From the NCBI RefSeq assembly GCF_027921765.1, contig NZ_BSEJ01000001.1, positions 124,001 to 188,000 on the forward strand: DNA of 64,000 bases, read 5' to 3'. This document shows positions 1 through 64,000 of this stretch, piece by piece. The DNA comes from Microbacterium barkeri. GTDB taxonomy: Bacteria > Actinomycetota > Actinomycetes > Actinomycetales > Microbacteriaceae. The notes under the pieces are model-generated. The model was not told the DNA's origin, did not search any database, and was given only the letters and a program-made list of their open reading frames with translations. Positions within the stretch are counted from its first letter, which is position 1. Each line of letters opens with the position of its first letter. The translations under genes and the position numbers were made by a program.

Positions 1-874
1 CCTCGCCGATCGCGAGGATCGACGGGTCGGCCGTGCGGCAGCGGTCGTCGATGACGACCCCGCCGCGCGGGTCCGCGGGGAGCCCGGCGGCACGGGCGAG
101 CTCGTCGCGCGGGCGGACGCCCACGGTGAACACGACGATGTCGGCGCCGACGTAGGAGCCGTCCTGGAACTCGAGCCCCGCGACGCTGCCCGAGCGGTCG
201 GGGTCGAGGCGGGTCGTGCGGGCCTGGGTCAGCACCTCGATCCCGCGCGCCTCGATGAGGCGCCGCAGCGCGTTGCCGCCGGCGAGATCGAGCTGGGCCG
301 ACATGAGGCGGTCGGACGACTGCACGACCGTGCAGGCGACGTCGAGACCCTGGAGCGCTCCTGCCGCCTCGAGCCCGAGGAGCCCGCCGCCGATCACCTT
401 GCCGACGAGCGGCCTGCCCAGCTGCGCCGACCGCGCGGCGACGAAGTCGCGCATGCGCTGCACGTCGTCGATCGTCCGGTAGACGAAGCAGCCGGGGAGG
501 TCGGAGCCGTCGACGGCGACCTTCGCGGCGTAGGAGCCCGTCGCGAGGACGAGCGTGTCATAGGGGATGTCGCGGCGCGCGGCGGTCGTGACGGTGCGCT
601 CAGCGCGGTTGATGCGGATGACCGGCTCTCCGGGGAGGAGCTCGACCCGATCGTCATCGAAGACGCCGGGGTCGAGCGTCAGGTCGTCGGGGGTGGCGCC
701 CGAGAAGAACGACGTGAGGCCGACCCGGTCGTAGGGCAGCCGGCGCTCCTCGCCGAGCACGGTCACGTGCCAGGGGTCCGTCGTGCGGCTGAGGAGGCTC
801 TCGACGAAGCGATGCGCCACCATCCCGGCGCCGACGACGACGATGCGAGAGGGGAGGGGGTCCACGGCGGTCAT
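1..874 (-). CDS. nirB: NirB-like FAD/NAD(P)-dependent nitrite reductase large subunit, N-terminal part (3' end outside window)
   Basis: About 291 N-terminal residues are visible, starting at the ATG whose complement ends at 874; the gene runs off the left edge. The start has a dinucleotide-binding fold (VVVGAGMVAHRF), followed by LPYDRVGLTSFF, LATGSYA, CFVYRTIDDV and a second Rossmann motif GGGLLGLEAAGAL. This order and wording match the reductase half of assimilatory/respiratory NirB, which passes electrons from NAD(P)H via FAD to a sirohaem/4Fe-4S centre for nitrite-to-ammonia reduction. The sirohaem half would lie outside the window, so a shorter stand-alone FAD oxidoreductase of the same family cannot be excluded. 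It lies downstream of map on the same strand but 139 bp away, so it probably has its own promoter. Confidence 0.78.
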   Translation of the reverse strand, partial: MTAVDPLPSRIVVVGAGMVAHRFVESLLSRTTDPWHVTVLGEERRLPYDRVGLTSFFSGATPDDLTLDPGVFDDDRVELLPGEPVIRINRAERTVTTAARRDIPYDTLVLATGSYAAKVAVDGSDLPGCFVYRTIDDVQRMRDFVAARSAQLGRPLVGKVIGGGLLGLEAAGALQGLDVACTVVQSSDRLMSAQLDLAGGNALRRLIEARGIEVLTQARTTRLDPDRSGSVAGLEFQDGSYVGADIVVFTVGVRPRDELARAAGLPADPRGGVVIDDRCRTADPSILAIGE

Positions 875-1013
875 GGCGGCTCCTGCGTTCGAGGGTCACT
901 TCGAGGTCGTGACACGAACGTAGGAGCGCGGTGTTTCCCGTCTGCGCGGCCGGGGGTTTCCCCGAGCGAACGTTTCGCTCACAACCGCCTGAGCGGCGGA
1001 TGTGAGGACGGCG

Positions 1014-1787
1014 TCAGAGGTGCGAGCGGTCCGTCAGGACGATCGGGCCGTCCTCCGTGATCGCGATGGTGTGCTCGCTGTGCGCGCCGCGCGAGCCGTC
1101 CGCGCTGCGCAGCGTCCAGCCATCCGGGTCGGTGACGAGCTCGTCGGTGCTCTGCAGGAACCACGGCTCGATCGCGATGACGAGACCCGGCTTGAGCGGG
1201 AAGCCGCGCCCGGGGCGGCCGTCGTTCGGGATGTGCGGGTCGCCGTGCATGATGCGGCCCACGCCGTGGCCGCCGAAGTCGGTGTTGATCGAGAGGCCGT
1301 CGGCACGCGCGATCTGCGAGATGGCCGCGGAGATGTCGCCCACGCGATTGCCCACCGTCGCGGCGGCGATCGCCGCGTCGAGCGCGCGCTCGGTCGTGTC
1401 GATGAGGGCGAGGTCCTCGTCGCGCGGGGTGCCGACGACGAACGAGACAGCGGAGTCGGCGACCCAGCCGTCGATCGAGACCGCGAAGTCGAGCGTGACG
1501 AGGTCGCCGTCGCGCAGCGCGTAGTCGTGCGGGAGCCCGTGGAGGACCGCGTCGTTGATCGACGTGCAGATGACCTTGCCGAACGGGCTCGCGCCGAACG
1601 ACGGGTGGTAGTCGATGTAGCACGACTCGGCCCCTGCCCGGCGGATGAGCTCGTGCGCGCGACGGTCGATCGCGAGGAGGTTCGTGCCGACCTTCGTCTC
1701 CTCGCGAAGGGTCGCGAGGGTCTCCGCGACGAACCGGCCAGCCGGCCGCATCTGCTCGATCTCGGCCGGGGTGCGCAGTTCGATCAT
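1014..1787 (-). CDS. map: methionine aminopeptidase type I
   Basis: 257-residue cytosolic metalloprotease that removes the initiator methionine from nascent proteins. The start at 1787 (MIELRTPAEIEQMRPAGRF) is preceded by a GAGAGGAC ribosome site. The pita-bread fold signatures are present: the DLVTLDFAVSIDGW segment with the metal-binding Asp, the GGHGVGRIMHGDPHIPN segment with the catalytic His, and the IAIEPW segment with the metal-binding Glu. The length fits the short type Ia/Ib enzymes without an SH3 extension. It diverges from rplS across a 245-bp gap. Confidence 0.95.
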   Translation of the reverse strand: MIELRTPAEIEQMRPAGRFVAETLATLREETKVGTNLLAIDRRAHELIRRAGAESCYIDYHPSFGASPFGKVICTSINDAVLHGLPHDYALRDGDLVTLDFAVSIDGWVADSAVSFVVGTPRDEDLALIDTTERALDAAIAAATVGNRVGDISAAISQIARADGLSINTDFGGHGVGRIMHGDPHIPNDGRPGRGFPLKPGLVIAIEPWFLQSTDELVTDPDGWTLRSADGSRGAHSEHTIAITEDGPIVLTDRSHL

Positions 1788-2032
1788 GGGGGTGTCCTCT
1801 CGCTCGAACCTCCATTCTCCCCGATGCGCGGCGAGGGGCGGCACCCGCGGATCGTGGCGCGGGTCCTGGTGTGAGACAATGGGATGTCGTGCTGTGACGA
1901 CCGCGCCCGTCGGCGCGGGCCGTTTCGCGCTCTGCCGCAGGGGAGCCGAGGGTCCACGGGATCCCACATGCACGTGCGATACCCCATTTTCGAAGGCGGT
2001 CGACCTGAGGCGGCCGCAGGAAGAGAACCGTC
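1788..2032. promoter_or_regulatory. divergent map/rplS intergenic region with probable rplS leader
   Basis: 245 bp without a gene. A possible -10 (TGAGACAAT, ending at 1880) lies about 150 nt before rplS, implying a long 5' leader. The leader carries a perfect hairpin CCGCGCC-CGTC-GGCGCGG at 1901-1918. A GGAAGAG ribosome site sits just before the rplS ATG. Leaders of ribosomal protein genes often bind the protein product, but I cannot match this one to a known family by eye. Confidence 0.4.
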
Positions 2033-2383
2033 ATGCACATTCTCGACGCCGTCGATGCGGCTTCGCTCCGCTCCGACGTCCCCGCGTTCGGCCCCGGTGA
2101 CACCGTCAAGGTGCACGTGAACATCGTCGAGGGCAGCCGCTCGCGCATCCAGGTGTTCCAGGGCGTCGTCATCCGCCGTCAGGGCTCGGGCGTGCGCGAG
2201 ACCTTCACGGTCCGCAAGATCAGCTTCCAGGTCGGCGTGGAGCGCACGTTCCCCGTGCACTCGCCGGTCATCGACCACATCGAGGTCGTCACGCGCGGTG
2301 ACGTGCGTCGCGCGAAGCTGTACTACCTGCGCGAGCTGCGCGGCAAGAAGGCGAAGATCAAGGAGAAGCGCGAGAACGCCTGA
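2033..2383 (+). CDS. rplS: 50S ribosomal protein L19
   Basis: 116 residues, the usual L19 length. Family landmarks include [45 protein letters not shown] and the C-terminal [21 protein letters not shown]19 sits at the 30S-50S interface. The ATG follows a GGAAGAG ribosome site. The gene is monocistronic: a long perfect hairpin lies just downstream (2399-2434) before lepB. In many bacteria rplS is grouped with trmD and rimM; here neither is adjacent. Confidence 0.97.
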
Positions 2384-2398
2384 TTTCACGCGATCCGA

Positions 2399-2434
2399 GC
2401 AGACACCCCGTGCCCCGCGGCACGGGGTGTCTGC
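2399..2434 (+). terminator. rplS terminator hairpin
   Basis: A perfect 16-bp stem (GCAGACACCCCGTGCC with its complement) closes a 4-nt loop, starting 15 nt after the rplS stop. It lacks a strong T-run, as is common for actinobacterial terminators. Confidence 0.75.
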
Positions 2435-2496
2435 GTTCATGTGAGATTCTGGAGGAACGCCCCCGTCACCTCGGCGGCGCGGACGCGAAGGACCCC

Positions 2497-3264
2497 ATGA
2501 CGAGCGACACCACGACCGCCGAGCAGCCGGAGCAGCGCGGACGGGGCATCCTCATGTTCCTGCGCGACATCGCCGTCATCGTGGTGGTCGCGCTGGTGGT
2601 GTCGTTCCTCATCAAGACGTTCATCGTCCGGTCGTTCTTCATCCCGTCGGCGTCGATGGAGGACACCCTCCAGATCGACGACCGCATCCTCGTGGACGAG
2701 CTCACGCCGCTGTGGACGGGCTACGAGCGCGGGGACATCGTCGTGTTCGAGGATCCGGGCGGCTGGCTCGATCCGCAGCCGAAGGCGCCCGAGCAGTCGC
2801 CGTTCATGGAGGCCGTCGACGGGCTCCTGACCCTCGTGGGGCTGTCGGCCGGCGATTCGGACGACCACCTCGTGAAGCGCATCATCGGGCTGCCGGGCGA
2901 TCACGTCGAGTGCTGCAACGCTCTGGGGCAGATCACCGTCAACGGGGTGCCGGTCGACGAGCTCGGCTACCTCAAGCTGCCCGAGGGCGACACCCAGGCC
3001 TCGAACGACCCGTTCGACGTCGTCGTGCCGGAGGGTGCCCTGTGGGTGCTCGGCGACAACCGCGACAACTCGCGCGATGCGCGCTTCCACACGGACCAGC
3101 CCGGCGGCGGATTCGTGCCGATCGACAACGTCGTGGGCCGGGTGTTCCTCCTCACCTGGCCGCTCGACCGTTTCGGGACGGTCGACGGGCACCACGAGGT
3201 GTTCCGGGGCATCCCCGACCGCGAGGACGAGGCCGAGGAGGAGAAGGCGAGCGCCGCGGGATGA
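2497..3264 (+). CDS. lepB: type I signal peptidase
   Basis: 255 residues with one N-terminal membrane span (about 21-47) and an extracytoplasmic catalytic domain. It cleaves signal peptides from Sec- and Tat-exported proteins. The catalytic Ser53 is in the box FIPSASMEDTL and the general-base Lys127 is in LVKRIIGLPGD. A further conserved box, LGDNRDNSRDAR, is present near residue 190. I chose the ATG at 2497, preceded by AAGGA, instead of an upstream in-frame ATG that lies inside the rplS terminator. The stop overlaps the rnhB start (ATGA), so the two are translationally coupled. Confidence 0.95.
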   Translation: MTSDTTTAEQPEQRGRGILMFLRDIAVIVVVALVVSFLIKTFIVRSFFIPSASMEDTLQIDDRILVDELTPLWTGYERGDIVVFEDPGGWLDPQPKAPEQSPFMEAVDGLLTLVGLSAGDSDDHLVKRIIGLPGDHVECCNALGQITVNGVPVDELGYLKLPEGDTQASNDPFDVVVPEGALWVLGDNRDNSRDARFHTDQPGGGFVPIDNVVGRVFLLTWPLDRFGTVDGHHEVFRGIPDREDEAEEEKASAAG

Positions 3265-3920
3265 CCGTCGTCGCGCCGACCATCGCGCACGAGCGGGCGC
3301 TCCTCGCGGAGGCGCCGCTCGTCTTCGCGCTCGACGAGGTCGGGCGCGGCGCCCTCGCCGGGCCCGTGACCATCGGGGCATCCGTCGTGGACGCGGAGGC
3401 CGTCGCCTGCACGGTTCCCGAGGGGCTGCGCGACTCGAAGCTCGTCCCCGCCGGACGCCGCGCGGACGTCGCCGACCGCGCGGCCGCGTGGGTCAGGGCC
3501 AGCGCGCTCGGCTGGGCGACGGCCGCGGAGGTCGACGAGATCGGGATCATCCGCGCCCTGGGCCTCGCGGCCGTCCGCGCGCTCGCGTCGCTCGAGGAGC
3601 AGGGCTACGCGCCCGCGGCCGGGGTCGTGCTCCTCGACGGCAACCACGACTACATCTCGCCCGTGCGCGGCGCGGGGCTCGACATCCGCACGGTGGTCAA
3701 GGGCGACCGCGACTGCGCGTCGCTCGCTGCGGCATCGGTCATCGCGAAGGTCGCGCGTGACGGCCTCATGACCGGACTCCATGACGAGCTCCCGGTCTAC
3801 GAATGGGCCAGCAACAAGGGGTACGCGAGCGCGACGCACCGTGCCGCGATCCGCGAGCACGGCCTGAGTGCGCACCACCGCCGGTCGTGGGCTATCACCG
3901 ACGCGCCCGCGCTGTTCTGA
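3261..3920 (+). CDS. rnhB: ribonuclease HII
   Basis: 219 residues. RNase HII cuts RNA in RNA:DNA hybrids and starts removal of ribonucleotides misincorporated into DNA. The catalytic D-E pair sits at residues 25-26 in LDEVGRGALAGPV. The substrate-binding LRDSK and the later acidic residues in VVLLDGN and VVKGDRDCASLAAASVIAKV are present, so the enzyme looks intact. It overlaps lepB by 4 nt (ATGA). Confidence 0.95.
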   Translation: MTVVAPTIAHERALLAEAPLVFALDEVGRGALAGPVTIGASVVDAEAVACTVPEGLRDSKLVPAGRRADVADRAAAWVRASALGWATAAEVDEIGIIRALGLAAVRALASLEEQGYAPAAGVVLLDGNHDYISPVRGAGLDIRTVVKGDRDCASLAAASVIAKVARDGLMTGLHDELPVYEWASNKGYASATHRAAIREHGLSAHHRRSWAITDAPALF

Positions 3921-3958
3921 GCCGTCTTCGAGCGGCGCGACGCGGCATCCCGGACGCC

Positions 3959-3964
3959 TAGGAT
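3959..3964 (+). promoter_or_regulatory. -10 box (TAGGAT) of the DUF2469 gene
   Basis: TAGGAT is followed by GGGAGG and then ACC-ATG, with 9 nt between hexamer and start codon at 3974. Transcription would begin at about 3971, leaving a 3-nt leader. Confidence 0.5.
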
Positions 3965-3973
3965 GGGAGGACC

Positions 3974-4300
3974 ATGGATGACGATGTCTTCGAGGATTAC
4001 GACCGCGAGCTCGAGCTGGCTCTGTTCCGCGAGTACCGCGACGTGGTCTCGCAGTTCCAGTTCGTGATCGAGACCGAGCGCCGCTTCTACCTCGCGAACG
4101 AGGTCGACGTCGTCCGTCACGACACCGAGACCGACTTCTACTTCGAGATCACGATGAAGGACGTCTGGGTCTGGGACATCTACCGCTCGGACCGCTTCGT
4201 GAAGTCGGTGCGCGTGCTCACGTTCAAGGACGTGAACATCGAGGAGCTGTCGCGCCGCGACTTCGAACTGCCCGACGAGCTCTCGCTCGACGGCAAGTAG
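3974..4300 (+). CDS. DUF2469 family protein
   Basis: 108-residue acidic cytosolic protein, no membrane span. The sequence (start MDDDVFEDYDRELELALFRE; middle DVVRHDTETDFYFEITMKD; then DVWVWDIYRS) is the actinobacterial DUF2469 family, whose members sit beside rnhB and yraN in mycobacteria and relatives. Its function is not known to me. It has its own probable promoter (-10 at 3959) despite lying in the lepB-dprA cluster. Confidence 0.88.
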   Translation: MDDDVFEDYDRELELALFREYRDVVSQFQFVIETERRFYLANEVDVVRHDTETDFYFEITMKDVWVWDIYRSDRFVKSVRVLTFKDVNIEELSRRDFELPDELSLDGK

Positions 4301-4408
4301 CACCCCCGCGCGGCGACGCCGTGTGCACAGGCGCGTCCCGCGGCGCGCCGTCTCCCCACCCGGCCGTCCGCCGCCGCATCCGGTCGTCCGTCCAGGCAGT
4401 CTGCCGTC

Positions 4409-4771
4409 ATGGCACGGAAGGACGACCTCGGTCGAGCGGGCGAGGAGCGCGCGGCGCAGTACCTCTCATCGATCGGGTACGAGATCCTCGACCGCAACTG
4501 GCGGTGCGCTGACGGGGAGATCGACATCGTCGCGTGCCGCGGCACACGGCTCGCGGTCGTCGAGGTCAAGACGCGCACGGGCACGGCCTTCGGCCATCCG
4601 CTCGAGGCCGTCGACCGGCGCAAGCTGCGTCGGCTGTGGCGGCTCGCGGCGGCGTGGACACGCGCGCACCCCGGAGCGCTGCTCGGCCGATCCCTCCGGA
4701 TCGACGCGGTCGCGATCGTGGGCGCCGATCCCGGGACGGGCGCCCTCGAGCATCTCGAGGACCTCCGATGA
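4409..4771 (+). CDS. YraN/UPF0102 family nuclease-like protein
   Basis: 120 residues with the UPF0102 hallmarks: the start LGRAGEERAAQYLSSIGYEIL, then RNWRCADGEIDIVA, then VVEVKTRTGTAFG. The E-x-D-I and E-V-K residues form a PD-(D/E)XK-type nuclease core. The family is conserved next to rnhB and dprA; its substrate is unproven, although an endonuclease role has been suggested. The final ATGA overlaps the comM start at 4768. The 108 bp before this gene show nothing recognisable. Confidence 0.88.
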   Translation: MARKDDLGRAGEERAAQYLSSIGYEILDRNWRCADGEIDIVACRGTRLAVVEVKTRTGTAFGHPLEAVDRRKLRRLWRLAAAWTRAHPGALLGRSLRIDAVAIVGADPGTGALEHLEDLR

Positions 4772-6294
4772 CGGTCGCGCGGACGTGGGCGGTCGCGCTC
4801 ACCGGGCTCACGGGCGAGCTCGTCGAGGTGGAGGCCGACGTCACGTCGCATCAGCCGGAGATCCGGATCATCGGCCTCGCCGACCGCGCGCTCGGCGAGG
4901 CCGCGCGCCGGGTCACGAGCGCGTGCGAGAACAGCGGGCTCATGCTCCCGTACCGGCGCCTCACCGTGAACCTGTCGCCGGCGGGGCTCCCGAAGCACGG
5001 GACCGCGTTCGATCTCGCGATCGCGGTGACCGCGCTGGCGACCGACGACCGCCTGCGCCGGTCCTCGGCGGCCGAGGTCGTGCATCTCGGCGAGCTGGGG
5101 CTGGACGGGCGCCTGCGGCCCGTGCCGGGCATCCTGCCGGCCGTGCGCGCCGCGGTCGCCGCTGGCCGCACCCGGGTCGTGCTCCCCTGGGCGAACCGGG
5201 AGGAGGCCGAGCTCGTCGCGGGCGCCGAGGTGCGCGGGGCGATCTCGCTCGCTCAGGTCGCGGCGTGGCACGGCTCCGAGGTGGAGGTGCCGGACCTCCC
5301 GCCGATCCCCGGCCCGCCGGCGCCCGAGGCCGACGAGGACGACGTCGACCTCGCTGACGTCGTGGGGCAGCGCGACGCCGTCGAGGCGCTCGTCGTGGCC
5401 GCGGCGGGCGGTCACCACGTGCTCATGTCGGGCCCGCCGGGAGCGGGCAAGACCATGCTCGCCCGCCGTCTGCCCGGCATCCTCCCGCCGCTCGACGACG
5501 AGGCAGCCCTCGAGGCCGCATCGCTGCGGTCGCTCGCGGGGGAGCGGGTCGTGCGCCTCGACCGGCGGCCGCCGTTCGAGGCGCCCCACCACTCGGCGTC
5601 GACCGCCGCGCTCGTCGGCGGCGGGTCGCGCACCGTGCGGCCGGGTGCGATCGCGCGCGCGAGCCGCGGGGTGCTGTTCATCGACGAGGCGACCGAGGCG
5701 TCGTCGTCGACGCTCGACGCGCTGCGCCAGCCGCTCGAGCAGGGGCGCATCGACATCCACCGCGCGGGGTTCTCCGCGCGCTTCCCGGCGCGCTTCCAGC
5801 TCGTCCTCGCGATGAATCCCTGTCCGTGCGGGGAGTACGGCGTGCGCGGCGGGTCGTGCACGTGCTCTCCGCACATCATCCGCCGGTACGCGCAGCGCCT
5901 CTCGGGTCCGCTGCTCGACCGCATCGACATCGATCTGCGCGTCGAAAGGATCGCGAGCATCGCGCAGACGCGCGCGGGAGACGCCATGTCATCGGAGGAG
6001 GGGCGGCAGCGTGTGCTCGCGGCGCGGGATCGGGCGCGGGAGCGGCTGTCGGGAACGCCCTGGCGCATCAACGCCGAGGTCCCCGGGACGTGGCTGCGGC
6101 GCGGTCCGCGAGCGCCCGACGCCGCGGCGCTGCGGGGGCTCGACGCCGCGCTCCAGCGCGGGCTCATCACCCTGAGGGGCTACGACCGCGTGCTGCGGGT
6201 CGCCTGGACGGTCGCCGATCTGGCCGGCAGGGACCGGCCGGACGCGGCGGATGTGGGCAGGGCGCTGTTCCTGAAGAAGGGAGTCGTGGCATGA
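4768..6294 (+). CDS. comM: YifB/ComM family Mg-chelatase-like AAA+ ATPase
   Basis: 508 residues. The N-terminal Lon-protease-like domain spans about 1-180. A AAA+ core follows, with Walker A GPPGAGKT near residue 222, Walker B-type LFIDEATEAS, and a Mg-chelatase C-terminal domain. A Cys cluster (NPCPCGEYGVRGGSCTC) is typical of the family. ComM helicases promote branch migration during recombination of incoming DNA, consistent with the dprA gene that overlaps its stop codon by 4 nt. Confidence 0.93.
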   Translation: MTVARTWAVALTGLTGELVEVEADVTSHQPEIRIIGLADRALGEAARRVTSACENSGLMLPYRRLTVNLSPAGLPKHGTAFDLAIAVTALATDDRLRRSSAAEVVHLGELGLDGRLRPVPGILPAVRAAVAAGRTRVVLPWANREEAELVAGAEVRGAISLAQVAAWHGSEVEVPDLPPIPGPPAPEADEDDVDLADVVGQRDAVEALVVAAAGGHHVLMSGPPGAGKTMLARRLPGILPPLDDEAALEAASLRSLAGERVVRLDRRPPFEAPHHSASTAALVGGGSRTVRPGAIARASRGVLFIDEATEASSSTLDALRQPLEQGRIDIHRAGFSARFPARFQLVLAMNPCPCGEYGVRGGSCTCSPHIIRRYAQRLSGPLLDRIDIDLRVERIASIAQTRAGDAMSSEEGRQRVLAARDRARERLSGTPWRINAEVPGTWLRRGPRAPDAAALRGLDAALQRGLITLRGYDRVLRVAWTVADLAGRDRPDAADVGRALFLKKGVVA

Positions 6295-7451
6295 CGCTGC
6301 TCGACGACGATCGCGTGCGCCGAGCGGGTGCGGCGCACAGCCGGGAGGAGCCGGCCCGTCTGGCGCGCGCGGTGTGGACCGCCATCGTCGAGCCGGGCGA
6401 TGGGACCGCGGGCGCGCTCGTCGCGGCGCACGGTCCGGATGAGGCTCTGCGGATGGTCGAGGCGGGGCTGCACGACGGATCGCTCGCGGAGCTCGGGCTG
6501 GGCGCGCAGGCGCTCGCGGCCGCTCGGTCGCGGTGGCAGCCGCGGCTCGACCCCGCGCACGTCGCGCAGGCCCTCGCGCAGGGCGCTCGCGCGGGGCTGG
6601 TGCTCGTGACCCCGGAGGACGCGGGGTGGCCCGAGCAGCTGACCGACCTCGGCACGCACGCGCCGCTCGCCCTGTGGACGAGAGGCGACGTGACGGGCCT
6701 CTCGCGCATCGCACGCTCGGTCGCGATCGTGGGCGCACGCGCGGCGACGCCATACGGGGAGCACGTCGCGGCCGAGCTCGCGGGCGAGCTCGCGTCCCGC
6801 GGCATCGGCGTGATCTCGGGTGCCGCGTACGGCATCGACGGCGCTGCCCATCGCGCGACGCTCGGCGTCGGCGGGCTGACGGTCGCGGTCGTCGCCGGCG
6901 GCGCCGACCGCGTGTATCCCGCCGGGCACGCTCGCCTGTTCGCCGACATCGCGCGCGTCGGCGCGATCGTGAGCGAGACGGCGCCGGGCGCGACGCCGAC
7001 CAAGTGGCGGTTCCTTCAGCGGAATCGGTGCATCGCCGCGCTGAGCGCCGCGACCGTCGTCGTCGAGGCCGGCGCGCGCAGCGGCACGCTGAACACGGCA
7101 GGGCACGCCGCGGCGCTCGGGCGACCGCTCGGAGCCGTCCCCGGACCCGTGACGAGTGCGACCTCGGCCGGCTGTCATCGCCTGCTGCGCGAGTTCGACG
7201 CGCAGTGCATCACGTCGGCCGCCGACGTCCTCGAGCTGATCGGCGAGGGAGCCGACGACGCGACCGCTCTGGGCGGTCCATCCGCGGAGGAGGTCCGCGT
7301 CCGCGATGCGCTCGCCTCCCGCTCCCCACGCGATGTCGATGAGATCGCACGGCGCAGCGGGATGGCCGTGGAGGCCGTTCAGGCCGCGCTCGGCCTGCTC
7401 GAGCTGGCCGGCGCGGTGCGACGCACGGACGGCGGCTGGGTGCTCGCCTGA
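6291..7451 (+). CDS. dprA: DNA-processing protein DprA/Smf
   Basis: 386 residues. The central Rossmann-like DprA fold (about 140-315) includes VAIVGARAATPYGEHVA, GVISGAAYGIDGAAHRATL and the ARSGTLNTAGHAAALGRP segment. A C-terminal winged-helix module (about 330-386) is also present. DprA loads RecA on incoming single-stranded DNA. It starts inside the comM stop (ATGA) and ends 19 bp from the convergent MerR gene. In related genomes xerC often follows directly; here a 2-kb minus-strand insert intervenes. Confidence 0.94.
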   Translation: MTLLDDDRVRRAGAAHSREEPARLARAVWTAIVEPGDGTAGALVAAHGPDEALRMVEAGLHDGSLAELGLGAQALAAARSRWQPRLDPAHVAQALAQGARAGLVLVTPEDAGWPEQLTDLGTHAPLALWTRGDVTGLSRIARSVAIVGARAATPYGEHVAAELAGELASRGIGVISGAAYGIDGAAHRATLGVGGLTVAVVAGGADRVYPAGHARLFADIARVGAIVSETAPGATPTKWRFLQRNRCIAALSAATVVVEAGARSGTLNTAGHAAALGRPLGAVPGPVTSATSAGCHRLLREFDAQCITSAADVLELIGEGADDATALGGPSAEEVRVRDALASRSPRDVDEIARRSGMAVEAVQAALGLLELAGAVRRTDGGWVLA

Positions 7452-7470
7452 TAGCCGAGGGTTCCTGCGC

Positions 7471-8505
7471 TCACGACCCTCCGGCGATCGCCGCAGCCAG
7501 CCAGCGGCCGAGCTCTCCGAGACTCGGGCCGTCTCCGTCGCCCCGCGTGCGGTGGGCGCCGTCGAGAAGGGCGGCATCCGGGTGCGGGCCGCCGTTGACG
7601 ATCGCGACCAGCTCGAGATAGCGGCCCTCGGTCGTGCGGTACTCCTCGTCCTCAAGGGCCTCGAGGGTGAGGCTGTCGACCGTGCGATAGCGCTCGGCGA
7701 GCCGTGCGCGGAGGTCGTCGTCGGCCGCGACGCCGAACGTCCCGGCGAGCTCGTCGACCAGCTGTGCGGCGAGGGAGGCCACGTGGGGATCGTCCGCCGC
7801 GAGACCCGCCTGGTGAGCGGCCGTGAGCCGGCGCATCAGGTCGGCGCCTGCCGAGTGGATGAAGTCCTGCACGGGAGGCGTGGACATCTCCGGACCGGGC
7901 AACTGCGCGTACGTCGCGTGCAGGTAGGAGCGGATCGCCGCGCGGAACCGATCGTCCTGCAGAAGCTCCGCGAGGCTCATCCAGGCGTCGAGCTGCTCGG
8001 GGGCCGGGTCGGGCGGCAGCACCGGCCGCACGTCGCGGATGCGCTCGGACGCCTCCTGCGGAAGGCCGGCGGCGACCTCGTCGAGGAAGTCGTCGATGAG
8101 CCGCTGACGGTCGGCATCGGGCATTGTCACGAGCCTGCGCAGGAGGTTCGCGCGCTCCGCCGTGCCCTCCTGTCGCACGAGCGCGCGGAGGACGGCGCGC
8201 TTCGCGTCCAGATCCGCGGCCCGCGTCTCGATCATGTGGAGATGCTCGGCGAGCACATCCCGCAGCGAGCTCGTTCCGGCGAGCACGCGGCGCACCTGCG
8301 GCAGACCGGTCTCGAGGTCGCGCAGCGTGCGGACGAGCTCGAGCCGGGCGATCGCGTCCACGTCGTAGAGGCGATGGCCTCCGTCGGTGGCGTCGGTCGC
8401 GTCGACGAGTCCCTCGTCGTCGTAGTAGCGGATGGCGCTGACGCTGAGTCCGGTGCGATGCGCGACCTCGCCGATGGAGGAGAGAGCGTTCTCGGAACTG
8501 TTCAT
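7471..8505 (-). CDS. MerR family transcriptional regulator
   Basis: 344 residues. An N-terminal winged helix-turn-helix (about 10-80: SSIGEVAHRTGLSVSAIRYY, then GHRLYDVDAIARLELVRTL) is followed by a long helical region. The C-terminal effector domain (about 130-344) is much larger than in metal-sensing MerR proteins and has no obvious Cys pair, so its signal is unknown. The ATG at 8505 has GTGAGGAC upstream. A CTCAAG-CGG-CTTGAG palindrome 17-31 nt before the start is a likely autoregulatory operator. It lies 67 bp downstream of the two membrane genes on the same strand. Confidence 0.88.
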   Translation of the reverse strand: MNSSENALSSIGEVAHRTGLSVSAIRYYDDEGLVDATDATDGGHRLYDVDAIARLELVRTLRDLETGLPQVRRVLAGTSSLRDVLAEHLHMIETRAADLDAKRAVLRALVRQEGTAERANLLRRLVTMPDADRQRLIDDFLDEVAAGLPQEASERIRDVRPVLPPDPAPEQLDAWMSLAELLQDDRFRAAIRSYLHATYAQLPGPEMSTPPVQDFIHSAGADLMRRLTAAHQAGLAADDPHVASLAAQLVDELAGTFGVAADDDLRARLAERYRTVDSLTLEALEDEEYRTTEGRYLELVAIVNGGPHPDAALLDGAHRTRGDGDGPSLGELGRWLAAAIAGGS

Positions 8506-8521
8506 GTCCTCACCCTGAGGC

Positions 8522-8536
8522 CTCAAGCGGCTTGAG
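8522..8536 (-). promoter_or_regulatory. MerR-type operator palindrome
   Basis: CTCAAG-CGG-CTTGAG is a perfect 6+6 bp dyad just upstream of the MerR gene start (8505). The half-site CCTCAAG is the one known for SoxR/MerR-family operators, which normally lie between -35 and -10. Confidence 0.6.
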
Positions 8537-8572
8537 ATGCAAGCCCGATCTCCCGACAGCGGCTCCTCGCTC

Positions 8573-9046
8573 TCAGTGCGCGTGCCCGCCGTGCATCTCG
8601 CCGTGCGGCACCGCGTGCGTCCCGGGCTCGGTGAGCGACAGGGCAGGCGTCGTGACGGCGGCCACGAGCGTCGCGGCCACGAGCATGCCGAGGACGGCGC
8701 GCGCGGTGCCGCCGGGCGCGGCGCGGGCCCTGCGGCGCACGGCGCGCGCGGCGGCCGCCGCCACGACGAGCAGCAGCGCGATCGCGACGGCCATCGGAGC
8801 GGGACCCATCCCGCCCGCGACGCCGATCGCCGTCGTCAGGAGGGCGAGGGCGAGCGAGCCGCCGAGTGCCGCGCGCGACGCGACGATGCGCCCGGCACGC
8901 AGGGCGGCTGCGCCCCAGCCCAGCTCGGCGACTCCGGCGGCGCACAGGAGAGCCAGCAGCCACCAGGGGGACCCCGCGGCGACGGCGAGATGGGCCAGGC
9001 CCGCCCCGCACGCGGCGAGGGCGGGCCAGGTGCCGGTGAACGTCAC
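8573..9046 (-). CDS. small polytopic membrane protein with His-rich C-terminus
   Basis: 157 residues from a GTG at 9046 that overlaps the stop of the DUF4383 gene (GTGA), so the two are coupled. About four or five hydrophobic segments cover residues 5-140, with one basic loop (RAVRRRARAAPGG). The C-terminal tail ends HAVPHGEMHGGHAH: five His and one Met in 14 residues, which looks like a metal-binding tail. I do not recognise a family. Its partners and the neighbouring MerR gene suggest a small regulated envelope module, but the substrate is unknown. Confidence 0.75.
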   Translation of the reverse strand: MTFTGTWPALAACGAGLAHLAVAAGSPWWLLALLCAAGVAELGWGAAALRAGRIVASRAALGGSLALALLTTAIGVAGGMGPAPMAVAIALLLVVAAAAARAVRRRARAAPGGTARAVLGMLVAATLVAAVTTPALSLTEPGTHAVPHGEMHGGHAH

Positions 9047-9453
9047 GCGATCGACTCCCGCCCCACGGACCGCTCGGCGCCGAGCCCCACCGCGAGGAGC
9101 ACGAGAGCGCTCGCGAGGTGCAGGACGTGGTCTGCGGTGTTGAGCGCGAGGATGTTCAGCGCGGTGCCGGCGAGGAAGAAGCCCGCGATCCCGAGGAGGA
9201 GGTACGCGGCGCCGACGGTCGCGTTCACGGCCCTCGCCGCACGGACCCCCGCCATCCCGGCCGCGACGAGCGCGGCGCCGATCGCGAGGTGCGCGATGTT
9301 GTGGAGCGGATTCACCTGGAAGATCCCGAGCAGCAGCCCGCCCTCCGTGGCGAGGAATCCGACGCCGCCCGTCACGGCGAAGCCGAGCAGCCCGACAAGG
9401 ACGTACACGGCTCCGAAGACGGTGGCGACGATCCGATTGACTGAGGTGCGCAT
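9043..9453 (-). CDS. DUF4383 family membrane protein
   Basis: 136 residues with four predicted membrane spans (about 10-30, 50-68, 75-95, 105-125). The segments LLGIFQVNPLHNIAHLAIG and LNILALNTADHVLHLASA, with their paired His residues in or beside helices, are the DUF4383 pattern. The start at 9453 follows a CGGAGC ribosome site. Function is unknown; the family is widespread in actinobacteria. It is the first gene of a two-gene operon with the His-tailed membrane protein. Confidence 0.85.
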   Translation of the reverse strand: MRTSVNRIVATVFGAVYVLVGLLGFAVTGGVGFLATEGGLLLGIFQVNPLHNIAHLAIGAALVAAGMAGVRAARAVNATVGAAYLLLGIAGFFLAGTALNILALNTADHVLHLASALVLLAVGLGAERSVGRESIA

Positions 9454-9582
9454 GAGTTTGCTCCGTTCTGGCACGGTCCATCCGTGTCGATCTTTCTTCG
9501 GAGCCGCCGCCGATCCGGATGGGCGGCGTGCGAACCGGCGCGGCGCGCCCGGTCCCCGCGCGGGCCGGGGCACCATCGGAGG

Positions 9583-10485
9583 ATGCAGCTGCTCCGCGCG
9601 ATCGACGCGTTCGGCGCGCATCTCGAGACGGTGCGGCGCCTCTCGCCCGCGACCGTCCGCGCCTACCGAGCCGACCTCGCCGATCTCGCCGATGCGGTCG
9701 GCGATCGCGAGCTCGCGGACGTCGACCTCGACGCGCTGCGCGACTGGCTGTGGCGCGCGACGCAGCGCGGCGACGCGCGCTCGACCGTCGCCCGGCGCAC
9801 GTCGTCGGCGCGCGCGCTCTTCCGCTGGGCTCGCGAGGAGGGCCTCATCGAGGTGGACCCGAGCCTGCGCCTGGTCACGCCGAAGCGCGGCCGGACCCTG
9901 CCGCACGTCGCCGCGGCACCTGCCCTCGACGACCTCCTGCGCCGGATGGCCGCGGCTGCGGCCGACGGCGACCCGCTCGCGCTGCGCGACCACGCGCTCA
10001 TCGAGCTCCTCTACGGCGCGGGCGTGCGGGTCTCGGAGCTGTGCGGCCTCGATGTCGACGACGTCGATCTCGATCGCGCCACGGCGCGCGTCGTCGGCAA
10101 GGGCGCCAAGGAGCGTGTCGTGCCGTTCGGAGCGCCGGCCGCGCGCGCGATCGGCGCGTACCTCACGCGCGGGCGCCCGGCGCTGGCCGCGCGCGGAGAT
10201 GGAGCAGGCGCCGCGCTCTTCCTCGGCGCACGCGGTCGGCGCGTGGGGCCGCGCACGGTCTACGAGCTCGTCGCCCGCACCGTCGCGCCCGCGATGGGCG
10301 TCGAGACGGTGGGGCCGCACGCCCTGCGGCATTCCGCCGCGACGCACCTGCTGGATGGCGGCGCCGACCTCCGCGCGGTGCAGGAGATCCTCGGTCATGC
10401 GAGTCTCGGCACGACCCAGATCTACACGCACGTCTCGTCCGAGCGCCTCGCGGCGGCCTACCGCCTCGCGCATCCGCGCGCCTGA
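9583..10485 (+). CDS. xerC: tyrosine recombinase XerC
   Basis: 300 residues, the typical Xer length. The N-terminal SAM-like core-binding domain spans about 1-95, and the catalytic domain holds the full set R149, K173, H246, R249, H272 and nucleophile Y281 (LGHASLGTTQIYTHV). XerC with XerD resolves chromosome dimers at dif. I chose the ATG at 9583, directly after CACCATCGGAGG; the GGAGG abuts the start codon, so this may be a leaderless transcript. An in-frame upstream ATG at 9484 would add 33 residues unlike Xer proteins. Confidence 0.92.
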   Translation: MQLLRAIDAFGAHLETVRRLSPATVRAYRADLADLADAVGDRELADVDLDALRDWLWRATQRGDARSTVARRTSSARALFRWAREEGLIEVDPSLRLVTPKRGRTLPHVAAAPALDDLLRRMAAAAADGDPLALRDHALIELLYGAGVRVSELCGLDVDDVDLDRATARVVGKGAKERVVPFGAPAARAIGAYLTRGRPALAARGDGAGAALFLGARGRRVGPRTVYELVARTVAPAMGVETVGPHALRHSAATHLLDGGADLRAVQEILGHASLGTTQIYTHVSSERLAAAYRLAHPRA

Positions 10486-10513
10486 CGCGCGATCGCCCGG
10501 AGGCGAGCCGCGC

Positions 10514-11044
10514 TCAGCAGCAGGGGAGGAGCACCGCCCGGGGAACCCCGCCGAGCAGGAGGAGCGGGTTGATGTACTCGCCGTGGAGGCGCACCCCGAA
10601 GTGCACAGCGCCCGGCGCGGCGTGGCCGCCCGACGCGAGCGCGCCGATCTCCTGCCCGCGGGAGACCGCGTCGCCCACGGCGAGCTCGGTCGTCGCGGGC
10701 TCGAGCGTCGTGACGAGCCCGTCGCCGTGGTCGATCGTCAGGAGCGGCCTGTCGACCACGACCCCCGCGAATGCGATCACTCCCGACGCCGGGGCGCGCA
10801 GGGGCGCGGCATCGGCCGCGAGGTCGATGCCGCGGTGCCCCGGACCGTAGCGATGCGGCGGCGCCTCGAAGGGGCGGACGATCCGGACGTCCTGGCTCAC
10901 GGGCCACACCCACTGCTCGGCGGTCTCGATGCGGACCTCGGCGTCGGCCGGTGCCGCGGACGGCGCATGCGCCGCCGCGGGAGCCGCGCCGGCGCACACG
11001 AGAGCGACCAGGAGGACGAGGACGGAGCGGGCTGTGCGCTGCAT
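10514..11044 (-). CDS. secreted M23 (LytM-type) peptidase homologue
   Basis: 176 residues. A signal peptide (about 1-25: [20 protein letters not shown]) is followed by an M23 domain (about 55-165). The first zinc motif H70-RGI-D74 is present. The later HxH motif reads A146-V-H148 instead of H-x-H, so one canonical His is replaced. Such M23 homologues may still act on peptidoglycan or may regulate amidases. I chose the ATG at 11044 because it begins a clean signal peptide. The gene converges with xerC 28 bp away. Confidence 0.82.
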
Positions 11045-11352
11045 GTCCTCAGCCTCGGGGCGCGCGGCTGCCCGCTCCGCTCGGATGCGCGGCGGGGGAC
11101 GCGGGAGCCGCGTGTCGCGCGCCTGTGCACGCGCCGTGGGGGAGACGAGCGCCTGGTATGCTGGGGGACGCATCCCGTCTCGGGATGACTACGCGTGCCC
11201 TCAGCGACCTCGTCTCCGGACGATCGTCGTGGCGCCACTCCCCTCGGTCCCTTCTCGAAGGGCGGGAGTGCGTCGGGCACCAGGCTCGCCGATCGTCCGA
11301 TCGGCGGAATCAACCGCATGGCGCGCGAGCGCCCAGATCAAGGAGCACGACC
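11045..11352. promoter_or_regulatory. rpsB promoter and structured leader (308-bp gap)
   Basis: No gene here. A -10 (TATGCT) lies at 11157-11162, so rpsB would carry about 180 nt of leader. Three hairpins are visible: CATCCCG-TCT-CGGGATG (11171-11187); a nested pair in which CACTCCC (11236-11242) pairs with GGGAGTG (11264-11270) around CCCTT-CTCG-AAGGG; and GCCGATCG-TC-CGATCGGC (11288-11305). The left part (11045-11150) must also hold the promoter of the minus-strand M23 gene, but I see no clear box. Confidence 0.5.
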
Positions 11353-12180
11353 ATGGCCGTCGTCACCATCCGCCAGCTGCTCGACAGCGGCGTCCACTTC
11401 GGACACCAGACCCGTCGCTGGAACCCGAAGGTCAAGCGCTTCATCCTCACGGAGCGCAGCGGCATCCACATCATCGACCTCCAGCAGTCGCTCGGCTACA
11501 TCGACAAGGCCTACGACTTCGTCAAGGAGACCGTCGCGCGCGGCGGCACCATCCTCTTCGTCGGCACGAAGAAGCAGGCGCAGGAGGTGCTCGCCGAGCA
11601 GGCGACCCGCGTGGGCCAGCCCTACGTCAACGAGCGCTGGCTCGGCGGTCTGCTCACCAACTTCTCGACCGTGTCGAAGCGCCTCGCGCGCATGAAGGAG
11701 CTCGAGGAGCTCGACTTCGACGACCCGGCCGGCACGGGCTTCACCAAGAAGGAGCTCCTCCTCAAGCGCCGCGAGCTCGACAAGCTCCACAAGTCGCTCG
11801 GCGGCATCCGCAACCTCAGCAAGACGCCGTCGGCCCTGTGGGTCGTCGACGCCAAGCGCGAGCACCTCGCGATCGACGAGGCGAAGAAGCTCGGGATCCC
11901 CGTCATCGGCATCCTCGACACGAACGTCGACCCCGACGACCTGCAGTACCCGATCCCGGGCAACGACGACGCCATCCGCTCGGTCTCGCTGCTGACGCGC
12001 ATCATCGCCGACGCCGCCGCCGAGGGTCTCCAGCAGAAGCACAACCCCGAGGGCGAGGCCGAGCCTCTCGCCGAGTGGGAGCGCGAGCTCCTCGAGCAGG
12101 GTTCGACCGAGGCGCCCGCCGAGGTCGCGGAGGCTCCCGCCGCCGAGGTCGCGCCGGCCGAGGCTCCCGCAGCGGAGTAA
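11353..12180 (+). CDS. rpsB: 30S ribosomal protein S2
   Basis: 275 residues. Family signatures include [19 protein letters not shown] near the N-terminus, [24 protein letters not shown] and [13 protein letters not shown]. After residue about 245 there is an Ala/Pro/Glu-rich tail ([19 protein letters not shown]) beyond the S2 fold, common in actinobacteria. AAGGAGC precedes the ATG. It is followed by tsf, as in most bacteria, with a 12-bp hairpin in the 77-bp gap. Confidence 0.97.
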
Positions 12181-12187
12181 TGCTCGA

Positions 12188-12215
12188 CGAGGCGGGCCCC
12201 ACCGGGCCCGCCTCG
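12188..12215 (+). terminator. hairpin between rpsB and tsf (possible attenuator)
   Basis: A perfect 12-bp stem (CGAGGCGGGCCC with its complement) closes a CACC loop, 7 nt after the rpsB stop, with no T-run. It could partially terminate, or act as an RNase barrier that sets the S2:EF-Ts ratio. Confidence 0.5.
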
Positions 12216-12257
12216 CTCAGGTCACCGTTCCACCACGAACAAGGAGAGCCAGCACCC

Positions 12258-13085
12258 ATGGCCAACTTCAGCATCGCCGACATCAAGGCTCTGCGCGAGC
12301 AGCTCGGCACCGGCATGGTCGACACCAAGAAGGCGCTCGAGGAGGCTGACGGCGACGTCGAGAAGGCCGTCGAGATCCTCCGCCTCAAGGGCGCCAAGGG
12401 CAACGCGAAGCGCGCCGACCGCGCGACGAGCGAGGGCCTCGTGGTCGCCCGCGAGCAGGGCGGCAAGGCGACGCTCGTCGAGCTCGCGTGCGAGACCGAC
12501 TTCGTCGCGAAGAACGACCGCTTCATCGCGCTCGCCGACAAGGTCGCCGACGCCGCCGCCGCGGCCGCCGCCGACTCGGTCGAGGAGGCCCTCGCGGCCA
12601 CCGCGGGCGACCAGACGGTCGAGCAGCTCATCTCCGATGAGGCCGCGATCATCGGCGAGAAGGTCGAGCTCCGCCGCGTCCGCACCCTCGAGGGCGACGC
12701 GTTCCAGGTCTACCTGCACCGCACGAGCAAGGACCTGCCCCCGCAGGTCGGCGTCATCGTCGCGTACACGGGCGACGACGCGGAGACGGCGCGCAGCATC
12801 GCGCAGCACATCTCCTTCGCGAACCCGTCCTACCTCTCGCGCGACGAGGTCCCCGCGGCCGACGTCGAGAAGGAGCGCGAGATCGTCACCGAGATCTCCC
12901 GCAACGAGGGCAAGCCCGAGGCCGCCCTCCCGAAGATCGTCGAGGGACGCGTGAACGCGTTCTTCAAGCAGGTCTCGCTGCTCGACCAGGACTACGCGAA
13001 GGACAACAAGCTGTCCGTCGCGAAGGTCGCGCACGACGCCGGCATCACGATCACGGGCTTCGCGCGCTTCAAGGTGGGCGCGTAA
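12258..13085 (+). CDS. tsf: elongation factor Ts
   Basis: 275 residues. The N-terminal UBA-like domain (about 1-40) reads ADIKALREQLGTGMVDTKKA. The EF-Tu-contact segment ETDFVAKND lies near residue 80, and the dimerisation core runs to the C-terminus (VAKVAHDAGITITGFARFKVG). EF-Ts exchanges GDP for GTP on EF-Tu. The ribosome site AAGGAGAG lies 10 nt before the ATG. A strong terminator follows at 13097. Confidence 0.97.
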   Translation: MANFSIADIKALREQLGTGMVDTKKALEEADGDVEKAVEILRLKGAKGNAKRADRATSEGLVVAREQGGKATLVELACETDFVAKNDRFIALADKVADAAAAAAADSVEEALAATAGDQTVEQLISDEAAIIGEKVELRRVRTLEGDAFQVYLHRTSKDLPPQVGVIVAYTGDDAETARSIAQHISFANPSYLSRDEVPAADVEKEREIVTEISRNEGKPEAALPKIVEGRVNAFFKQVSLLDQDYAKDNKLSVAKVAHDAGITITGFARFKVGA

Positions 13086-13096
13086 CGACGTGACGG

Positions 13097-13133
13097 AAGG
13101 GGGCTCGGATCCGCGGATCCGAGCCCCCTTTCT
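13097..13133 (+). terminator. rpsB-tsf operon terminator
   Basis: A fully palindromic stem of at least 16 bp (AAGGGGGCTCGGATCC and its complement) is followed by TTTCTCT, beginning 11 nt after the tsf stop. Confidence 0.88.
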
Positions 13134-13197
13134 CTGCGCGCGGAGGTCGACACGCGACATCCGCGTGCCTGCACAGGGAGCTGCCGCCTGCGACCGG

Positions 13198-13203
13198 TAG
13201 CGT
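13198..13203 (+). promoter_or_regulatory. -10 box (TAGCGT) of pyrH
   Basis: TAGCGT lies 24 nt before the pyrH GTG, after the tsf terminator. The short leader holds a GAGAGGA ribosome site. Confidence 0.5.
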
Positions 13204-13227
13204 GTATCGGCGACGAGAGGATCCACA

Positions 13228-13941
13228 GTGAGCGAAGTGACCAAGCGGCGGGTGCTGCTGAAGCTGTCCGGCGAGGCGTTCGGGGGAGGGCAGCTCGGGG
13301 TCAACCCGGATGTCGTCAGCCAGATCGCGCGCGAGATCGCGGAGGCGTCACAGGACGTCGAGGTCGCGGTCGTCGTCGGCGGAGGCAACTTCTTCCGCGG
13401 CGCTGAGCTCTCCAAGAGCGGCATGGACCGGGCGCGCGCCGACTACATGGGCATGCTCGGGACGGTCATGAACGCCCTCGCCCTGCAGGACTTCCTCGAG
13501 CAGGCGGGCGCCGCCACGCGCGTGCAGTCCGCGATCGAGATGCGCCAGGTCGCCGAGCCGTACATCCCGCTGCGCGCGGAGCGCCACCTCGAGAAGGGCC
13601 GCGTCGTCATCTTCGGCGCGGGCGCCGGCCTGCCGTACTTCTCGACCGACACGGTCGCCGCGCAGCGGGCGCTCGAGATCCGCGCGACCGAGGTGCTCGT
13701 CGCGAAGAACGGCGTCGACGGCGTCTACACGGCCGATCCGCGCACGGACGCGACGGCGACGCGACTCGACCACGTCACCTACTCGGACGCTCTCATGCGC
13801 GGCCTCAAGGTCGTCGACGCGACGGCCTTCAGCCTCTGCATGGACAACGGGATGAACATGCGCGTGTTCGGCATGGAGCCCGCCGGCAACGTCACCGCCG
13901 CCCTGCGCGGCGAGCCCATCGGCACGCTCGTCACGGCGTGA
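13228..13941 (+). CDS. pyrH: uridylate kinase (UMP kinase)
   Basis: 237 residues of the amino-acid-kinase fold. It converts UMP to UDP with ATP. The N-terminal phosphate-binding stretch [12 protein letters not shown], the [11 protein letters not shown] glycine loop and the [12 protein letters not shown] segment are intact. GTG start at 13228. It precedes frr, a near-universal pairing, and has its own promoter after the tsf terminator. Confidence 0.96.
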
Positions 13942-13969
13942 CCTCGCCGGGCGCCGGCACGGCGCCCAC

Positions 13970-13975
13970 TAGACT
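13970..13975 (+). promoter_or_regulatory. -10 box (TAGACT) of frr
   Basis: TAGACT lies 31 nt before the frr GTG. A GGAG ribosome site at 13998-14001 sits between it and the start codon. Confidence 0.5.
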
Positions 13976-14006
13976 TTTCCCAGCACCACCGACGAATGGA
14001 GTCACC

Positions 14007-14561
14007 GTGATCGCGGACGTTCTTGCCGATGCCACTGCCCGGATGGATCGGGCCGTCGAGGCGGCGAAGGAGGACTTCGCGACCGTGCGGACCGGCCGCG
14101 CGAACCCGCAGCTCTTCCAGCGCATCCTCGTCGACTACTACGGCACGCCCACACCGCTCCAGCAGCTCGCGTCGCTCGCGAACCCCGAGGCGCGCACGCT
14201 CATCGTCACGCCCTACGACAAGTCGGCCCTCAAGGCGATCGAGGACGCGATCCGCGAGATGCCGAACCTCGGCGCCAACCCGACGAACGACGGCAACATC
14301 GTACGCATCACGATGCCGGAGCTCACGCAGGAGCGCCGCAAGGAGTTCGTCAAGATCGTGCGCACGAAGGGCGAGGACGCCAAGGTCCGCCTGCGCGGCA
14401 TCCGCCGTCAGGTGAAGGACGACCTCGACGCGCTCCGCGACGAGATCGGCGAGGACGACATCGTGCGCGGCGAGAAGGAGCTCGACGCCATCACCAAGGC
14501 GCACGTGGACAAGATCGACGAGGCGCTGAAGCACAAAGAGGCAGAGCTCCTCGAGGTCTGA
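14007..14561 (+). CDS. frr: ribosome recycling factor
   Basis: 184 residues, the standard RRF length. With EF-G it splits the post-termination ribosome. Landmarks are [28 protein letters not shown], the [17 protein letters not shown] segment and the helical C-terminus. I chose the GTG at 14007, where the RRF fold begins, with GGAG 5 nt upstream. An in-frame ATG at 13938 lies before the -10 box and is unlikely. Confidence 0.96.
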
Positions 14562-14568
14562 CCTGGCG

Positions 14569-15558
14569 ATGACGGACGTCCCCGGATCGGAGCCCCCGAG
14601 CGAGCCGCGCGGCGAGCAGGGCACGTTCCACGAGCGCGTGCACGCGGCGCGCGGCGAGTTCGAGCATCAGGTCGCGCATGCGCGCGAGCAGTTCGAGGAG
14701 AAGAACGAGCGCATCAAGCAGCGCACGGGGCGCGACCTCATCGCGGCGATCCTCGTCGGCGTCGCAGCGGGCGCGGCGGTCGTCGTCTCGCTGCTCGTCG
14801 TGAAGTGGCTCTTCGCCGTCGTCGCGCTGCTCGTGTCGGTGCTCGGCGTGCACGAGCTGTGGCGCGCGCTGCGCGACGGCGGCCGGCGCATCGACCTCGC
14901 TCCGCAGCTCGCGGCGGTCGTCCTCATCCTCGCCGCCGGCTACTTCGCCGACCTCTGGCTGCACTGGGTCGCCCTCTTCGCCGCCATGGCGCTCATCGTC
15001 GTGTGGCGCCTCCTCGCGCAGATGACGGCGCAGGACGGCCGCACGCCGCAGGACGTGCTGGCCGACGTGCTCGTCGGGGCATTCGTGCCGCTGTACGTCC
15101 CGTTCCTCGCGAGCCTCGCGCTCGTGCTCCTCCGCGAGGACCGCGGCGAGTGGTGGATCCTCGCGTTCCTCATCGTCGCGGTGGTCGCCGACACCGCGGC
15201 GTACGCATCCGGACTCGCGTTCGGCCGCCATCCGATGGCCCCGCGCATCAGCCCGAAGAAGACCTGGGAGGGATTCGCGGGCGCTGCCCTGGGTGCGCTC
15301 GTGGCGGGCGCGCTCCTCGCGCAGTTCATGCTGGGGATCCCGTGGTGGGCCGGTCTCGTCTTCGGCGCGGTCATCCTCTGCACGGCGACCGCGGGTGATC
15401 TCGGCGAGTCGATGATCAAGCGCGATCTGGGCATCAAGGACATGTCGTCCGCGCTCCCCGGCCACGGCGGAGTGCTCGACCGGCTCGACAGCATCCTGCC
15501 GTCGGCGGTGGCGACGCTCGCCCTGCACTTCCTCCTCTCACCTCTGGCGGTATCGTGA
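14569..15558 (+). CDS. cdsA: phosphatidate cytidylyltransferase (CDP-diglyceride synthase)
   Basis: 329-residue polytopic membrane enzyme making CDP-diacylglycerol from phosphatidate and CTP. A charged cytosolic N-terminal region (about 1-60, likely helical) precedes seven to eight spans. The CDS signature near residue 290 is complete (KDMSSALPGHGGVLDRLDS). The cluster frr-cdsA is classical. Its stop overlaps the GTG of the next gene, linking phospholipid synthesis with a DivIVA-motif protein. Confidence 0.94.
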   Translation: MTDVPGSEPPSEPRGEQGTFHERVHAARGEFEHQVAHAREQFEEKNERIKQRTGRDLIAAILVGVAAGAAVVVSLLVVKWLFAVVALLVSVLGVHELWRALRDGGRRIDLAPQLAAVVLILAAGYFADLWLHWVALFAAMALIVVWRLLAQMTAQDGRTPQDVLADVLVGAFVPLYVPFLASLALVLLREDRGEWWILAFLIVAVVADTAAYASGLAFGRHPMAPRISPKKTWEGFAGAALGALVAGALLAQFMLGIPWWAGLVFGAVILCTATAGDLGESMIKRDLGIKDMSSALPGHGGVLDRLDSILPSAVATLALHFLLSPLAVS

Positions 15559-16115
15559 CGGACTCCTCGACCACCCTGCCGTTCCCCCTCGCGACGGGCC
15601 GCGAGAAGGGGTACCAGCGCGACGCGGTGGATGCCTTCCTCGCTCGCGCCCGTGCCGCCTTCGAGCAGCAGGGGGACGACGAACTCGATGCCGAGCAGGT
15701 GCGCTCGGCGGCCTTCCCGCTCGTGCGCGGCGGATACCGGATCTCCGCGGTCGATGCGGCCCTCGCCCGAGTCGAGGACGCGTTCGCCGCTCGGGAGCGC
15801 GAGCGCGCCGTCAAGGCGGAGGGCGCCGATGCCTGGGTCGAGCGCACCCGCCGCGAGGCGCAGGTGGTGCTGGACCGACTCCAGCGGCCCGAGGGGGAGC
15901 GCTTCGCGCGCGTCGGCCTCCTGCGGTACGGATACGCCCGCTCCGAGGTCGACCTCGTGGCCGATCGCATCGTCGCCTACCTCACACAGGGCGCCCCGCT
16001 CACGGTCGAGCAGATCCGCCAGACGGCGTTCCGGATGACGCGCGACGGCTACCGCGAGGAGCAGGTCGACGCGGTCCTGGACGCGGTCATCGAGATCATG
16101 CTCGCCGTGCGCTGA
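15555..16115 (+). CDS. protein with four DivIVA-type motifs
   Basis: 186 residues, GTG start overlapping the cdsA stop (GTGA). The short actinobacterial DivIVA-domain motif (phi-x-x-x-GY-x-x-x-x-VD-x-x-x-x-x) appears four times: about residues 10-36 (GYQRDAVDAFLARA), 50-77 (GGYRISAVDAALARV), 117-142 (YGYARSEVDLVADRI) and 154-180 (DGYREEQVDAVLDAV). There is no long coiled coil, unlike Wag31/DivIVA, and no membrane span. Such motifs are associated with envelope or pole proteins, so a peripheral membrane role is plausible, but function is not known. Confidence 0.72.
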   Translation: MTDSSTTLPFPLATGREKGYQRDAVDAFLARARAAFEQQGDDELDAEQVRSAAFPLVRGGYRISAVDAALARVEDAFAARERERAVKAEGADAWVERTRREAQVVLDRLQRPEGERFARVGLLRYGYARSEVDLVADRIVAYLTQGAPLTVEQIRQTAFRMTRDGYREEQVDAVLDAVIEIMLAVR

Positions 16116-16156
16116 CCACCCGGAGGCCGGGTATGTCACAGTCGCATAACACACGC

Positions 16157-16162
16157 TAGACT
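16157..16162 (+). promoter_or_regulatory. -10 box (TAGACT) of the lysozyme-like gene
   Basis: TAGACT is followed by CGAGGA-ACT-GTG, 9 nt before the start codon at 16172. A possible -35 (GTCACA, 16135-16140) is 16 nt upstream. Confidence 0.55.
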
Positions 16163-16171
16163 CGAGGAACT

Positions 16172-16906
16172 GTGACTTCCGGACCCGAGCAGACCCGAGC
16201 CCTCACGCGCCGCGAGGCGCGCGCCATCGCGACCCAGCACGCGGCGCTCCTGCAGACGTCGACGCACGAGCGCACGCCCCGCCGTCGCGTGATGTCGGTG
16301 CTCGCGGGGCTCGCGGCCTTCGGCCTCCTGGGCGGCACGATCGTCACGACCGGCGCCTCGATGGCGCAGGCCGAGCAGGCGACCGAGGGGACGTCGTCGT
16401 TCGCCACGGCAGCCGACGAGGCGCAGGTCTACATCGCCGCGGCGGACCTCGCGCACGCGGGCAGCCTCGACTTCGGCGCCTACGAGGTGTACGTCAAGCC
16501 GACCCCCACGCCGACGCCCACCCCCGAGGTCGCGGAGGTCCCCGAGGGCGGCCAGCAGGCCCCTCAGCAGGAGAGCTGGGCCGCGCCGTTCGTCGCACCC
16601 GACCCCGGCACCGCGCAGGCGATCGCCTACGAGATGGTGACCGGCCGTGGCTGGAACGACAGCGAGTTCGCCTGCCTCGTCGCGCTCTGGAACCGCGAGT
16701 CGGGGTGGAACGTGAGCGCGTACAACCCGTCCAGCGGCGCCTACGGCATCCCGCAGTCGCTCCCGGGCAGCAAGATGGCGAGCCACGGCGCCGACTGGCA
16801 GACGAATCCCGCGACGCAGATCGCGTGGGGGCTGGACTACATCGGCGGCCGCTACGGCACGCCCTGCGGCGCGTGGGGGCACTCCGAGTCGGTCGGCTGG
16901 TACTGA
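16172..16906 (+). CDS. secreted/anchored transglycosylase-like (lysozyme-fold) protein
   Basis: 244 residues. A basic cytosolic N-terminus (about 1-43) is followed by one hydrophobic segment (about 44-67, ending SMAQAEQ), a spacer with PTPTPTPTP (about 110-118), and a C-terminal lytic-transglycosylase-like domain (about 150-244). The putative catalytic Glu is in LWNRESGWNVSAYNPSSGAY, followed by GIPQSLPGSKMASHGADW and IAWGLDYIGGRYGTPC. It probably acts on peptidoglycan. GTG start with a -10 directly upstream suggests a nearly leaderless mRNA. Confidence 0.82.
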   Translation: MTSGPEQTRALTRREARAIATQHAALLQTSTHERTPRRRVMSVLAGLAAFGLLGGTIVTTGASMAQAEQATEGTSSFATAADEAQVYIAAADLAHAGSLDFGAYEVYVKPTPTPTPTPEVAEVPEGGQQAPQQESWAAPFVAPDPGTAQAIAYEMVTGRGWNDSEFACLVALWNRESGWNVSAYNPSSGAYGIPQSLPGSKMASHGADWQTNPATQIAWGLDYIGGRYGTPCGAWGHSESVGWY

Positions 16907-16909
16907 GCC

Positions 16910-17194
16910 GTGCCGCGGTCGAACCGCCGCCGGCGCGACAGCGGCGGCGACGCCTCGCTCGACCGCCTCATCGCCGGCTGGCGTCGCACGGAGTTCCGGC
17001 GCGGACACGAGTGGTCGGTGCAGCCGGTCGGTCCCGGCCGCTCGGAGAAGACGTACGCCTGCCCCGGCTGCGCGAACCTCATCGAGATCGGCGCCGCGCA
17101 CGTCGTGGTGTGGCGCGAGGACGGCGTCCTCGGCCCCCAGGCGGATCTCGCGGCGCGCCGTCACTGGCACACCCACTGCTGGAAGCTGTTCTGA
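16910..17194 (+). CDS. small putative zinc-binding protein
   Basis: 94 residues, GTG start 3 nt after the preceding stop. The N-terminus is strongly basic (MPRSNRRRRDSGG). A C51-PG-C54 knuckle and a terminal H85-W-H87-T-H89-C90-W cluster could coordinate one metal. I do not recognise the function; similar short proteins are conserved in actinobacteria. It lies in a likely operon with the hydrolase that starts 10 nt downstream, where GAGGA supplies a ribosome site. Confidence 0.75.
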   Translation: MPRSNRRRRDSGGDASLDRLIAGWRRTEFRRGHEWSVQPVGPGRSEKTYACPGCANLIEIGAAHVVVWREDGVLGPQADLAARRHWHTHCWKLF

Positions 17195-17204
17195 GGAGGA
17201 CCGG

Positions 17205-17918
17205 ATGGAGATCCGCGGAGCCGCCCTGCTGCCCGCGCGCCGCGAGGACATCGAGCTGCGCACGTCCGACGGGCTGACGCTCGTCGGGGAGCTCGCGACG
17301 CCGCTCGAGCGAGAGCCGGTCGCGACCCTCGTCACGCTCCACCCGCTGCCCACGGCGGGCGGGTTCATGGACTCGCACATCATCCGGAAGGCCGCAGCGC
17401 GCCTCCCCGCGCTCGCGGACCTCGCTGTCCTGCGCTTCAACACACGAGGGACGACGTCCCCGCGCGGTACGAGCGAGGGGGCCTTCGGAGACGGCGTCGC
17501 GGAGGCGGCCGACCTCGCGGCCGCCATGGACCTCGTCGCAGAGCGCGGTCTTCCCCGCCCCTGGCTTCTCGGATGGTCCTTCGGGACCGAGGTCGCGCTC
17601 AAGCACGGCCGTCCGCATCCGATCGAGGGCGCCATCCTGCTCTCCCCGCCGCTGCACCGGGCCGGGGACGACGACCTGCGCGCCTGGCAGGGCGACCCCC
17701 GGCCGCTCGTCGCGCTCATCCCCGAGTTCGACGACTACCTCCGCCCCGCGGAGGCCGCCGAGCGCTTCGCGCTCATCCCGCACCTCCGGCTCGTGCCCGT
17801 CGAGGGCGGCAAGCACCTGTGGGTGGGCGAGAAGCAGACCGCGCGCGTGCTGAACGAGATCGTCGAGGTCGTGAATCCCGCCGCGGCCCCCCTGCCGACG
17901 GAGTGGCCCGACGCCTGA
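17205..17918 (+). CDS. alpha/beta hydrolase
   Basis: 237 residues, no signal peptide. The oxyanion-hole motif HPLPTAGG is near residue 47, the nucleophile elbow GWSFG near 125 and the catalytic His in VEGGKHLWVG near 200. The combination (short, HPxP, GWSFG) resembles the YtxM/YfhR-like or serine aminopeptidase-type hydrolases; the substrate is unknown. Its stop abuts the stop of the convergent permease gene. Confidence 0.82.
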   Translation: MEIRGAALLPARREDIELRTSDGLTLVGELATPLEREPVATLVTLHPLPTAGGFMDSHIIRKAAARLPALADLAVLRFNTRGTTSPRGTSEGAFGDGVAEAADLAAAMDLVAERGLPRPWLLGWSFGTEVALKHGRPHPIEGAILLSPPLHRAGDDDLRAWQGDPRPLVALIPEFDDYLRPAEAAERFALIPHLRLVPVEGGKHLWVGEKQTARVLNEIVEVVNPAAAPLPTEWPDA

Positions 17919-18968
17919 TCAGCGCGCGTTCATGCGCGGGATGAGCACCTGCCGGTAGATGATCAGCACGCTCGCGGCCACCGGGATCGCGATGAGCGCG
18001 CCGAGGAGGCCCAGCAGCGCGCCGCCCGCGAGCGCCGCGATCACGACGACGCCGCCGGGGACGGAGACCGCCCGGCTCATGATGCGGGGTGACAGGACGT
18101 ACGCCTCGATCTGCATGTACACGAGGTAGTAGACGGCGGCGATGATCGCCGTCGTGGGGGAGCCGAGTCCGGGGATGAGACAGGTGAGAGCGATGATCGT
18201 CGAGCCCGAGATCGTGCCGACGAGCGGGATCATCGAGCCCAGGAACGCGACGACCGCGAGGACGGTCGGGTAGGGCGCGTCGATGATCGTGAGGAAGATC
18301 GCGCTGAGCACGCCGTTGATCGCGGCGAGCGTGATCTGGCCCATGACGTAGTAGCCGACCGAGTCGGTGATCTGCTCGGCGATGTTCGTGAAGCCCTCGC
18401 GCTTCGACGCGGGCACCATGCGGTAGAGGGCCGACTTGAGCGACGGGGTCGACGCCGTGAGGTAGATCGTCAGGATGAGCACGATGAACGCGCCGAAGAG
18501 ACCCTGGACGACATTGAGCGTGACGCCCACGACGCCTTCGCTGATCGTGTCGATGTTGCTCGTGAGCCAGTCGTTCACGAAGTCGAGGACGGTGTCGATC
18601 TCGAGCGTCGGGAAGGTCGCGAGCGACCACTCGCGCAGATCGTCGAGGAAGGTCCCGCGGTTGACGATGAGCGTGATCTGACCCACCAGCTGCCCGATCT
18701 GATCCACGAGCACCGGCAGGATGATCAGGACGATCCCGGTGAAGAGCCCGAGGACGGCGAGGATCGCGATCGTGACGGCCAGCCAGCGCGGCAGGCGGCG
18801 GCGCTCGAGCCACGAGACCACGGGGTCGAGGCCGAGCGAGATGAACAGCGCCGTCCCCACGTAGAGGATGATCGTCGAGAGCGACTGCAGGCCCTCGATG
18901 AGCAGCAGCCCCAGGCCGACGCCGAGCGTCGCGACGAGCGCGAGCCGGAACGGGTTGTGGATCTTCAT
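17919..18968 (-). CDS. AI-2E family transporter (PerM/TqsA-like permease)
   Basis: 349 residues. Two N-terminal hydrophobic segments (about 8-45) lead to LGLDPVVSWLERRRLPRWLAV, typical for the family. A central amphipathic region (about 85-150) follows, then five further spans. The GSMIPLVGTISGS and LSPRIMSRAVSVPGGVVVIA stretches are family signatures. Members export small molecules or Na+; despite the name, most do not transport AI-2. It is monocistronic and convergent with the hydrolase. Confidence 0.9.
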   Translation of the reverse strand: MKIHNPFRLALVATLGVGLGLLLIEGLQSLSTIILYVGTALFISLGLDPVVSWLERRRLPRWLAVTIAILAVLGLFTGIVLIILPVLVDQIGQLVGQITLIVNRGTFLDDLREWSLATFPTLEIDTVLDFVNDWLTSNIDTISEGVVGVTLNVVQGLFGAFIVLILTIYLTASTPSLKSALYRMVPASKREGFTNIAEQITDSVGYYVMGQITLAAINGVLSAIFLTIIDAPYPTVLAVVAFLGSMIPLVGTISGSTIIALTCLIPGLGSPTTAIIAAVYYLVYMQIEAYVLSPRIMSRAVSVPGGVVVIAALAGGALLGLLGALIAIPVAASVLIIYRQVLIPRMNAR

Positions 18969-19083
18969 ACGCGCCCTTCTCCCGGCCGACGGCTGCGCGC
19001 CGCGGGCCTCTCGCCAGGATAGGGGTGCGTCGGCGCCGCGCCCGAGAGCGACCTGCTCGTGGGCGCCTTTCAGTTCGATTCGC

Positions 19084-19089
19084 TAACCT
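19084..19089 (+). promoter_or_regulatory. -10 box (TAACCT) before the 605-residue membrane protein
   Basis: TAACCT lies 56 nt before the GTG start at 19146. GAGGAG at 19132-19137 is a good ribosome site. Confidence 0.4.
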
Positions 19090-19145
19090 GAGCAGTCGGA
19101 TGTCGAGACCCGCCGCCCTCGCGCGGGTCGGCGAGGAGTCATTTC

Positions 19146-20963
19146 GTGCGTTTCGTGTGGGCGGTTCTGGCCTTCGTGCTCGCGGCGGCGTCGTTCGGCG
19201 CCGGACTGGCGCAGCGCACCGTGTTCCTGGGCCCCGAGTCCGCCGAGCAGACCGTCTCGGTCGACGAGGAGCTGCCGTACCTCGTGATCGACGGCGACGC
19301 GTTCGCGCTCCGCCCCGGCGCGCAGACCCTCACGGTCCGGGGAGAGGGCCCCCTCTACACGGCCTACGGCCGCACCGCCGATCTCGAGGCGTGGCTCTCG
19401 GACCAGCGCTACAACCGCGTGAGCGCCGGCGACGGCGACGAGCTCGTGACGAGCGTCGTCGAGCCGGAGGTCGAGCCCACCGACGGCACGGAGGGGCGGA
19501 ACCCGCAGGGATCCGACCTCTGGATCGAGGAGCAGACCGCCGAGGACGAGATCGTCCGGACGGATCAGCTCCCCGAGGGGATGAGCATGCTCGTCGCGGT
19601 CGACGGCAGCCAGCCGGCGCCGTCGGACGTGTCGATCGTGTGGCCGCTCGACCAGAAGACCCCCTGGTTCGGGCCGCTCATGGTCCTCGGCGGCATCTTC
19701 CTGGTGACGGGCCTCGTGCTGTACATCCTGGCGCTGCGCCACACCCGACGCCGGCGCGGCCCCATCCGCAAGGGCCCGGCCCTCCCTCCTGCCGACGGAG
19801 ACGACGACGGCGCATCGAAGGGCGTCATCTCGACGTCGCGCCGCGGTCGGCGGGCGCTCGTCGCCGTGCCCGCACTCGGCCTCTCCGTCGGCCTGCTCGC
19901 AGGGTGCACGGCAGACTCGTGGCCCGAGCTCGGCGGCGCCCCGACGCCGACCCCGACCCCGACGGCGACCGCCACGCTCGCGCCCGATCAGCAGCCGTCC
20001 TCCCTCACCGAGGCCCAGGCCGACCGCATTGTCGGCGAGATCTCGGAGACCGTCGCCGCGGCCGACGAGAGCCTCGACATCGACCTCGCCTCGCACCGCC
20101 TCTCGGGCCTCGCGCTCGAGACGCGCGAGGTCAACTACCGGCTCCGCGCCGAGATCGAGGACTACCCGCAGGCGGTCTCGATCCCGACCGGCCCCGCGAG
20201 CATCGTCCTGCCGCAGGCCGTCGAGGGATGGCCGCGGACGGCGCTGCTCATCGTCGCCGACGAGGACGACACGACGGTCGCCCCCACGATCCTCTCGATG
20301 ACGCAGGACGACCCGTGGTCGCGCTACCGGGTCACCTACCTCGCCAACCTCGAGGCGGCGGCCGAGACGCCGCAGCTCGCGCCCGCGTGGCTGGGTGCCG
20401 CGCTCGTCGCCCCCGACTCGCCGTTCCTCGCGCTGGCGCCCGATCAGGTGGCGGCGGCCTACGCCGACATCATCGGCCGCGGCGAGGAGAGCGAGTACGC
20501 CGATCTCTTCGACATCTCGAACGACGGCTTCCTGACCGCCGTGGCCGAGAAGCGCCAGGCGACGATCGACAGCTTCAACGAGACCGGCGCCGAGACGGGC
20601 ACGATCGAGTACGCGCAGGGGGCGAACCCGACGCCTCCGATCGCGCTGGCCACGCTCGACAGCGGCGCGATCGTCGCGGTCGGCGTCGACGAGACCGAGA
20701 CCGTCCGCCCGACGAACGAGGACGCCGTCATCCGCTTCGAGGATGACGCGGCCCTCTCCCTCCTCACGGGGGAGACCGAGTCGCCCACGGGCGTCGAGAC
20801 GCGCTACACCGATCAGCTCTTCTTCTTCGTGCCCGCGCAGGGGTCGGACGAGCGGATCCGCCTGCTCGGCTACACGTCCGCCATCCAGTCGGCCGAGCTC
20901 CTGCCCGAGCCCGAGGACGCCGAGGCCTCGGAGGGCGACGCCGACGCCCCGGAAGGCGAATAG
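19146..20963 (+). CDS. large membrane protein with internal lipobox
   Basis: 605 residues, unknown function. A signal-anchor (about 1-22) is followed by an extracytoplasmic domain (about 25-172). A second span (about 177-198, PLMVLGGIFLVTGLVLYILAL) and a basic cytosolic linker (RRRRGPIRKGP and SRRGRR) come next. A third hydrophobic stretch (about 237-253) ends in LAGC254, a textbook lipobox. Then come a PTPTPTPT linker and a roughly 330-residue domain, ending in an acidic tail. The architecture looks like a membrane protein fused to a lipoprotein; no internal start codon precedes the lipobox closely. The upstream GTG is chosen because of GAGGAG. The TAG stop also forms part of the next -10 box. 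Confidence 0.7.
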   Translation: MRFVWAVLAFVLAAASFGAGLAQRTVFLGPESAEQTVSVDEELPYLVIDGDAFALRPGAQTLTVRGEGPLYTAYGRTADLEAWLSDQRYNRVSAGDGDELVTSVVEPEVEPTDGTEGRNPQGSDLWIEEQTAEDEIVRTDQLPEGMSMLVAVDGSQPAPSDVSIVWPLDQKTPWFGPLMVLGGIFLVTGLVLYILALRHTRRRRGPIRKGPALPPADGDDDGASKGVISTSRRGRRALVAVPALGLSVGLLAGCTADSWPELGGAPTPTPTPTATATLAPDQQPSSLTEAQADRIVGEISETVAAADESLDIDLASHRLSGLALETREVNYRLRAEIEDYPQAVSIPTGPASIVLPQAVEGWPRTALLIVADEDDTTVAPTILSMTQDDPWSRYRVTYLANLEAAAETPQLAPAWLGAALVAPDSPFLALAPDQVAAAYADIIGRGEESEYADLFDISNDGFLTAVAEKRQATIDSFNETGAETGTIEYAQGANPTPPIALATLDSGAIVAVGVDETETVRPTNEDAVIRFEDDAALSLLTGETESPTGVETRYTDQLFFFVPAQGSDERIRLLGYTSAIQSAELLPEPEDAEASEGDADAPEGE

Positions 20964-20966
20964 GCT
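20961..20966 (+). promoter_or_regulatory. -10 box (TAGGCT) of the thioredoxin-TPR gene, overlapping a stop codon
   Basis: The stop codon TAG of the 605-residue protein is the first half of TAGGCT. The start at 21002 is 35 nt downstream, with a GGAAGG ribosome site. Confidence 0.45.
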
Positions 20967-21001
20967 CGAAGTCTCCCCATCCCCGTCTCGGAAGGTGATC
21001 C

Positions 21002-21943
21002 ATGAGTGACGTCGCCCCCGGCGCCGTGCTGCGCGGCGCTGTCGACCTGTCGACGCTGAAGAACCGCCCGGCCGCGCCCGCGTCGCCCCCGGCGGGCGGA
21101 GCGCCCGGCGCGCCGGCGCCGGCGCTCGTCTTCGATGTCACCGACGCGACCTTCGGCGAGGTCCTCGAGCTCTCCCAGCGCGTGCCGGTCGTCGTCGACC
21201 TGTGGGCCGAGTGGTGCGGCCCCTGCAAGCAGCTGAGCCCCGTTCTCGAGAAGGTCGTCGTCGAGCACGGCGGCCGGCTCGTCCTCGCGAAGGTCGACGT
21301 CGACGCGAACCCGCAGCTCTCGCAGGCGTTCCGCGCGCAGTCGATCCCGATGGTCGTCGCCCTGGTCGCCGGACAGCCCGTCCCGCTGTTCACCGGCGCC
21401 GTCCCGGAGGAGCAGGTGCGCCAGGTGTTCGCGCAGCTGCTGCAGCTCGCGGCGCAGAACGGGGTCACCGGGACGGTCCCCGTGCCGTCCGACGGCGATG
21501 CGCCGGCGGACGAGGCGGCCGCGCCCGCCCTGCCGCCGCTCCACCAGGAGGCGTTCGACGCGATCGAGGCGGGCGACTACACCCGCGCCGCCGACGCCTA
21601 CGAGCGCGCGCTCAAGGAGAACCCGCGCGACGCGGAGGCCTCGGCCGGCCTCGCGCAGGTGCGGCTGCTGCACCGGATCCAGGGCGTCGACCTCCACGCG
21701 GCGCGCGCAGCCGCCGCCGCGGCGCCGGAGGACGTCGATGCCCAGCTCCTCGTGGCGGACCTCGACGTCGCGGGCGGGCACGTCGACGACGCCTTCGACC
21801 GGCTGCTGGACCTCTTCGCAGCGCTCCCGTCCGATCGGCGCGCCCCCGTGCAGGAGCGCCTCGTGGAGCTCTTCGGCGTCATCGGAGCCACCGACGCGCG
21901 GGTCGTCCGCGCGCGCGGGCGCCTGAGCTCGCTGCTGTTCTGA
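21002..21943 (+). CDS. thioredoxin-like TPR protein (YbbN/CnoX type)
   Basis: 313 residues. After a Pro/Ala-rich N-terminal linker (about 20-40) comes a thioredoxin fold (about 42-150) with an intact active site, AEWCGPCKQLSP. C-terminal tetratricopeptide-like repeats follow (about 175-313). E. coli CnoX is a redox-linked holdase; here the CxxC is kept, so disulfide chemistry is possible. There is no signal peptide, so it is cytosolic. The next gene, a cysteine desulfurase, begins 13 nt later. Confidence 0.88.
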   Translation: MSDVAPGAVLRGAVDLSTLKNRPAAPASPPAGGAPGAPAPALVFDVTDATFGEVLELSQRVPVVVDLWAEWCGPCKQLSPVLEKVVVEHGGRLVLAKVDVDANPQLSQAFRAQSIPMVVALVAGQPVPLFTGAVPEEQVRQVFAQLLQLAAQNGVTGTVPVPSDGDAPADEAAAPALPPLHQEAFDAIEAGDYTRAADAYERALKENPRDAEASAGLAQVRLLHRIQGVDLHAARAAAAAAPEDVDAQLLVADLDVAGGHVDDAFDRLLDLFAALPSDRRAPVQERLVELFGVIGATDARVVRARGRLSSLLF

Positions 21944-21956
21944 CCGCGCGGTCGCT

Positions 21957-23150
21957 GTGAGCTCGTACCTCGACCACGCCGCGACCACGCCGCTGCGTCC
22001 CGAGGCGCGCGAGGCGTGGATCCAGGCGAGTGCGCTCGTGGGCAACGCGTCATCCGTGCACGGCGCGGGGCAGCGCGCGCGACGCGCGCTCGAGGACGCT
22101 CGCGAGCGCATCGCGCGCGCACTCGGATGCGAGCCGATCGAGGTCGTCCTGACCTCGGGCGGGACCGAGTCCGTCAACCTCGCCCTCAAGGGCCTCTGGT
22201 GGGCGCGCGCGGAGGGGCGCGACGTGATCGTGCTGCCAGACGGAGAGCACCACGCCGTGCTCGACACGGTGGACTGGCTTCGACGCGTCGAGGGCGCCGA
22301 GGTCGCGCCGGTCCCGATCGACGACCGTGCGCGCATCGATCCCGCGGCCTTCGCGCGCGTCGCCGCCGATCCGCGCGTCGCGCTCGCGACCGCGCTCGTC
22401 GCGAACAACGAGACGGGAACCGTGCAGGATGCGCCCGCCCTGAGCGCGGGCGCGGCGGAGGCGGGCGTGCCCCTTCACCTCGACGCGGTCGCCGCGCTCG
22501 GGCACCTCCCGGTCGACTTCCGCGCGTGGCGCGGTTCCGTCGACGGCGCGCGCGGACTGGTCGCGCTGAGCGTCTCCGGCCACAAGGTGGGAGCGCCGGT
22601 CGGCACAGGCGCGCTCGTCGTCTCGCGCGCGGCTGCGCCGCACGCTCTGCTCCACGGCGGCGGGCAGCAGCGCGCGCTGCGCTCGGGGACCCAGGACGTC
22701 GCGGGCGCCGCGGCCCTCGCGGTCGCCGTGGAGCTCGCGGAGCGCGAGCGCGAGACCGAGACCATCCGGATGGAGAGGCTGCGCGCCCGCGTCGTCGGCC
22801 GCCTGCGGACCGAGCTCCCGGAGGCGGTGGTGCTGGGAGATGAGGAGCACCAACTTCCCTCCACCCTCCATCTCCTGCTCCCCGGCGCGGCCGGGGAGTC
22901 GATGCTCTTCCTGCTCGACCAGGCGGGGATCGCCGTCTCGACCGGGTCGGCGTGCCAGGCGGGCGTCAGCGAGCCCTCGCACGTGGTGCTCGCGACGGGC
23001 CGCACCGAGCAGGAGGCGCGGCAGGTCCTGCGCATCTCGTTCGGGCGCACCTCCGTCGAGGCCGACGCGGAGGCGATCGCGACGGCGCTGCCCGCGGCGT
23101 ACCGCCGCCTCGTCGCACGCTCTGGCCCCTCCTCAGGCGGGCGCTCGTAG
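21957..23150 (+). CDS. cysteine desulfurase (IscS/NifS family)
   Basis: 397 residues, PLP enzyme that mobilises sulfur from cysteine. The start reads [18 protein letters not shown]. The PLP Lys lies in [16 protein letters not shown] and the persulfide Cys in [16 protein letters not shown]. The GTG start follows the thioredoxin-TPR gene by 13 nt. Being next to mnmA, its sulfur probably feeds tRNA 2-thiouridine; a role in Fe-S assembly is equally possible. Confidence 0.93.
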
Positions 23151-23153
23151 ACT
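23148..23153 (+). promoter_or_regulatory. -10 box (TAGACT) of mnmA
   Basis: TAGACT-GGAGGGC-ATG: 7 nt separate the hexamer from the start codon, so transcription probably starts at or next to the ATG. The hexamer begins at the stop codon of the desulfurase gene (TAG, 23148-23150). Confidence 0.6.
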
Positions 23154-23160
23154 GGAGGGC

Positions 23161-24264
23161 ATGCGCGTCCTGGCGGCCATGAGCGGCGGAGTCGACTCCG
23201 CGGTCGCCGCTGCGCGCGCCGTCGAGGCCGGCCACGACGTCGTCGGCGTGCACCTCGCGCTCTCGCGTGCCGGGGGCACCCTGCGCACCGGCAGCCGGGG
23301 CTGCTGCACCATCGAGGACGCGATGGACGCGCGGCGCGTCGCCGACCGCCTCGGCATCCCGTTCTACGTGTGGGACTTCTCCGAGCGGTTCCGCGACGAC
23401 GTCATCGACGACTTCCTGAGCGAGTACCGCGCGGGGCGCACCCCGAACCCGTGCATGCGCTGCAACGAGCGCATCAAGTTCGCCGCTCTCCTCGATCGCG
23501 CGCTCGAGCTGGGCTTCGACGCGGTCTGCACGGGCCACTACGCGATCCTGCGCGATGGGCCGCGCGGCCTCGAGCTGCACCGATCGAGCGAGGAGGCGAA
23601 GGACCAGTCCTACGTCCTCGGGGTGCTCACGGCCGAGCAGCTCGCGCACACGTACTTCCCGCTCGGCGACACGCCATCGAAGGCGCTCGTGCGCGCCGAG
23701 GCCGAGGCTCGCGGCTTCTCCGTCGCGTCCAAGCCCGACAGCTACGACATCTGCTTCATCCCCGACGGAGACACCCGCGGCTACCTGGCCGAGCGCATGG
23801 GCGCGGCTCCCGGCGACATCGTCGACCGCACGGGCTCGGTCGTCGGCAGCCATGAGGGGGCGCACGCGTTCACCGTGGGGCAGCGCAGGGGGCTGCGGCT
23901 CGGCGTGCCGGCACCCGACGGAAAGCCGCGCTTCGTCCTCGAGGTCCGCCCGGTGTCCAACGAGGTCGTCGTCGGCCCGAAGGAGGCGCTCGCGACCGCC
24001 GAGATCGCGGGCGCGCGCTACACGTGGGCCGGTGCGGCGCCCGAGACGCCCGGCGAGCCGTTCGCGTGCGACGTGCAGATCCGCGCGCACGCCGACCCGG
24101 TCCCCGCCATCGCCGTCGTGCGCGGGGGAGAGCTCGTCGTCACGCCGGAAGCGCCCCTCGACGGCGTCGCGCCCGGTCAGACCGCCGTCATCTACGACGG
24201 CACGCGCGTCGTCGGCCAGTGCACGATCGACCGGACCGTGAGCGCCGTGCCCGTCGAAGCGTGA
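23161..24264 (+). CDS. mnmA: tRNA-specific 2-thiouridylase
   Basis: 367 residues. The PP-loop SGGVDS lies at residues 9-14. The first catalytic Cys is in [12 protein letters not shown] and the second in [13 protein letters not shown]-terminal beta domains follow [10 protein letters not shown]. MnmA adenylates and thiolates U34 of Lys, Glu and Gln tRNAs, taking sulfur from a desulfurase such as the upstream gene. The adjacent -10 box implies leaderless expression, in addition to any read-through from upstream. Confidence 0.95.
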
Positions 24265-24291
24265 CACGCCGCGGATGTCCGACCCGGTTCC

Positions 24292-26664
<2,373 letters not shown>

Positions 26665-26670
26665 GGCCGG

Positions 26671-28374
26671 TCAGCCGCCCGACGTGAGCGCGAGGAGTCG
26701 CTCCCGCACCTCGCGGCGCAGCACTTTGCCGATCATCGAGGTCGGCAGCTCGTCGACGACGAAGACCCGACGGGGGACCTTGTACGGCGTGAGGATCCCG
26801 CGCGCGAACGCCCGGACATCCTCTTCGTCGACCTCGGCTCCCTCGTCGAGGACGATCGCGGCGACGACCTCCTCCCCGCTGTGCGCGCTCGGCAGCCCCA
26901 CCACGGCGGCGTCGGCAACGGACGGATGCTGGCGGAGCGCGATCTCGACCTCGGTCGGCGACACGTTGAAGCCGCCCGTGATGATGAGCTCCTTGATGCG
27001 GTCGACGATCGAGATGAAGCCGTCCTCGTCCATCGTGACGACGTCGCCCGTGCGGAACCAGTCCTCGTGGAAGACCGCGGCGGTGGCCTCCGGCCGGCCG
27101 TAGTACCCGCCGAAGACCTGCGGACCCCGTACGAGCAGCTCGCCGGGGGCGCCCGGCGCTGCATCGCGCGACGGGTCGTCCGGGTCGGCGATCCGCACCT
27201 CGGTGCCCGGGAGCGGCAGGCCGATCGCGCCGGCCTTCCGGTTCTCCGAGACGGGATTGACGATGAGCACGGGCGAGCACTCGGAGAGGCCGTAGCCCTC
27301 GACGAGGTAGCCGCCCGTCTCCTCCTCCCACGGCACGACGAGCTGCTCGTCGAGCGCCATCGCGCCCGAGACGCCGATGCGCGTCCCGGCGAGCGACACG
27401 CCCTTCTCTCGCGCGCGCTTGAGCAGGCGCTCCGCGATCGGCGGGACGAGGGGCAGCACGGTCGCGGGGTGGCGTCGCGTCACGGCGAGCACCATGTCGG
27501 GATCGAACTTCGGGAAGAGCACGAGGCGCGCGGCCTGCGACATGGCGAAGGTGAGACACAGGGTCAGGCCGTAGGCGTGGAACATCGGGAGCACGGCGTA
27601 CACGACCGTGCCCTCGCCGCGCGCGACGCCCGGCGTCCACGCGCGCGCCTGCGCGGCGTTGGCGAGCAGATTGCGGTGCGTGAGCGCCGCGCCCTTGGGA
27701 TCGCCGGTCGTGCCGCTCGTGTACTGGATGATCGCGAGGTCGTCGGTCGCGGGCCGCGGGTGAGACGCCGGCAGCGGGTCGTGCCTGACGACGTCCTCCC
27801 ACGCGTCGGCGCCCCGCACGGACGTCGTGAGCTGGGCACGCGTCTCGCGCAGCTTCGGCACGGGCAGCCGCAGCGCCAGCTGCATGAGACGCGGCATGCC
27901 GCGCGTGATGTCGACCGAGATCAGCGTCTTCACGGCGAGGTCGGCGGGGAACGCGCGCACGGTGTCGACGAGGGTGCTCCACACGATGGCGTGCTTCGCG
28001 CCGTGATCCTCGAACTGCTTGCGCAGCTCGCGGGGCGTGTAGAGCGGGTTGTGCTCGACGACGACGGCCCCGATCCGGAGCACGGCGTAGAAGGCGACGA
28101 TGTGCTGCGGGCAGTTCGGCAGGATGATCGCGACGGGGTCGCCCTTGCGGACGCCTCGGGCGAGGAGGCCGGCGGCGGCCCGGTCGATCTGGGCGCGGAG
28201 GTCGGCGTAGTCCACGACCCGCCCGAAGAACTGCAGCGCGGGGGCGCCGGGGAAGTCCCGTGCCGAGGCGTCGACGAGATCGAGGAGCGATCCGCTGATC
28301 GGAGGCAGATCGTGGGGCACGCCCTCCGCGTAGGAGGAAACCCAGGGACGGGGCGGGTCGAACGGCTGCGTCAC
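26671..28374 (-). CDS. long-chain acyl-CoA ligase (AMP-forming)
   Basis: 567 residues of the ANL superfamily. It activates a fatty acid as acyl-AMP and transfers it to CoA. The P-loop YTSGTTGDPKGAALTHRN is near residue 215. VEGYGLSECSPV is the A5 motif and WFRTGDVVTMDEDGF the A7 motif; the catalytic Lys is near the C-terminus in TSMIGKVLRREVRERL. No signal peptide. GTG start 6 nt from a -10 on the minus strand. It separates ligA from gatC and is transcribed against both. Confidence 0.92.
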   Translation of the reverse strand: MTQPFDPPRPWVSSYAEGVPHDLPPISGSLLDLVDASARDFPGAPALQFFGRVVDYADLRAQIDRAAAGLLARGVRKGDPVAIILPNCPQHIVAFYAVLRIGAVVVEHNPLYTPRELRKQFEDHGAKHAIVWSTLVDTVRAFPADLAVKTLISVDITRGMPRLMQLALRLPVPKLRETRAQLTTSVRGADAWEDVVRHDPLPASHPRPATDDLAIIQYTSGTTGDPKGAALTHRNLLANAAQARAWTPGVARGEGTVVYAVLPMFHAYGLTLCLTFAMSQAARLVLFPKFDPDMVLAVTRRHPATVLPLVPPIAERLLKRAREKGVSLAGTRIGVSGAMALDEQLVVPWEEETGGYLVEGYGLSECSPVLIVNPVSENRKAGAIGLPLPGTEVRIADPDDPSRDAAPGAPGELLVRGPQVFGGYYGRPEATAAVFHEDWFRTGDVVTMDEDGFISIVDRIKELIITGGFNVSPTEVEIALRQHPSVADAAVVGLPSAHSGEEVVAAIVLDEGAEVDEEDVRAFARGILTPYKVPRRVFVVDELPTSMIGKVLRREVRERLLALTSGG

Positions 28375-28380
28375 GCCTCC

Positions 28381-28386
28381 AGCCTA
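28381..28386 (-). promoter_or_regulatory. -10 box (TAGGCT, minus strand) of the acyl-CoA ligase gene
   Basis: On the minus strand TAGGCT-GGAGGC-GTG, 6 nt before the start at 28374: a predicted leaderless promoter. It is back to back with the gatC promoter 34 bp away. Confidence 0.6.
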
Positions 28387-28420
28387 GGGGCGCGCAGCCG
28401 GAGCGCAGACCGCCACCGCC

Positions 28421-28426
28421 TAGACT
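28421..28426 (+). promoter_or_regulatory. -10 box (TAGACT) of gatCAB
   Basis: TAGACT-TGTCGG-GTG: 6-nt spacing predicts leaderless expression of gatC. Confidence 0.6.
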
Positions 28427-28432
28427 TGTCGG

Positions 28433-28735
28433 GTGTCTGAAATCACCCCTGATCTCGTGCGCCATCTCGGTGTGCTCGCCCGGATCCAGCTCGACGACGA
28501 GGAGGTGACCCGCCTCACCGGAGAGCTCGACGCGATCGTCGACAACATCGCGAAGGTCGGCGAGGTCGCGACCTCCGACGTCCCGGCGACGAGCCATCCC
28601 ATCCCGATGCAGAACGTCTTCCGCGCCGACGAGGTCGGCCGCATGCTCACGACCGAGCAGGCGCTGCAGAACGCGCCGGACGCCGACGGCGCCCGGTTCC
28701 GCGTGACGGCCATCCTGGGCGAGGAGCAGCAGTGA
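28433..28735 (+). CDS. gatC: Asp/Glu-tRNA amidotransferase subunit C
   Basis: 100 residues, the usual GatC size. The start reads [22 protein letters not shown], with [16 protein letters not shown] following; these helices wrap around GatA. The C-terminal strap contacts GatB. It stabilises the complex that converts Glu-tRNA(Gln) and Asp-tRNA(Asn) to the amidated forms. GTG start; the stop overlaps the gatA start (GTGA). Confidence 0.95.
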
Positions 28736-30260
28736 GCGACATCATCCGACTGACCGCCGCCGACCTCGCCGAGAAGCTCTCCGAGGGCGAGATCTCGAGC
28801 GTCGAGGCCACGCAGGCGCACCTCGACCGCATCGCCGAGGTGGACGGCGACGTGCACGCCTTCCTCCACGTGAGCGATCACGCGCTCGAGGCCGCCGAGG
28901 CCGTCGACCGCCGTCGCGCGGCGGGCGAGGAGCTCGGACCCGTCGCGGGCGTCCCGCTCGCGATCAAGGACGTGCTCGTGACGACCGACATGCCGTCGAC
29001 GTCCGGCTCGCGCATCCTCGAGGGGTACATGTCGCCGTTCGACGCGACGGTCGTCGCCCGGGCGCGCGCGGCGGGCCTCGTGCCGCTCGGCAAGACGAAC
29101 ATGGACGAGTTCGCGATGGGCTCGTCGACCGAGCACTCGGCCTACGGGCCCACGCGCAACCCGTGGGACCTCGACCGCATCCCCGGCGGATCGGGCGGCG
29201 GGTCCGCCGCCGCCGTCGCGGCCTTCGAGGCACCGCTCGCGCTCGGCTCGGACACGGGCGGATCGATCCGCCAGCCCGCGCACGTCACCGGCACGGTCGG
29301 CGTGAAGCCGACCTACGGCGGCGTGAGCCGCTACGGCGCGATCGCCCTCGCATCGTCGCTCGACCAGATCGGCCCGGTCACCCGGACGGTGCTCGACTCC
29401 GCGCTCCTGCACGACGTCGTGGGCGGGCACGACCCGCACGACGCGACGTCGCTCGCGGACGCGTGGCCCTCGTTCGCCGCCGCGGCCCGCGAGGGCGCGC
29501 GCGGCGACGTGCTGAAGGGCCTGCGCGTCGGCGTCGTGAAGGAGCTTCCCGACAGCGGCTTCCAGCCGGGCGTCGCGGAGTCGTTCCGGGCGGCGCTCGA
29601 GACGCTCGAGGCGCAGGGCGCGGAGATCGTCGAGGTCAGCGCCCCGCACTTCGAGTACGCGGTCGCCGCGTACTACCTCATCCTCCCCGCCGAGGCCTCG
29701 AGCAACCTCGCGAAGTTCGACTCCGTGCGCTTCGGCATGCGCGTCGACGTGCCCGGAGGGACGGTCGAGGACGTCATGTCGGCCACGCGCGACGCGGGCT
29801 TCGGTCCCGAGGTCAAGCGCCGCATCATCCTCGGCACCTACGCGCTGTCCGCCGGGTACTACGACGCCTACTACGGCAGCGCGCAGAAGGTCCGCACGCT
29901 CATCCAGCAGGACTTCGCGCGCGCGTTCGCGGACGTCGACGTCATCGCGACGCCGACCGCGCCGACGACCGCGTTCCGCATCGGCGAGAAGATCGACGAC
30001 CCGCTCTCGATGTACCTCAACGACCTCACGACGATCCCCGCCAACCTCGCGGGCGTGCCCGGCATCTCGATCCCGTCCGGTCTCGCGTCGGACGACGGGC
30101 TGCCCACGGGCATCCAGTTCCTCGCGCCGGCGCGCGAGGACGTCCGCCTCTACCGCGTCGGCGCCGCCCTCGAGGCGCTGCTCGTCGACGCGTGGGGCGG
30201 CCCGCTGCTGGACCGCGCGCCGCGACTGGGCGGATCGCTGCTCGAAGGAGGGGCCCGCTG

Positions 30261-30261
<1 letters not shown>
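28732..30261 (+). CDS. gatA: Asp/Glu-tRNA amidotransferase subunit A
   Basis: 509 residues, amidase-signature enzyme that releases ammonia from glutamine. The catalytic triad is Lys79 ([12 protein letters not shown]), the cis-Ser in [12 protein letters not shown], and the nucleophile Ser in [12 protein letters not shown]. The ammonia is channelled to GatB. The gene overlaps gatC by 4 nt and gatB by 1 nt (TGATG), so all three are coupled. Confidence 0.96.
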
Positions 30262-31775
<1,514 letters not shown>

Positions 31776-31781
31776 CGCCAC

Positions 31782-31813
31782 ACGGGAGTCCGCGCCTCGG
31801 CGCGGGCTCCCGT
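31782..31813 (+). terminator. gatCAB operon terminator
   Basis: A 14-bp stem with one G-U pair (ACGGGAGTCCGCGC with GCGCGGGCTCCCGT) closes a CTCG loop, starting 6 nt after the gatB stop. The 245 bp from here to the next gene show no further recognisable element. Confidence 0.75.
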
Positions 31814-32058
31814 CCGTGCGTCAACGCGCGTGCGGACCCCGGCTCATCCGGGCCTCGCGCCGAGCGGGGAGGCCCTGCCGCGGCGCTCGGCGCGCGCACC
31901 GTCGCCGGGCGCCGGCCTGCTGTCTCGACGGCGCGAGCGCGCGACGGGGCCTGTGCGCCGGGGTGTCGCCGTGTGCACGTCGTGCGCCGTCCGGCGCGTC
32001 GCGTCCACAGCGGCGCCTCGGCGCGGATGCGGCGTCGACGAGACCAGAGCCTGATGTC

Positions 32059-33033
32059 ATGTCCGAGCTCGTCTCTCCGCCGATCCTGCCCTCGCCGATT
32101 CTGCCCTCGCCGATTCCGCTGCTCCTGCCGCGCGACTCGGATGTCCGTCTCGACCGCGCGCAGCAGCGGGGCAGGCTCGTGCGCCTCTTCCGCGGGGTGT
32201 ACGCCGAGGCCGCGGCGTATCGCGGACTGAGACCGTGGGAGCGCTACCTCGCGCGCGTGCACGCCTTCGCCCTCCTCCATCCCGAGGCCGTCCTCTGTCT
32301 CGAATCCGCGGCGGCTCTGCAGGGCGCACCCGTCTTCGGCCACCCCGACGAGGTGCACGTGCTGACGGCGAACGGCACCTCCCGCGCGACCGCGGGAGTC
32401 CGAGCGCACCGGAGCGCCCGGCCGCGAGAGCTCGTCAGCGCCGCGGGCGTCACGGCGGTCGGCCCGGCCGACACCGCGCTCGATGTCGCTCGCCTCCGGC
32501 ACCCTGTCATCGGAACGGCGATGCTCGACGCGCTCCTGCGACGCGCGGACGCACCGGATGGCGCCGAGCTGCTCCGACGGAACGCGCGGTGGAGGGGTGC
32601 CCGCGGCCGCGCGAAGGCGGAGGAGGCCATCCGATTCGCGGACGGACTCGCCGAGACCCCGCTGGAGAGCGCGAACCGGTGCGTCGTGGCGTGGTCCGGT
32701 TTCGAGGTCCCCGAGCTCCAGGTCGTCGTGCCGACGCGCGGTGGCGAGTTCCGCGTCGACATGCGGTGGCGCGCGGAGCGCATCACCGGCGAGGCGGACG
32801 GCGCTCTCAAGTACGACGGCTCGCGGGGCGCTCCCGCGGAGGCCATCCTCGCCGAGAAGCGGCGAGAGCGCTTCCTTCGCGAGTGCGGCGAGGTCGTGCG
32901 GTGGGGATGGTCGGAGGTGCGGGCGCCCGCGGAGCTGATCGCCGCGCTCCGCACCGTGGGGCTGCCGCAGCGTCGCGCACCCCGCGACGCTCTGCTCATG
33001 ACGCTTCCCGCTGCGCTCGGCGCGCGCCCGTGA
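32059..33033 (+). CDS. AbiEi-like protein with PD-(D/E)XK-like C-terminal domain
   Basis: 324 residues. The N-terminal part (about 25-150) resembles the helix-turn-helix and linker region of type IV antitoxin AbiEi relatives: RLFRGVYAEAAAYRGLRPWERYL, then LCLESAAALQGAPVFG. The C-terminal part looks like a Vsr/DUF559-type nuclease fold: E202 in ETPLESANR, D234 in FRVDMRW, E245 and D247 in ITGEADGALK251YDG, then EKRRERFLRECGEVVRWGW. No AbiEii toxin is adjacent. Two start codons overlap out of frame; the ATG at 32059 is in frame. Residues 8-20 contain a PILPSPILPSPIP repeat. Confidence 0.7.
   Translation: MSELVSPPILPSPILPSPIPLLLPRDSDVRLDRAQQRGRLVRLFRGVYAEAAAYRGLRPWERYLARVHAFALLHPEAVLCLESAAALQGAPVFGHPDEVHVLTANGTSRATAGVRAHRSARPRELVSAAGVTAVGPADTALDVARLRHPVIGTAMLDALLRRADAPDGAELLRRNARWRGARGRAKAEEAIRFADGLAETPLESANRCVVAWSGFEVPELQVVVPTRGGEFRVDMRWRAERITGEADGALKYDGSRGAPAEAILAEKRRERFLRECGEVVRWGWSEVRAPAELIAALRTVGLPQRRAPRDALLMTLPAALGARP
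32086..32115 (+). repeat. perfect 15-bp tandem duplication inside the AbiEi-like gene
   Basis: CTGCCCTCGCCGATT occurs twice in direct succession (32086-32100, 32101-32115), preceded by a partial copy. The unit is a multiple of three, so changes in copy number keep the frame. Confidence 0.9.
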
Positions 33034-33106
33034 GACCGCGAACCAGCGCCGAGACTGCGCCCGGGCGCCCAGGGGCGCGACGGCGGCGCGCCTCCGGGCG
33101 CGGGCG

Positions 33107-33164
33107 CGCACTCTCGTCGCCGGGCCGCACTCTCGGCGCCGGGCCGGCGTGTCGGCGCCGAGGC
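33107..33164 (+). repeat. three degenerate 19-20-bp direct repeats
   Basis: CGCACTCTCGTCGCCGGGC, CGCACTCTCGGCGCCGGGC and CGGCGTGTCGGCGCCGAGGC follow one another in the gap between the AbiEi-like gene and ruvC. All units share the core TCGNCGCCG. Confidence 0.65.
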
Positions 33165-33220
33165 CGGATTCCGGCGCGGGGGCTCCGGCGCGGGGTCCCG
33201 GGGCGGATGCCACGGGCGCG

Positions 33221-33226
33221 TAGCGT
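33221..33226 (+). promoter_or_regulatory. -10 box (TAGCGT) of ruvC
   Basis: TAGCGT-GGAGGC-ATG: 6-nt spacing predicts a leaderless transcript. Confidence 0.6.
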
Positions 33227-33232
33227 GGAGGC

Positions 33233-33799
33233 ATGCGCGTGCTCGGCATCGACCCCGGACTCACCCGCTGCGGAGTGGGCGTCGTCGACGTGCAGCGCGA
33301 TCGCACCGCCGCGCTCGTGCACGTGGGCGTCGTCCGGTCGCCCGTCGACGCGACCGTGGCCGAGCGGCTCGCGATCATCGCGCGCGGCATCCGCGAGGTG
33401 CTGGCCGCGCACACGCCCGACGTCGTGGCCGTGGAGCGCGTGTTCGCGCAGCAGAACCGCTCGACCGTGATGGGAACGGCCCAGGCGGCCGGCGTCGCGC
33501 TGCTCCTCGCCGCGGAGGCGGGGCTGCCGACAGCGACCCACACGCCCAGCGAGGTCAAGGCGGCGATCACGGGCTACGGCTCGGCCGACAAGCTCCAGGT
33601 GCAGACGATGGTCGCGCGGGTCCTGCGGCTCGACGAGCTGCCACGCCCGGCCGACGCCGCCGACGCGCTCGCGCTCGCGCTCTGCCACGCATGGCGGGGC
33701 GGCCCCGCTCCGACCGCGGCGACGGCGGACGCGCTCACCCCCGCCCAGCGGGCCTGGGCGGCCGCGGAGCGGCGCACGCGCGGCGCGGTCGCGCGGTGA
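33233..33799 (+). CDS. ruvC: Holliday junction endonuclease RuvC
   Basis: 188 residues. The RNase H fold carries catalytic Asp7 (LGIDPGLTRCG), the Glu in VVAVERVFAQQN, and the Asp residues in PADAADALALALCH. RuvC cuts four-way junctions together with RuvAB. A short basic tail (RRTRGAVAR) follows. The cluster ruvC-ruvA-ruvB is standard; here ruvC and ruvA each seem to have their own leaderless promoter. Confidence 0.95.
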   Translation: MRVLGIDPGLTRCGVGVVDVQRDRTAALVHVGVVRSPVDATVAERLAIIARGIREVLAAHTPDVVAVERVFAQQNRSTVMGTAQAAGVALLLAAEAGLPTATHTPSEVKAAITGYGSADKLQVQTMVARVLRLDELPRPADAADALALALCHAWRGGPAPTAATADALTPAQRAWAAAERRTRGAVAR

Positions 33800-33832
33800 G
33801 CGTGTCGTCTCGAACATAGGTACGACGCACCG

Positions 33833-33838
33833 TAGGGT
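33833..33838 (+). promoter_or_regulatory. -10 box (TAGGGT) of ruvAB
   Basis: TAGGGT-GGAGGG-ATG: 6-nt spacing predicts a leaderless ruvA transcript separate from ruvC. I saw no SOS (LexA) box in the ruvC or ruvA upstream regions by eye. Confidence 0.6.
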
Positions 33839-33844
33839 GGAGGG

Positions 33845-34465
33845 ATGATCTCGTCTCTGCGCGGAACCGTGCTGCACACCGGCGCCGACAGCGTCGTCGT
33901 CGAGGTCGGGGGCGTCGGCCTGTCCGTGGCGGTCCCCGTCGACGTCGCCCGCACCGCGCGGACGGGGGAGCAGATCCTCCTGCACACGCACCTCATCGTC
34001 CGCGAGGATCAGCTCGCGCTGTTCGGGTTCGCCGAGCGCGACGAGCTCGAGGTGTTCGCGATCCTCCTCGGCGTGACGGGCGTGGGCCCGAAGTCGGCGC
34101 TCGGCGTGCTGTCGGGCCTCACGATCGACCAGATCGCCGAGGCCGTCGCGAACGAGGACGACAAGCCGTTCCGGAAGGTGTCCGGCATCGGGCCGAAGAC
34201 CGCCAAGCTCATCGCCCTGCAGCTCCAGGGCAAGCTCGCCGCCCCCGCGCCGTCGGCGGGGCGCGTCGGCGGCGCCCCGCACGACGTCGTCTCGCAGGTC
34301 ACGCAGGCGGTGACGGGGCTCGGATGGCCCGAGCGCGTCGCCTCCGATGCGGTGGCCGCGGCCGCGGAGACCGCGTCCGACGCGGATCGCGCCTCGGTCC
34401 AGGCGCTGCTGCGCCTCACGCTCGCGGCGCTGGGCCCCGCGCAGCCGGGAGGCGCACGTGGCTGA
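33845..34465 (+). CDS. ruvA: Holliday junction helicase subunit RuvA
   Basis: 206 residues. The N-terminal OB fold begins [20 protein letters not shown]. Two helix-hairpin-helix motifs follow ([28 protein letters not shown]), and a C-terminal RuvB-binding domain lies after a flexible linker (about 145-160). RuvA binds the junction and recruits RuvB. It overlaps the ruvB GTG by 8 nt. Confidence 0.95.
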
Positions 34466-35498
34466 GCGCGACATCGCATCGCCCGAGCCCGCAGACGACA
34501 CCGAGCTCGCGATCGAGGGGGCGCTGCGTCCCGCGAGCCTCGAGGAGTTCGTCGGCCAGCACAAGGTGCGCGGCCAGCTCCAGCTCCTCCTCGACGCCGC
34601 GCGCATCCAGGACCGCCCCGCCGACCACATCCTCCTGGCCGGACCGCCCGGCCTCGGCAAGACGACGCTCGCCATGATCGTCGCGCACGAGAGCGGCCGC
34701 CCGCTGCGGATGTCGAGCGGCCCGGCCATCCAGCACGCGGGCGACCTCGCGGCGCTCCTGTCGAGCCTCGTGCCGGGGGAGGTGCTGTTCATCGACGAGA
34801 TCCACCGGATGGCACGCACGGCCGAGGAGATGCTCTACCTCGCGATGGAGGACTTCCGGATCGACATCATGGTCGGCAAGGGAGCCGGCGCGACGAGCAT
34901 CCCGCTCGACCTGGCGCCGTTCACCCTCGTGGGCGCGACGACGCGGTCGGGAATGCTGCCGAACCCGCTGCGCGACCGGTTCGGCTTCACGGCGCACCTC
35001 GAGTACTACGAGCCGGAGGAGCTCGAGCAGGTCATCGCGCGCTCGGCGCGGGTGATCGGGATGGACCTCGCCGGTCCGCAGCGCGAGGAGATCGCTCGCC
35101 GATCACGCGGGACGCCCCGCATCGCGAACCGGCTGCTGCGACGCGTGCGCGACTTCGCGCTCGTGCGTGCAGGCGGCAGGGCGGCGACCCTCGAGGACGT
35201 CCGCGCGGCGCTCGAGCTGTACGACGTCGACCGCATCGGGCTCGATCGCCTCGACCGGGCGGTGCTCGACGCGCTCGTGCGGCGGTTCCGCGGCGGCCCC
35301 GTCGGGCTCGGCACGCTCGCGGTGTCGGTCGGGGAGGAGGCCGACACGGTCGAGAGCGTGGTCGAGCCGTACCTCGTCCGCATCGGCTTCATGGGGCGCA
35401 CGCCCCGGGGCCGGATCGCGACCCCCGAGGCCTACGCGCACCTCGGCGTCGCCCACGCCGCGCACGGGCAGACGCCGCTGAAACTCGATGACCTATAA
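34458..35498 (+). CDS. ruvB: Holliday junction helicase ATPase RuvB
   Basis: 346 residues. Walker [10 protein letters not shown] is near residue 62 and Walker B LFIDEIHR near 112. The family box [17 protein letters not shown] and arginine-finger region precede the C-terminal winged helix. GTG start within the ruvA end. It ends with TAA, a rare stop in this window, and that TAA lies inside the TATAAT box for yajC. Confidence 0.96.
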
Positions 35499-35499
35499 T
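35494..35499 (+). promoter_or_regulatory. consensus -10 box (TATAAT) of yajC-secDF, overlapping the ruvB stop
   Basis: TATAAT spans 35494-35499; the ruvB stop TAA is bases 35496-35498. The yajC start is 86 nt downstream, leaving a leader of about 80 nt. AT-rich hexamers are very rare in this DNA. Confidence 0.65.
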
Positions 35500-35585
35500 C
35501 GCTGAAGACTTCGCGTCGGGCTCTCCGGCGTCGTCACCCTCCCGAGCCGATGACGGCTCACGCACGTCTGAAAGGCGCTTCCTCC

Positions 35586-36032
35586 ATGGATATCCTCCTC
35601 CTCGTCGTCCTGGCCGCGCTGCTGGTGTTCATGTTCATCAGCTCGCGCCGCCGCACCAAGAAGATGAAGGAGGAGCAGGAGCGCCGCCAGCTGCAGATGG
35701 TGCCCGGCGCGCGCATCATGACGCGCAGCGGCCTGTTCGGCACGATCGTCGCCTTCGACCCCGAGGACCTCACGAAGCCCGCCGAGGTCGAGATCGCCCC
35801 CGGCGTCGTGATCGAGGTGCACGCCCAGGCGATCGACCTCGCTCCCGAGACGGCCGTCGCGGAGACGGCCGACGAGGACGCTCCGGCGGACGAGGAGCCG
35901 GCCGACGCCGAGCAGGAGCTGCTCAACCTCAGCGGCGCCGACGTCGAGAAGCCCACGACCGACGACCGCACGCCGGACGCCGACGGCACGGGCTCGACCG
36001 AGCTCCCGGGCGACGACAAGCCCAAGAACTGA
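35586..36032 (+). CDS. yajC: preprotein translocase subunit YajC
   Basis: 148 residues. One membrane span (about 2-19: ILLLVVLAALLVFMFISSRR) is followed by the YajC core (KMKEEQERRQLQMVPGARI, TRSGLFGTIVAFD). A long acidic disordered tail (about 90-148) is longer than in E. coli. It associates with SecDF. The ATG at 35586 begins the membrane span; an in-frame upstream ATG at 35550 would put a non-family extension before it. Confidence 0.92.
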   Translation: MDILLLVVLAALLVFMFISSRRRTKKMKEEQERRQLQMVPGARIMTRSGLFGTIVAFDPEDLTKPAEVEIAPGVVIEVHAQAIDLAPETAVAETADEDAPADEEPADAEQELLNLSGADVEKPTTDDRTPDADGTGSTELPGDDKPKN

Positions 36033-36044
36033 CATCTCCCTGAC

Positions 36045-36077
36045 CGGCCGGCCCGCGGAGAGCGGGGCGGCCGGCCG
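36045..36077 (+). other. stem-loop between yajC and secD
   Basis: CGGCCGGCC (36045-36053) pairs with GGCCGGCCG (36069-36077), with a short inner stem and a bulge. No T-run follows. It may adjust secD expression relative to yajC. Confidence 0.4.
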
Positions 36078-36096
36078 ACCGGAAAGCTGACGTCCC

Positions 36097-37794
36097 GTGG
36101 CGACATCCTCACCCGTGCGCAGAGCGCTGCGCACTCTCACCGCCCTCCTCGTGCTGACCGCGGTGCTCTTCGGCATCAACGCGCTCGGCGTGCACGTGTT
36201 CCAGAAGAGCTCGTGGGTCCCCGAGCTCGCGCTCGACCTCCAGGGCGGCACGCAGATCGTCCTCGAGGCGCAGACCGACGGCGCGACCCCGACCGACGAG
36301 CAGATGCGCCAGGCGGTGACGATCATCCGCCAGCGCGTGGACGCATCCGGCGTCTCCGAGGCCGAGGTGACGACGCAGGGCGCGAGCAACATCGTCGTGC
36401 AGATCCCCGGCGTCGCCGACGACGCGACGCGCGAGCGCGTCCAGGCGAGCGCGCAGATGCAGCTGCGCAAGGTGCTGTACGCCAACCAGGCCTCCAACAC
36501 GTTCGTGGGCGAGGACGGCGAGACGACGCCCTACCCGACGCCCGACCCGTCGCTTCCCGCGACGCCCACGGCTGAGCCGACCGCGGGCAACGACCCCGCG
36601 TGGATCACGCCGAGGCTCCAGGCGGAGTACCTCGCCTACGACTGCGCCCAGCCGAGCGACCCGGCCGCGGCGTCGCCCGATCAGCCGCTCATCGCGTGCG
36701 ACGAGTCGGGCACGGCCAAGTACCTCCTCGGCCCGCTCGAGATGGACGGCTCGTCGATCACCGACGCGCAGGCGGTCGTGCAGCAGCAGAACGGCCAGTG
36801 GGCCGTGCAGCTGCGCTTCGATGCGGAGGGCACCGAGACCTTCGGCGAGGTCAGCCAGGCGCTGTACGGCCAGACCCAGCCGTACAACATGTTCGCGTTC
36901 GTGCTGGACGGGAAGGTCATCTCGGCGCCGACCATGGACGCCGTGATCACCGACGGGCGCCCGAGCATCTCGGGCCAGGGCATCACGCAGGAGACGGCGC
37001 AGACCCTCGCCGACCAGCTGAAGTTCGGCGCCCTGCCGATCAGCTTCGAGGTCGTCTCGTCCGACACGATCTCCGCGACGCTCGGCTCGCAGCAGCTGCA
37101 GATCGGCCTCATCGCCGGCCTCATCGGACTCGGGCTCGTCGCGCTGTACGTCGTCGCGATCAGCTACCGGGCGCTCGGCTTCGTGATCATCGCGTCGCTC
37201 GCCGTGATGGCGGTGCTCACCTACATCCTCCTCTGCATCCTCTCGTGGCGCCTCGGCTACCGCCTCTCGCTCGCGGGCGTCGCGGGCCTCATCGTGACGA
37301 TCGGCTTCACCGCCGACTCGTTCATCGTCTACTTCGAGCGCATCCGAGACGAGCTGCGCGACGGGAAGACGATCACCGGGGCGGTCGAGGACGGCTGGGC
37401 GCGCGCGAAGCGCACGATCTACATCTCGAAGTCGATCAACATCCTCGCCGCCGTGGTGCTGTACATCCTCGCCGACGCGACCGTGAAGGGCTTCGCGTTC
37501 ACCCTGGGGCTCACGACCGTCCTCGACGTGCTGATCTTCGTGATCTTCACGCACCCGGTCATGCAGCTGCTCGCTCGCACGCGCTTCTTCGGCGGCGGCC
37601 ATCCGCTGTCCGGCCTCGACCCCGAGGCGCTCGGCGCCGTGTACCGCGGGCGCGCCCAGTTCCGCGAGCCCGTCGCCGTCGCGCCGCGCGCGCAGCGCGC
37701 GCGAGGGGAAGCGGAGCGACGCCAGACCATCGCGGAACGGAAGGAAGCCGAGCGCCTCGCAGCCGAGCGCGTCGGCAAGGAGGAGAACGTCTGA
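36097..37794 (+). CDS. secD: protein translocase subunit SecD
   Basis: 565 residues, GTG start. The first span is about 10-28, followed by the signature ELALDLQGGTQIVLEAQ and a large periplasmic-side P1 domain with a PTPDPSLPATPTAEPT insert. Five C-terminal spans (about 325-495) include GFTADSFIVYFERIRDEL. SecDF uses the proton gradient to pull exported proteins outward. The stop and the secF start share TGATG. Confidence 0.95.
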   Translation: MATSSPVRRALRTLTALLVLTAVLFGINALGVHVFQKSSWVPELALDLQGGTQIVLEAQTDGATPTDEQMRQAVTIIRQRVDASGVSEAEVTTQGASNIVVQIPGVADDATRERVQASAQMQLRKVLYANQASNTFVGEDGETTPYPTPDPSLPATPTAEPTAGNDPAWITPRLQAEYLAYDCAQPSDPAAASPDQPLIACDESGTAKYLLGPLEMDGSSITDAQAVVQQQNGQWAVQLRFDAEGTETFGEVSQALYGQTQPYNMFAFVLDGKVISAPTMDAVITDGRPSISGQGITQETAQTLADQLKFGALPISFEVVSSDTISATLGSQQLQIGLIAGLIGLGLVALYVVAISYRALGFVIIASLAVMAVLTYILLCILSWRLGYRLSLAGVAGLIVTIGFTADSFIVYFERIRDELRDGKTITGAVEDGWARAKRTIYISKSINILAAVVLYILADATVKGFAFTLGLTTVLDVLIFVIFTHPVMQLLARTRFFGGGHPLSGLDPEALGAVYRGRAQFREPVAVAPRAQRARGEAERRQTIAERKEAERLAAERVGKEENV

Positions 37795-38765
37795 TGCGCT
37801 CGATGGCACAGTGGGGCAACGACCTCTACACGGGCAAGGCGTCGGTTCCGTTCGTCGGCCGCCGCAGGACCTGGTTCATCCTCGCGATCGCGCTCATCGC
37901 GCTCTCGGTGCTCGCGCCGTTCGTGCGCGGCGTCGAGCTGTCGATCGAGTTCACCGGCGGGTCGCAGTACACCGTGTCGGCGCCGTCGAGCACCGACCAG
38001 TCGATCGCGACCGAGGCGGTCCACTCGGTCGTCCCGGACGCCGAGGCGAAGGTGACGGTCGTCGGCGGCGCCGACATCCGCGTGCAGACCTCGCAGATGT
38101 CGCAGGACGAGACGCGCGAGGTCTCCGCCGCCCTCGCCGAGGGGTACGGCGTCGATCAGGCCGAGGTGACCGACTCGTTCATCGGCCCGACCTGGGGCGC
38201 CGACGTGACCCGCCAGTCGCTGTGGGGTCTCGGCGTCTTCCTCCTGCTGACGTTCGTCATCCTGGCGATCTACTTCCGCACGTGGAAGATGTCCGTCGCG
38301 GCGATCATCGGCCTCGTCGACGTGCTCGTCATCACGATCGGGATCTACTCGCTCGCGGGCTTCGCGATCTCGCCCGCCGCCGTGATCGGCTTCCTGACGA
38401 TCCTCGGCTACTCGCTGTACGACACGACCGTCGTGTTCGACAAGATCCGCGAGAACACCGCGGAGGATGGCGAGATCTCCGGCCGCACGTTCGGCGAGTC
38501 GGTGAACCTCGGCGTCAACCAGACCCTCATCCGCTCGATCAACACGTCGATCGTCGCCGCCCTGCCGGTGGCCGCGATCCTCTTCATCGGCGTGTTCTGG
38601 CTGGGCGCGGAGACCCTCTCCGACATCTCGCTGTCGATCTTCGTGGGCATCATCGTGGCCACGTACTCGACGCTGTTCGTGTCGGCCCCGCTGTACTCGC
38701 TCATGCGCGAGAAGGAGCCCGCCATCGCGCAGCGCGACGCGCGCGTGCTCGAGGCCCGGGCTTGA
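37794..38765 (+). CDS. secF: protein translocase subunit SecF
   Basis: 323 residues. Six spans, with the P4 domain between the first and second. The signature LSIEFTGGSQY near residue 47 and the GYSLYDTTVVFDKIREN box in the membrane core are intact. It forms a heterodimer with SecD, with which it is translationally coupled. An Arg/Glu-rich tail ends the protein. Confidence 0.95.
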   Translation: MRSMAQWGNDLYTGKASVPFVGRRRTWFILAIALIALSVLAPFVRGVELSIEFTGGSQYTVSAPSSTDQSIATEAVHSVVPDAEAKVTVVGGADIRVQTSQMSQDETREVSAALAEGYGVDQAEVTDSFIGPTWGADVTRQSLWGLGVFLLLTFVILAIYFRTWKMSVAAIIGLVDVLVITIGIYSLAGFAISPAAVIGFLTILGYSLYDTTVVFDKIRENTAEDGEISGRTFGESVNLGVNQTLIRSINTSIVAALPVAAILFIGVFWLGAETLSDISLSIFVGIIVATYSTLFVSAPLYSLMREKEPAIAQRDARVLEARA

Positions 38766-38801
38766 CCGCGACCCCCGCACCGGCGCGCGTCCGGCCGGGC
38801 G

Positions 38802-38807
38802 TAGGAT
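38802..38807 (+). promoter_or_regulatory. -10 box (TAGGAT) of relA
   Basis: TAGGAT lies 34 nt before the chosen relA start (38842). GGAGGAGAG in the leader is a strong ribosome site. The upstream ATG at 38806 overlaps the box and cannot be the start of this transcript. Confidence 0.5.
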
Positions 38808-38841
38808 GATGTCCACGCCCGGCGGGCGCGGGAGGAGAGCG

Positions 38842-41079
38842 ATGGCGGACAGCATCTCGAGCCCGACGAGCCTGCGCCGGCTCGTGCCGCGGATCTTCTC
38901 GAGGGCACCCCGCTACGCCGACCTCTCCAAGCTCCTCACCTCGGTGCGCGCGAATCACCCGCGCGGCGACATCGCGATCATCGAGCGCGCGTACCAGGTC
39001 GCGGCGGAGAAGCACCGGGGCCAGAAGCGCCAGAGCGGCGAGCCGTACATCACGCACCCGCTCGCGGTCGCCGAGATCCTCGCGGATCTCGGGCTCGGCC
39101 CGAAGGCGATCGCCGCGGCCCTGCTGCACGACACCGTCGAGGACACGGGGTACCCGCTCGAGGACCTCCGCGCCGAGTTCGGCGACGAGGTGGCGCTCCT
39201 CGTCGACGGCGTCACGAAGCTCGACAAGGTCAAGTACGGCGAGAGCGCCCAGGCTGAGACCGTCCGCAAGATGATCGTCGCGATGTCCAAGGACATCCGG
39301 GTGCTCGTCATCAAGCTCGCCGACCGCCTGCACAACGCGCGCACGTGGGGCTTCGTGCCCCCCGAGAAGGCGAAGAAGAAGGCGACGGAGACCCTCGAGA
39401 TCTACGCGCCGCTCGCGCACCGACTGGGCATCCAGGCGATCAAGTCCGAGCTCGAGGACCTCTCCTTCGCCGTGCTGTACCCCAAGATCTACAACGAGAT
39501 CGACAGCCTCGTGAAGCAGCGCACCCCGCAGCGCGAGCAGTACGTGCAGCGCGTCATCGACGACGTGAGCATCGACCTGCACGAGCTCCGGATCCGCGGG
39601 ACCGTCGTCGGCCGTCCGAAGCAGCTCTACTCGGTGTACCAGAAGATGGTCGTGCGCGGACGCGAGTTCGACGACATCTACGACCTCATCGGCATCCGGG
39701 TGATCGTGAGCAGCGTGCGCGACTGCTACGCGGTGCTCGGCGCGATCCACGCGCGCTGGACGCCGCTTCCCGGGCGCTTCAAGGACTACATCGCGACCCC
39801 GAAGTTCAATCTCTACCGTTCGCTGCACACGACCGTGATCGGCCCGGGCGGGCGCACGGTCGAGATCCAGATCCGCACGCAGGAGATGCACCAGCAGGCG
39901 GAGTACGGCGTCGCCGCGCACTGGAAGTACAAGGAGCGGATGGCCTCGGGCCAGGTCGACGAGCGGCTGTCCGACACCGACATGGCCTGGGTCGCGCGCC
40001 TGAGCGACTGGCAGGCGGAGACGAAGGATCCGGGCGAGTTCCTCGACTCGCTGCGCTTCGAGATCGGCGCGAAGGAGGTCTACGTCTTCACGCCGAAGGG
40101 ACGCGTGATCGGCCTGCCCGCGGGCGCGACCCCCGTCGACTTCGCCTACGCCGTGCACACCGAGATCGGCCATCGCACGATGGGCGCCAAGGTCAACGGA
40201 CGTCTCGTGCCGCTGGACTCCCAGCTGAACTCGGGCGACATCGTCGAGGTCTTCACCTCGAAGAACCCCGACGCGGGCCCGAGCCAGGACTGGCTCGCGT
40301 TCGTCAAGAGCTCGCGCGCGCGCAACAAGATCCGCGGCTGGTTCACGAAGGAGCGCCGCGACGAGGCCATCGAGCAGGGCAAGGAGGCCATCGCGCGCGC
40401 GATGCGCCGCCACAACATGCCGCTGCAGAACCTCAAGGACTCGCTCGCGGAGGTCGCGCACCAGCTGCGCCTCGAGGACGTCTCCGCGCTCTACGCCGCG
40501 GTCGGCGAGGGGCACACCTCGACGCAGTCGGTGCTCGAGAAGGTCACCGCGCTGCACCAGACGGTCGAGCCCGCCACGGGTCCGCTCGACCTGCCGGCGA
40601 CCGCGTCGCAGCGGAAGGTGCACGGCGGGGACTCCGGGGTCCTCGTGCGCGGAGCCGACGACATCCTCGTGAAGCTCGCGAAGTGCTGCACGCCCGTGCC
40701 CGGGGACGAGATCGTCGGCTTCATCACGCGCGGGCAGGGCGTCTCGGTGCACCGCGCGGACTGCACGAACGTCCGTGCGCTCAAGGACAACCCCGAGCGG
40801 ATGATCGACGTCGAGTGGGCGCCGACGACCAAGAGCGTCTTCCTCGTGCAGATCCAGGTCGAGGCCCTCGACCGCGCAGGCCTCCTGTCCGACATCACGC
40901 GCGTGCTCAGCGAGCATCACGTGAACATCCTGTCGGCGAACGTGTCCACGACGCGCGAGCGCCTCGCGATCTCGCGGTACGTGTTCGAGATGGGCGACAC
41001 GGTGCATCTCGATCGCGTGCTGAACGCCGTGCGCCGCATCGACGGCGTCTACGACGTCTACCGCGTGACGTCCTCCTGA
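38842..41079 (+). CDS. relA: bifunctional (p)ppGpp synthetase/hydrolase
   Basis: 745 residues. The HD hydrolase domain (about 60-200) keeps its metal motif (LLHDTVEDTGY near 95). The synthetase domain (about 255-370) has FDDIYDLIGIRVIV and the substrate-binding FNLYRSLHTTVIGPGG. TGS (about 412-475), a zinc-finger/helical region (AKCCTPVPGDEIVG) and the C-terminal ACT domain (about 670-745) follow. It is therefore a dual Rel enzyme that both makes and degrades the alarmone. Its 3' end overlaps a convergent gene by 22 bp. Confidence 0.96.
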   Translation: MADSISSPTSLRRLVPRIFSRAPRYADLSKLLTSVRANHPRGDIAIIERAYQVAAEKHRGQKRQSGEPYITHPLAVAEILADLGLGPKAIAAALLHDTVEDTGYPLEDLRAEFGDEVALLVDGVTKLDKVKYGESAQAETVRKMIVAMSKDIRVLVIKLADRLHNARTWGFVPPEKAKKKATETLEIYAPLAHRLGIQAIKSELEDLSFAVLYPKIYNEIDSLVKQRTPQREQYVQRVIDDVSIDLHELRIRGTVVGRPKQLYSVYQKMVVRGREFDDIYDLIGIRVIVSSVRDCYAVLGAIHARWTPLPGRFKDYIATPKFNLYRSLHTTVIGPGGRTVEIQIRTQEMHQQAEYGVAAHWKYKERMASGQVDERLSDTDMAWVARLSDWQAETKDPGEFLDSLRFEIGAKEVYVFTPKGRVIGLPAGATPVDFAYAVHTEIGHRTMGAKVNGRLVPLDSQLNSGDIVEVFTSKNPDAGPSQDWLAFVKSSRARNKIRGWFTKERRDEAIEQGKEAIARAMRRHNMPLQNLKDSLAEVAHQLRLEDVSALYAAVGEGHTSTQSVLEKVTALHQTVEPATGPLDLPATASQRKVHGGDSGVLVRGADDILVKLAKCCTPVPGDEIVGFITRGQGVSVHRADCTNVRALKDNPERMIDVEWAPTTKSVFLVQIQVEALDRAGLLSDITRVLSEHHVNILSANVSTTRERLAISRYVFEMGDTVHLDRVLNAVRRIDGVYDVYRVTSS

Positions 41080-41645
41080 TCGGCCGCGCCCCGGCCGTCC
41101 GGTCCGAGCTCGCGGAGGAGGGCGACGGCCGCGACCGCGTGGGTGCGCCGAGGATGCGCACGGAACCACGCGAGCGCCGCGCGCCGCGTGGACTCGTCGG
41201 CGGCGAGGCGCGCCACGGCATCGGCTGATCCGCGGTCCCGCGGATCGGGACGCGCGGCGTCCCGCGCCAGGTCGGCGAGGGTGCGTGCCGGCGTGGCGAC
41301 CGCGGTGTCGCCGAGGAGCGCGACGTCGGCGGGGGAGAGCTCCTGGTCGTGGAAGCGGAGACGCCGATCGACGACGCGGGTGATGCGCCAGGGGACCGCG
41401 CGCTGCACGTCGAGCGGATCCGGCGGCTCGCCAGTCGCCCCGTGGATCCAGGCCGCCGCCATCCCGACGAACGCGCAGCTCGGCGACAGAAGCGGCGCGA
41501 GCGCCGCGGCCCGGACGAGCGGCGGGGTGGGCGCGTCCGCGGGCAGGAAGCCCTCCCCGAACGGGACGAGCTCGCCGTCGAGGCACGCCGCGCGCAGCTC
41601 CGCGACGCTGAAGCGCCGCCCGGGGAAGAGGACGGCGGGGCTCAT
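41058..41645 (-). CDS. AbiEi-like N-terminal-domain protein
   Basis: 195 residues. It begins MSPAVLFPGRRFSVAELRAA, then ACLDGELVPFGEGFLPADAP, CAFVGMAAAWIHGATGEPPD and ARTLADLARDAA. This is the compact form of the AbiEi-like family seen in Microbacteriaceae. Unlike the relative at 32059, it lacks the PD-(D/E)XK-like domain. No toxin gene is adjacent. Its last 22 bp overlap the relA 3' end on the other strand. Confidence 0.6.
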   Translation of the reverse strand: MSPAVLFPGRRFSVAELRAACLDGELVPFGEGFLPADAPTPPLVRAAALAPLLSPSCAFVGMAAAWIHGATGEPPDPLDVQRAVPWRITRVVDRRLRFHDQELSPADVALLGDTAVATPARTLADLARDAARPDPRDRGSADAVARLAADESTRRAALAWFRAHPRRTHAVAAVALLRELGPDGRGAADQEDVTR

Positions 41646-41698
41646 GCAGGCCAGTGTCCCGCGCGCGTCGGGGGTCGCGTGGATGCCTGTGGACGACG

Positions 41699-41732
41699 AA
41701 GCGGCCCCGCGTCCGGTGGACGAGGGCCGCTT
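41699..41732 (-). terminator. terminator of the DUF349 gene
   Basis: AAGCGGCCC (41699-41707) pairs with GGGCCGCTT (41724-41732), with an inner GTCC-GGT-GGAC stem. It lies 11 nt past the stop of the minus-strand DUF349 gene. Confidence 0.6.
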
Positions 41733-41743
41733 GCGGCGCGCGG

Positions 41744-43252
41744 TCAGCCGCCGATCGCGCGCAGCCAGGCCTGTCGGGCCTCGAGAGCCTCCTTGGCGTC
41801 GGCGATCGCCTTGCGGTCGCCCTTCGCCTCGGCGGCGGCGAGCTCCTCCTGTAGCTTCTCGATCGCCTCGCGGAGCTGGCTGCCGAGGTCGTTGGCGCGG
41901 GCCTTCGTCTCGGGGTTGTTGCGCTTCCAGTCGAGGTCCTCGCGCTGCTTGAGCTCCTGCTCGATCTTGCGGAGCTGGTCGTCGAGCCCGCGCTCGACGT
42001 CGCGCGGGAAGATGCGGCCCACCTCGTCCCAGCGGCGCTGGATGCCCGTCAGGATGCGGCGCGCCTCGGTCAGGTCCTTCGTGTCCGGGACGACCTTCGC
42101 CTCCTCGAGCAGGGCCTTGCGCGCCTCGATGCGGGGAGCCGACTCGGCCTGCTCGGCGGCGTCGCGCTCGGCGCGCGCCTGGTACAGGGCGTCGCCGGCC
42201 GCCTTGAAGCGCGCCCAGAGCGCGTCGTCGGCCTTGCGGCCTGCGCGGCCCGAGCGCTTCCACTCGTCGAGGAGCGTGCGGTAGGCGGGGATGCCCTCCT
42301 CGCCGCGCGGCGCGAGCGCCTCGGCCCGCTCGATGAGGCGGTTCTTCGCGTCCCGCGCGGCCTTGTGCACCTCGTCGAGCTCGGCGAAGAACGCGCGACG
42401 CTGACGCTCGACCGTCGAGCGGGCATCGCGGAATCGCTTCCACAGCGCCTGCGCCTGCGCCTTGGGCAGGCGCGGCCCGTTCTGCTGGTGGTTCTGCCAG
42501 GCCGCGAAGAGGTCGGACAGCTCGGCCGTCGCCTGCTTCCACTGGACCGTCTTGGGATCGCGCGCCGCGAGGGCCTCGGCCTTCTCGACGATCGCGGTGC
42601 GCTCGACGATCGCGGCCTCGACGGCGGCGCGGGCGGCCGCGGCCTCCTCGGCCGTCGCCTCGGCGAGCGCCTCGACGAGCGTCGTCAGCCGCTTCTCGAG
42701 GCCGGCGAGGTCGCCCACGGCCGTCGCGCCGACGACGTCCTTCTGAAGGCGGGTGGCCTGACCGCGCAGGTCGCTCGCGGAGGCGCCGCCGCGCGTGTGG
42801 CGCTGCTCGAGGGTCGCGACCTTGAACTCGAGGTCGGCGAACTTGCGCACGAAGTAGTCGAGCGCCTCCTGGGGCGTGCCGTCGGGGAACTCGCCGACGA
42901 CGCGCCACTGGTCGCCCTCGCGGACGGACACGACGCCGTTCTCGGTCACGCGGCCCCAGGTCTCCTCGACGACGACAGCGCCGGGCTCGGTCGGCTCGGC
43001 GGGCGCCGCGGGAGCCGGAGGACCCGGACGCGGCGACGGAACGGGGGCGGGCGTCTCGTCGGCGGGAGCCGCCGGGCCCGCGGCGTCATCGCCGTCGGGG
43101 GCGGGGACCTCGCCGGCCTCGACGACGGCGCTGTCGGCGATGGCCTTCTCCGTGAGCGCGTCCGCGTCGGCGGTCGTCGCTTCGACGTCGGCCGCGACGG
43201 CCGCCTCCTCGGGCGTGGAGTCGGTCTGGGGGGTGTGCTCGGGAATCGACAC
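41744..43252 (-). CDS. DUF349 domain protein
   Basis: 502 residues from a GTG with AAGGAG upstream. The N-terminal 95 residues are Pro/Ala/Glu-rich and probably disordered. Then come WGRVTENGVVSVREGDQWRV and several helical DUF349 repeats (about 180-480) with the recurring LWxRFxxAxD/xR pattern (ALWKRFRDARSTVERQR; ALWARFKAAGDALYQAR). It is expected to form long coiled coils. The molecular function is unclear. A -10 (TAGGCT) is at 43302-43307 and a terminator at 41699-41732, so it is monocistronic. Confidence 0.85.
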   Translation of the reverse strand: MSIPEHTPQTDSTPEEAAVAADVEATTADADALTEKAIADSAVVEAGEVPAPDGDDAAGPAAPADETPAPVPSPRPGPPAPAAPAEPTEPGAVVVEETWGRVTENGVVSVREGDQWRVVGEFPDGTPQEALDYFVRKFADLEFKVATLEQRHTRGGASASDLRGQATRLQKDVVGATAVGDLAGLEKRLTTLVEALAEATAEEAAAARAAVEAAIVERTAIVEKAEALAARDPKTVQWKQATAELSDLFAAWQNHQQNGPRLPKAQAQALWKRFRDARSTVERQRRAFFAELDEVHKAARDAKNRLIERAEALAPRGEEGIPAYRTLLDEWKRSGRAGRKADDALWARFKAAGDALYQARAERDAAEQAESAPRIEARKALLEEAKVVPDTKDLTEARRILTGIQRRWDEVGRIFPRDVERGLDDQLRKIEQELKQREDLDWKRNNPETKARANDLGSQLREAIEKLQEELAAAEAKGDRKAIADAKEALEARQAWLRAIGG

Positions 43253-43301
43253 AGGAATCTCCTTGCGCGGGCATCCGCGGGAGGGGAACAGGACGCGCCC
43301 C

Positions 43302-43307
43302 AGCCTA
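43302..43307 (-). promoter_or_regulatory. -10 box (TAGGCT, minus strand) of the DUF349 gene
   Basis: TAGGCT on the minus strand, 49 nt before the GTG start at 43252. The leader holds an AAGGAG ribosome site. It lies just outside the 3' end of the upstream small gene. Confidence 0.5.
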
Positions 43308-43339
43308 GTACGGGCCGTGGCCGCGGTCTGCGGCGGACG

Positions 43340-43642
43340 TCATTCCGCTGCGGGCGCCTCCGAGGGGGCGGGCGTCGTGGCCGCAGGCGTCTCGAGCGGC
43401 GCCGGGACGGTGGTTCCGGTCGGCGACGGCGTCGGGGTCGGCTCCGGTGCGCCGGGGCCGACGGAGTAGAACAGCGCCTGCGCCGCGATGGCGCCCGCGA
43501 TGACGACGGCGGCGGCGCTCAGGGCGATGACGTTGTCGCGTCGACGTCGGGCGACCTGCGTCTCGTGGAGACGCCTGCGGGCCTCGTACAGACGCGCGCG
43601 CTCACGCGCCTCGCGCTCGGCACGGTTCTTCCCGTTGGCCAA
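43340..43642 (-). CDS. small single-span membrane protein
   Basis: 100 residues, unusual TTG start at 43642 supported by GAAGGAG 6 nt before it. A highly charged N-terminus (about 1-38: RAEREARERARLYEARRR) precedes one hydrophobic span (about 39-60, VIALSAAAVVIAGAIAAQAL). A Pro/Thr/Ala-rich outer tail follows. Function unknown. In some relatives a peptidyl-prolyl isomerase with a similar N-terminus occupies this place near relA; the catalytic domain is absent here. Confidence 0.68.
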   Translation of the reverse strand: MANGKNRAEREARERARLYEARRRLHETQVARRRRDNVIALSAAAVVIAGAIAAQALFYSVGPGAPEPTPTPSPTGTTVPAPLETPAATTPAPSEAPAAE

Positions 43643-43755
43643 CGGATTCTCCTTCGTTCACGGTCTGAGCCGGGCAAGAGACTACGCCGCCGCCCCGCGG
43701 GCTCCCAAACCCGTGCCGTGTCGTCCTCGCCCAGGCCGGTGTCGGCGGTCCGGAC

Positions 43756-43761
43756 TAGCCT
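43756..43761 (+). promoter_or_regulatory. -10 box (TAGCCT) of rarA
   Basis: TAGCCT-GGAACG-ATG: 6-nt spacing predicts a leaderless transcript. Confidence 0.58.
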
Positions 43762-43767
43762 GGAACG

Positions 43768-45126
43768 ATGACCTCCGCCTCCGCGCTCTTCCAGGGGCAG
43801 ACGCCGCTCGCCGTGCGCATGCGCCCGACGTCGCTGAGCGAGGTCGCCGGCCAGGCGCACCTGCTGCGGCCGGGCTCGCCGATCGTCGCCCTCGCCGATC
43901 CGAACGCGACCAATCCCGGCACCGTCTCGGTCATCCTCTGGGGCCCTCCCGGCACGGGGAAGACGACGCTCGCGCAGGCCATCGCGCGCTCGTCGGGCCG
44001 CCGCTTCGTCGAGCTGTCGGCGATCACCGCGGGCGTGAAGGATGTGCGCGAGGTCATGCAGGAGGCGCTCAATCAGCGCGACCTGTACGGGCAGTCGACC
44101 ATCCTCTTCCTCGACGAGATCCATCGGTTCACGAAGGCGCAGCAGGACGCGCTCCTCCCGGGCGTCGAGAACGGCTGGGTCATCCTCATCGCGGCGACGA
44201 CCGAGAACCCGTCGTTCTCGGTGATCTCTCCGCTGCTGTCGCGCTCGCTCCTCCTCACGCTCCAGCCGCTCACCGACGACGACCTCGGCTCGCTCATCGA
44301 CCGCGCCGTGTCCGATGCGCGCGGACTCGCCGACGCCGTCGTGCTGGCGCCCGAGGCGCGCGCCGCGCTCATCCAGCTCGCGTCGGGCGACGCGCGACGG
44401 GCGCTCACGGCGCTCGAGGCGAGCGCGGGGGTCGCCGCGTCGGAGGCGGCGGACGACCGCGCGACGGCAGAGGAGCGAGACGCCGACGTCCGGCCCCTGA
44501 TCACCGCCGACCACGTGTCCCAGGCCGTCGACCGCGCGCTCCTGCGGTACGACCGCCAGGGCGACGAGCACTACGACGTCATCAGCGCGTTCATCAAGTC
44601 GATCAGGGGCTCCGACCCCGACGCCGCCGTGCACTACCTCGCGCGGATGATCGAGGCGGGGGAGGATCCGCGCTTCATCGCGCGCCGCCTCGTCGTCCAC
44701 GCCGCGGAGGACATCGGTCTCGCCGACCCGCAGGCGCTCCAGATCGCGGTCGCCGCGGCCGACGCGGTCGCCTTCATCGGCATGCCGGAGGGGCGCATCC
44801 CGCTCGCCGAGGCGACGATCTACCTCGCGACCGCGGCGAAGTCGAACGCCGCGTACCGTGCGATCAGCTCGGCGATCGCGGATGTGAAGGCCGGGCGGAT
44901 GGGGCCCGTGCCGAAGCACCTCCGCGACGCGCACTACGCGGGGGCGAAGCGCCTCGGGCACGGCAAGGGCTACCTCTATCCGCACGACAGCGACGTCGGC
45001 GTCGTGCCGCAGCAGTACCTGCCGGATGAGCTCGTCGGCACGCGCTACTACGAGCCGACGAACCACGGCGGCGAGCGCGAGGTGTCGGCACGGCTCGAGC
45101 GCATCCGCCGCATCCTCGAGGGCTGA
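43768..45126 (+). CDS. rarA: replication-associated recombination protein A (RarA/MgsA)
   Basis: 452 residues. The AAA+ domain carries Walker [12 protein letters not shown] near residue 55 and Walker [11 protein letters not shown] near 112. The family-specific C-terminus has [35 protein letters not shown], and then a run ending [21 protein letters not shown]. RarA clears stalled forks and acts with SSB and the RuvABC pathway. The gene next to it, rpsD, has its own promoter. Confidence 0.95.
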
Positions 45127-45156
45127 TCGCCGAGCGGCCTCGCCGGCGCGGTCTGA

Positions 45157-45162
45157 TAAGCT
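45157..45162 (+). promoter_or_regulatory. extended -10 (TGATAAGCT) of rpsD
   Basis: TAAGCT is preceded by TGA, 31 nt after the rarA stop. The start at 45291 leaves a leader of about 120 nt with a hairpin CCGCGA-CAG-TCGCGG at 45259-45273 and the ribosome site AAAGGAAA. Confidence 0.5.
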
Positions 45163-45290
45163 GAGTCGGCTCGAAATCCGGGCACATCCCTCTTCGCATT
45201 CCTCCGGGCAGTCCGGCGTACGCCCACAACGGGAGAAGAGCGATGTACGTCCGTGTGTCCGCGACAGTCGCGGCCACGTGAAAGGAAACC

Positions 45291-45920
45291 ATGGTCACCA
45301 AGTCCCAGGACCGCCGCAAGGTCCGCCTCTCGCGCGCGCTCGGCGTCGCGCTCACCCCGAAGGCCGCGCGCTACCTCGAGAAGCGCCCCTACGGCCCCGG
45401 CCAGCACGGCCGCACCAAGCGCAAGGCCGACAGCGACTACGCCGTCCGCCTGCGTGAGAAGCAGCGTCTGCGCGAGCAGTACGGCATCCGCGAGAAGCAG
45501 CTGCGCATCGCGTTCAACGAGGCCCGTCGCCAGGACGGCCTGACCGGTGAGAACCTCGTGGAGCTCCTCGAGATGCGCCTCGACGCCCTCGTGCTGCGTT
45601 CGGGCTTCGCCCGCACGACGGCGCAGGCTCGCCAGTTCGTGGTGCACCGCCACATCCTCGTCGACGGCAAGATCGTCGACCGTCCCTCGTTCCGCGTGAA
45701 GCCGGGCCAGACCATCGAGGTCAAGGCCAAGAGCGAGGCGCTGGAGCCCTTCCAGGTCGCAGCGGCCGGCGGTCACGCCGAGGTCCTGCCCCCGGTCCCG
45801 GGCTACATCGAGGTCGAGCTCGACAAGCTCCAGGCGAAGCTCGTGCGTCGTCCGAAGCGCGTCGAGGTGCCCGTCACCTGCGACGTGCAGCTCGTCGTCG
45901 AGTACTACGCGGCGCGCTGA
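45291..45920 (+). CDS. rpsD: 30S ribosomal protein S4
   Basis: 209 residues. The start VTKSQDRRKVRLSRALGVAL leads to PKAARYLEKRPYGPGQHG, the Zn-less N-terminal form. The S4 RNA-binding domain lies at about 97-160 (LLEMRLDALVLRSGFARTTAQARQFVVHRH). S4 nucleates 30S assembly and, in several bacteria, represses its own mRNA. Here rpsD stands alone, outside the alpha operon, as in many actinobacteria. Confidence 0.97.
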   Translation: MVTKSQDRRKVRLSRALGVALTPKAARYLEKRPYGPGQHGRTKRKADSDYAVRLREKQRLREQYGIREKQLRIAFNEARRQDGLTGENLVELLEMRLDALVLRSGFARTTAQARQFVVHRHILVDGKIVDRPSFRVKPGQTIEVKAKSEALEPFQVAAAGGHAEVLPPVPGYIEVELDKLQAKLVRRPKRVEVPVTCDVQLVVEYYAAR

Positions 45921-45943
45921 TCGCGCATCGCGACGCGCGTCGG

Positions 45944-45975
45944 GAGGGCGTCGGGGCTTCGGCCCCGGCGCCCTC
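45944..45975 (+). terminator. rpsD terminator
   Basis: A 14-bp stem (GAGGGCGTCGGGGC with its complement, one G-T pair) closes a TTCG tetraloop, 23 nt after the stop. Confidence 0.85.
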
Positions 45976-46000
45976 TCGCTTTCGCGCTCCCTTTCGGAAC

Positions 46001-46006
46001 TAGGAT
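46001..46006 (+). promoter_or_regulatory. -10 box (TAGGAT) of the 62-residue protein gene
   Basis: TAGGAT-GGGAGG-A; transcription would start near 46013, downstream of the in-frame ATG at 46005. This favours the ATG at 46068. Confidence 0.5.
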
Positions 46007-46067
46007 GGGAGGACGCCGCGCCGCACGCGCGGCGCCGACGGACGCGACGGGCGCGAGGACGGATGAC

Positions 46068-46256
46068 ATGAAGAAGCTGCTGTGGTTCCTGCTCGGCATC
46101 GGGGGCGGCCTCGTCGTCGCGCACCTCATGAACAAGGACCCCCGCGGCCACGAGCTCCTCGCGGCGATCGACGCGCGCATCGACGAGTTCACCGAGCGCA
46201 TGTCGGATGCCTACAACGCGGAGGCAGCCCGCCGCGGCGCCGCCGTCGACGCCTGA
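46068..46256 (+). CDS. small membrane protein between rpsD and alaS
   Basis: 62 residues. One hydrophobic segment (MKKLLWFLLGIGGGLVVAHL) is followed by a polar helix (NKDPRGHELLAAIDARIDEF). Function unknown; tiny proteins of this kind commonly precede alaS in actinobacteria. A hairpin with a T-run follows 14 nt after the stop. Confidence 0.7.
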   Translation: MKKLLWFLLGIGGGLVVAHLMNKDPRGHELLAAIDARIDEFTERMSDAYNAEAARRGAAVDA

Positions 46257-46270
46257 CCCTCGACGTTCCC

Positions 46271-46296
46271 GCGGCCGCCCGATCGGCGGCCGCTTT
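46271..46296 (+). terminator. hairpin with T-run between the 62-residue gene and alaS
   Basis: GCGGCCGCC and GGCGGCCGC form a perfect 9-bp stem around CGATC, followed by TTT. It looks like an intrinsic terminator, or an attenuator in front of alaS. Confidence 0.6.
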
Positions 46297-46327
46297 CGCA
46301 CGTACAGCAAGGACGAATCCCCACCTC

Positions 46328-48985
46328 ATGAAGACCGCGGAGATCGCGCAGCGCTACCTCGACTACTTCGAGAAGAACGACCACACCATCGTGCCCTCGG
46401 CGTCGCTCGTGAGCGACGACCCGTCGATCATGTTCACGATCGCGGGCATGGTGCCGTTCATCCCGTACCTGACGGGAGTGGTGCCCGCACCGTACCCGCG
46501 CGCGGCCGATGTGCAGAAGTGCATCCGGACGAACGACATCGAGGAGGTCGGCAAGACCGCCCGCCACGGCACGTTCTTCCAGATGCTCGGCAACTGGTCG
46601 TTCGGCGACTACTTCAAGGAGGGCGCGATCGCGTACGCGTGGGAGCTCCTCACGACGAGCGAGGCGGATGGCGGGCTCGGGTTCGCCGAGCGCGACCTGT
46701 GGGTCACGGTGTACGAGGACGACGACGAGGCCGCCGCGCTGTGGCGGAAGGTCGCCGGCATCCCCGCGGAGCGCATCCAGCGACTCGGACGCGCGGACAA
46801 CTTCTGGACGACCGGCCAGCCGGGACCGGCCGGACCGTGCTCGGAGATCTACGTCGACCGGGGCCCCGCCTACGGCCGCGACGGCGGCCCCGCGGTCGAC
46901 GACAGCCGCTTCCTCGAGATCTGGAACCTCGTGTTCATGCAGAACGCGATCGAGAACGTGCGGTCCAAGACCGAGTTCGACATCGTCGGCGAGCTGCCGA
47001 AGAAGAACATCGACACGGGCATGGGTCTCGAGCGCGTCGCGTTCCTCAAGCAGGGCGTCGAGAACATGTACGAGACCGACCAGGTGCGTCCCGTGCTCGA
47101 GCGCGCGGTCGAGCTCTCCGGCCGCCGCTACGGGGTCGACCACGGCGACGACGTGCGCTTCCGCGTGATCGCCGACCACGTGCGCTCGTCGCTCATGCTC
47201 CTCAGCGACGGCGTCACGCCGTCGAACGAGGGTCGGGGCTACATCCTGCGCCGGCTCATGCGGCGCACGGTCCGCTCGATGCGCCTGCTCGGCGTCGAGG
47301 AGGCCACCTTCCCCGCGCTCTTCGAGGCGTCGCGCGACGCCATGAAGGCCGGCTACCCCGAGGTCGAGTCCGACTGGCAGCGGATCTCGTCGTACGCCTT
47401 CGCCGAGGAGGAGACCTTCCTGCGCACGCTCACGGCGGGCTCGACCATCCTCGACACGGCCGTGTCGAAGACGAAGGCGGCCGGCGGCGCGACGCTCGCG
47501 GGCCCCGAGGCGTTCCTCCTGCACGACACCTACGGCTTCCCGATCGATCTCACCCTCGAGATCGCCGAGGAGGCCGGACTCGGCGTCGACCGCGACGCCT
47601 TCGACGCGCTCATGCAGGAGCAGAAGCAGCGCGCGAAGGCCGACGCCCGCTCCCGCAAGCGCGCGATCGCCGACGTCGGCGTGTACCGCGAGTTCCGCGC
47701 ACTCGGAGAGACGCAGTTCACGGGGTACACCGATCTCGAGACCGAGTCGACCGTGCTCGGCGTGCTCGTCGACGGCCTCAGCGTGCCGCAGGCGCTCCAG
47801 GGGCAGATCGCCGAGGTCATCCTCGCGGAGACCTCGCTCTACGCCGAGTCGGGCGGACAGGTCGCCGACAAGGGCACGATCGTCGGCCCGGGCTTCGAGC
47901 TCGAGGTGCTCGACGTCCAGCGCCCGGTCGCGGGCCTCGTGAGCCACACGGTCGAGGTCACGCGCGGCGAGGTCGGCGTCGGCCAGCCCGCGACGACGGT
48001 CGTCGACGCGGCGAACCGCCGCGCCGCGACGCAGGCGCACTCCGCGACGCACCTCGTGCACGCCGCGCTGCGCGACACGCTCGGCAAGGGCGCGACGCAG
48101 GCCGGCTCGCTCAACCGCGCGGGATACCTCCGCTTCGACTTCACGTGGGGTCAGGCGCTGAGCCCCGCCACGCGGAGCGAGATCGAGGAGATCGCCAACA
48201 ACGCCGTGCGGGACAACCTCGAGGTGACCACGCGCGTGCTGTCGCTGGACGAGGCGAAGGCCGCGGGCGCGATGGCGCTGTTCGGCGAGAAGTACGGCGA
48301 GAAGGTCCGGATGGTCGACATCGGCGGACCCTGGTCGCGGGAGCTGTGCGGCGGCACGCACGTGTCGACGTCGGCGGAGGTCGGGCTCATCAGCATCACG
48401 GGCGAGTCCTCGGTCGGCGCGTCCAACCGCCGGGTCGAGGCCCTGGTCGGGCTCGACGCGTTCCGCGAGCTGACCGCCGAGCGCGCTCTCGTGAACGAGC
48501 TCACGGCCGCCCTCAAGACGCCGAAGGAGCAACTGCCGGCGCGGGTCTCCGAGCTCGCCGCCGCCCTCAAGGCGGCTGAGAAGCGGATCGCCCAGTTCGA
48601 GGCGAAGGCCCTCGCCGAGCGCGTGCCGGCGCTCGCGGACGCCGCGGTGCGCACGGGCGCCTACCGGGTCGTCGCGGAGTCCCTCGGATCGGTCGGCTCG
48701 CCCGACGACGTGCGCGCCCTCGTGACGCAGGTGCGCGACCGGCTCGGGGCGGATGCGGCCGTGGTGGCCCTCGGCGCCGAGGTGTCGGGACGGCCCGTGG
48801 TCATCGTCGCGACCAACGAGGCTGCCCGGAGCGCCGGCGCGAAGGCCGGCGCGCTCGCGAAGGCCGCGGCCGCCGCTCTCGGCGGCGGCGGAGGCGGGCG
48901 CGACGACATGGCGCAGGGCGGCGGCGCCGACGCGACCGCCCTGCCGGCCGCGCTCGACGCGGTGCGCGCGGGTCTCGCTGCATGA
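46328..48985 (+). CDS. alaS: alanyl-tRNA synthetase
   Basis: 885 residues. The class II catalytic core starts MKTAEIAQRYLDYFEKNDHT and includes FTIAGMVPFIPYLTG and FFQMLGNWSFGDYFKEG. The editing domain has the zinc ligands H-x3-H (HSATH near 573) and CGGTH (near 675). The C-Ala region ends in a Gly-rich segment (GGGGGGRDDMAQGGGAD). It charges tRNA-Ala and corrects Ser/Gly errors. The ribosome site AAGGACG lies 11 nt before the ATG. Confidence 0.96.
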   Translation: MKTAEIAQRYLDYFEKNDHTIVPSASLVSDDPSIMFTIAGMVPFIPYLTGVVPAPYPRAADVQKCIRTNDIEEVGKTARHGTFFQMLGNWSFGDYFKEGAIAYAWELLTTSEADGGLGFAERDLWVTVYEDDDEAAALWRKVAGIPAERIQRLGRADNFWTTGQPGPAGPCSEIYVDRGPAYGRDGGPAVDDSRFLEIWNLVFMQNAIENVRSKTEFDIVGELPKKNIDTGMGLERVAFLKQGVENMYETDQVRPVLERAVELSGRRYGVDHGDDVRFRVIADHVRSSLMLLSDGVTPSNEGRGYILRRLMRRTVRSMRLLGVEEATFPALFEASRDAMKAGYPEVESDWQRISSYAFAEEETFLRTLTAGSTILDTAVSKTKAAGGATLAGPEAFLLHDTYGFPIDLTLEIAEEAGLGVDRDAFDALMQEQKQRAKADARSRKRAIADVGVYREFRALGETQFTGYTDLETESTVLGVLVDGLSVPQALQGQIAEVILAETSLYAESGGQVADKGTIVGPGFELEVLDVQRPVAGLVSHTVEVTRGEVGVGQPATTVVDAANRRAATQAHSATHLVHAALRDTLGKGATQAGSLNRAGYLRFDFTWGQALSPATRSEIEEIANNAVRDNLEVTTRVLSLDEAKAAGAMALFGEKYGEKVRMVDIGGPWSRELCGGTHVSTSAEVGLISITGESSVGASNRRVEALVGLDAFRELTAERALVNELTAALKTPKEQLPARVSELAAALKAAEKRIAQFEAKALAERVPALADAAVRTGAYRVVAESLGSVGSPDDVRALVTQVRDRLGADAAVVALGAEVSGRPVVIVATNEAARSAGAKAGALAKAAAAALGGGGGGRDDMAQGGGADATALPAALDAVRAGLAA

Positions 48986-49449
48986 CCGGGTTCCGCCGGG
49001 GCGTCCGCCTCGGCGTCGACGTGGGGAAGGCGCGCATGGGCGTCGCGCGGTGCGACCCCGACGGGATGCTCGCCGTGCCCGTCGAGACCGTGCCGCGCGA
49101 CGACCGCTCGATCGCGCGGCTCGTCGAGCTCGCGGCCGAGCACGAGCCGGTCGAGATCGTCGTCGGGCTCCCGCTCAACATGCGCGGCGACGACACGCCC
49201 TCGACGCAGGATGCACGGGACTTCGCCGCCGAGCTCGCGACCGCGCAGGCGGCGCCCGTGCGCATGGTCGACGAGCGGCTCAGCACCGTGAGCGCTCACA
49301 CGGCGCTGCGGCAGTCCGGCCGATCCCAGAAGGGGTCGCGTAGCATTGTCGACCAGGTCGCCGCGGTCGTGCTGCTGCAGCACGCGGTCGACACGGAGAA
49401 GCAGACGGGGGTCGCCCCCGGGATCGCCGTCCGCACCGGTTTGGAGTAG
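48982..49449 (+). CDS. ruvX: RuvX/YqgF family Holliday junction resolvase-like nuclease
   Basis: 155 residues. The RNase H-like start RLGVDVGKARMGVARCDPDG, VGLPLNMRGDDTPST, VRMVDERLSTVSA and the Asp in SIVDQVAAVVLLQ are all YqgF signatures. Family members process pre-16S rRNA 5' ends (E. coli) or resolve junctions. It overlaps the alaS stop by 4 nt (ATGA) and lies 8 nt before mltG. Confidence 0.92.
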   Translation: MTGFRRGVRLGVDVGKARMGVARCDPDGMLAVPVETVPRDDRSIARLVELAAEHEPVEIVVGLPLNMRGDDTPSTQDARDFAAELATAQAAPVRMVDERLSTVSAHTALRQSGRSQKGSRSIVDQVAAVVLLQHAVDTEKQTGVAPGIAVRTGLE

Positions 49450-49457
49450 ACATCCGC

Positions 49458-50789
49458 ATGCCCGATTCCCCCGATCCCCGCGCCGAGCGCGCCCTCACCC
49501 GGCGCGAGCGCCGTGAGCGCGAGCTCGCGGCGGAGGCGCGGCGCAAGCTGCCCAGCGCCGCGGCGCACGACGTCGCGGGCGCCGCCGCGCCCCTCGCCGC
49601 TCCGGCCCCCGAACGGCAGGCGGCGGAGCCCGCACCCGAGGACCGGCGTCCGGCCGGCCTCGAGGACCTGTTCGCCCCCGAGCACGCGGAGCGCCCGGCG
49701 AAGCGCAGGGGAAGCCGGCTCGGCTGCCTCATCTCCGCGCTCATCGTCCTCCTCCTGCTCGGCGGCGTCGTCGCGGGCGGTCTGTGGGTCTGGAGCGCAT
49801 ACGGCGAGCGCATCGCGTCGGTGATGGGATGGGACGGCCCGCACGACTACGAGGAGGGGCAGGCGACCGGCGAGGCGCTCGTCACGATCTCCGAGGGCGA
49901 CACCGGAGAGGCCATCTCGGAGACGCTGCACGAGGCCGGCGTCACGCTCGAGAGCGACTCCTTCTACCGCCACCTCATCGAGACCGGCGACGAGACGACC
50001 TTCCAGCCCGGCGTGTACCAGCTGCAGAGGAAGATGACCTCGGCTGCCGCGCTCGAGGCTCTGAACGACCCCGCGACGCGCCTCGAGAACACGGTGCTCA
50101 TCACGGAGGGCAGCTTCGCCGCCGACGCGCTCGAGAACATCGCGGAGGTCACCGACGTCCCGCTCGAGGAGCTCCAGGCCGCGGCGGAGGACTACACGCG
50201 GTTCGGCATCCCCGAAGAGGCGCCGAGCATCGAGGGATACCTGTTCCCCGCGACGTACACGTTCGATCCCGACGCGACCGCGGACGACGTCATCCGCGTG
50301 CTCGTGGACGAGATGTTCGAGCGCCTCGACGCACAGGGCGTCGCGCCCGAGAACCGCTTCGAGATCCTCACGATGGCCGCGCTCGTGCAGCGCGAGGCCG
50401 GCGGCGAGGACGACATGCCCAAGATCGCGCGCGTGTTCTACAACCGCATCGAGCAGGGCATGCTCCTGCAGTCCGATGCGACGGTCGCCTACGGCGCCGA
50501 CAGCACCCACACCGTGTGGACGACCGACGAGCAGCGCGCCGACGCGTCGAACCCGTACAACACGTACGTGCACGAGGGGCTGCCCGCAGGACCCATCGGC
50601 CTCCCCGGCGAGGCAGCGATCGCCGCGGCCATCTCGCCCGCGGAAGGGGACTGGCTGTACTTCGTGCCGGTCGACCTCGCCACCGGCGAGACCGTGTTCT
50701 CGAGCACCCTCGCCGAGCACGAGGCCGCCGTGGCACGCCTCCAGGAGTGGTGCAGGGCGAGCGAGGAGAACTCGACCTACTGTGAGTGA
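49458..50789 (+). CDS. mltG: endolytic murein transglycosylase MltG
   Basis: 443 residues. A long charged cytosolic N-terminus (about 1-88) precedes one span (about 89-112, LISALIVLLLLGGVVAGGLWVW). A LysM-like/YceG fold follows, with the catalytic Glu in LTMAALVQREAGGEDDMPK and the conserved YNTYVHEGLPAGPIGLPG. It terminates glycan-strand elongation. It overlaps the aroE GTG by 8 nt, coupling envelope and shikimate genes. Confidence 0.94.
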   Translation: MPDSPDPRAERALTRRERRERELAAEARRKLPSAAAHDVAGAAAPLAAPAPERQAAEPAPEDRRPAGLEDLFAPEHAERPAKRRGSRLGCLISALIVLLLLGGVVAGGLWVWSAYGERIASVMGWDGPHDYEEGQATGEALVTISEGDTGEAISETLHEAGVTLESDSFYRHLIETGDETTFQPGVYQLQRKMTSAAALEALNDPATRLENTVLITEGSFAADALENIAEVTDVPLEELQAAAEDYTRFGIPEEAPSIEGYLFPATYTFDPDATADDVIRVLVDEMFERLDAQGVAPENRFEILTMAALVQREAGGEDDMPKIARVFYNRIEQGMLLQSDATVAYGADSTHTVWTTDEQRADASNPYNTYVHEGLPAGPIGLPGEAAIAAAISPAEGDWLYFVPVDLATGETVFSSTLAEHEAAVARLQEWCRASEENSTYCE

Positions 50790-51639
50790 GATCCGTCTCG
50801 AGGTCTGGGGCGACCCGATCGCGCACAGCCGCTCGCCGCAGCTCCACGGGGCCGCGTACCGCGTGCTCGGGCTCGACTGGGTCTTCGAGCGGCGGCGGGT
50901 CTCCCGCGACGCGTTCGACGCCGCGCTCGCGGAGCGCGCATGGCGCGGTCTCGCCGTGACGATGCCGCTCAAGGAGCAGGCGCACCGCGCGGCGGCGTGG
51001 CGCGGGCGACGCGCCGAGCTCACGCGCGCGGTCAACACGCTGTTCTTCGGCACGCCGTCACCCGACCTGCCGGGCATCGCGCAGTGGGACGGCGAGGGCC
51101 CGCTCGGGTTCAACACCGACGTCGGCGGGATCGTCCGCGCGCTCGACGAGCTCGGCATCAGGCGGCTCGAGACCGCGCGCATCGCGGGGGCGGGCGCGAC
51201 CGCGTCCTCCGCGCTCGTCGCGGTGGGGGAGATGGGCGCGCGTCGCGTCGACGTCGTCGCCCGCAGCGCCGAGCGCGCGGCGCCCCTCGTGGCGATCGGC
51301 GAGCGCGCGGGGATCGACGTGCGGGTGTCGTCGTTCGACCATCCGCACGCGCCGGCCGACCTCACGATCGCGACGCTCCCCGGCGGGGCGGAGCTGCCCG
51401 GTGCGCAGGCCGACCGCCTCGCGGCGGCCGGAGGGCCGCTCTTCGACGTGGCGTACGCGCCGTGGCCCTCGGCGCTCGCCCGACGCTGGGCGGACGGCGA
51501 TGCGCACTCGGGCCTCGGGATGCTGCTGCACCAGGCCGTTCTGCAGGTGCGGATCTTCACGACGGGCGACCCCGAGGCGCCCCTCGACCGCGAGGACGAG
51601 GTCGTGGCCGCGATGCGCTCCGCGCTCATGGGAGACTAG
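50782..51639 (+). CDS. aroE: shikimate dehydrogenase
   Basis: 285 residues. The N-terminal substrate domain has [20 protein letters not shown] (shikimate Ser pair) and [13 protein letters not shown] with the catalytic Lys. The C-terminal NADP domain has [16 protein letters not shown]; the glycine loop is GAGAT, one residue different from the common GAGGA. It reduces 3-dehydroshikimate. GTG start inside the mltG end. Confidence 0.93.
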
Positions 51640-51644
51640 TGGCC

Positions 51645-52856
51645 ATGCTCCGCGTGCTGACCGCCGGCGAATCGCACGGCCCCGAACTCATCGCCATCAT
51701 GGAGGGACTGCCCGCAGGCGTCCCCGTCACGGCCTCCGCCATCCAGGAAGACCTGCAGCGCCGCAAGCTGGGCTACGGGCGCGGATCGCGCATGAAGTTC
51801 GAGCAGGACGAGCTGTCGATCTCGGGCGGCATCCGCCACGGCCTCAGCATGGGCAGCCCGATCGCCCTGCGCATCGGCAACACCGAGTGGCCGAAGTGGA
51901 CCGAGGTGATGAGCGCGGAGCCCGTCGAGCTCACCGAGAAGTCGCGCGGCCGCGGCGCCCCGCTCACCCGGCCGCGCCCCGGGCACGCCGACCTCGTGGG
52001 CATGCAGAAGTACGGCTTCGACGAGGCGCGGCCGATCCTCGAGCGCGCGAGCGCCCGCGAGACCGCCGCCCGCGTCGCACTCGGCGCCGTGGCGCGGTGC
52101 TTCCTCGGCGAGCTGGGCATCCGCCTCGTGAGCCACACGCTGTCGATCGGCCCCGTGCGCGTGCCGGATGACGCGCCGCTCCCCGCGCCCGACGACGTCA
52201 CCGCGCTCGACGCGGATCCGCTGCGCTGCTTCGATGCGGACACGAGCGCGCGGATGGTCGCCGAGGTCGATGCCGCCAAGAAGGACGGCGACACGCTCGG
52301 CGGCATCGTCGAGGTGCTCGCGTACGGCCTGCCCCCGGGGCTCGGCTCGCACGTGCACTGGGACCGCCGCCTCGACGCGAAGCTCGCGCAGGCGCTCATG
52401 AGCATCCAGGCGATCAAGGGCGTCGAGGTCGGCGACGGCTTCGAGACCACCCGGCGCCGCGGGTCGCAGGCGCACGACGAGCTGTTCGCCGGCGACGACG
52501 GCATCGTGCGCGGCTCCGACCGCGCGGGCGGCACCGAGGGCGGGATGTCCACGGGCACGATCCTGCGCGTGCGGGCCGGCATGAAGCCGATCGCGACCGT
52601 GCCGCACGCGCTCCGGACGATCGACGTCGCGACCGGCGACACCGCGTCGGCGCATCACCAGCGCTCCGACGTCTGCGCCGTGCCGGCCGCCGGCGTCGTC
52701 GCCGAGGCGATGACGGCGATCGTGCTGGCCGAGGCCGTGCTCGAGAAGTTCGGCGGCGACTCGGTCGCCGAGACGCGCCGCAACCTCGAGGCCTACCTCG
52801 CCGCGATCCCCGAGACGCAGCGCACGGCCGCCCTCGCGCATGACGCCGTCCTCTGA
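51645..52856 (+). CDS. aroC: chorismate synthase
   Basis: 403 residues. It makes chorismate from EPSP using reduced FMN. Signatures are [70 protein letters not shown] and [16 protein letters not shown]. The ATG at 51645 has GGGAGA at a good distance; a GTG at 51639 in frame is the alternative. Its end overlaps aroK by 17 nt. Confidence 0.96.
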
Positions 52857-53421
52857 CGGCCACGCGGCAGGCGCGATCGTCTTCGTCGGCCCGATGGGTG
52901 CCGGCAAGTCGAGCCTCGGCAAGCGCGTCGCGCGCGCGCTCGGTCTCCCGTTCACCGACACCGACACCGCGATCGTCCGCGCGCACGGCCCGATCGCCGA
53001 GCTCTTCGCGCGCGAAGGCGAGGCGCGCTTCCGCGAGATCGAGCGCGAGGCCGTGCGCACGGCGCTCGAGGGCGGCGGCGTCGTGGCGCTCGGGGGAGGC
53101 GCCGTCCTCTCCGCCGAGACGCGCGAGCGCCTGCGCGCGCACCGCGTCGTGCTCCTGACGGTCGACGAGACCGCGATCGCCCACCGCATCCGGGGCCAGA
53201 AGCGCCCGCTGCTCAACGGCGACGTCGATCCGGTGGCCGAATGGGCGCGCATCCGCGCCGAGCGCGAGCCCCTCTACGCCGAGGTGGCGGACGCCGTGTT
53301 CGACACGTCGCGCGGCCCGACCCAGCGCACGGTCGAGCGGATCGTGGCGTGGCTGCGCGGCGACGAGCCAGCCGACGACGAGACGACAGCGCGCGCGGCG
53401 CGCACGGAGGAGGAGTCATGA
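52840..53421 (+). CDS. aroK: shikimate kinase
   Basis: 193 residues, P-loop kinase. Walker [12 protein letters not shown] is near residue 17. FTDTDTAIV is the shikimate-binding Asp region, [12 protein letters not shown] follows, then [10 protein letters not shown] and the lid [11 protein letters not shown]. It phosphorylates shikimate. The start is inside aroC, and the stop overlaps the aroB ATG (ATGA). Confidence 0.95.
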
Positions 53422-54539
53422 GCGACACCGTGATCAGCGTGGCCGGCACGCCAGGGTACGACGTCATCGTCGGCAGCGGGGTGCTCGCGCGCCTCGGCGA
53501 GGTGCTCCCGCCGGCCGCGAAGAAGGTGCTCGTCGTGCACCAGCCCTCGCTCGGGGCGCGCGCGGAGGAGCTGCGCGAGCGCCTCATGGGCGACACGGGG
53601 CGCGAGGTGCTCCTCGCCGAGGTGCCCGACGCCGAGCAGGCCAAGCGCGTCGAGGTCGCCGCGTTCTGCTGGCAGATCATGGGCCAGGCCGACTTCACGC
53701 GCACGGACGCGGTCGTCGGGCTCGGCGGCGGCGCCGTGACCGACCTCGCGGGCTTCGTCGCGGCCACGTGGCTGCGCGGCGTCGACGTCGTGCAGATCCC
53801 CACGACCGTCCTCGGCATGGTCGATGCGGCCGTCGGCGGCAAGACCGGCATCAACACCGCGGAGGGCAAGAACCTCGTCGGCGCGTTCTGGGCGCCCCGC
53901 GCCGTGCTGTGCGACCTCGACCTGCTCGCGACCCTGCCGCAGAACGAGGCCGTCGCGGGATTCGCCGAGGTCGTGAAGGCCGGCTTCATCCGGTACCCGG
54001 AGATCCTCGACATCGTCGAGGCCGATCCGGCCCGTGCGACCGACCCGTCGACCCCCGAGTTCCGCCGCTGCATCGAGCTCGCGATCCGGATGAAGGCCGA
54101 CGTCGTGGGGGAGGACTTCCGCGAGTCGGGCGTGCGCGAGACGCTCAACTACGGCCACACCCTGGGCCACGCGATCGAGCACGCGGAGCGCTACCGCTGG
54201 CGGCACGGCGCGGCCGTCTCGATCGGCATGATGTACGCCGCCGAGCTGTCGCGACTCGCGGGCCGGCTCTCGGACGCCGCCGTCGACCGCCACCGCGCCA
54301 TCCTCACCGCGCTCGGGCTGCCCACGACGTACCGGATGGGCGCGTGGACGCAGCTGCTGGCCACCATGCAACGCGACAAGAAGGCGCGCGCGGGCATGCT
54401 GCGGTTCGTGCTCCTCGACGACATCGGGAAGCCGACGGTCGCGCAGGCGCCCGACGAGTCGCTCCTCTTCGCGGCATACCAGGAGATCGGCGAGGAGGAC
54501 GCGGGTCGCATCCTCCAGGCCGGCCGACCCCGCGACTAG
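53418..54539 (+). CDS. aroB: 3-dehydroquinate synthase
   Basis: 373 residues. NAD+- and metal-dependent cyclisation of DAHP. Motifs are [38 protein letters not shown], the zinc ligands in [12 protein letters not shown] and the Lys in [16 protein letters not shown]. The stop TAG forms the first half of the TAGGAT box for the downstream transporter. No aroQ (dehydroquinase) follows, although it often does in this gene order. Confidence 0.95.
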
Positions 54540-54542
54540 GAT
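54537..54542 (+). promoter_or_regulatory. -10 box (TAGGAT) of the amino-acid ABC transporter, overlapping the aroB stop
   Basis: The aroB stop TAG (54537-54539) is the first half of TAGGAT. The solute-binding protein starts 52 nt downstream, and GAAGGCG provides a ribosome site. Confidence 0.5.
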
Positions 54543-54594
54543 GGCCCAACAGCACCCGAGAGTCCCTCTCGTCACCCAGAAGGAAGGCGTCGCG

Positions 54595-55386
54595 ATGATG
54601 CAGCTCCGCTCCCGTGCGATCACCGCACTGCTCGTCACCGGCACGGCCGGCCTCGCCCTCGCAGGATGCGCCTCCGGCGCCGGCGAGGAGCCGGCCGAGG
54701 AGGGCGGCGTCTCCCTCGTCGAGCCCGGCACGTTCACCGTCTGCTCCGACATCCCCTACGAGCCGTTCGAGTTCATCGACGACAACGGCGACACCGTGGG
54801 CTTCGACATCGACATCGCCAACGAGATCGCGGCCGACCTGGACGCCGAGCTCGAGGTGATCGTCGACTCGTTCGAGTCCATCCAGTCGGGCCTGTCGTTC
54901 GACAAGTGCGACGCGGCGATCTCCTCGATCTCGATCACCGAGGAGCGCAAGGGCAACATGGACTTCTCCGAGCCCTACATGGACGACGACCTCACGCTCA
55001 TCGCGAGCGCGGACTCCGGCATCACCGACCTCGAGTCGGCGGTCGGCAAGCAGGTCGGCGTGCAGTCGGGGACGACGGGCGAGGCGTACGCGCAGGAGAA
55101 CGGCATCTCGCCGATTGGCTTCGAGAACGCCGGCCTCCAGCTCGAGGCGCTCAAGGCCGGGACGGTCGACGCCGTGCTCGGGAACGTCTCGGTCCTCGCA
55201 TACGGCGTGAAGGACGAGGAGGGCTTCGAGCGCGTGGCCGACTTCGAGACCGGCGAGAAGCTCGGCATCGCGGTCGAGAAGGGCGACACGGCGCTGCTCG
55301 AGGTCGTGAACGGCACCCTGCAGCGCCTGACCGAGTCCGGCGAGCTCGACGAGCTCAAGGCGACCTGGTTCGGCGAGGGCTCCTAG
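54595..55386 (+). CDS. amino-acid ABC transporter solute-binding lipoprotein
   Basis: 263 residues. The lipoprotein signal ends in a lipobox ALAGC near residue 23, so the mature protein is lipid-anchored. A family 3 binding-protein domain follows: FTVCSDIPYEPFEFID, VGFDIDIANEIAADL, FDKCDAAISSISITEERKG. It should bind a polar amino acid; which one cannot be read from the sequence. I chose the ATG pair at 54595/54598; the in-frame ATG at 54541 overlaps the -10 box and lies before the transcription start. Confidence 0.92.
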   Translation: MMQLRSRAITALLVTGTAGLALAGCASGAGEEPAEEGGVSLVEPGTFTVCSDIPYEPFEFIDDNGDTVGFDIDIANEIAADLDAELEVIVDSFESIQSGLSFDKCDAAISSISITEERKGNMDFSEPYMDDDLTLIASADSGITDLESAVGKQVGVQSGTTGEAYAQENGISPIGFENAGLQLEALKAGTVDAVLGNVSVLAYGVKDEEGFERVADFETGEKLGIAVEKGDTALLEVVNGTLQRLTESGELDELKATWFGEGS

Positions 55387-55398
55387 GCGGGGCGCCCG

Positions 55399-56193
55399 AT
55401 GGCACTCACCGCACGCCAGCGCGCGCGGACGGCGCAGTACGCGCAGGCCGGGCTCTTCGTCGCGCTGATCGTCGTCCTGGCGATCGTCATCGACTGGCCG
55501 CGGATCCTCGACTCGTTCTTCGACTTCCCGGCCGTCGCGGGGATGTTCCCCGGGATCATCCTCGTCGGGCTCAAGAACACGATCGTCTACACGATCGTGT
55601 CCTTCGCGCTCGGCCTCGCGCTCGGGATGCTCCTGGCGCTCATGAAGCTGTCGTCGTTCGCGCCGTACCGCTGGATCGCGACCGCGTACATCGAGTTCTT
55701 CCGCGGCATCCCCGCGCTGCTCGTGTTCATCGCCTTCGGGTTCGGCGTGCCGGCCGCGTTCCCGGGGACGCGCTGGCCGACGATCCTCGTCGTGATGCTC
55801 TCGCTCGGGATCGTCGCCGCCGCGTACATCGCCGAGACGCTCAGGGCGGGCCTGCAGGCCGTCCCGCGCGGCCAGTACGAGGCCGCGCGGTCGCTCGGGA
55901 TGCCCGGATGGCGCGCGATGCTCACGATCGTCATCCCGCAGGCGTTCCGGATGGTGCTGCCCCCGCTGACGAACGAGTTCATCCTCGTCACGAAGGACAC
56001 ATCGCTCATCTACGTGATCGGCCTCGCCGCCGAGAGCTTCGAGCTCACCAAGCTCGGCCGCGACGGCATCCTGCAGTACGGCGCCGGCATCACCCCGCTC
56101 GTCGTCGCGGGCGCCATGTACCTCATCATCACGCTGCCGCTCAGCCAGCTGTCGCGGCGCTTCGAGTCGCGCTCGGCGCGGACCAGGCGATAG
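55399..56193 (+). CDS. amino-acid ABC transporter permease
   Basis: 264 residues with about five spans. The HisMQ-type coupling segment [21 protein letters not shown] is intact, as is the start of the core [20 protein letters not shown]. It follows the binding protein by 12 nt. The single permease gene suggests a homodimeric channel. Confidence 0.93.
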
Positions 56194-56210
56194 ACGTCGG
56201 AGGACGAGAC

Positions 56211-56990
56211 ATGACCGGCACATCCGAGAACGCCGCGCAGTTCGGCGTCGTGATCCGCGGCCTGCGGAAGTCGTACGGCTCGAACGAGGTGCTCAAGGGC
56301 ATCGACCTCGAGGTCGCTCCCGGCGAGGTCGTGTGCCTCATCGGGCCGTCGGGCTCGGGCAAGTCGACGCTGCTGCGCTGCGTCAACCTCCTCGAGGAGC
56401 CGACCGGCGGCGCGATCGAGGTCGGCGGCCGCGAGGTCACCGACCCCGACCTCGACATCGACGAGCTGCGCCGCCACGTGGGGATGGTATTCCAGCAGTT
56501 CAACCTCTTCCCGCACCTCACGGTGCTCGAGAACTGCACGGTCGCGCAGCTCAAGGTCCTGCGGCGGCAGAAGGCGGAGGCCGAGCGCATCGCGCAGGCC
56601 AACCTCGACCGCGTGGGGCTGGGCGCCCTCGCGGGACGGTACCCCGACCAGCTGTCGGGCGGCCAGCAGCAGCGCGTCGCGATCGCGCGATCGCTCTCGA
56701 TGGACCCCCACCTCATGCTGTTCGACGAGCCGACATCGGCGCTCGATCCCGAGACGGTCGGCGACGTGCTCGCGATCATGCGGCAGCTGGCCGACGACGG
56801 CATGACGATGCTCGTCGTCACCCACGAGATGGAGTTCGCGCGGGTCGTCGCGGACCGCGTCGTCTTCATGGACGGCGGCGTCGTCGTGGAGGAGGGCCCG
56901 GCGGCGCAGGTGATCGGCAACCCGCAGACCCCGCGCATGCAGGACTTCCTGAAGCGGGTCATCCATCCGACGCACGTCGATCTGAACTAG
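56211..56990 (+). CDS. amino-acid ABC transporter ATP-binding protein
   Basis: 259 residues. Walker [12 protein letters not shown] is near residue 45, followed by the Q-loop in [17 protein letters not shown]. The signature [15 protein letters not shown] and Walker [13 protein letters not shown] are intact, and the H-loop is VVTHEMEFA. Closest in style to GlnQ/HisP-type ATPases. It completes a three-gene importer. Its TAG stop overlaps the efp -10 box. Confidence 0.95.
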
Positions 56991-56993
56991 GAT
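56988..56993 (+). promoter_or_regulatory. -10 box (TAGGAT) of efp-nusB, overlapping the transporter stop
   Basis: The ATPase stop TAG (56988-56990) is the first half of TAGGAT. The leader of about 60 nt has a hairpin GGCCCG-TCCG-CGGGCC (57002-57017) before the efp ATG at 57062. Confidence 0.5.
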
Positions 56994-57061
56994 CTTCTCT
57001 CGGCCCGTCCGCGGGCCCTGAGTTCTCTCGACGAATCCACACGAACGGATCACTTACGCAC

Positions 57062-57622
57062 ATGGCATCCACCGCAGACATCAAGAACGGCGTCGTCCTC
57101 GCCATCGACGGACAGCTCTGGAGCGTGGTGGAGTTCCAGCACGTCAAGCCCGGCAAGGGCGGCGCGTTCGTGCGCACCAAGCTGAAGAACGTCGTGTCCG
57201 GCAAGGTGGTCGACCGCACGTTCAACGCGGGCGCCAAGGTCGACATCCAGAACGTCGACCGCCGCGACTTCACGTACCTCTACAACGACGGCGACTCGTT
57301 CGTCTTCATGGACGCGACGGACTACGACCAGATCAACGTGCCGGCCGCCGTCGTCGGCGACGCGTCGAACTACCTGCTCGAGAACCAGCTCGTCACGATC
57401 GCGCTGCACGACGGCCAGCCGCTGTACCTCGACATGCCGGCGTCGGTCGTGCTCGAGATCACGTACACCGAGCCTGGCCTGCAGGGCGACCGCTCGTCGG
57501 CCGGCACGAAGCCCGCGACCGTCGAGACGGGTGCGGAGATCCAGGTCCCGCTGTTCCTCGAGACCGGCACGAAGGTCAAGGTCGACACCCGCACGGGCGA
57601 CTACCTCGGCCGCGTGAACTGA
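57062..57622 (+). CDS. efp: elongation factor P
   Basis: 186 residues, three OB-like domains. The tip loop reads [16 protein letters not shown] with the Lys that is modified in some bacteria. The C-terminal [20 protein letters not shown] is diagnostic. EF-P rescues ribosomes stalled at polyproline; several proteins in this window have PTPTP or proline-rich stretches. nusB starts 10 nt downstream. Confidence 0.96.
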
Positions 57623-57632
57623 AGCCGCGCGA

Positions 57633-58043
57633 GTGAGCGCACGCACCAAGGCGCGCAAGCGCGCCCTCGACATCCTCTTCTCCTCGGACGTCCGCGGCGA
57701 CGCCCTCGAGGTGACGCTCGCCGCGGAGGCGAAGCGCGCGGCGGGGGAGCCCGCCCGACAGGCGTCGTGGCTGTACGCGCGCGACATCGTCGACGGCGTG
57801 ATCGACCACCGCGACGAGATCGACGAGCAGATCACGACGCACAGCCGCGACTGGAGGCTCGAGCGCATGCCCGCGGTCGACCGGGCGCTGCTGCGCATCG
57901 GCACGTGGGAGATCCTCTTCAACGACGAGGTCCCGACGGCCGTCGCGATCGACGAGGCCGTGGAGCTCGCCAAGGAGCTCTCCACAGAGGAGTCCGGCGC
58001 CTTCGTGCACGGCGTCCTCGCGCGCATCGCGCGCTCGAACTGA
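57633..58043 (+). CDS. nusB: transcription antitermination factor NusB
   Basis: 136 residues, GTG start. All-helical NusB fold: the start TKARKRALDILFSSDVRGDA, the [21 protein letters not shown] box and VPTAVAIDEAVELAKELSTE. It binds boxA RNA with S10 in rRNA antitermination. It shares the efp promoter. Confidence 0.95.
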   Translation: MSARTKARKRALDILFSSDVRGDALEVTLAAEAKRAAGEPARQASWLYARDIVDGVIDHRDEIDEQITTHSRDWRLERMPAVDRALLRIGTWEILFNDEVPTAVAIDEAVELAKELSTEESGAFVHGVLARIARSN

Positions 58044-58059
58044 CCTCGGTCCGCTCCGC

Positions 58060-61000
58060 GTGCCCGCGCCGTACGTCCCCGTCGACGCCATCCGCAGGAT
58101 GGCGGACGACGGAGCGTACGCGCGCGGGCTCGCGTACTTCCAGGAGGGCGCGGTCGAGCACGCGCGGTGGATGACCGACGGCGTCACCCTGACCGCGCGC
58201 GTCGCCGGATCGTCGGCGCGCAGCTACACCGTGCGGGTGCGGTTCGACGCGCGGACGTCGGCGATCGTCGCATCGCAGTGCAGCTGCCCCCTGCGCAGCC
58301 GCTGCAAGCACGTCGTCGCGGCGCTGCTCGCGGGCAACGCGCAGCAGCGGAACGCCGCGCAGGGGCGGCGCCCCGACGGAGCCGGCGCCTCGTGGCGCAG
58401 CCTCGTGACGCCCGCCGAGACCGCGACGGCGCCCGACACGGTCCCGCTCGCGCTCGGGGTCGAGCTGCGGCACCGGCCAGCGCGCTCGGCGGGCGGATGG
58501 CAGGCGCGGCGCGCCGAGGCCGCGCATCCGCGTCAGCTCGAGCGCGGCACGGCCGGCGAGCTGTTCGTGGGGCTGCGGCCGCTCCTGCGCAGCGACCGCT
58601 CGGGCGCGTGGATCAAGGGCGATGCGTCGTGGGACGCGGTCCGACGCCCCGGCAGCCGATTCCCGCACGCGCAGTCGCGCTGGTTCGCCGAGCTCTACAG
58701 CATCGCGCGCGACGTGTTCCGGCTCGACGCGTTCGGCGATGGATCGGAGTGGCTCACGCTCGACTCGATCCCGTCCGCCCTGCTCTGGACGCACCTGCGC
58801 GCGGCCGACGGCCTCGGCATCCCCCTCGTGCCGACGCAGAAGCTCCTCGACGTGCGGCTCGCGCGGTTGGCGTCCGCGCGGGTGCGCATCGACGAGGCGG
58901 ACGACGGCGCGCTGAGCGTGCGGGCGGAGATCGAGATCGACGGCGCGCCGGTCGACCTCGCCTCGGTCCGCCCTGTCGCGCGCTCGGGCGTCTACGCGTT
59001 CGCTTCTGAGGGCGGACGCATCTCCCTCACGCTCGCACCGGTCGCGCTGGCCGATCCGGTCGCCCTCCTCGTCGGCGCGCAGGGCGAGCTCGACGTGCCG
59101 GCCGAGGATGCGGAGGAGTTCGTCCGCGACGCCCTGCCCGTGATCGCGCGCCGGGTCGAGGTGCGCGCTCCCGAGGGCATCGAGGTGCCGGAGCGGCCGG
59201 CTCCGCAGGCGGTGATCGCCGTGACGTTCCATCCCGGCGACCGCACGACGTATGCGCTGTCGTGCGCCTACGCGGGGCTCGCGCGCCATCCGCTGGGCGA
59301 GCCGGGCGGCCCGGCCTCGCCGGACCCGGATCGGGACGGCGCGGCCGAGGCGGCGCTCGCGGAGCGCATCGCGCGCGCGTGGGAGGGCGCTGCCGACGTG
59401 CCGTTCGCCCCGTCGGGCGAGCTGCGCGACGTCGACGCGGCGGAGTTCTCGGAGCGCATCCTGCCCGCGCTCGAGGCGGAGGGCGTCCGCGTCGAGACGA
59501 GCGGCTCGCGGCGGCGGTACCGCGAGCTCGCCGGCGTGCCAGAGATCTCGGTCTCGACCGTCGAGAGCACCGACGCCGACTGGTTCGATCTCGGCGTCGT
59601 CGTGACCATCGACGGCCGCCGCATCCCGTTCGCCCCGCTCTTCACCGCGATCAGCCAGCGCCGCAAGAAGCTGCTGCTCGCCGACGGCGACTACTTCTCG
59701 CTCGCGCACCCGGCGCTGCAGCGGCTCCGCGATCTCGTGGACGAGGCCGCGACACTGTCGGAGTGGGAGGCCGGACCGCGCATCAGCCGCTATCAGACGG
59801 CGCTCTGGGCGGACTTCGAGGACCTCGCAGACGAGTCCGCGCCGGCGGCGTCGTGGCGGGCGACGGCCGAGGGCCTGCGCGACATCGACCGGATCGAGCC
59901 GACCCCGCCGCCTGCGGGGCTCGCGGCACGTCTGCGGCCCTACCAGCAGGCGGGTCTCGACTGGCTCGCGTTCCTGTGGCGGCATCGCCTGGGCGGGATC
60001 CTCGCCGACGACATGGGGCTCGGCAAGACGATCCAGATGCTCGCGCTCATCCTGCACACGCGCGAGGCGGGGGAGCGGCGCCCGTTCCTCGTCGTCGCGC
60101 CCACGTCCGTCACCGCGACCTGGCGCGACGAGGCGGCGCGCTTCGCGCCATCGCTGCGCGTCCACCGGATCGACGCGACGCGCACGAAGCGGTCGGGCAC
60201 GCTGGCCGACGCCGCGGCCGACGCCGACATCGTCGTGACGTCGTATGCGCTGCTGCGGCTCGACGCGGCGGAGTACGCGGGGGTCGAATGGGCGGGCCTC
60301 ATCCTCGACGAGGCGCAGTTCGCGAAGAACCCGCAGACGGGCGTGCACCGGGCAGCGGCCGACCTCAGAGCCGACGTGACGTTCGCCGTGACGGGCACCC
60401 CGCTCGAGAACGGGCTCTCCGAGCTCTGGGCGCTCCTCTCGCTCGCGGCCCCCGGGCTCTTCCCCTCGGCACGGCGGTTCCGCGAGGAGTACATCGGGCC
60501 GATCGAGAAGGGGAAGGTCCCCGAGAACCAGGAGGGCGCCGACTACCGCGAGCGCCGCCTCGCCCGCCTGCGCCGCCGCATCCGCCCCCTCATGCTCCGG
60601 CGCACCAAGGAGCTCGTCGCGGACGACCTGCCGCCCAAGCAGGAGCAGAGGCTGCACGTCGAGCTGAGCGCCGCGCACCGCGAGGTGTACGACACCGTGC
60701 TGCAGCGCGAGCGCCAGAAGGTGCTCGGGCTGCTCGACGACCTCGACCGCAATCGCTTCATCGTGTTCCGGTCGCTCACCCTCCTGCGCCTGCTGAGCCT
60801 CGCGCCCGAGCTCGTCGATCCCGCGCACGCGCACATCCCCTCGAGCAAGCTCGACGCGCTCGTCGAGCAGCTGTCCGAGGTCATCGCCGAGGGGCACAGG
60901 GCGCTCGTCTTCAGCCAGTTCACGTCGTACCTCGACATCGTCGCCGCGCGACTCGATCGCGAGGGCATCGCGCACGCGCACCTCGACGGCTCGACCCGCG

Positions 61001-61347
61001 ACCGTCCCGCCGTCGTGGAGTCCTTCCGCTCGGGCGACGCGCCGGTCTTCCTCATCAGCCTCAAGGCCGGCGGATTCGGGCTCACGCTCACGGAAGCCGA
61101 CTACGTGTACCTCCTCGACCCCTGGTGGAACCCCGCGGCCGAGGCGCAGGCCGTCGACCGCGCGCATCGCATCGGGCAGACCAAGCAGGTGATGGTCTAC
61201 CGGATGATCGCGGCCGACACGATCGAGGAGAAGGTCATGGCCCTGCAGGAGCGCAAGGCGCGCCTGTTCTCGGCGGTCATGGACGACGACGCGCTCTTCT
61301 CGCAGGCGCTCACGGCCGACGACATCCGCGGCCTGCTCGAGCCCTGA
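58060..61347 (+). CDS. SWIM zinc-finger SNF2-family helicase
   Basis: 1095 residues, GTG start. An N-terminal SWIM finger (C74-S-C76 ... C82-K-H84) is followed by a long middle region (about 120-610). The SNF2 ATPase motor (about 620-820) holds Walker A DDMGLGKTIQ near 650 and LDEAQFAKNPQT (motif II) near 750. The C-terminal helicase lobe (about 900-1060) holds LDGSTRDR, SLKAGGFGLTL and DRAHRIGQTKQVMVYRM. Such bacterial proteins are dsDNA translocases related to RapA/HepA; their targets are mostly unknown. It sits between nusB and pyrR. Confidence 0.92.
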   Translation: MPAPYVPVDAIRRMADDGAYARGLAYFQEGAVEHARWMTDGVTLTARVAGSSARSYTVRVRFDARTSAIVASQCSCPLRSRCKHVVAALLAGNAQQRNAAQGRRPDGAGASWRSLVTPAETATAPDTVPLALGVELRHRPARSAGGWQARRAEAAHPRQLERGTAGELFVGLRPLLRSDRSGAWIKGDASWDAVRRPGSRFPHAQSRWFAELYSIARDVFRLDAFGDGSEWLTLDSIPSALLWTHLRAADGLGIPLVPTQKLLDVRLARLASARVRIDEADDGALSVRAEIEIDGAPVDLASVRPVARSGVYAFASEGGRISLTLAPVALADPVALLVGAQGELDVPAEDAEEFVRDALPVIARRVEVRAPEGIEVPERPAPQAVIAVTFHPGDRTTYALSCAYAGLARHPLGEPGGPASPDPDRDGAAEAALAERIARAWEGAADVPFAPSGELRDVDAAEFSERILPALEAEGVRVETSGSRRRYRELAGVPEISVSTVESTDADWFDLGVVVTIDGRRIPFAPLFTAISQRRKKLLLADGDYFSLAHPALQRLRDLVDEAATLSEWEAGPRISRYQTALWADFEDLADESAPAASWRATAEGLRDIDRIEPTPPPAGLAARLRPYQQAGLDWLAFLWRHRLGGILADDMGLGKTIQMLALILHTREAGERRPFLVVAPTSVTATWRDEAARFAPSLRVHRIDATRTKRSGTLADAAADADIVVTSYALLRLDAAEYAGVEWAGLILDEAQFAKNPQTGVHRAAADLRADVTFAVTGTPLENGLSELWALLSLAAPGLFPSARRFREEYIGPIEKGKVPENQEGADYRERRLARLRRRIRPLMLRRTKELVADDLPPKQEQRLHVELSAAHREVYDTVLQRERQKVLGLLDDLDRNRFIVFRSLTLLRLLSLAPELVDPAHAHIPSSKLDALVEQLSEVIAEGHRALVFSQFTSYLDIVAARLDREGIAHAHLDGSTRDRPAVVESFRSGDAPVFLISLKAGGFGLTLTEADYVYLLDPWWNPAAEAQAVDRAHRIGQTKQVMVYRMIAADTIEEKVMALQERKARLFSAVMDDDALFSQALTADDIRGLLEP

Positions 61348-61358
61348 CGCGCACCCGG

Positions 61359-61364
61359 TAGACT
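61359..61364 (+). promoter_or_regulatory. -10 box (TAGACT) of the pyr operon
   Basis: TAGACT-GGAGCC-A; transcription is predicted to start near 61371, 47 nt before the pyrR start. Confidence 0.58.
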
Positions 61365-61377
61365 GGAGCCATCTGCA

Positions 61378-61408
61378 CCTTTAACACCGTCCCGTGAGGC
61401 GGAGAAGG
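61378..61408 (+). promoter_or_regulatory. PyrR-binding RNA hairpin in the pyr leader
   Basis: CCTT (61378-61381) pairs with AAGG (61405-61408) across an internal bulge. An inner stem CCG-CC/GG-CGG closes the CCGTGAGG loop that PyrR proteins recognise. The outer right arm overlaps the GAAGGGAG Shine-Dalgarno of pyrR, so PyrR-UMP binding should block translation, as established for mycobacterial pyr leaders. Confidence 0.75.
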
Positions 61409-61417
61409 GAGCGGCGG

Positions 61418-61954
61418 ATGAGCACGAGAACCGTGCTGCATGACGCTGACATCGCCCGTGCCCTGACGCGGATCGCCCACGAGATCCTCGAGTCCAACAA
61501 GGGCCCCGACGACCTCGTCCTCCTCGGCATCCCGACCAGGGGCGTCACGCTCGCCCGTCGTCTCGCGGCGCTCGTCGAGCGCTTCGGCGGCCGCCCCGTG
61601 CCCGTCGGCTCGCTCGACGTCACGATGTACCGCGACGACCTCGCGAAGCACCCCACGCGCGCGCCGCGCCCGACCGAGATCCCGCCCGGGGGCATCGACG
61701 GCCGGACCGTCGTCCTCGTCGACGACGTGCTCTTCTCGGGCCGCAGCATCCGCGCTGCGCTGGACGCCCTCAACGACATCGGCCGCCCGTCCGCCGTGCG
61801 CCTCGCGATCCTCGTCGACCGCGGCCACCGCGAGCTCCCGATCCGCCCCGACTTCGTCGGCAAGAACCTCCCGTCCTCGCGCGCCGAGCGCGTGAACGTG
61901 CGCCTCGCCGACGTCGACGGGGAAGAGCACGTGTCGATCGAGACGGCCGGCTGA
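61418..61954 (+). CDS. pyrR: bifunctional pyr operon RNA-binding regulator / uracil phosphoribosyltransferase PyrR
   Basis: 178 residues, PRT fold. The PRPP motif reads [13 protein letters not shown] near residue 92, and [17 protein letters not shown] and [20 protein letters not shown] are PyrR-specific. It senses UMP and binds its own leader RNA. I chose the ATG at 61418; a GTG at 61394 lies within the leader hairpin and is not plausible. The stop overlaps the pyrB start (TGATG). Confidence 0.95.
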
Positions 61955-62913
61955 TGCGGCACCTGCTCGACACCCGCACGCTCGGCCGCGCCGACGCCAT
62001 CCGCATCCTCGACGTCGCGGAGGACATGGCCGACACCCAGGAGCGCGAGGTCAAGAAGCTGCCGACCCTGCGCGGCCGCACGGTCGTCAACCTCTTCTTC
62101 GAGGACTCGACCCGCACGCGCATCTCGTTCGAGGCCGCCGCGAAGCGCCTCTCCGCCGACGTCATCAACTTCTCGGCGAAGGGATCGAGCGTCTCGAAGG
62201 GCGAGAGCCTCCAGGACACCGCGCAGACCCTGCAGGCGATGGGCGCCGACGCCGTCGTCATCCGGCACGGCGCGTCCGGAGCGCCGCGCACGCTCGCGAC
62301 GAGCGGCTGGATCTCGGCCGGCGTCGTGAACGCGGGCGACGGGACGCACGAGCACCCGACGCAGGCGCTCCTGGACGCCTTCACGATGCGCAAGCGCCGG
62401 TACGGGGCGGCCAGTCGCGGTCGCGACCTCGCGGGCTACCGCGTCGCGATCGTCGGCGACATCCTGCACTCGCGCGTCGCGCGGTCGAACGTCTGGCTCC
62501 TCGCGACCCTCGGCGCCGAGGTCACGCTCGTCGCGCCGCCGACGCTCCTCCCGCAGGACGTGTCGCAGTGGCCCGTGACCGTGCGCTACGACCTCGACGA
62601 GGCCATCGCCGCGCGGCCCGACGCGCTCATGATGCTGCGGATCCAGCTCGAGCGGATGAACGCCGCCTATTTCCCCTCGGAGCGGGAGTATTCGCGGCGC
62701 TGGGGCCTCGACCCCGAGCGCTTCGCCACGCTGCCGGAGGATACGATTGTGATGCACCCCGGGCCCATGAACCGGGGACTGGAGATCTCCGCAGCCGCAG
62801 CCGACTCGCCCCGGGCCACCGTGCTCGAGCAGGTGCGAGCCGGCGTGTCGGTGCGGATGGCCGTGCTCTACCTGCTGCTCGCGGGGGAGCGGGAGAGCGA
62901 GGGAACGAAGTGA
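61954..62913 (+). CDS. pyrB: aspartate carbamoyltransferase catalytic subunit
   Basis: 319 residues. The carbamoyl-phosphate motif [15 protein letters not shown] is near residue 45. [23 protein letters not shown] and [15 protein letters not shown] carry the catalytic residues. The aspartate-side [13 protein letters not shown] is near 268. It commits carbamoyl phosphate to pyrimidines. No pyrI regulatory subunit is adjacent, as usual in actinobacteria. Confidence 0.96.
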
Positions 62914-64000
62914 CCGAGTCGACATCCCTTCTCATCCGAGGAGCCGCGATCGAGGGCCGCGAGACGGCCGACATCCTCGTCGAGGACGGCCGCATCGCGG
63001 AGGTCGGCACGGACCTCAGCCGGGCCGGCGCCCGCATCATCGACGCCGCAGGGCTCATCGCGCTGCCCGGCCTGGTCGACCTCCACACCCACCTGCGCGA
63101 GCCCGGCTACGAGGCGAGCGAGACCATCCTCACCGGCACCCGCGCCGCGGCCGCCGGCGGCTTCACGGCCGTGTTCGCGATGCCCAACACCTCTCCCGTC
63201 GCGGATGTCGCGGGCGTCGTCGAGCAGGAGCTCGCGCTCGGCGAGGCGGCGGGCTACGCGACCGTGCAGCCGATCGGCGCCGTGACCGTCGGCCAGAAGG
63301 GCGAGCGCCTCGCCGAGCTCGGCGCGATGGCCGACTCGCGTGCGCGCGTGCGCGTCTTCAGCGACGACGGGTTCTGCGTGTGGGATCCGCTCATCATGCG
63401 CCGCGCGCTCGAGTACGTGAAGGCGTTCGACGGCGTCGTCGCCCAGCACGCGCAGGACCCCCGCCTCACGGAGGGCGCCCAGATGAACGAGGGCGTCGTC
63501 TCGGCCGAGCTGGGGCTCGCGGGATGGCCGGCGGTCGCCGAGGAGTCGATCATCGCGCGCGACGTGCTCCTCGCCGAGCACGTGGGCTCGCGCCTGCACG
63601 TCTGCCACCTGTCGACCGCGGGGTCGGTCGACATCATCCGATGGGCGAAGAAGCGCGGCATCGACGTGACCGCCGAGGTCACGCCGCACCACCTCCTCCT
63701 CACGGACGAGCTCGTGCGCGGGTACGACGCGCGCTTCAAGGTCAATCCGCCGCTGCGGCGCGAGGAGGACGTCCTGGCCGTGCGCGAGGGCCTCGCGGAC
63801 GGCACGATCGACATCGTCGCCACCGACCACGCGCCGCATCCCGCCGAGAGCAAGAGCTGCGAGTGGGCGGCCGCGGCCAACGGCATGGTCGGCCTCGAGA
63901 GCGCGCTGCGCGTCGTGCACGAGGCGATGGTCGCGACGGGCCTCATCGGATGGCAGGACGTCGCGCGGGTCCTGTCGAAGGCGCCCGCCCGGATCGGGCG
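62910..64000 (+). CDS. pyrC: dihydroorotase (3' end outside window)
   Basis: About 363 residues are visible from a GTG overlapping the pyrB stop (GTGA); the gene continues past 64000. The metal motif [12 protein letters not shown] is near residue 61. [23 protein letters not shown] with the bridging Asp, [28 protein letters not shown] and VATDHAPHP follow in order. This pattern fits class I dihydroorotase, which cyclises carbamoyl aspartate. Confidence 0.95.

Follow-up and report, generated by a model that had tools for sequence, protein, structure and literature searches.

How does a single gene come to encode a complete lipoprotein signal in the middle of its chain, and what would such a signal do there? 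The question is raised by an open reading frame in a stretch of 64,000 nucleotides of Microbacterium barkeri (contig NZ_BSEJ01000001.1, positions 124,001 to 188,000; hereafter the window). The frame occupies positions 19146-20963 of the forward strand, starts with GTG, encodes 605 amino acids in a membrane half and a lipoprotein half, and is open throughout. The reading at which we arrive by comparison of sequences, and to which we assign a probability of about 0.87, is that the product is a membrane polyprotein, born by gene fusion, which would be cut at the internal signal by LspA in this organism and by signal peptidase I in some of its relatives, giving a membrane subunit and a lipoprotein.

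The original prediction described a full lipoprotein signal (LAGC254) located mid-chain, preceded by two membrane spans and a basic linker, and the sequence, the hydropathy profile and the AlphaFold2 models all agree with that description. In the model of the first 205 residues (86-row alignment, pLDDT 96.2), a membrane helix of residues 2-26 (19149-19223; this and all following positions within the gene are on the forward strand) leads into a beta-rich domain of residues 27-174 (19224-19667), which the topology would place outside, and a second membrane helix, residues 175-204 (19668-19757), closes this half. Mean hydropathy in 19-residue segments exceeds 1.2 over residues 1-29, 172-201 and 234-258. 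A fourth, weaker hydrophobic run, residues 496-517, lies in a part of the C half that is predicted to form strand. Between the second helix and the third hydrophobic run lies a basic linker, residues 205-236 (19758-19853), which is expected to be cytosolic and which differs widely in length and sequence among relatives.

The internal signal peptide covers residues 233-253 (19842-19904), with its hydrophobic core at residues 237-250, and is followed by the C half. Its sequence, RRGRRALVAVPALGLSVGLLAGC, combines the elements that make up a lipoprotein signal, namely a basic n-region, an uncharged core and a lipobox. The latter, LAGC, comprises residues 251-254 (19896-19907) within the longer ending LLAGC, and the cut is predicted to fall between G253 and C254. 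The basic n-region, the uncharged hydrophobic core and the cysteine-bearing lipobox are thus shared with the ordinary substrates of Lgt and LspA. In contrast to these, the signal is not at the N-terminus of the chain, since the cysteine is residue 254 and comes after two spans, and after cleavage the signal would stay on the membrane protein. The window's lipobox also fits the published pattern [LV][ASTVI][GAS]C (PMC8689077). The predicted mature lipoprotein, residues 254-605 (19905-20960), has 352 residues and a mass of 37.2 kDa computed from the sequence, as compared to about 27 kDa for the membrane product and about 64 kDa for the uncut chain. The AlphaFold2 model of the C half has a pLDDT of 93.3 and a pTM of 0.88, with a low-confidence stretch directly after the cysteine.

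Lipobox-like signals located beyond residue 100 are found 4 times, the window's frame included, among 311 rough gene calls covering 464 kb of this genome, a rate that gives the order of magnitude only, as the genes were called by a simple GC-frame rule. When the other three were inspected by eye, two turned out to have a methionine right ahead of the signal, as would be expected of lipoproteins with a wrongly called start, and the third resembles a membrane span of a transporter. Against this background the window's signal stands out as more than a chance occurrence. In this genome, the frames at L270 10969-13266 and L284 15672-17333, both on the reverse strand, have lipoboxes distant from the first start codon and are probably lipoproteins whose starts were called too early.

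Could the fused frame likewise be a mis-called gene boundary? The original prediction argued that it is not, and this holds. In 132 of the 134 genomes of the window's family (referred to below as f1) that were read in detail, the reading frame continues across the junction, which eliminates a boundary error as the explanation. The exceptions are G070, the N half of which was missed by the profile used, and G086 (L265/L292), where the frames of the two halves differ and a segment of the C half is repeated, so that this locus is apparently damaged or mis-assembled. The accompanying statement that no start codon stands just before the lipobox has to be amended. An in-frame GTG is present at codon 241 (19866-19868), 13 codons before the cysteine. 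What stands is the substance of the argument, because this GTG is too near Cys254 for the start of a normal signal peptide, and a chain begun there would lack a basic n-region. Upstream of the lipobox, the first in-frame ATG to be met is codon 179, inside the second span.

The split versions that the original prediction proposed to look for do exist. A profile search across the order matched 90 of 99 genomes, and in 12 families other than those with the fusion the two halves are encoded by separate, adjacent genes on the same strand and in different frames (34 of the 34 genomes read), the second gene carrying its own lipobox after a plausible start in every case. When the start of the second gene is taken as the last ATG before the lipobox, the two genes overlap by 4 bp in 22 of the 34 genomes; the count rises to 30 of 34 when the start nearest to such an overlap is chosen, a rule that favours the overlap. 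Fused frames total 226 genomes in three families (132 in f1, 59 in f6 and 35 in f7), and a single frame there corresponds to proteins that are encoded separately in the 34 split genomes. The three fused families form one side of a branch with a support of 52 in a quick gene tree. The fused gene arose, in one event or several, from two neighbouring genes that usually overlap, and a small frame change at the overlap may have been enough to join them. In a survey of the whole class, 17 of 79 genomes were matched, 4 of them in the order, and all the matches outside the order are weak (best E 4.4e-7). In some split relatives (L110, L122, L125 and L127) the lipoprotein signal contains an RR motif that appears Tat-like by eye, and the C half may accordingly be exported in a folded state in those families.

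Within f1 a homologue was found in 397 of 398 genomes, sampled evenly out of a larger group, and 78 of 78 genera contain one, the nearest named record being from Microbacterium oryzae (83% identity). The lipobox is present at the fused junction in 126 of 132 genomes (62 or 63 genera) and absent in 6 (5 genera); where a genus count is given here or below as two values, Microbacterium is possibly counted twice, by name and as g1. These calls were made with a broad pattern of our own, which 160 of the 161 fused lipobox proteins of f1 and f7 fit, while the strict published pattern (PMC8689077) is fitted by 126 of the 161. The net charge before the core is at least +2 in all 161. A disulfide role was also considered for Cys254 and is unlikely: it is the sole cysteine of the window's 605-residue protein, and 72 of the 161 lipobox proteins have no other cysteine, in a count that includes sequence ahead of the true start.

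It may be argued that the lipobox is a useless relic of a recent fusion, given that the junction has a clear counterpart in the separate lipoprotein gene of other families. A recent event is, however, difficult to reconcile with a fusion that extends over 67 or 68 genera of f1, and a useless one with the pattern of conservation. The linker has diverged freely, varying greatly in length and sequence across the 21 alignment rows, yet G253 and C254 are invariant in all 21, in line with the retention of the lipobox in 126 of the 132 genomes. We therefore regard this explanation as hardly credible.

In f7 a homologue is present in 60 of 60 genomes. Of the 37 that were read, 35 are fused, and each of these 35 has the internal lipobox. 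The remaining two differ in kind. In G566 (L218) the N half is in a different frame from the C half, which reflects a damaged gene or an assembly error, while G542 (L217) has two separate frames divided within the linker, with the lipobox on the second. The membrane half of G542 ends in a long low-complexity tail, and the core and lipobox of its second frame resemble those of the fused relatives; since in the tree it falls within the fused members, this arrangement looks like a secondary split. A paralogous N-C pair lies downstream of the first one in f7 loci (L098 7361-9173, L099, L219-L222, L114, L115, L214, L216 and L217). Counted only in the 14 genomes whose locus holds this pair whole, it forms one frame bearing an internal lipobox in 11 and is divided into two genes in the other 3 (G485, G498 and G575), indicating that halves arranged in this way were joined or separated on more than one occasion. 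In f6, matched in 70 of 80 genomes, all 59 genomes that were read are fused and none has a true lipobox, the single pattern match, in G640, being a false positive on inspection.

The close coupling of the genes in the split relatives lends some plausibility to a different account, in which translation starts again within the linker and yields the lipoprotein as a normal chain of its own, the fused frame being incidental. An in-frame ATG, GTG or TTG is indeed found 15-45 codons before the site in 86 of 126 lipobox genes of f1, in 18 of 35 of f7 and in 41 of 59 f6 genes. On the other hand, such a codon is missing in 40 of the 126 and in 17 of the 35, and a start codon preceded by a Shine-Dalgarno-like stretch, as judged by a simple home-made test, is limited to 5 of 126 and 3 of 35 genes, respectively. 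In the window's gene, the sole nearby start codon is the GTG 241 discussed above. Judged from these codons, internal starts cannot be the mechanism common to these genes and could add a product in some genomes, and we consider it quite improbable that they are the source of the lipoprotein.

In a number of genomes the lipobox has been lost. Here the hydrophobic core of the junction is kept and is followed by sites of the signal peptidase I type, for example QAYA, PAHA, PASA and AAQA. In f1, an A-x-A motif after the core is present in 6 of 6 proteins lacking the lipobox, as compared to 45 of 126 with it (Fisher p 0.0028). Adding 58 f6 proteins, with G640 kept out of both sides, gives 60 of 64 versus 40 of 161, in a comparison that used a slightly narrower range of positions than the first. 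The motif is frequent in alanine-rich sequence in general. In the proteins lacking the lipobox it peaks 4-7 residues past the core and increases to a lesser extent at -8 and -7, within the core; the lipobox proteins display a single spike at +7 (15 counts). In a tree of 69 f1 members, built from columns outside the junction, at least five changes of signal type, in either direction, are required, four of which are forced by starred branches.

According to the original prediction, homologues without the cysteine would speak against cleavage. Such homologues were found, in 6 of 132 f1 genomes and in 59 of 59 f6 genomes, but they do not have that consequence, as 60 of the 64 compared carry A-x-A. 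The appearance of this motif in place of the lost lipobox argues for cleavage at the junction and not against it. Every fused junction with a lipobox (161) and 60 of the 64 compared without one carry a signal that, by its sequence, would be cleavable. As far as such signals can be read, some lineages can do without lipidation itself, and the simplest account of the distribution would be that selection acts on cleavage at this place and not on the cysteine as such.

These data also bear on the possibility that the third hydrophobic segment is never cut and serves as an ordinary membrane anchor, with the cysteine of the lipobox forms maybe lipidated without cleavage. The topology permits such an anchor, the lipobox is absent from all 59 fused f6 genomes read and from the six f1 genomes, and 4 of the 64 proteins lacking it are without A-x-A as well. 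An uncut anchor, however, requires neither a lipobox nor A-x-A, and the former is present in 161 of the 167 fused f1 and f7 genomes, while the latter peaks at the distance appropriate for signal peptidase I where the lipobox has been lost. Moreover, lipidated substrates are normally cut by LspA. An anchor that stays uncut is for these reasons given only a slight chance, and cleavage of the polyprotein at the junction is the reading that we retain.

The predicted structures were compared with known folds. For the N half (19146-19760), Foldseek returned 8 matches with E <0.001, among them CDC50 of a human flippase, JMJD7 and a dioxygenase, and the best VIA-align matches were to CDC50 subunits, with Z values of 8.0 (rmsd 10.0, 126 aligned) and 7.9 (rmsd 1.9, 58 aligned). 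The helix, beta sandwich and second helix of this half resemble the CDC50 flippase subunits in layout. The C half has no Foldseek match with E <0.001, and its best VIA-align score is with the intermembrane-space domain of PARC6 (Z 7.6, rmsd 2.7, 113 aligned), followed by VirB8-like and NTF2-like folds with Z of about 4-6. Common arrangements reach Z scores of this size, so no function is drawn from the folds. Pfam yielded nothing for the window's protein at E <0.2 and only scattered matches to one to three relatives, and PHROGs yielded no match.

The C half does have a distant relative among curated families. Residues 286-583 (20001-20894) align to positions 31-317 of the 320 of NF053531, the model of the SCO2278 family of lipoproteins, with E 3.7e-14. 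The score of 52.4 bits is below the curated cut-off of 210, which makes the C half a distant relative of the family and not a member of it by the NCBI rule. Among 89 relatives of the C half, 76 match the same model with an E of at most 0.01. The SCO2278 family protein is encoded by a separate gene, whereas in the window the related stretch belongs to the second part of a fused chain. A figure legend in PMC5733086 calls SCO2278 hypothetical.

The next gene downstream (21002-21943, forward strand) encodes a thioredoxin-TPR protein (PF00085 and PF14561), and the corresponding cluster lies beside the pair in 33 of the 40 loci compared, across families, which suggests a functional link between the two. 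The divergent upstream neighbour (17919-18968, reverse strand) encodes an AI-2E family transporter (PF01594), whose cluster is present in 21 of the 40 loci compared.

Among the closest known systems is FbcH of Bradyrhizobium, the cytochrome b/c1 polyprotein, in which a membrane protein comes first and an exported protein second, the two being parted by signal peptidase at an internal signal. The site in FbcH is of the signal peptidase I type, and the parts are respiratory cytochromes. The window's junction differs in having a lipobox, which would direct it to LspA, and both types of site occur in the gene family of the window. A literature search, which covered mostly titles and the beginnings of abstracts, with subscription journals largely outside its range, returned neither the phrase "internal lipobox" nor, among the matches listed, a precedent for a signal peptidase II cut in a fusion.

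From the above we infer translocation, lipidation and cleavage of the window's protein to proceed as follows. The first half would insert with two spans, leaving the N-terminus inside, the beta domain outside and the basic linker inside. The internal signal peptide would then re-enter the membrane from the inside and bring Cys254 to the outer face, where Lgt would lipidate it, and LspA would subsequently cut before it. The window's genome contains one match above the cut-off for each of these two enzymes. The former signal peptide would remain on the membrane subunit as a third, C-terminal membrane helix, and the C half would be released as a separate, lipid-anchored lipoprotein. After the fusion, selection would have kept a cuttable signal at the junction, of the LspA type in most f1 lineages and in f7 and of the signal peptidase I type in the others. 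In f6 and in the six f1 genomes that have switched, the C half would be left with no lipid to anchor it, and the two halves may be held together by contact.

Taken at the level of the family, it is probable, although we are somewhat less confident of it than of the overall reading, that LspA acts as the maturation protease of a family-wide membrane polyprotein, that its signal becomes a permanent third helix, and that LspA and signal peptidase I have been exchanged for each other several times with the separation of the halves preserved. If LspA does cut here, it would have a polytopic membrane protein as a substrate, the two subunits would be produced in equal amounts, and a signal peptide would be turned into a lasting membrane helix. 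As lipoprotein signals are usually sought at N-termini, a conserved internal lipobox is easily overlooked and the gene filed as that of one membrane protein. The repeated swaps between lipobox and signal peptidase I site in one gene family provide a natural series on the substrate needs of both peptidases, and the family shows a route by which overlapping genes could fuse and yet keep two separate products.
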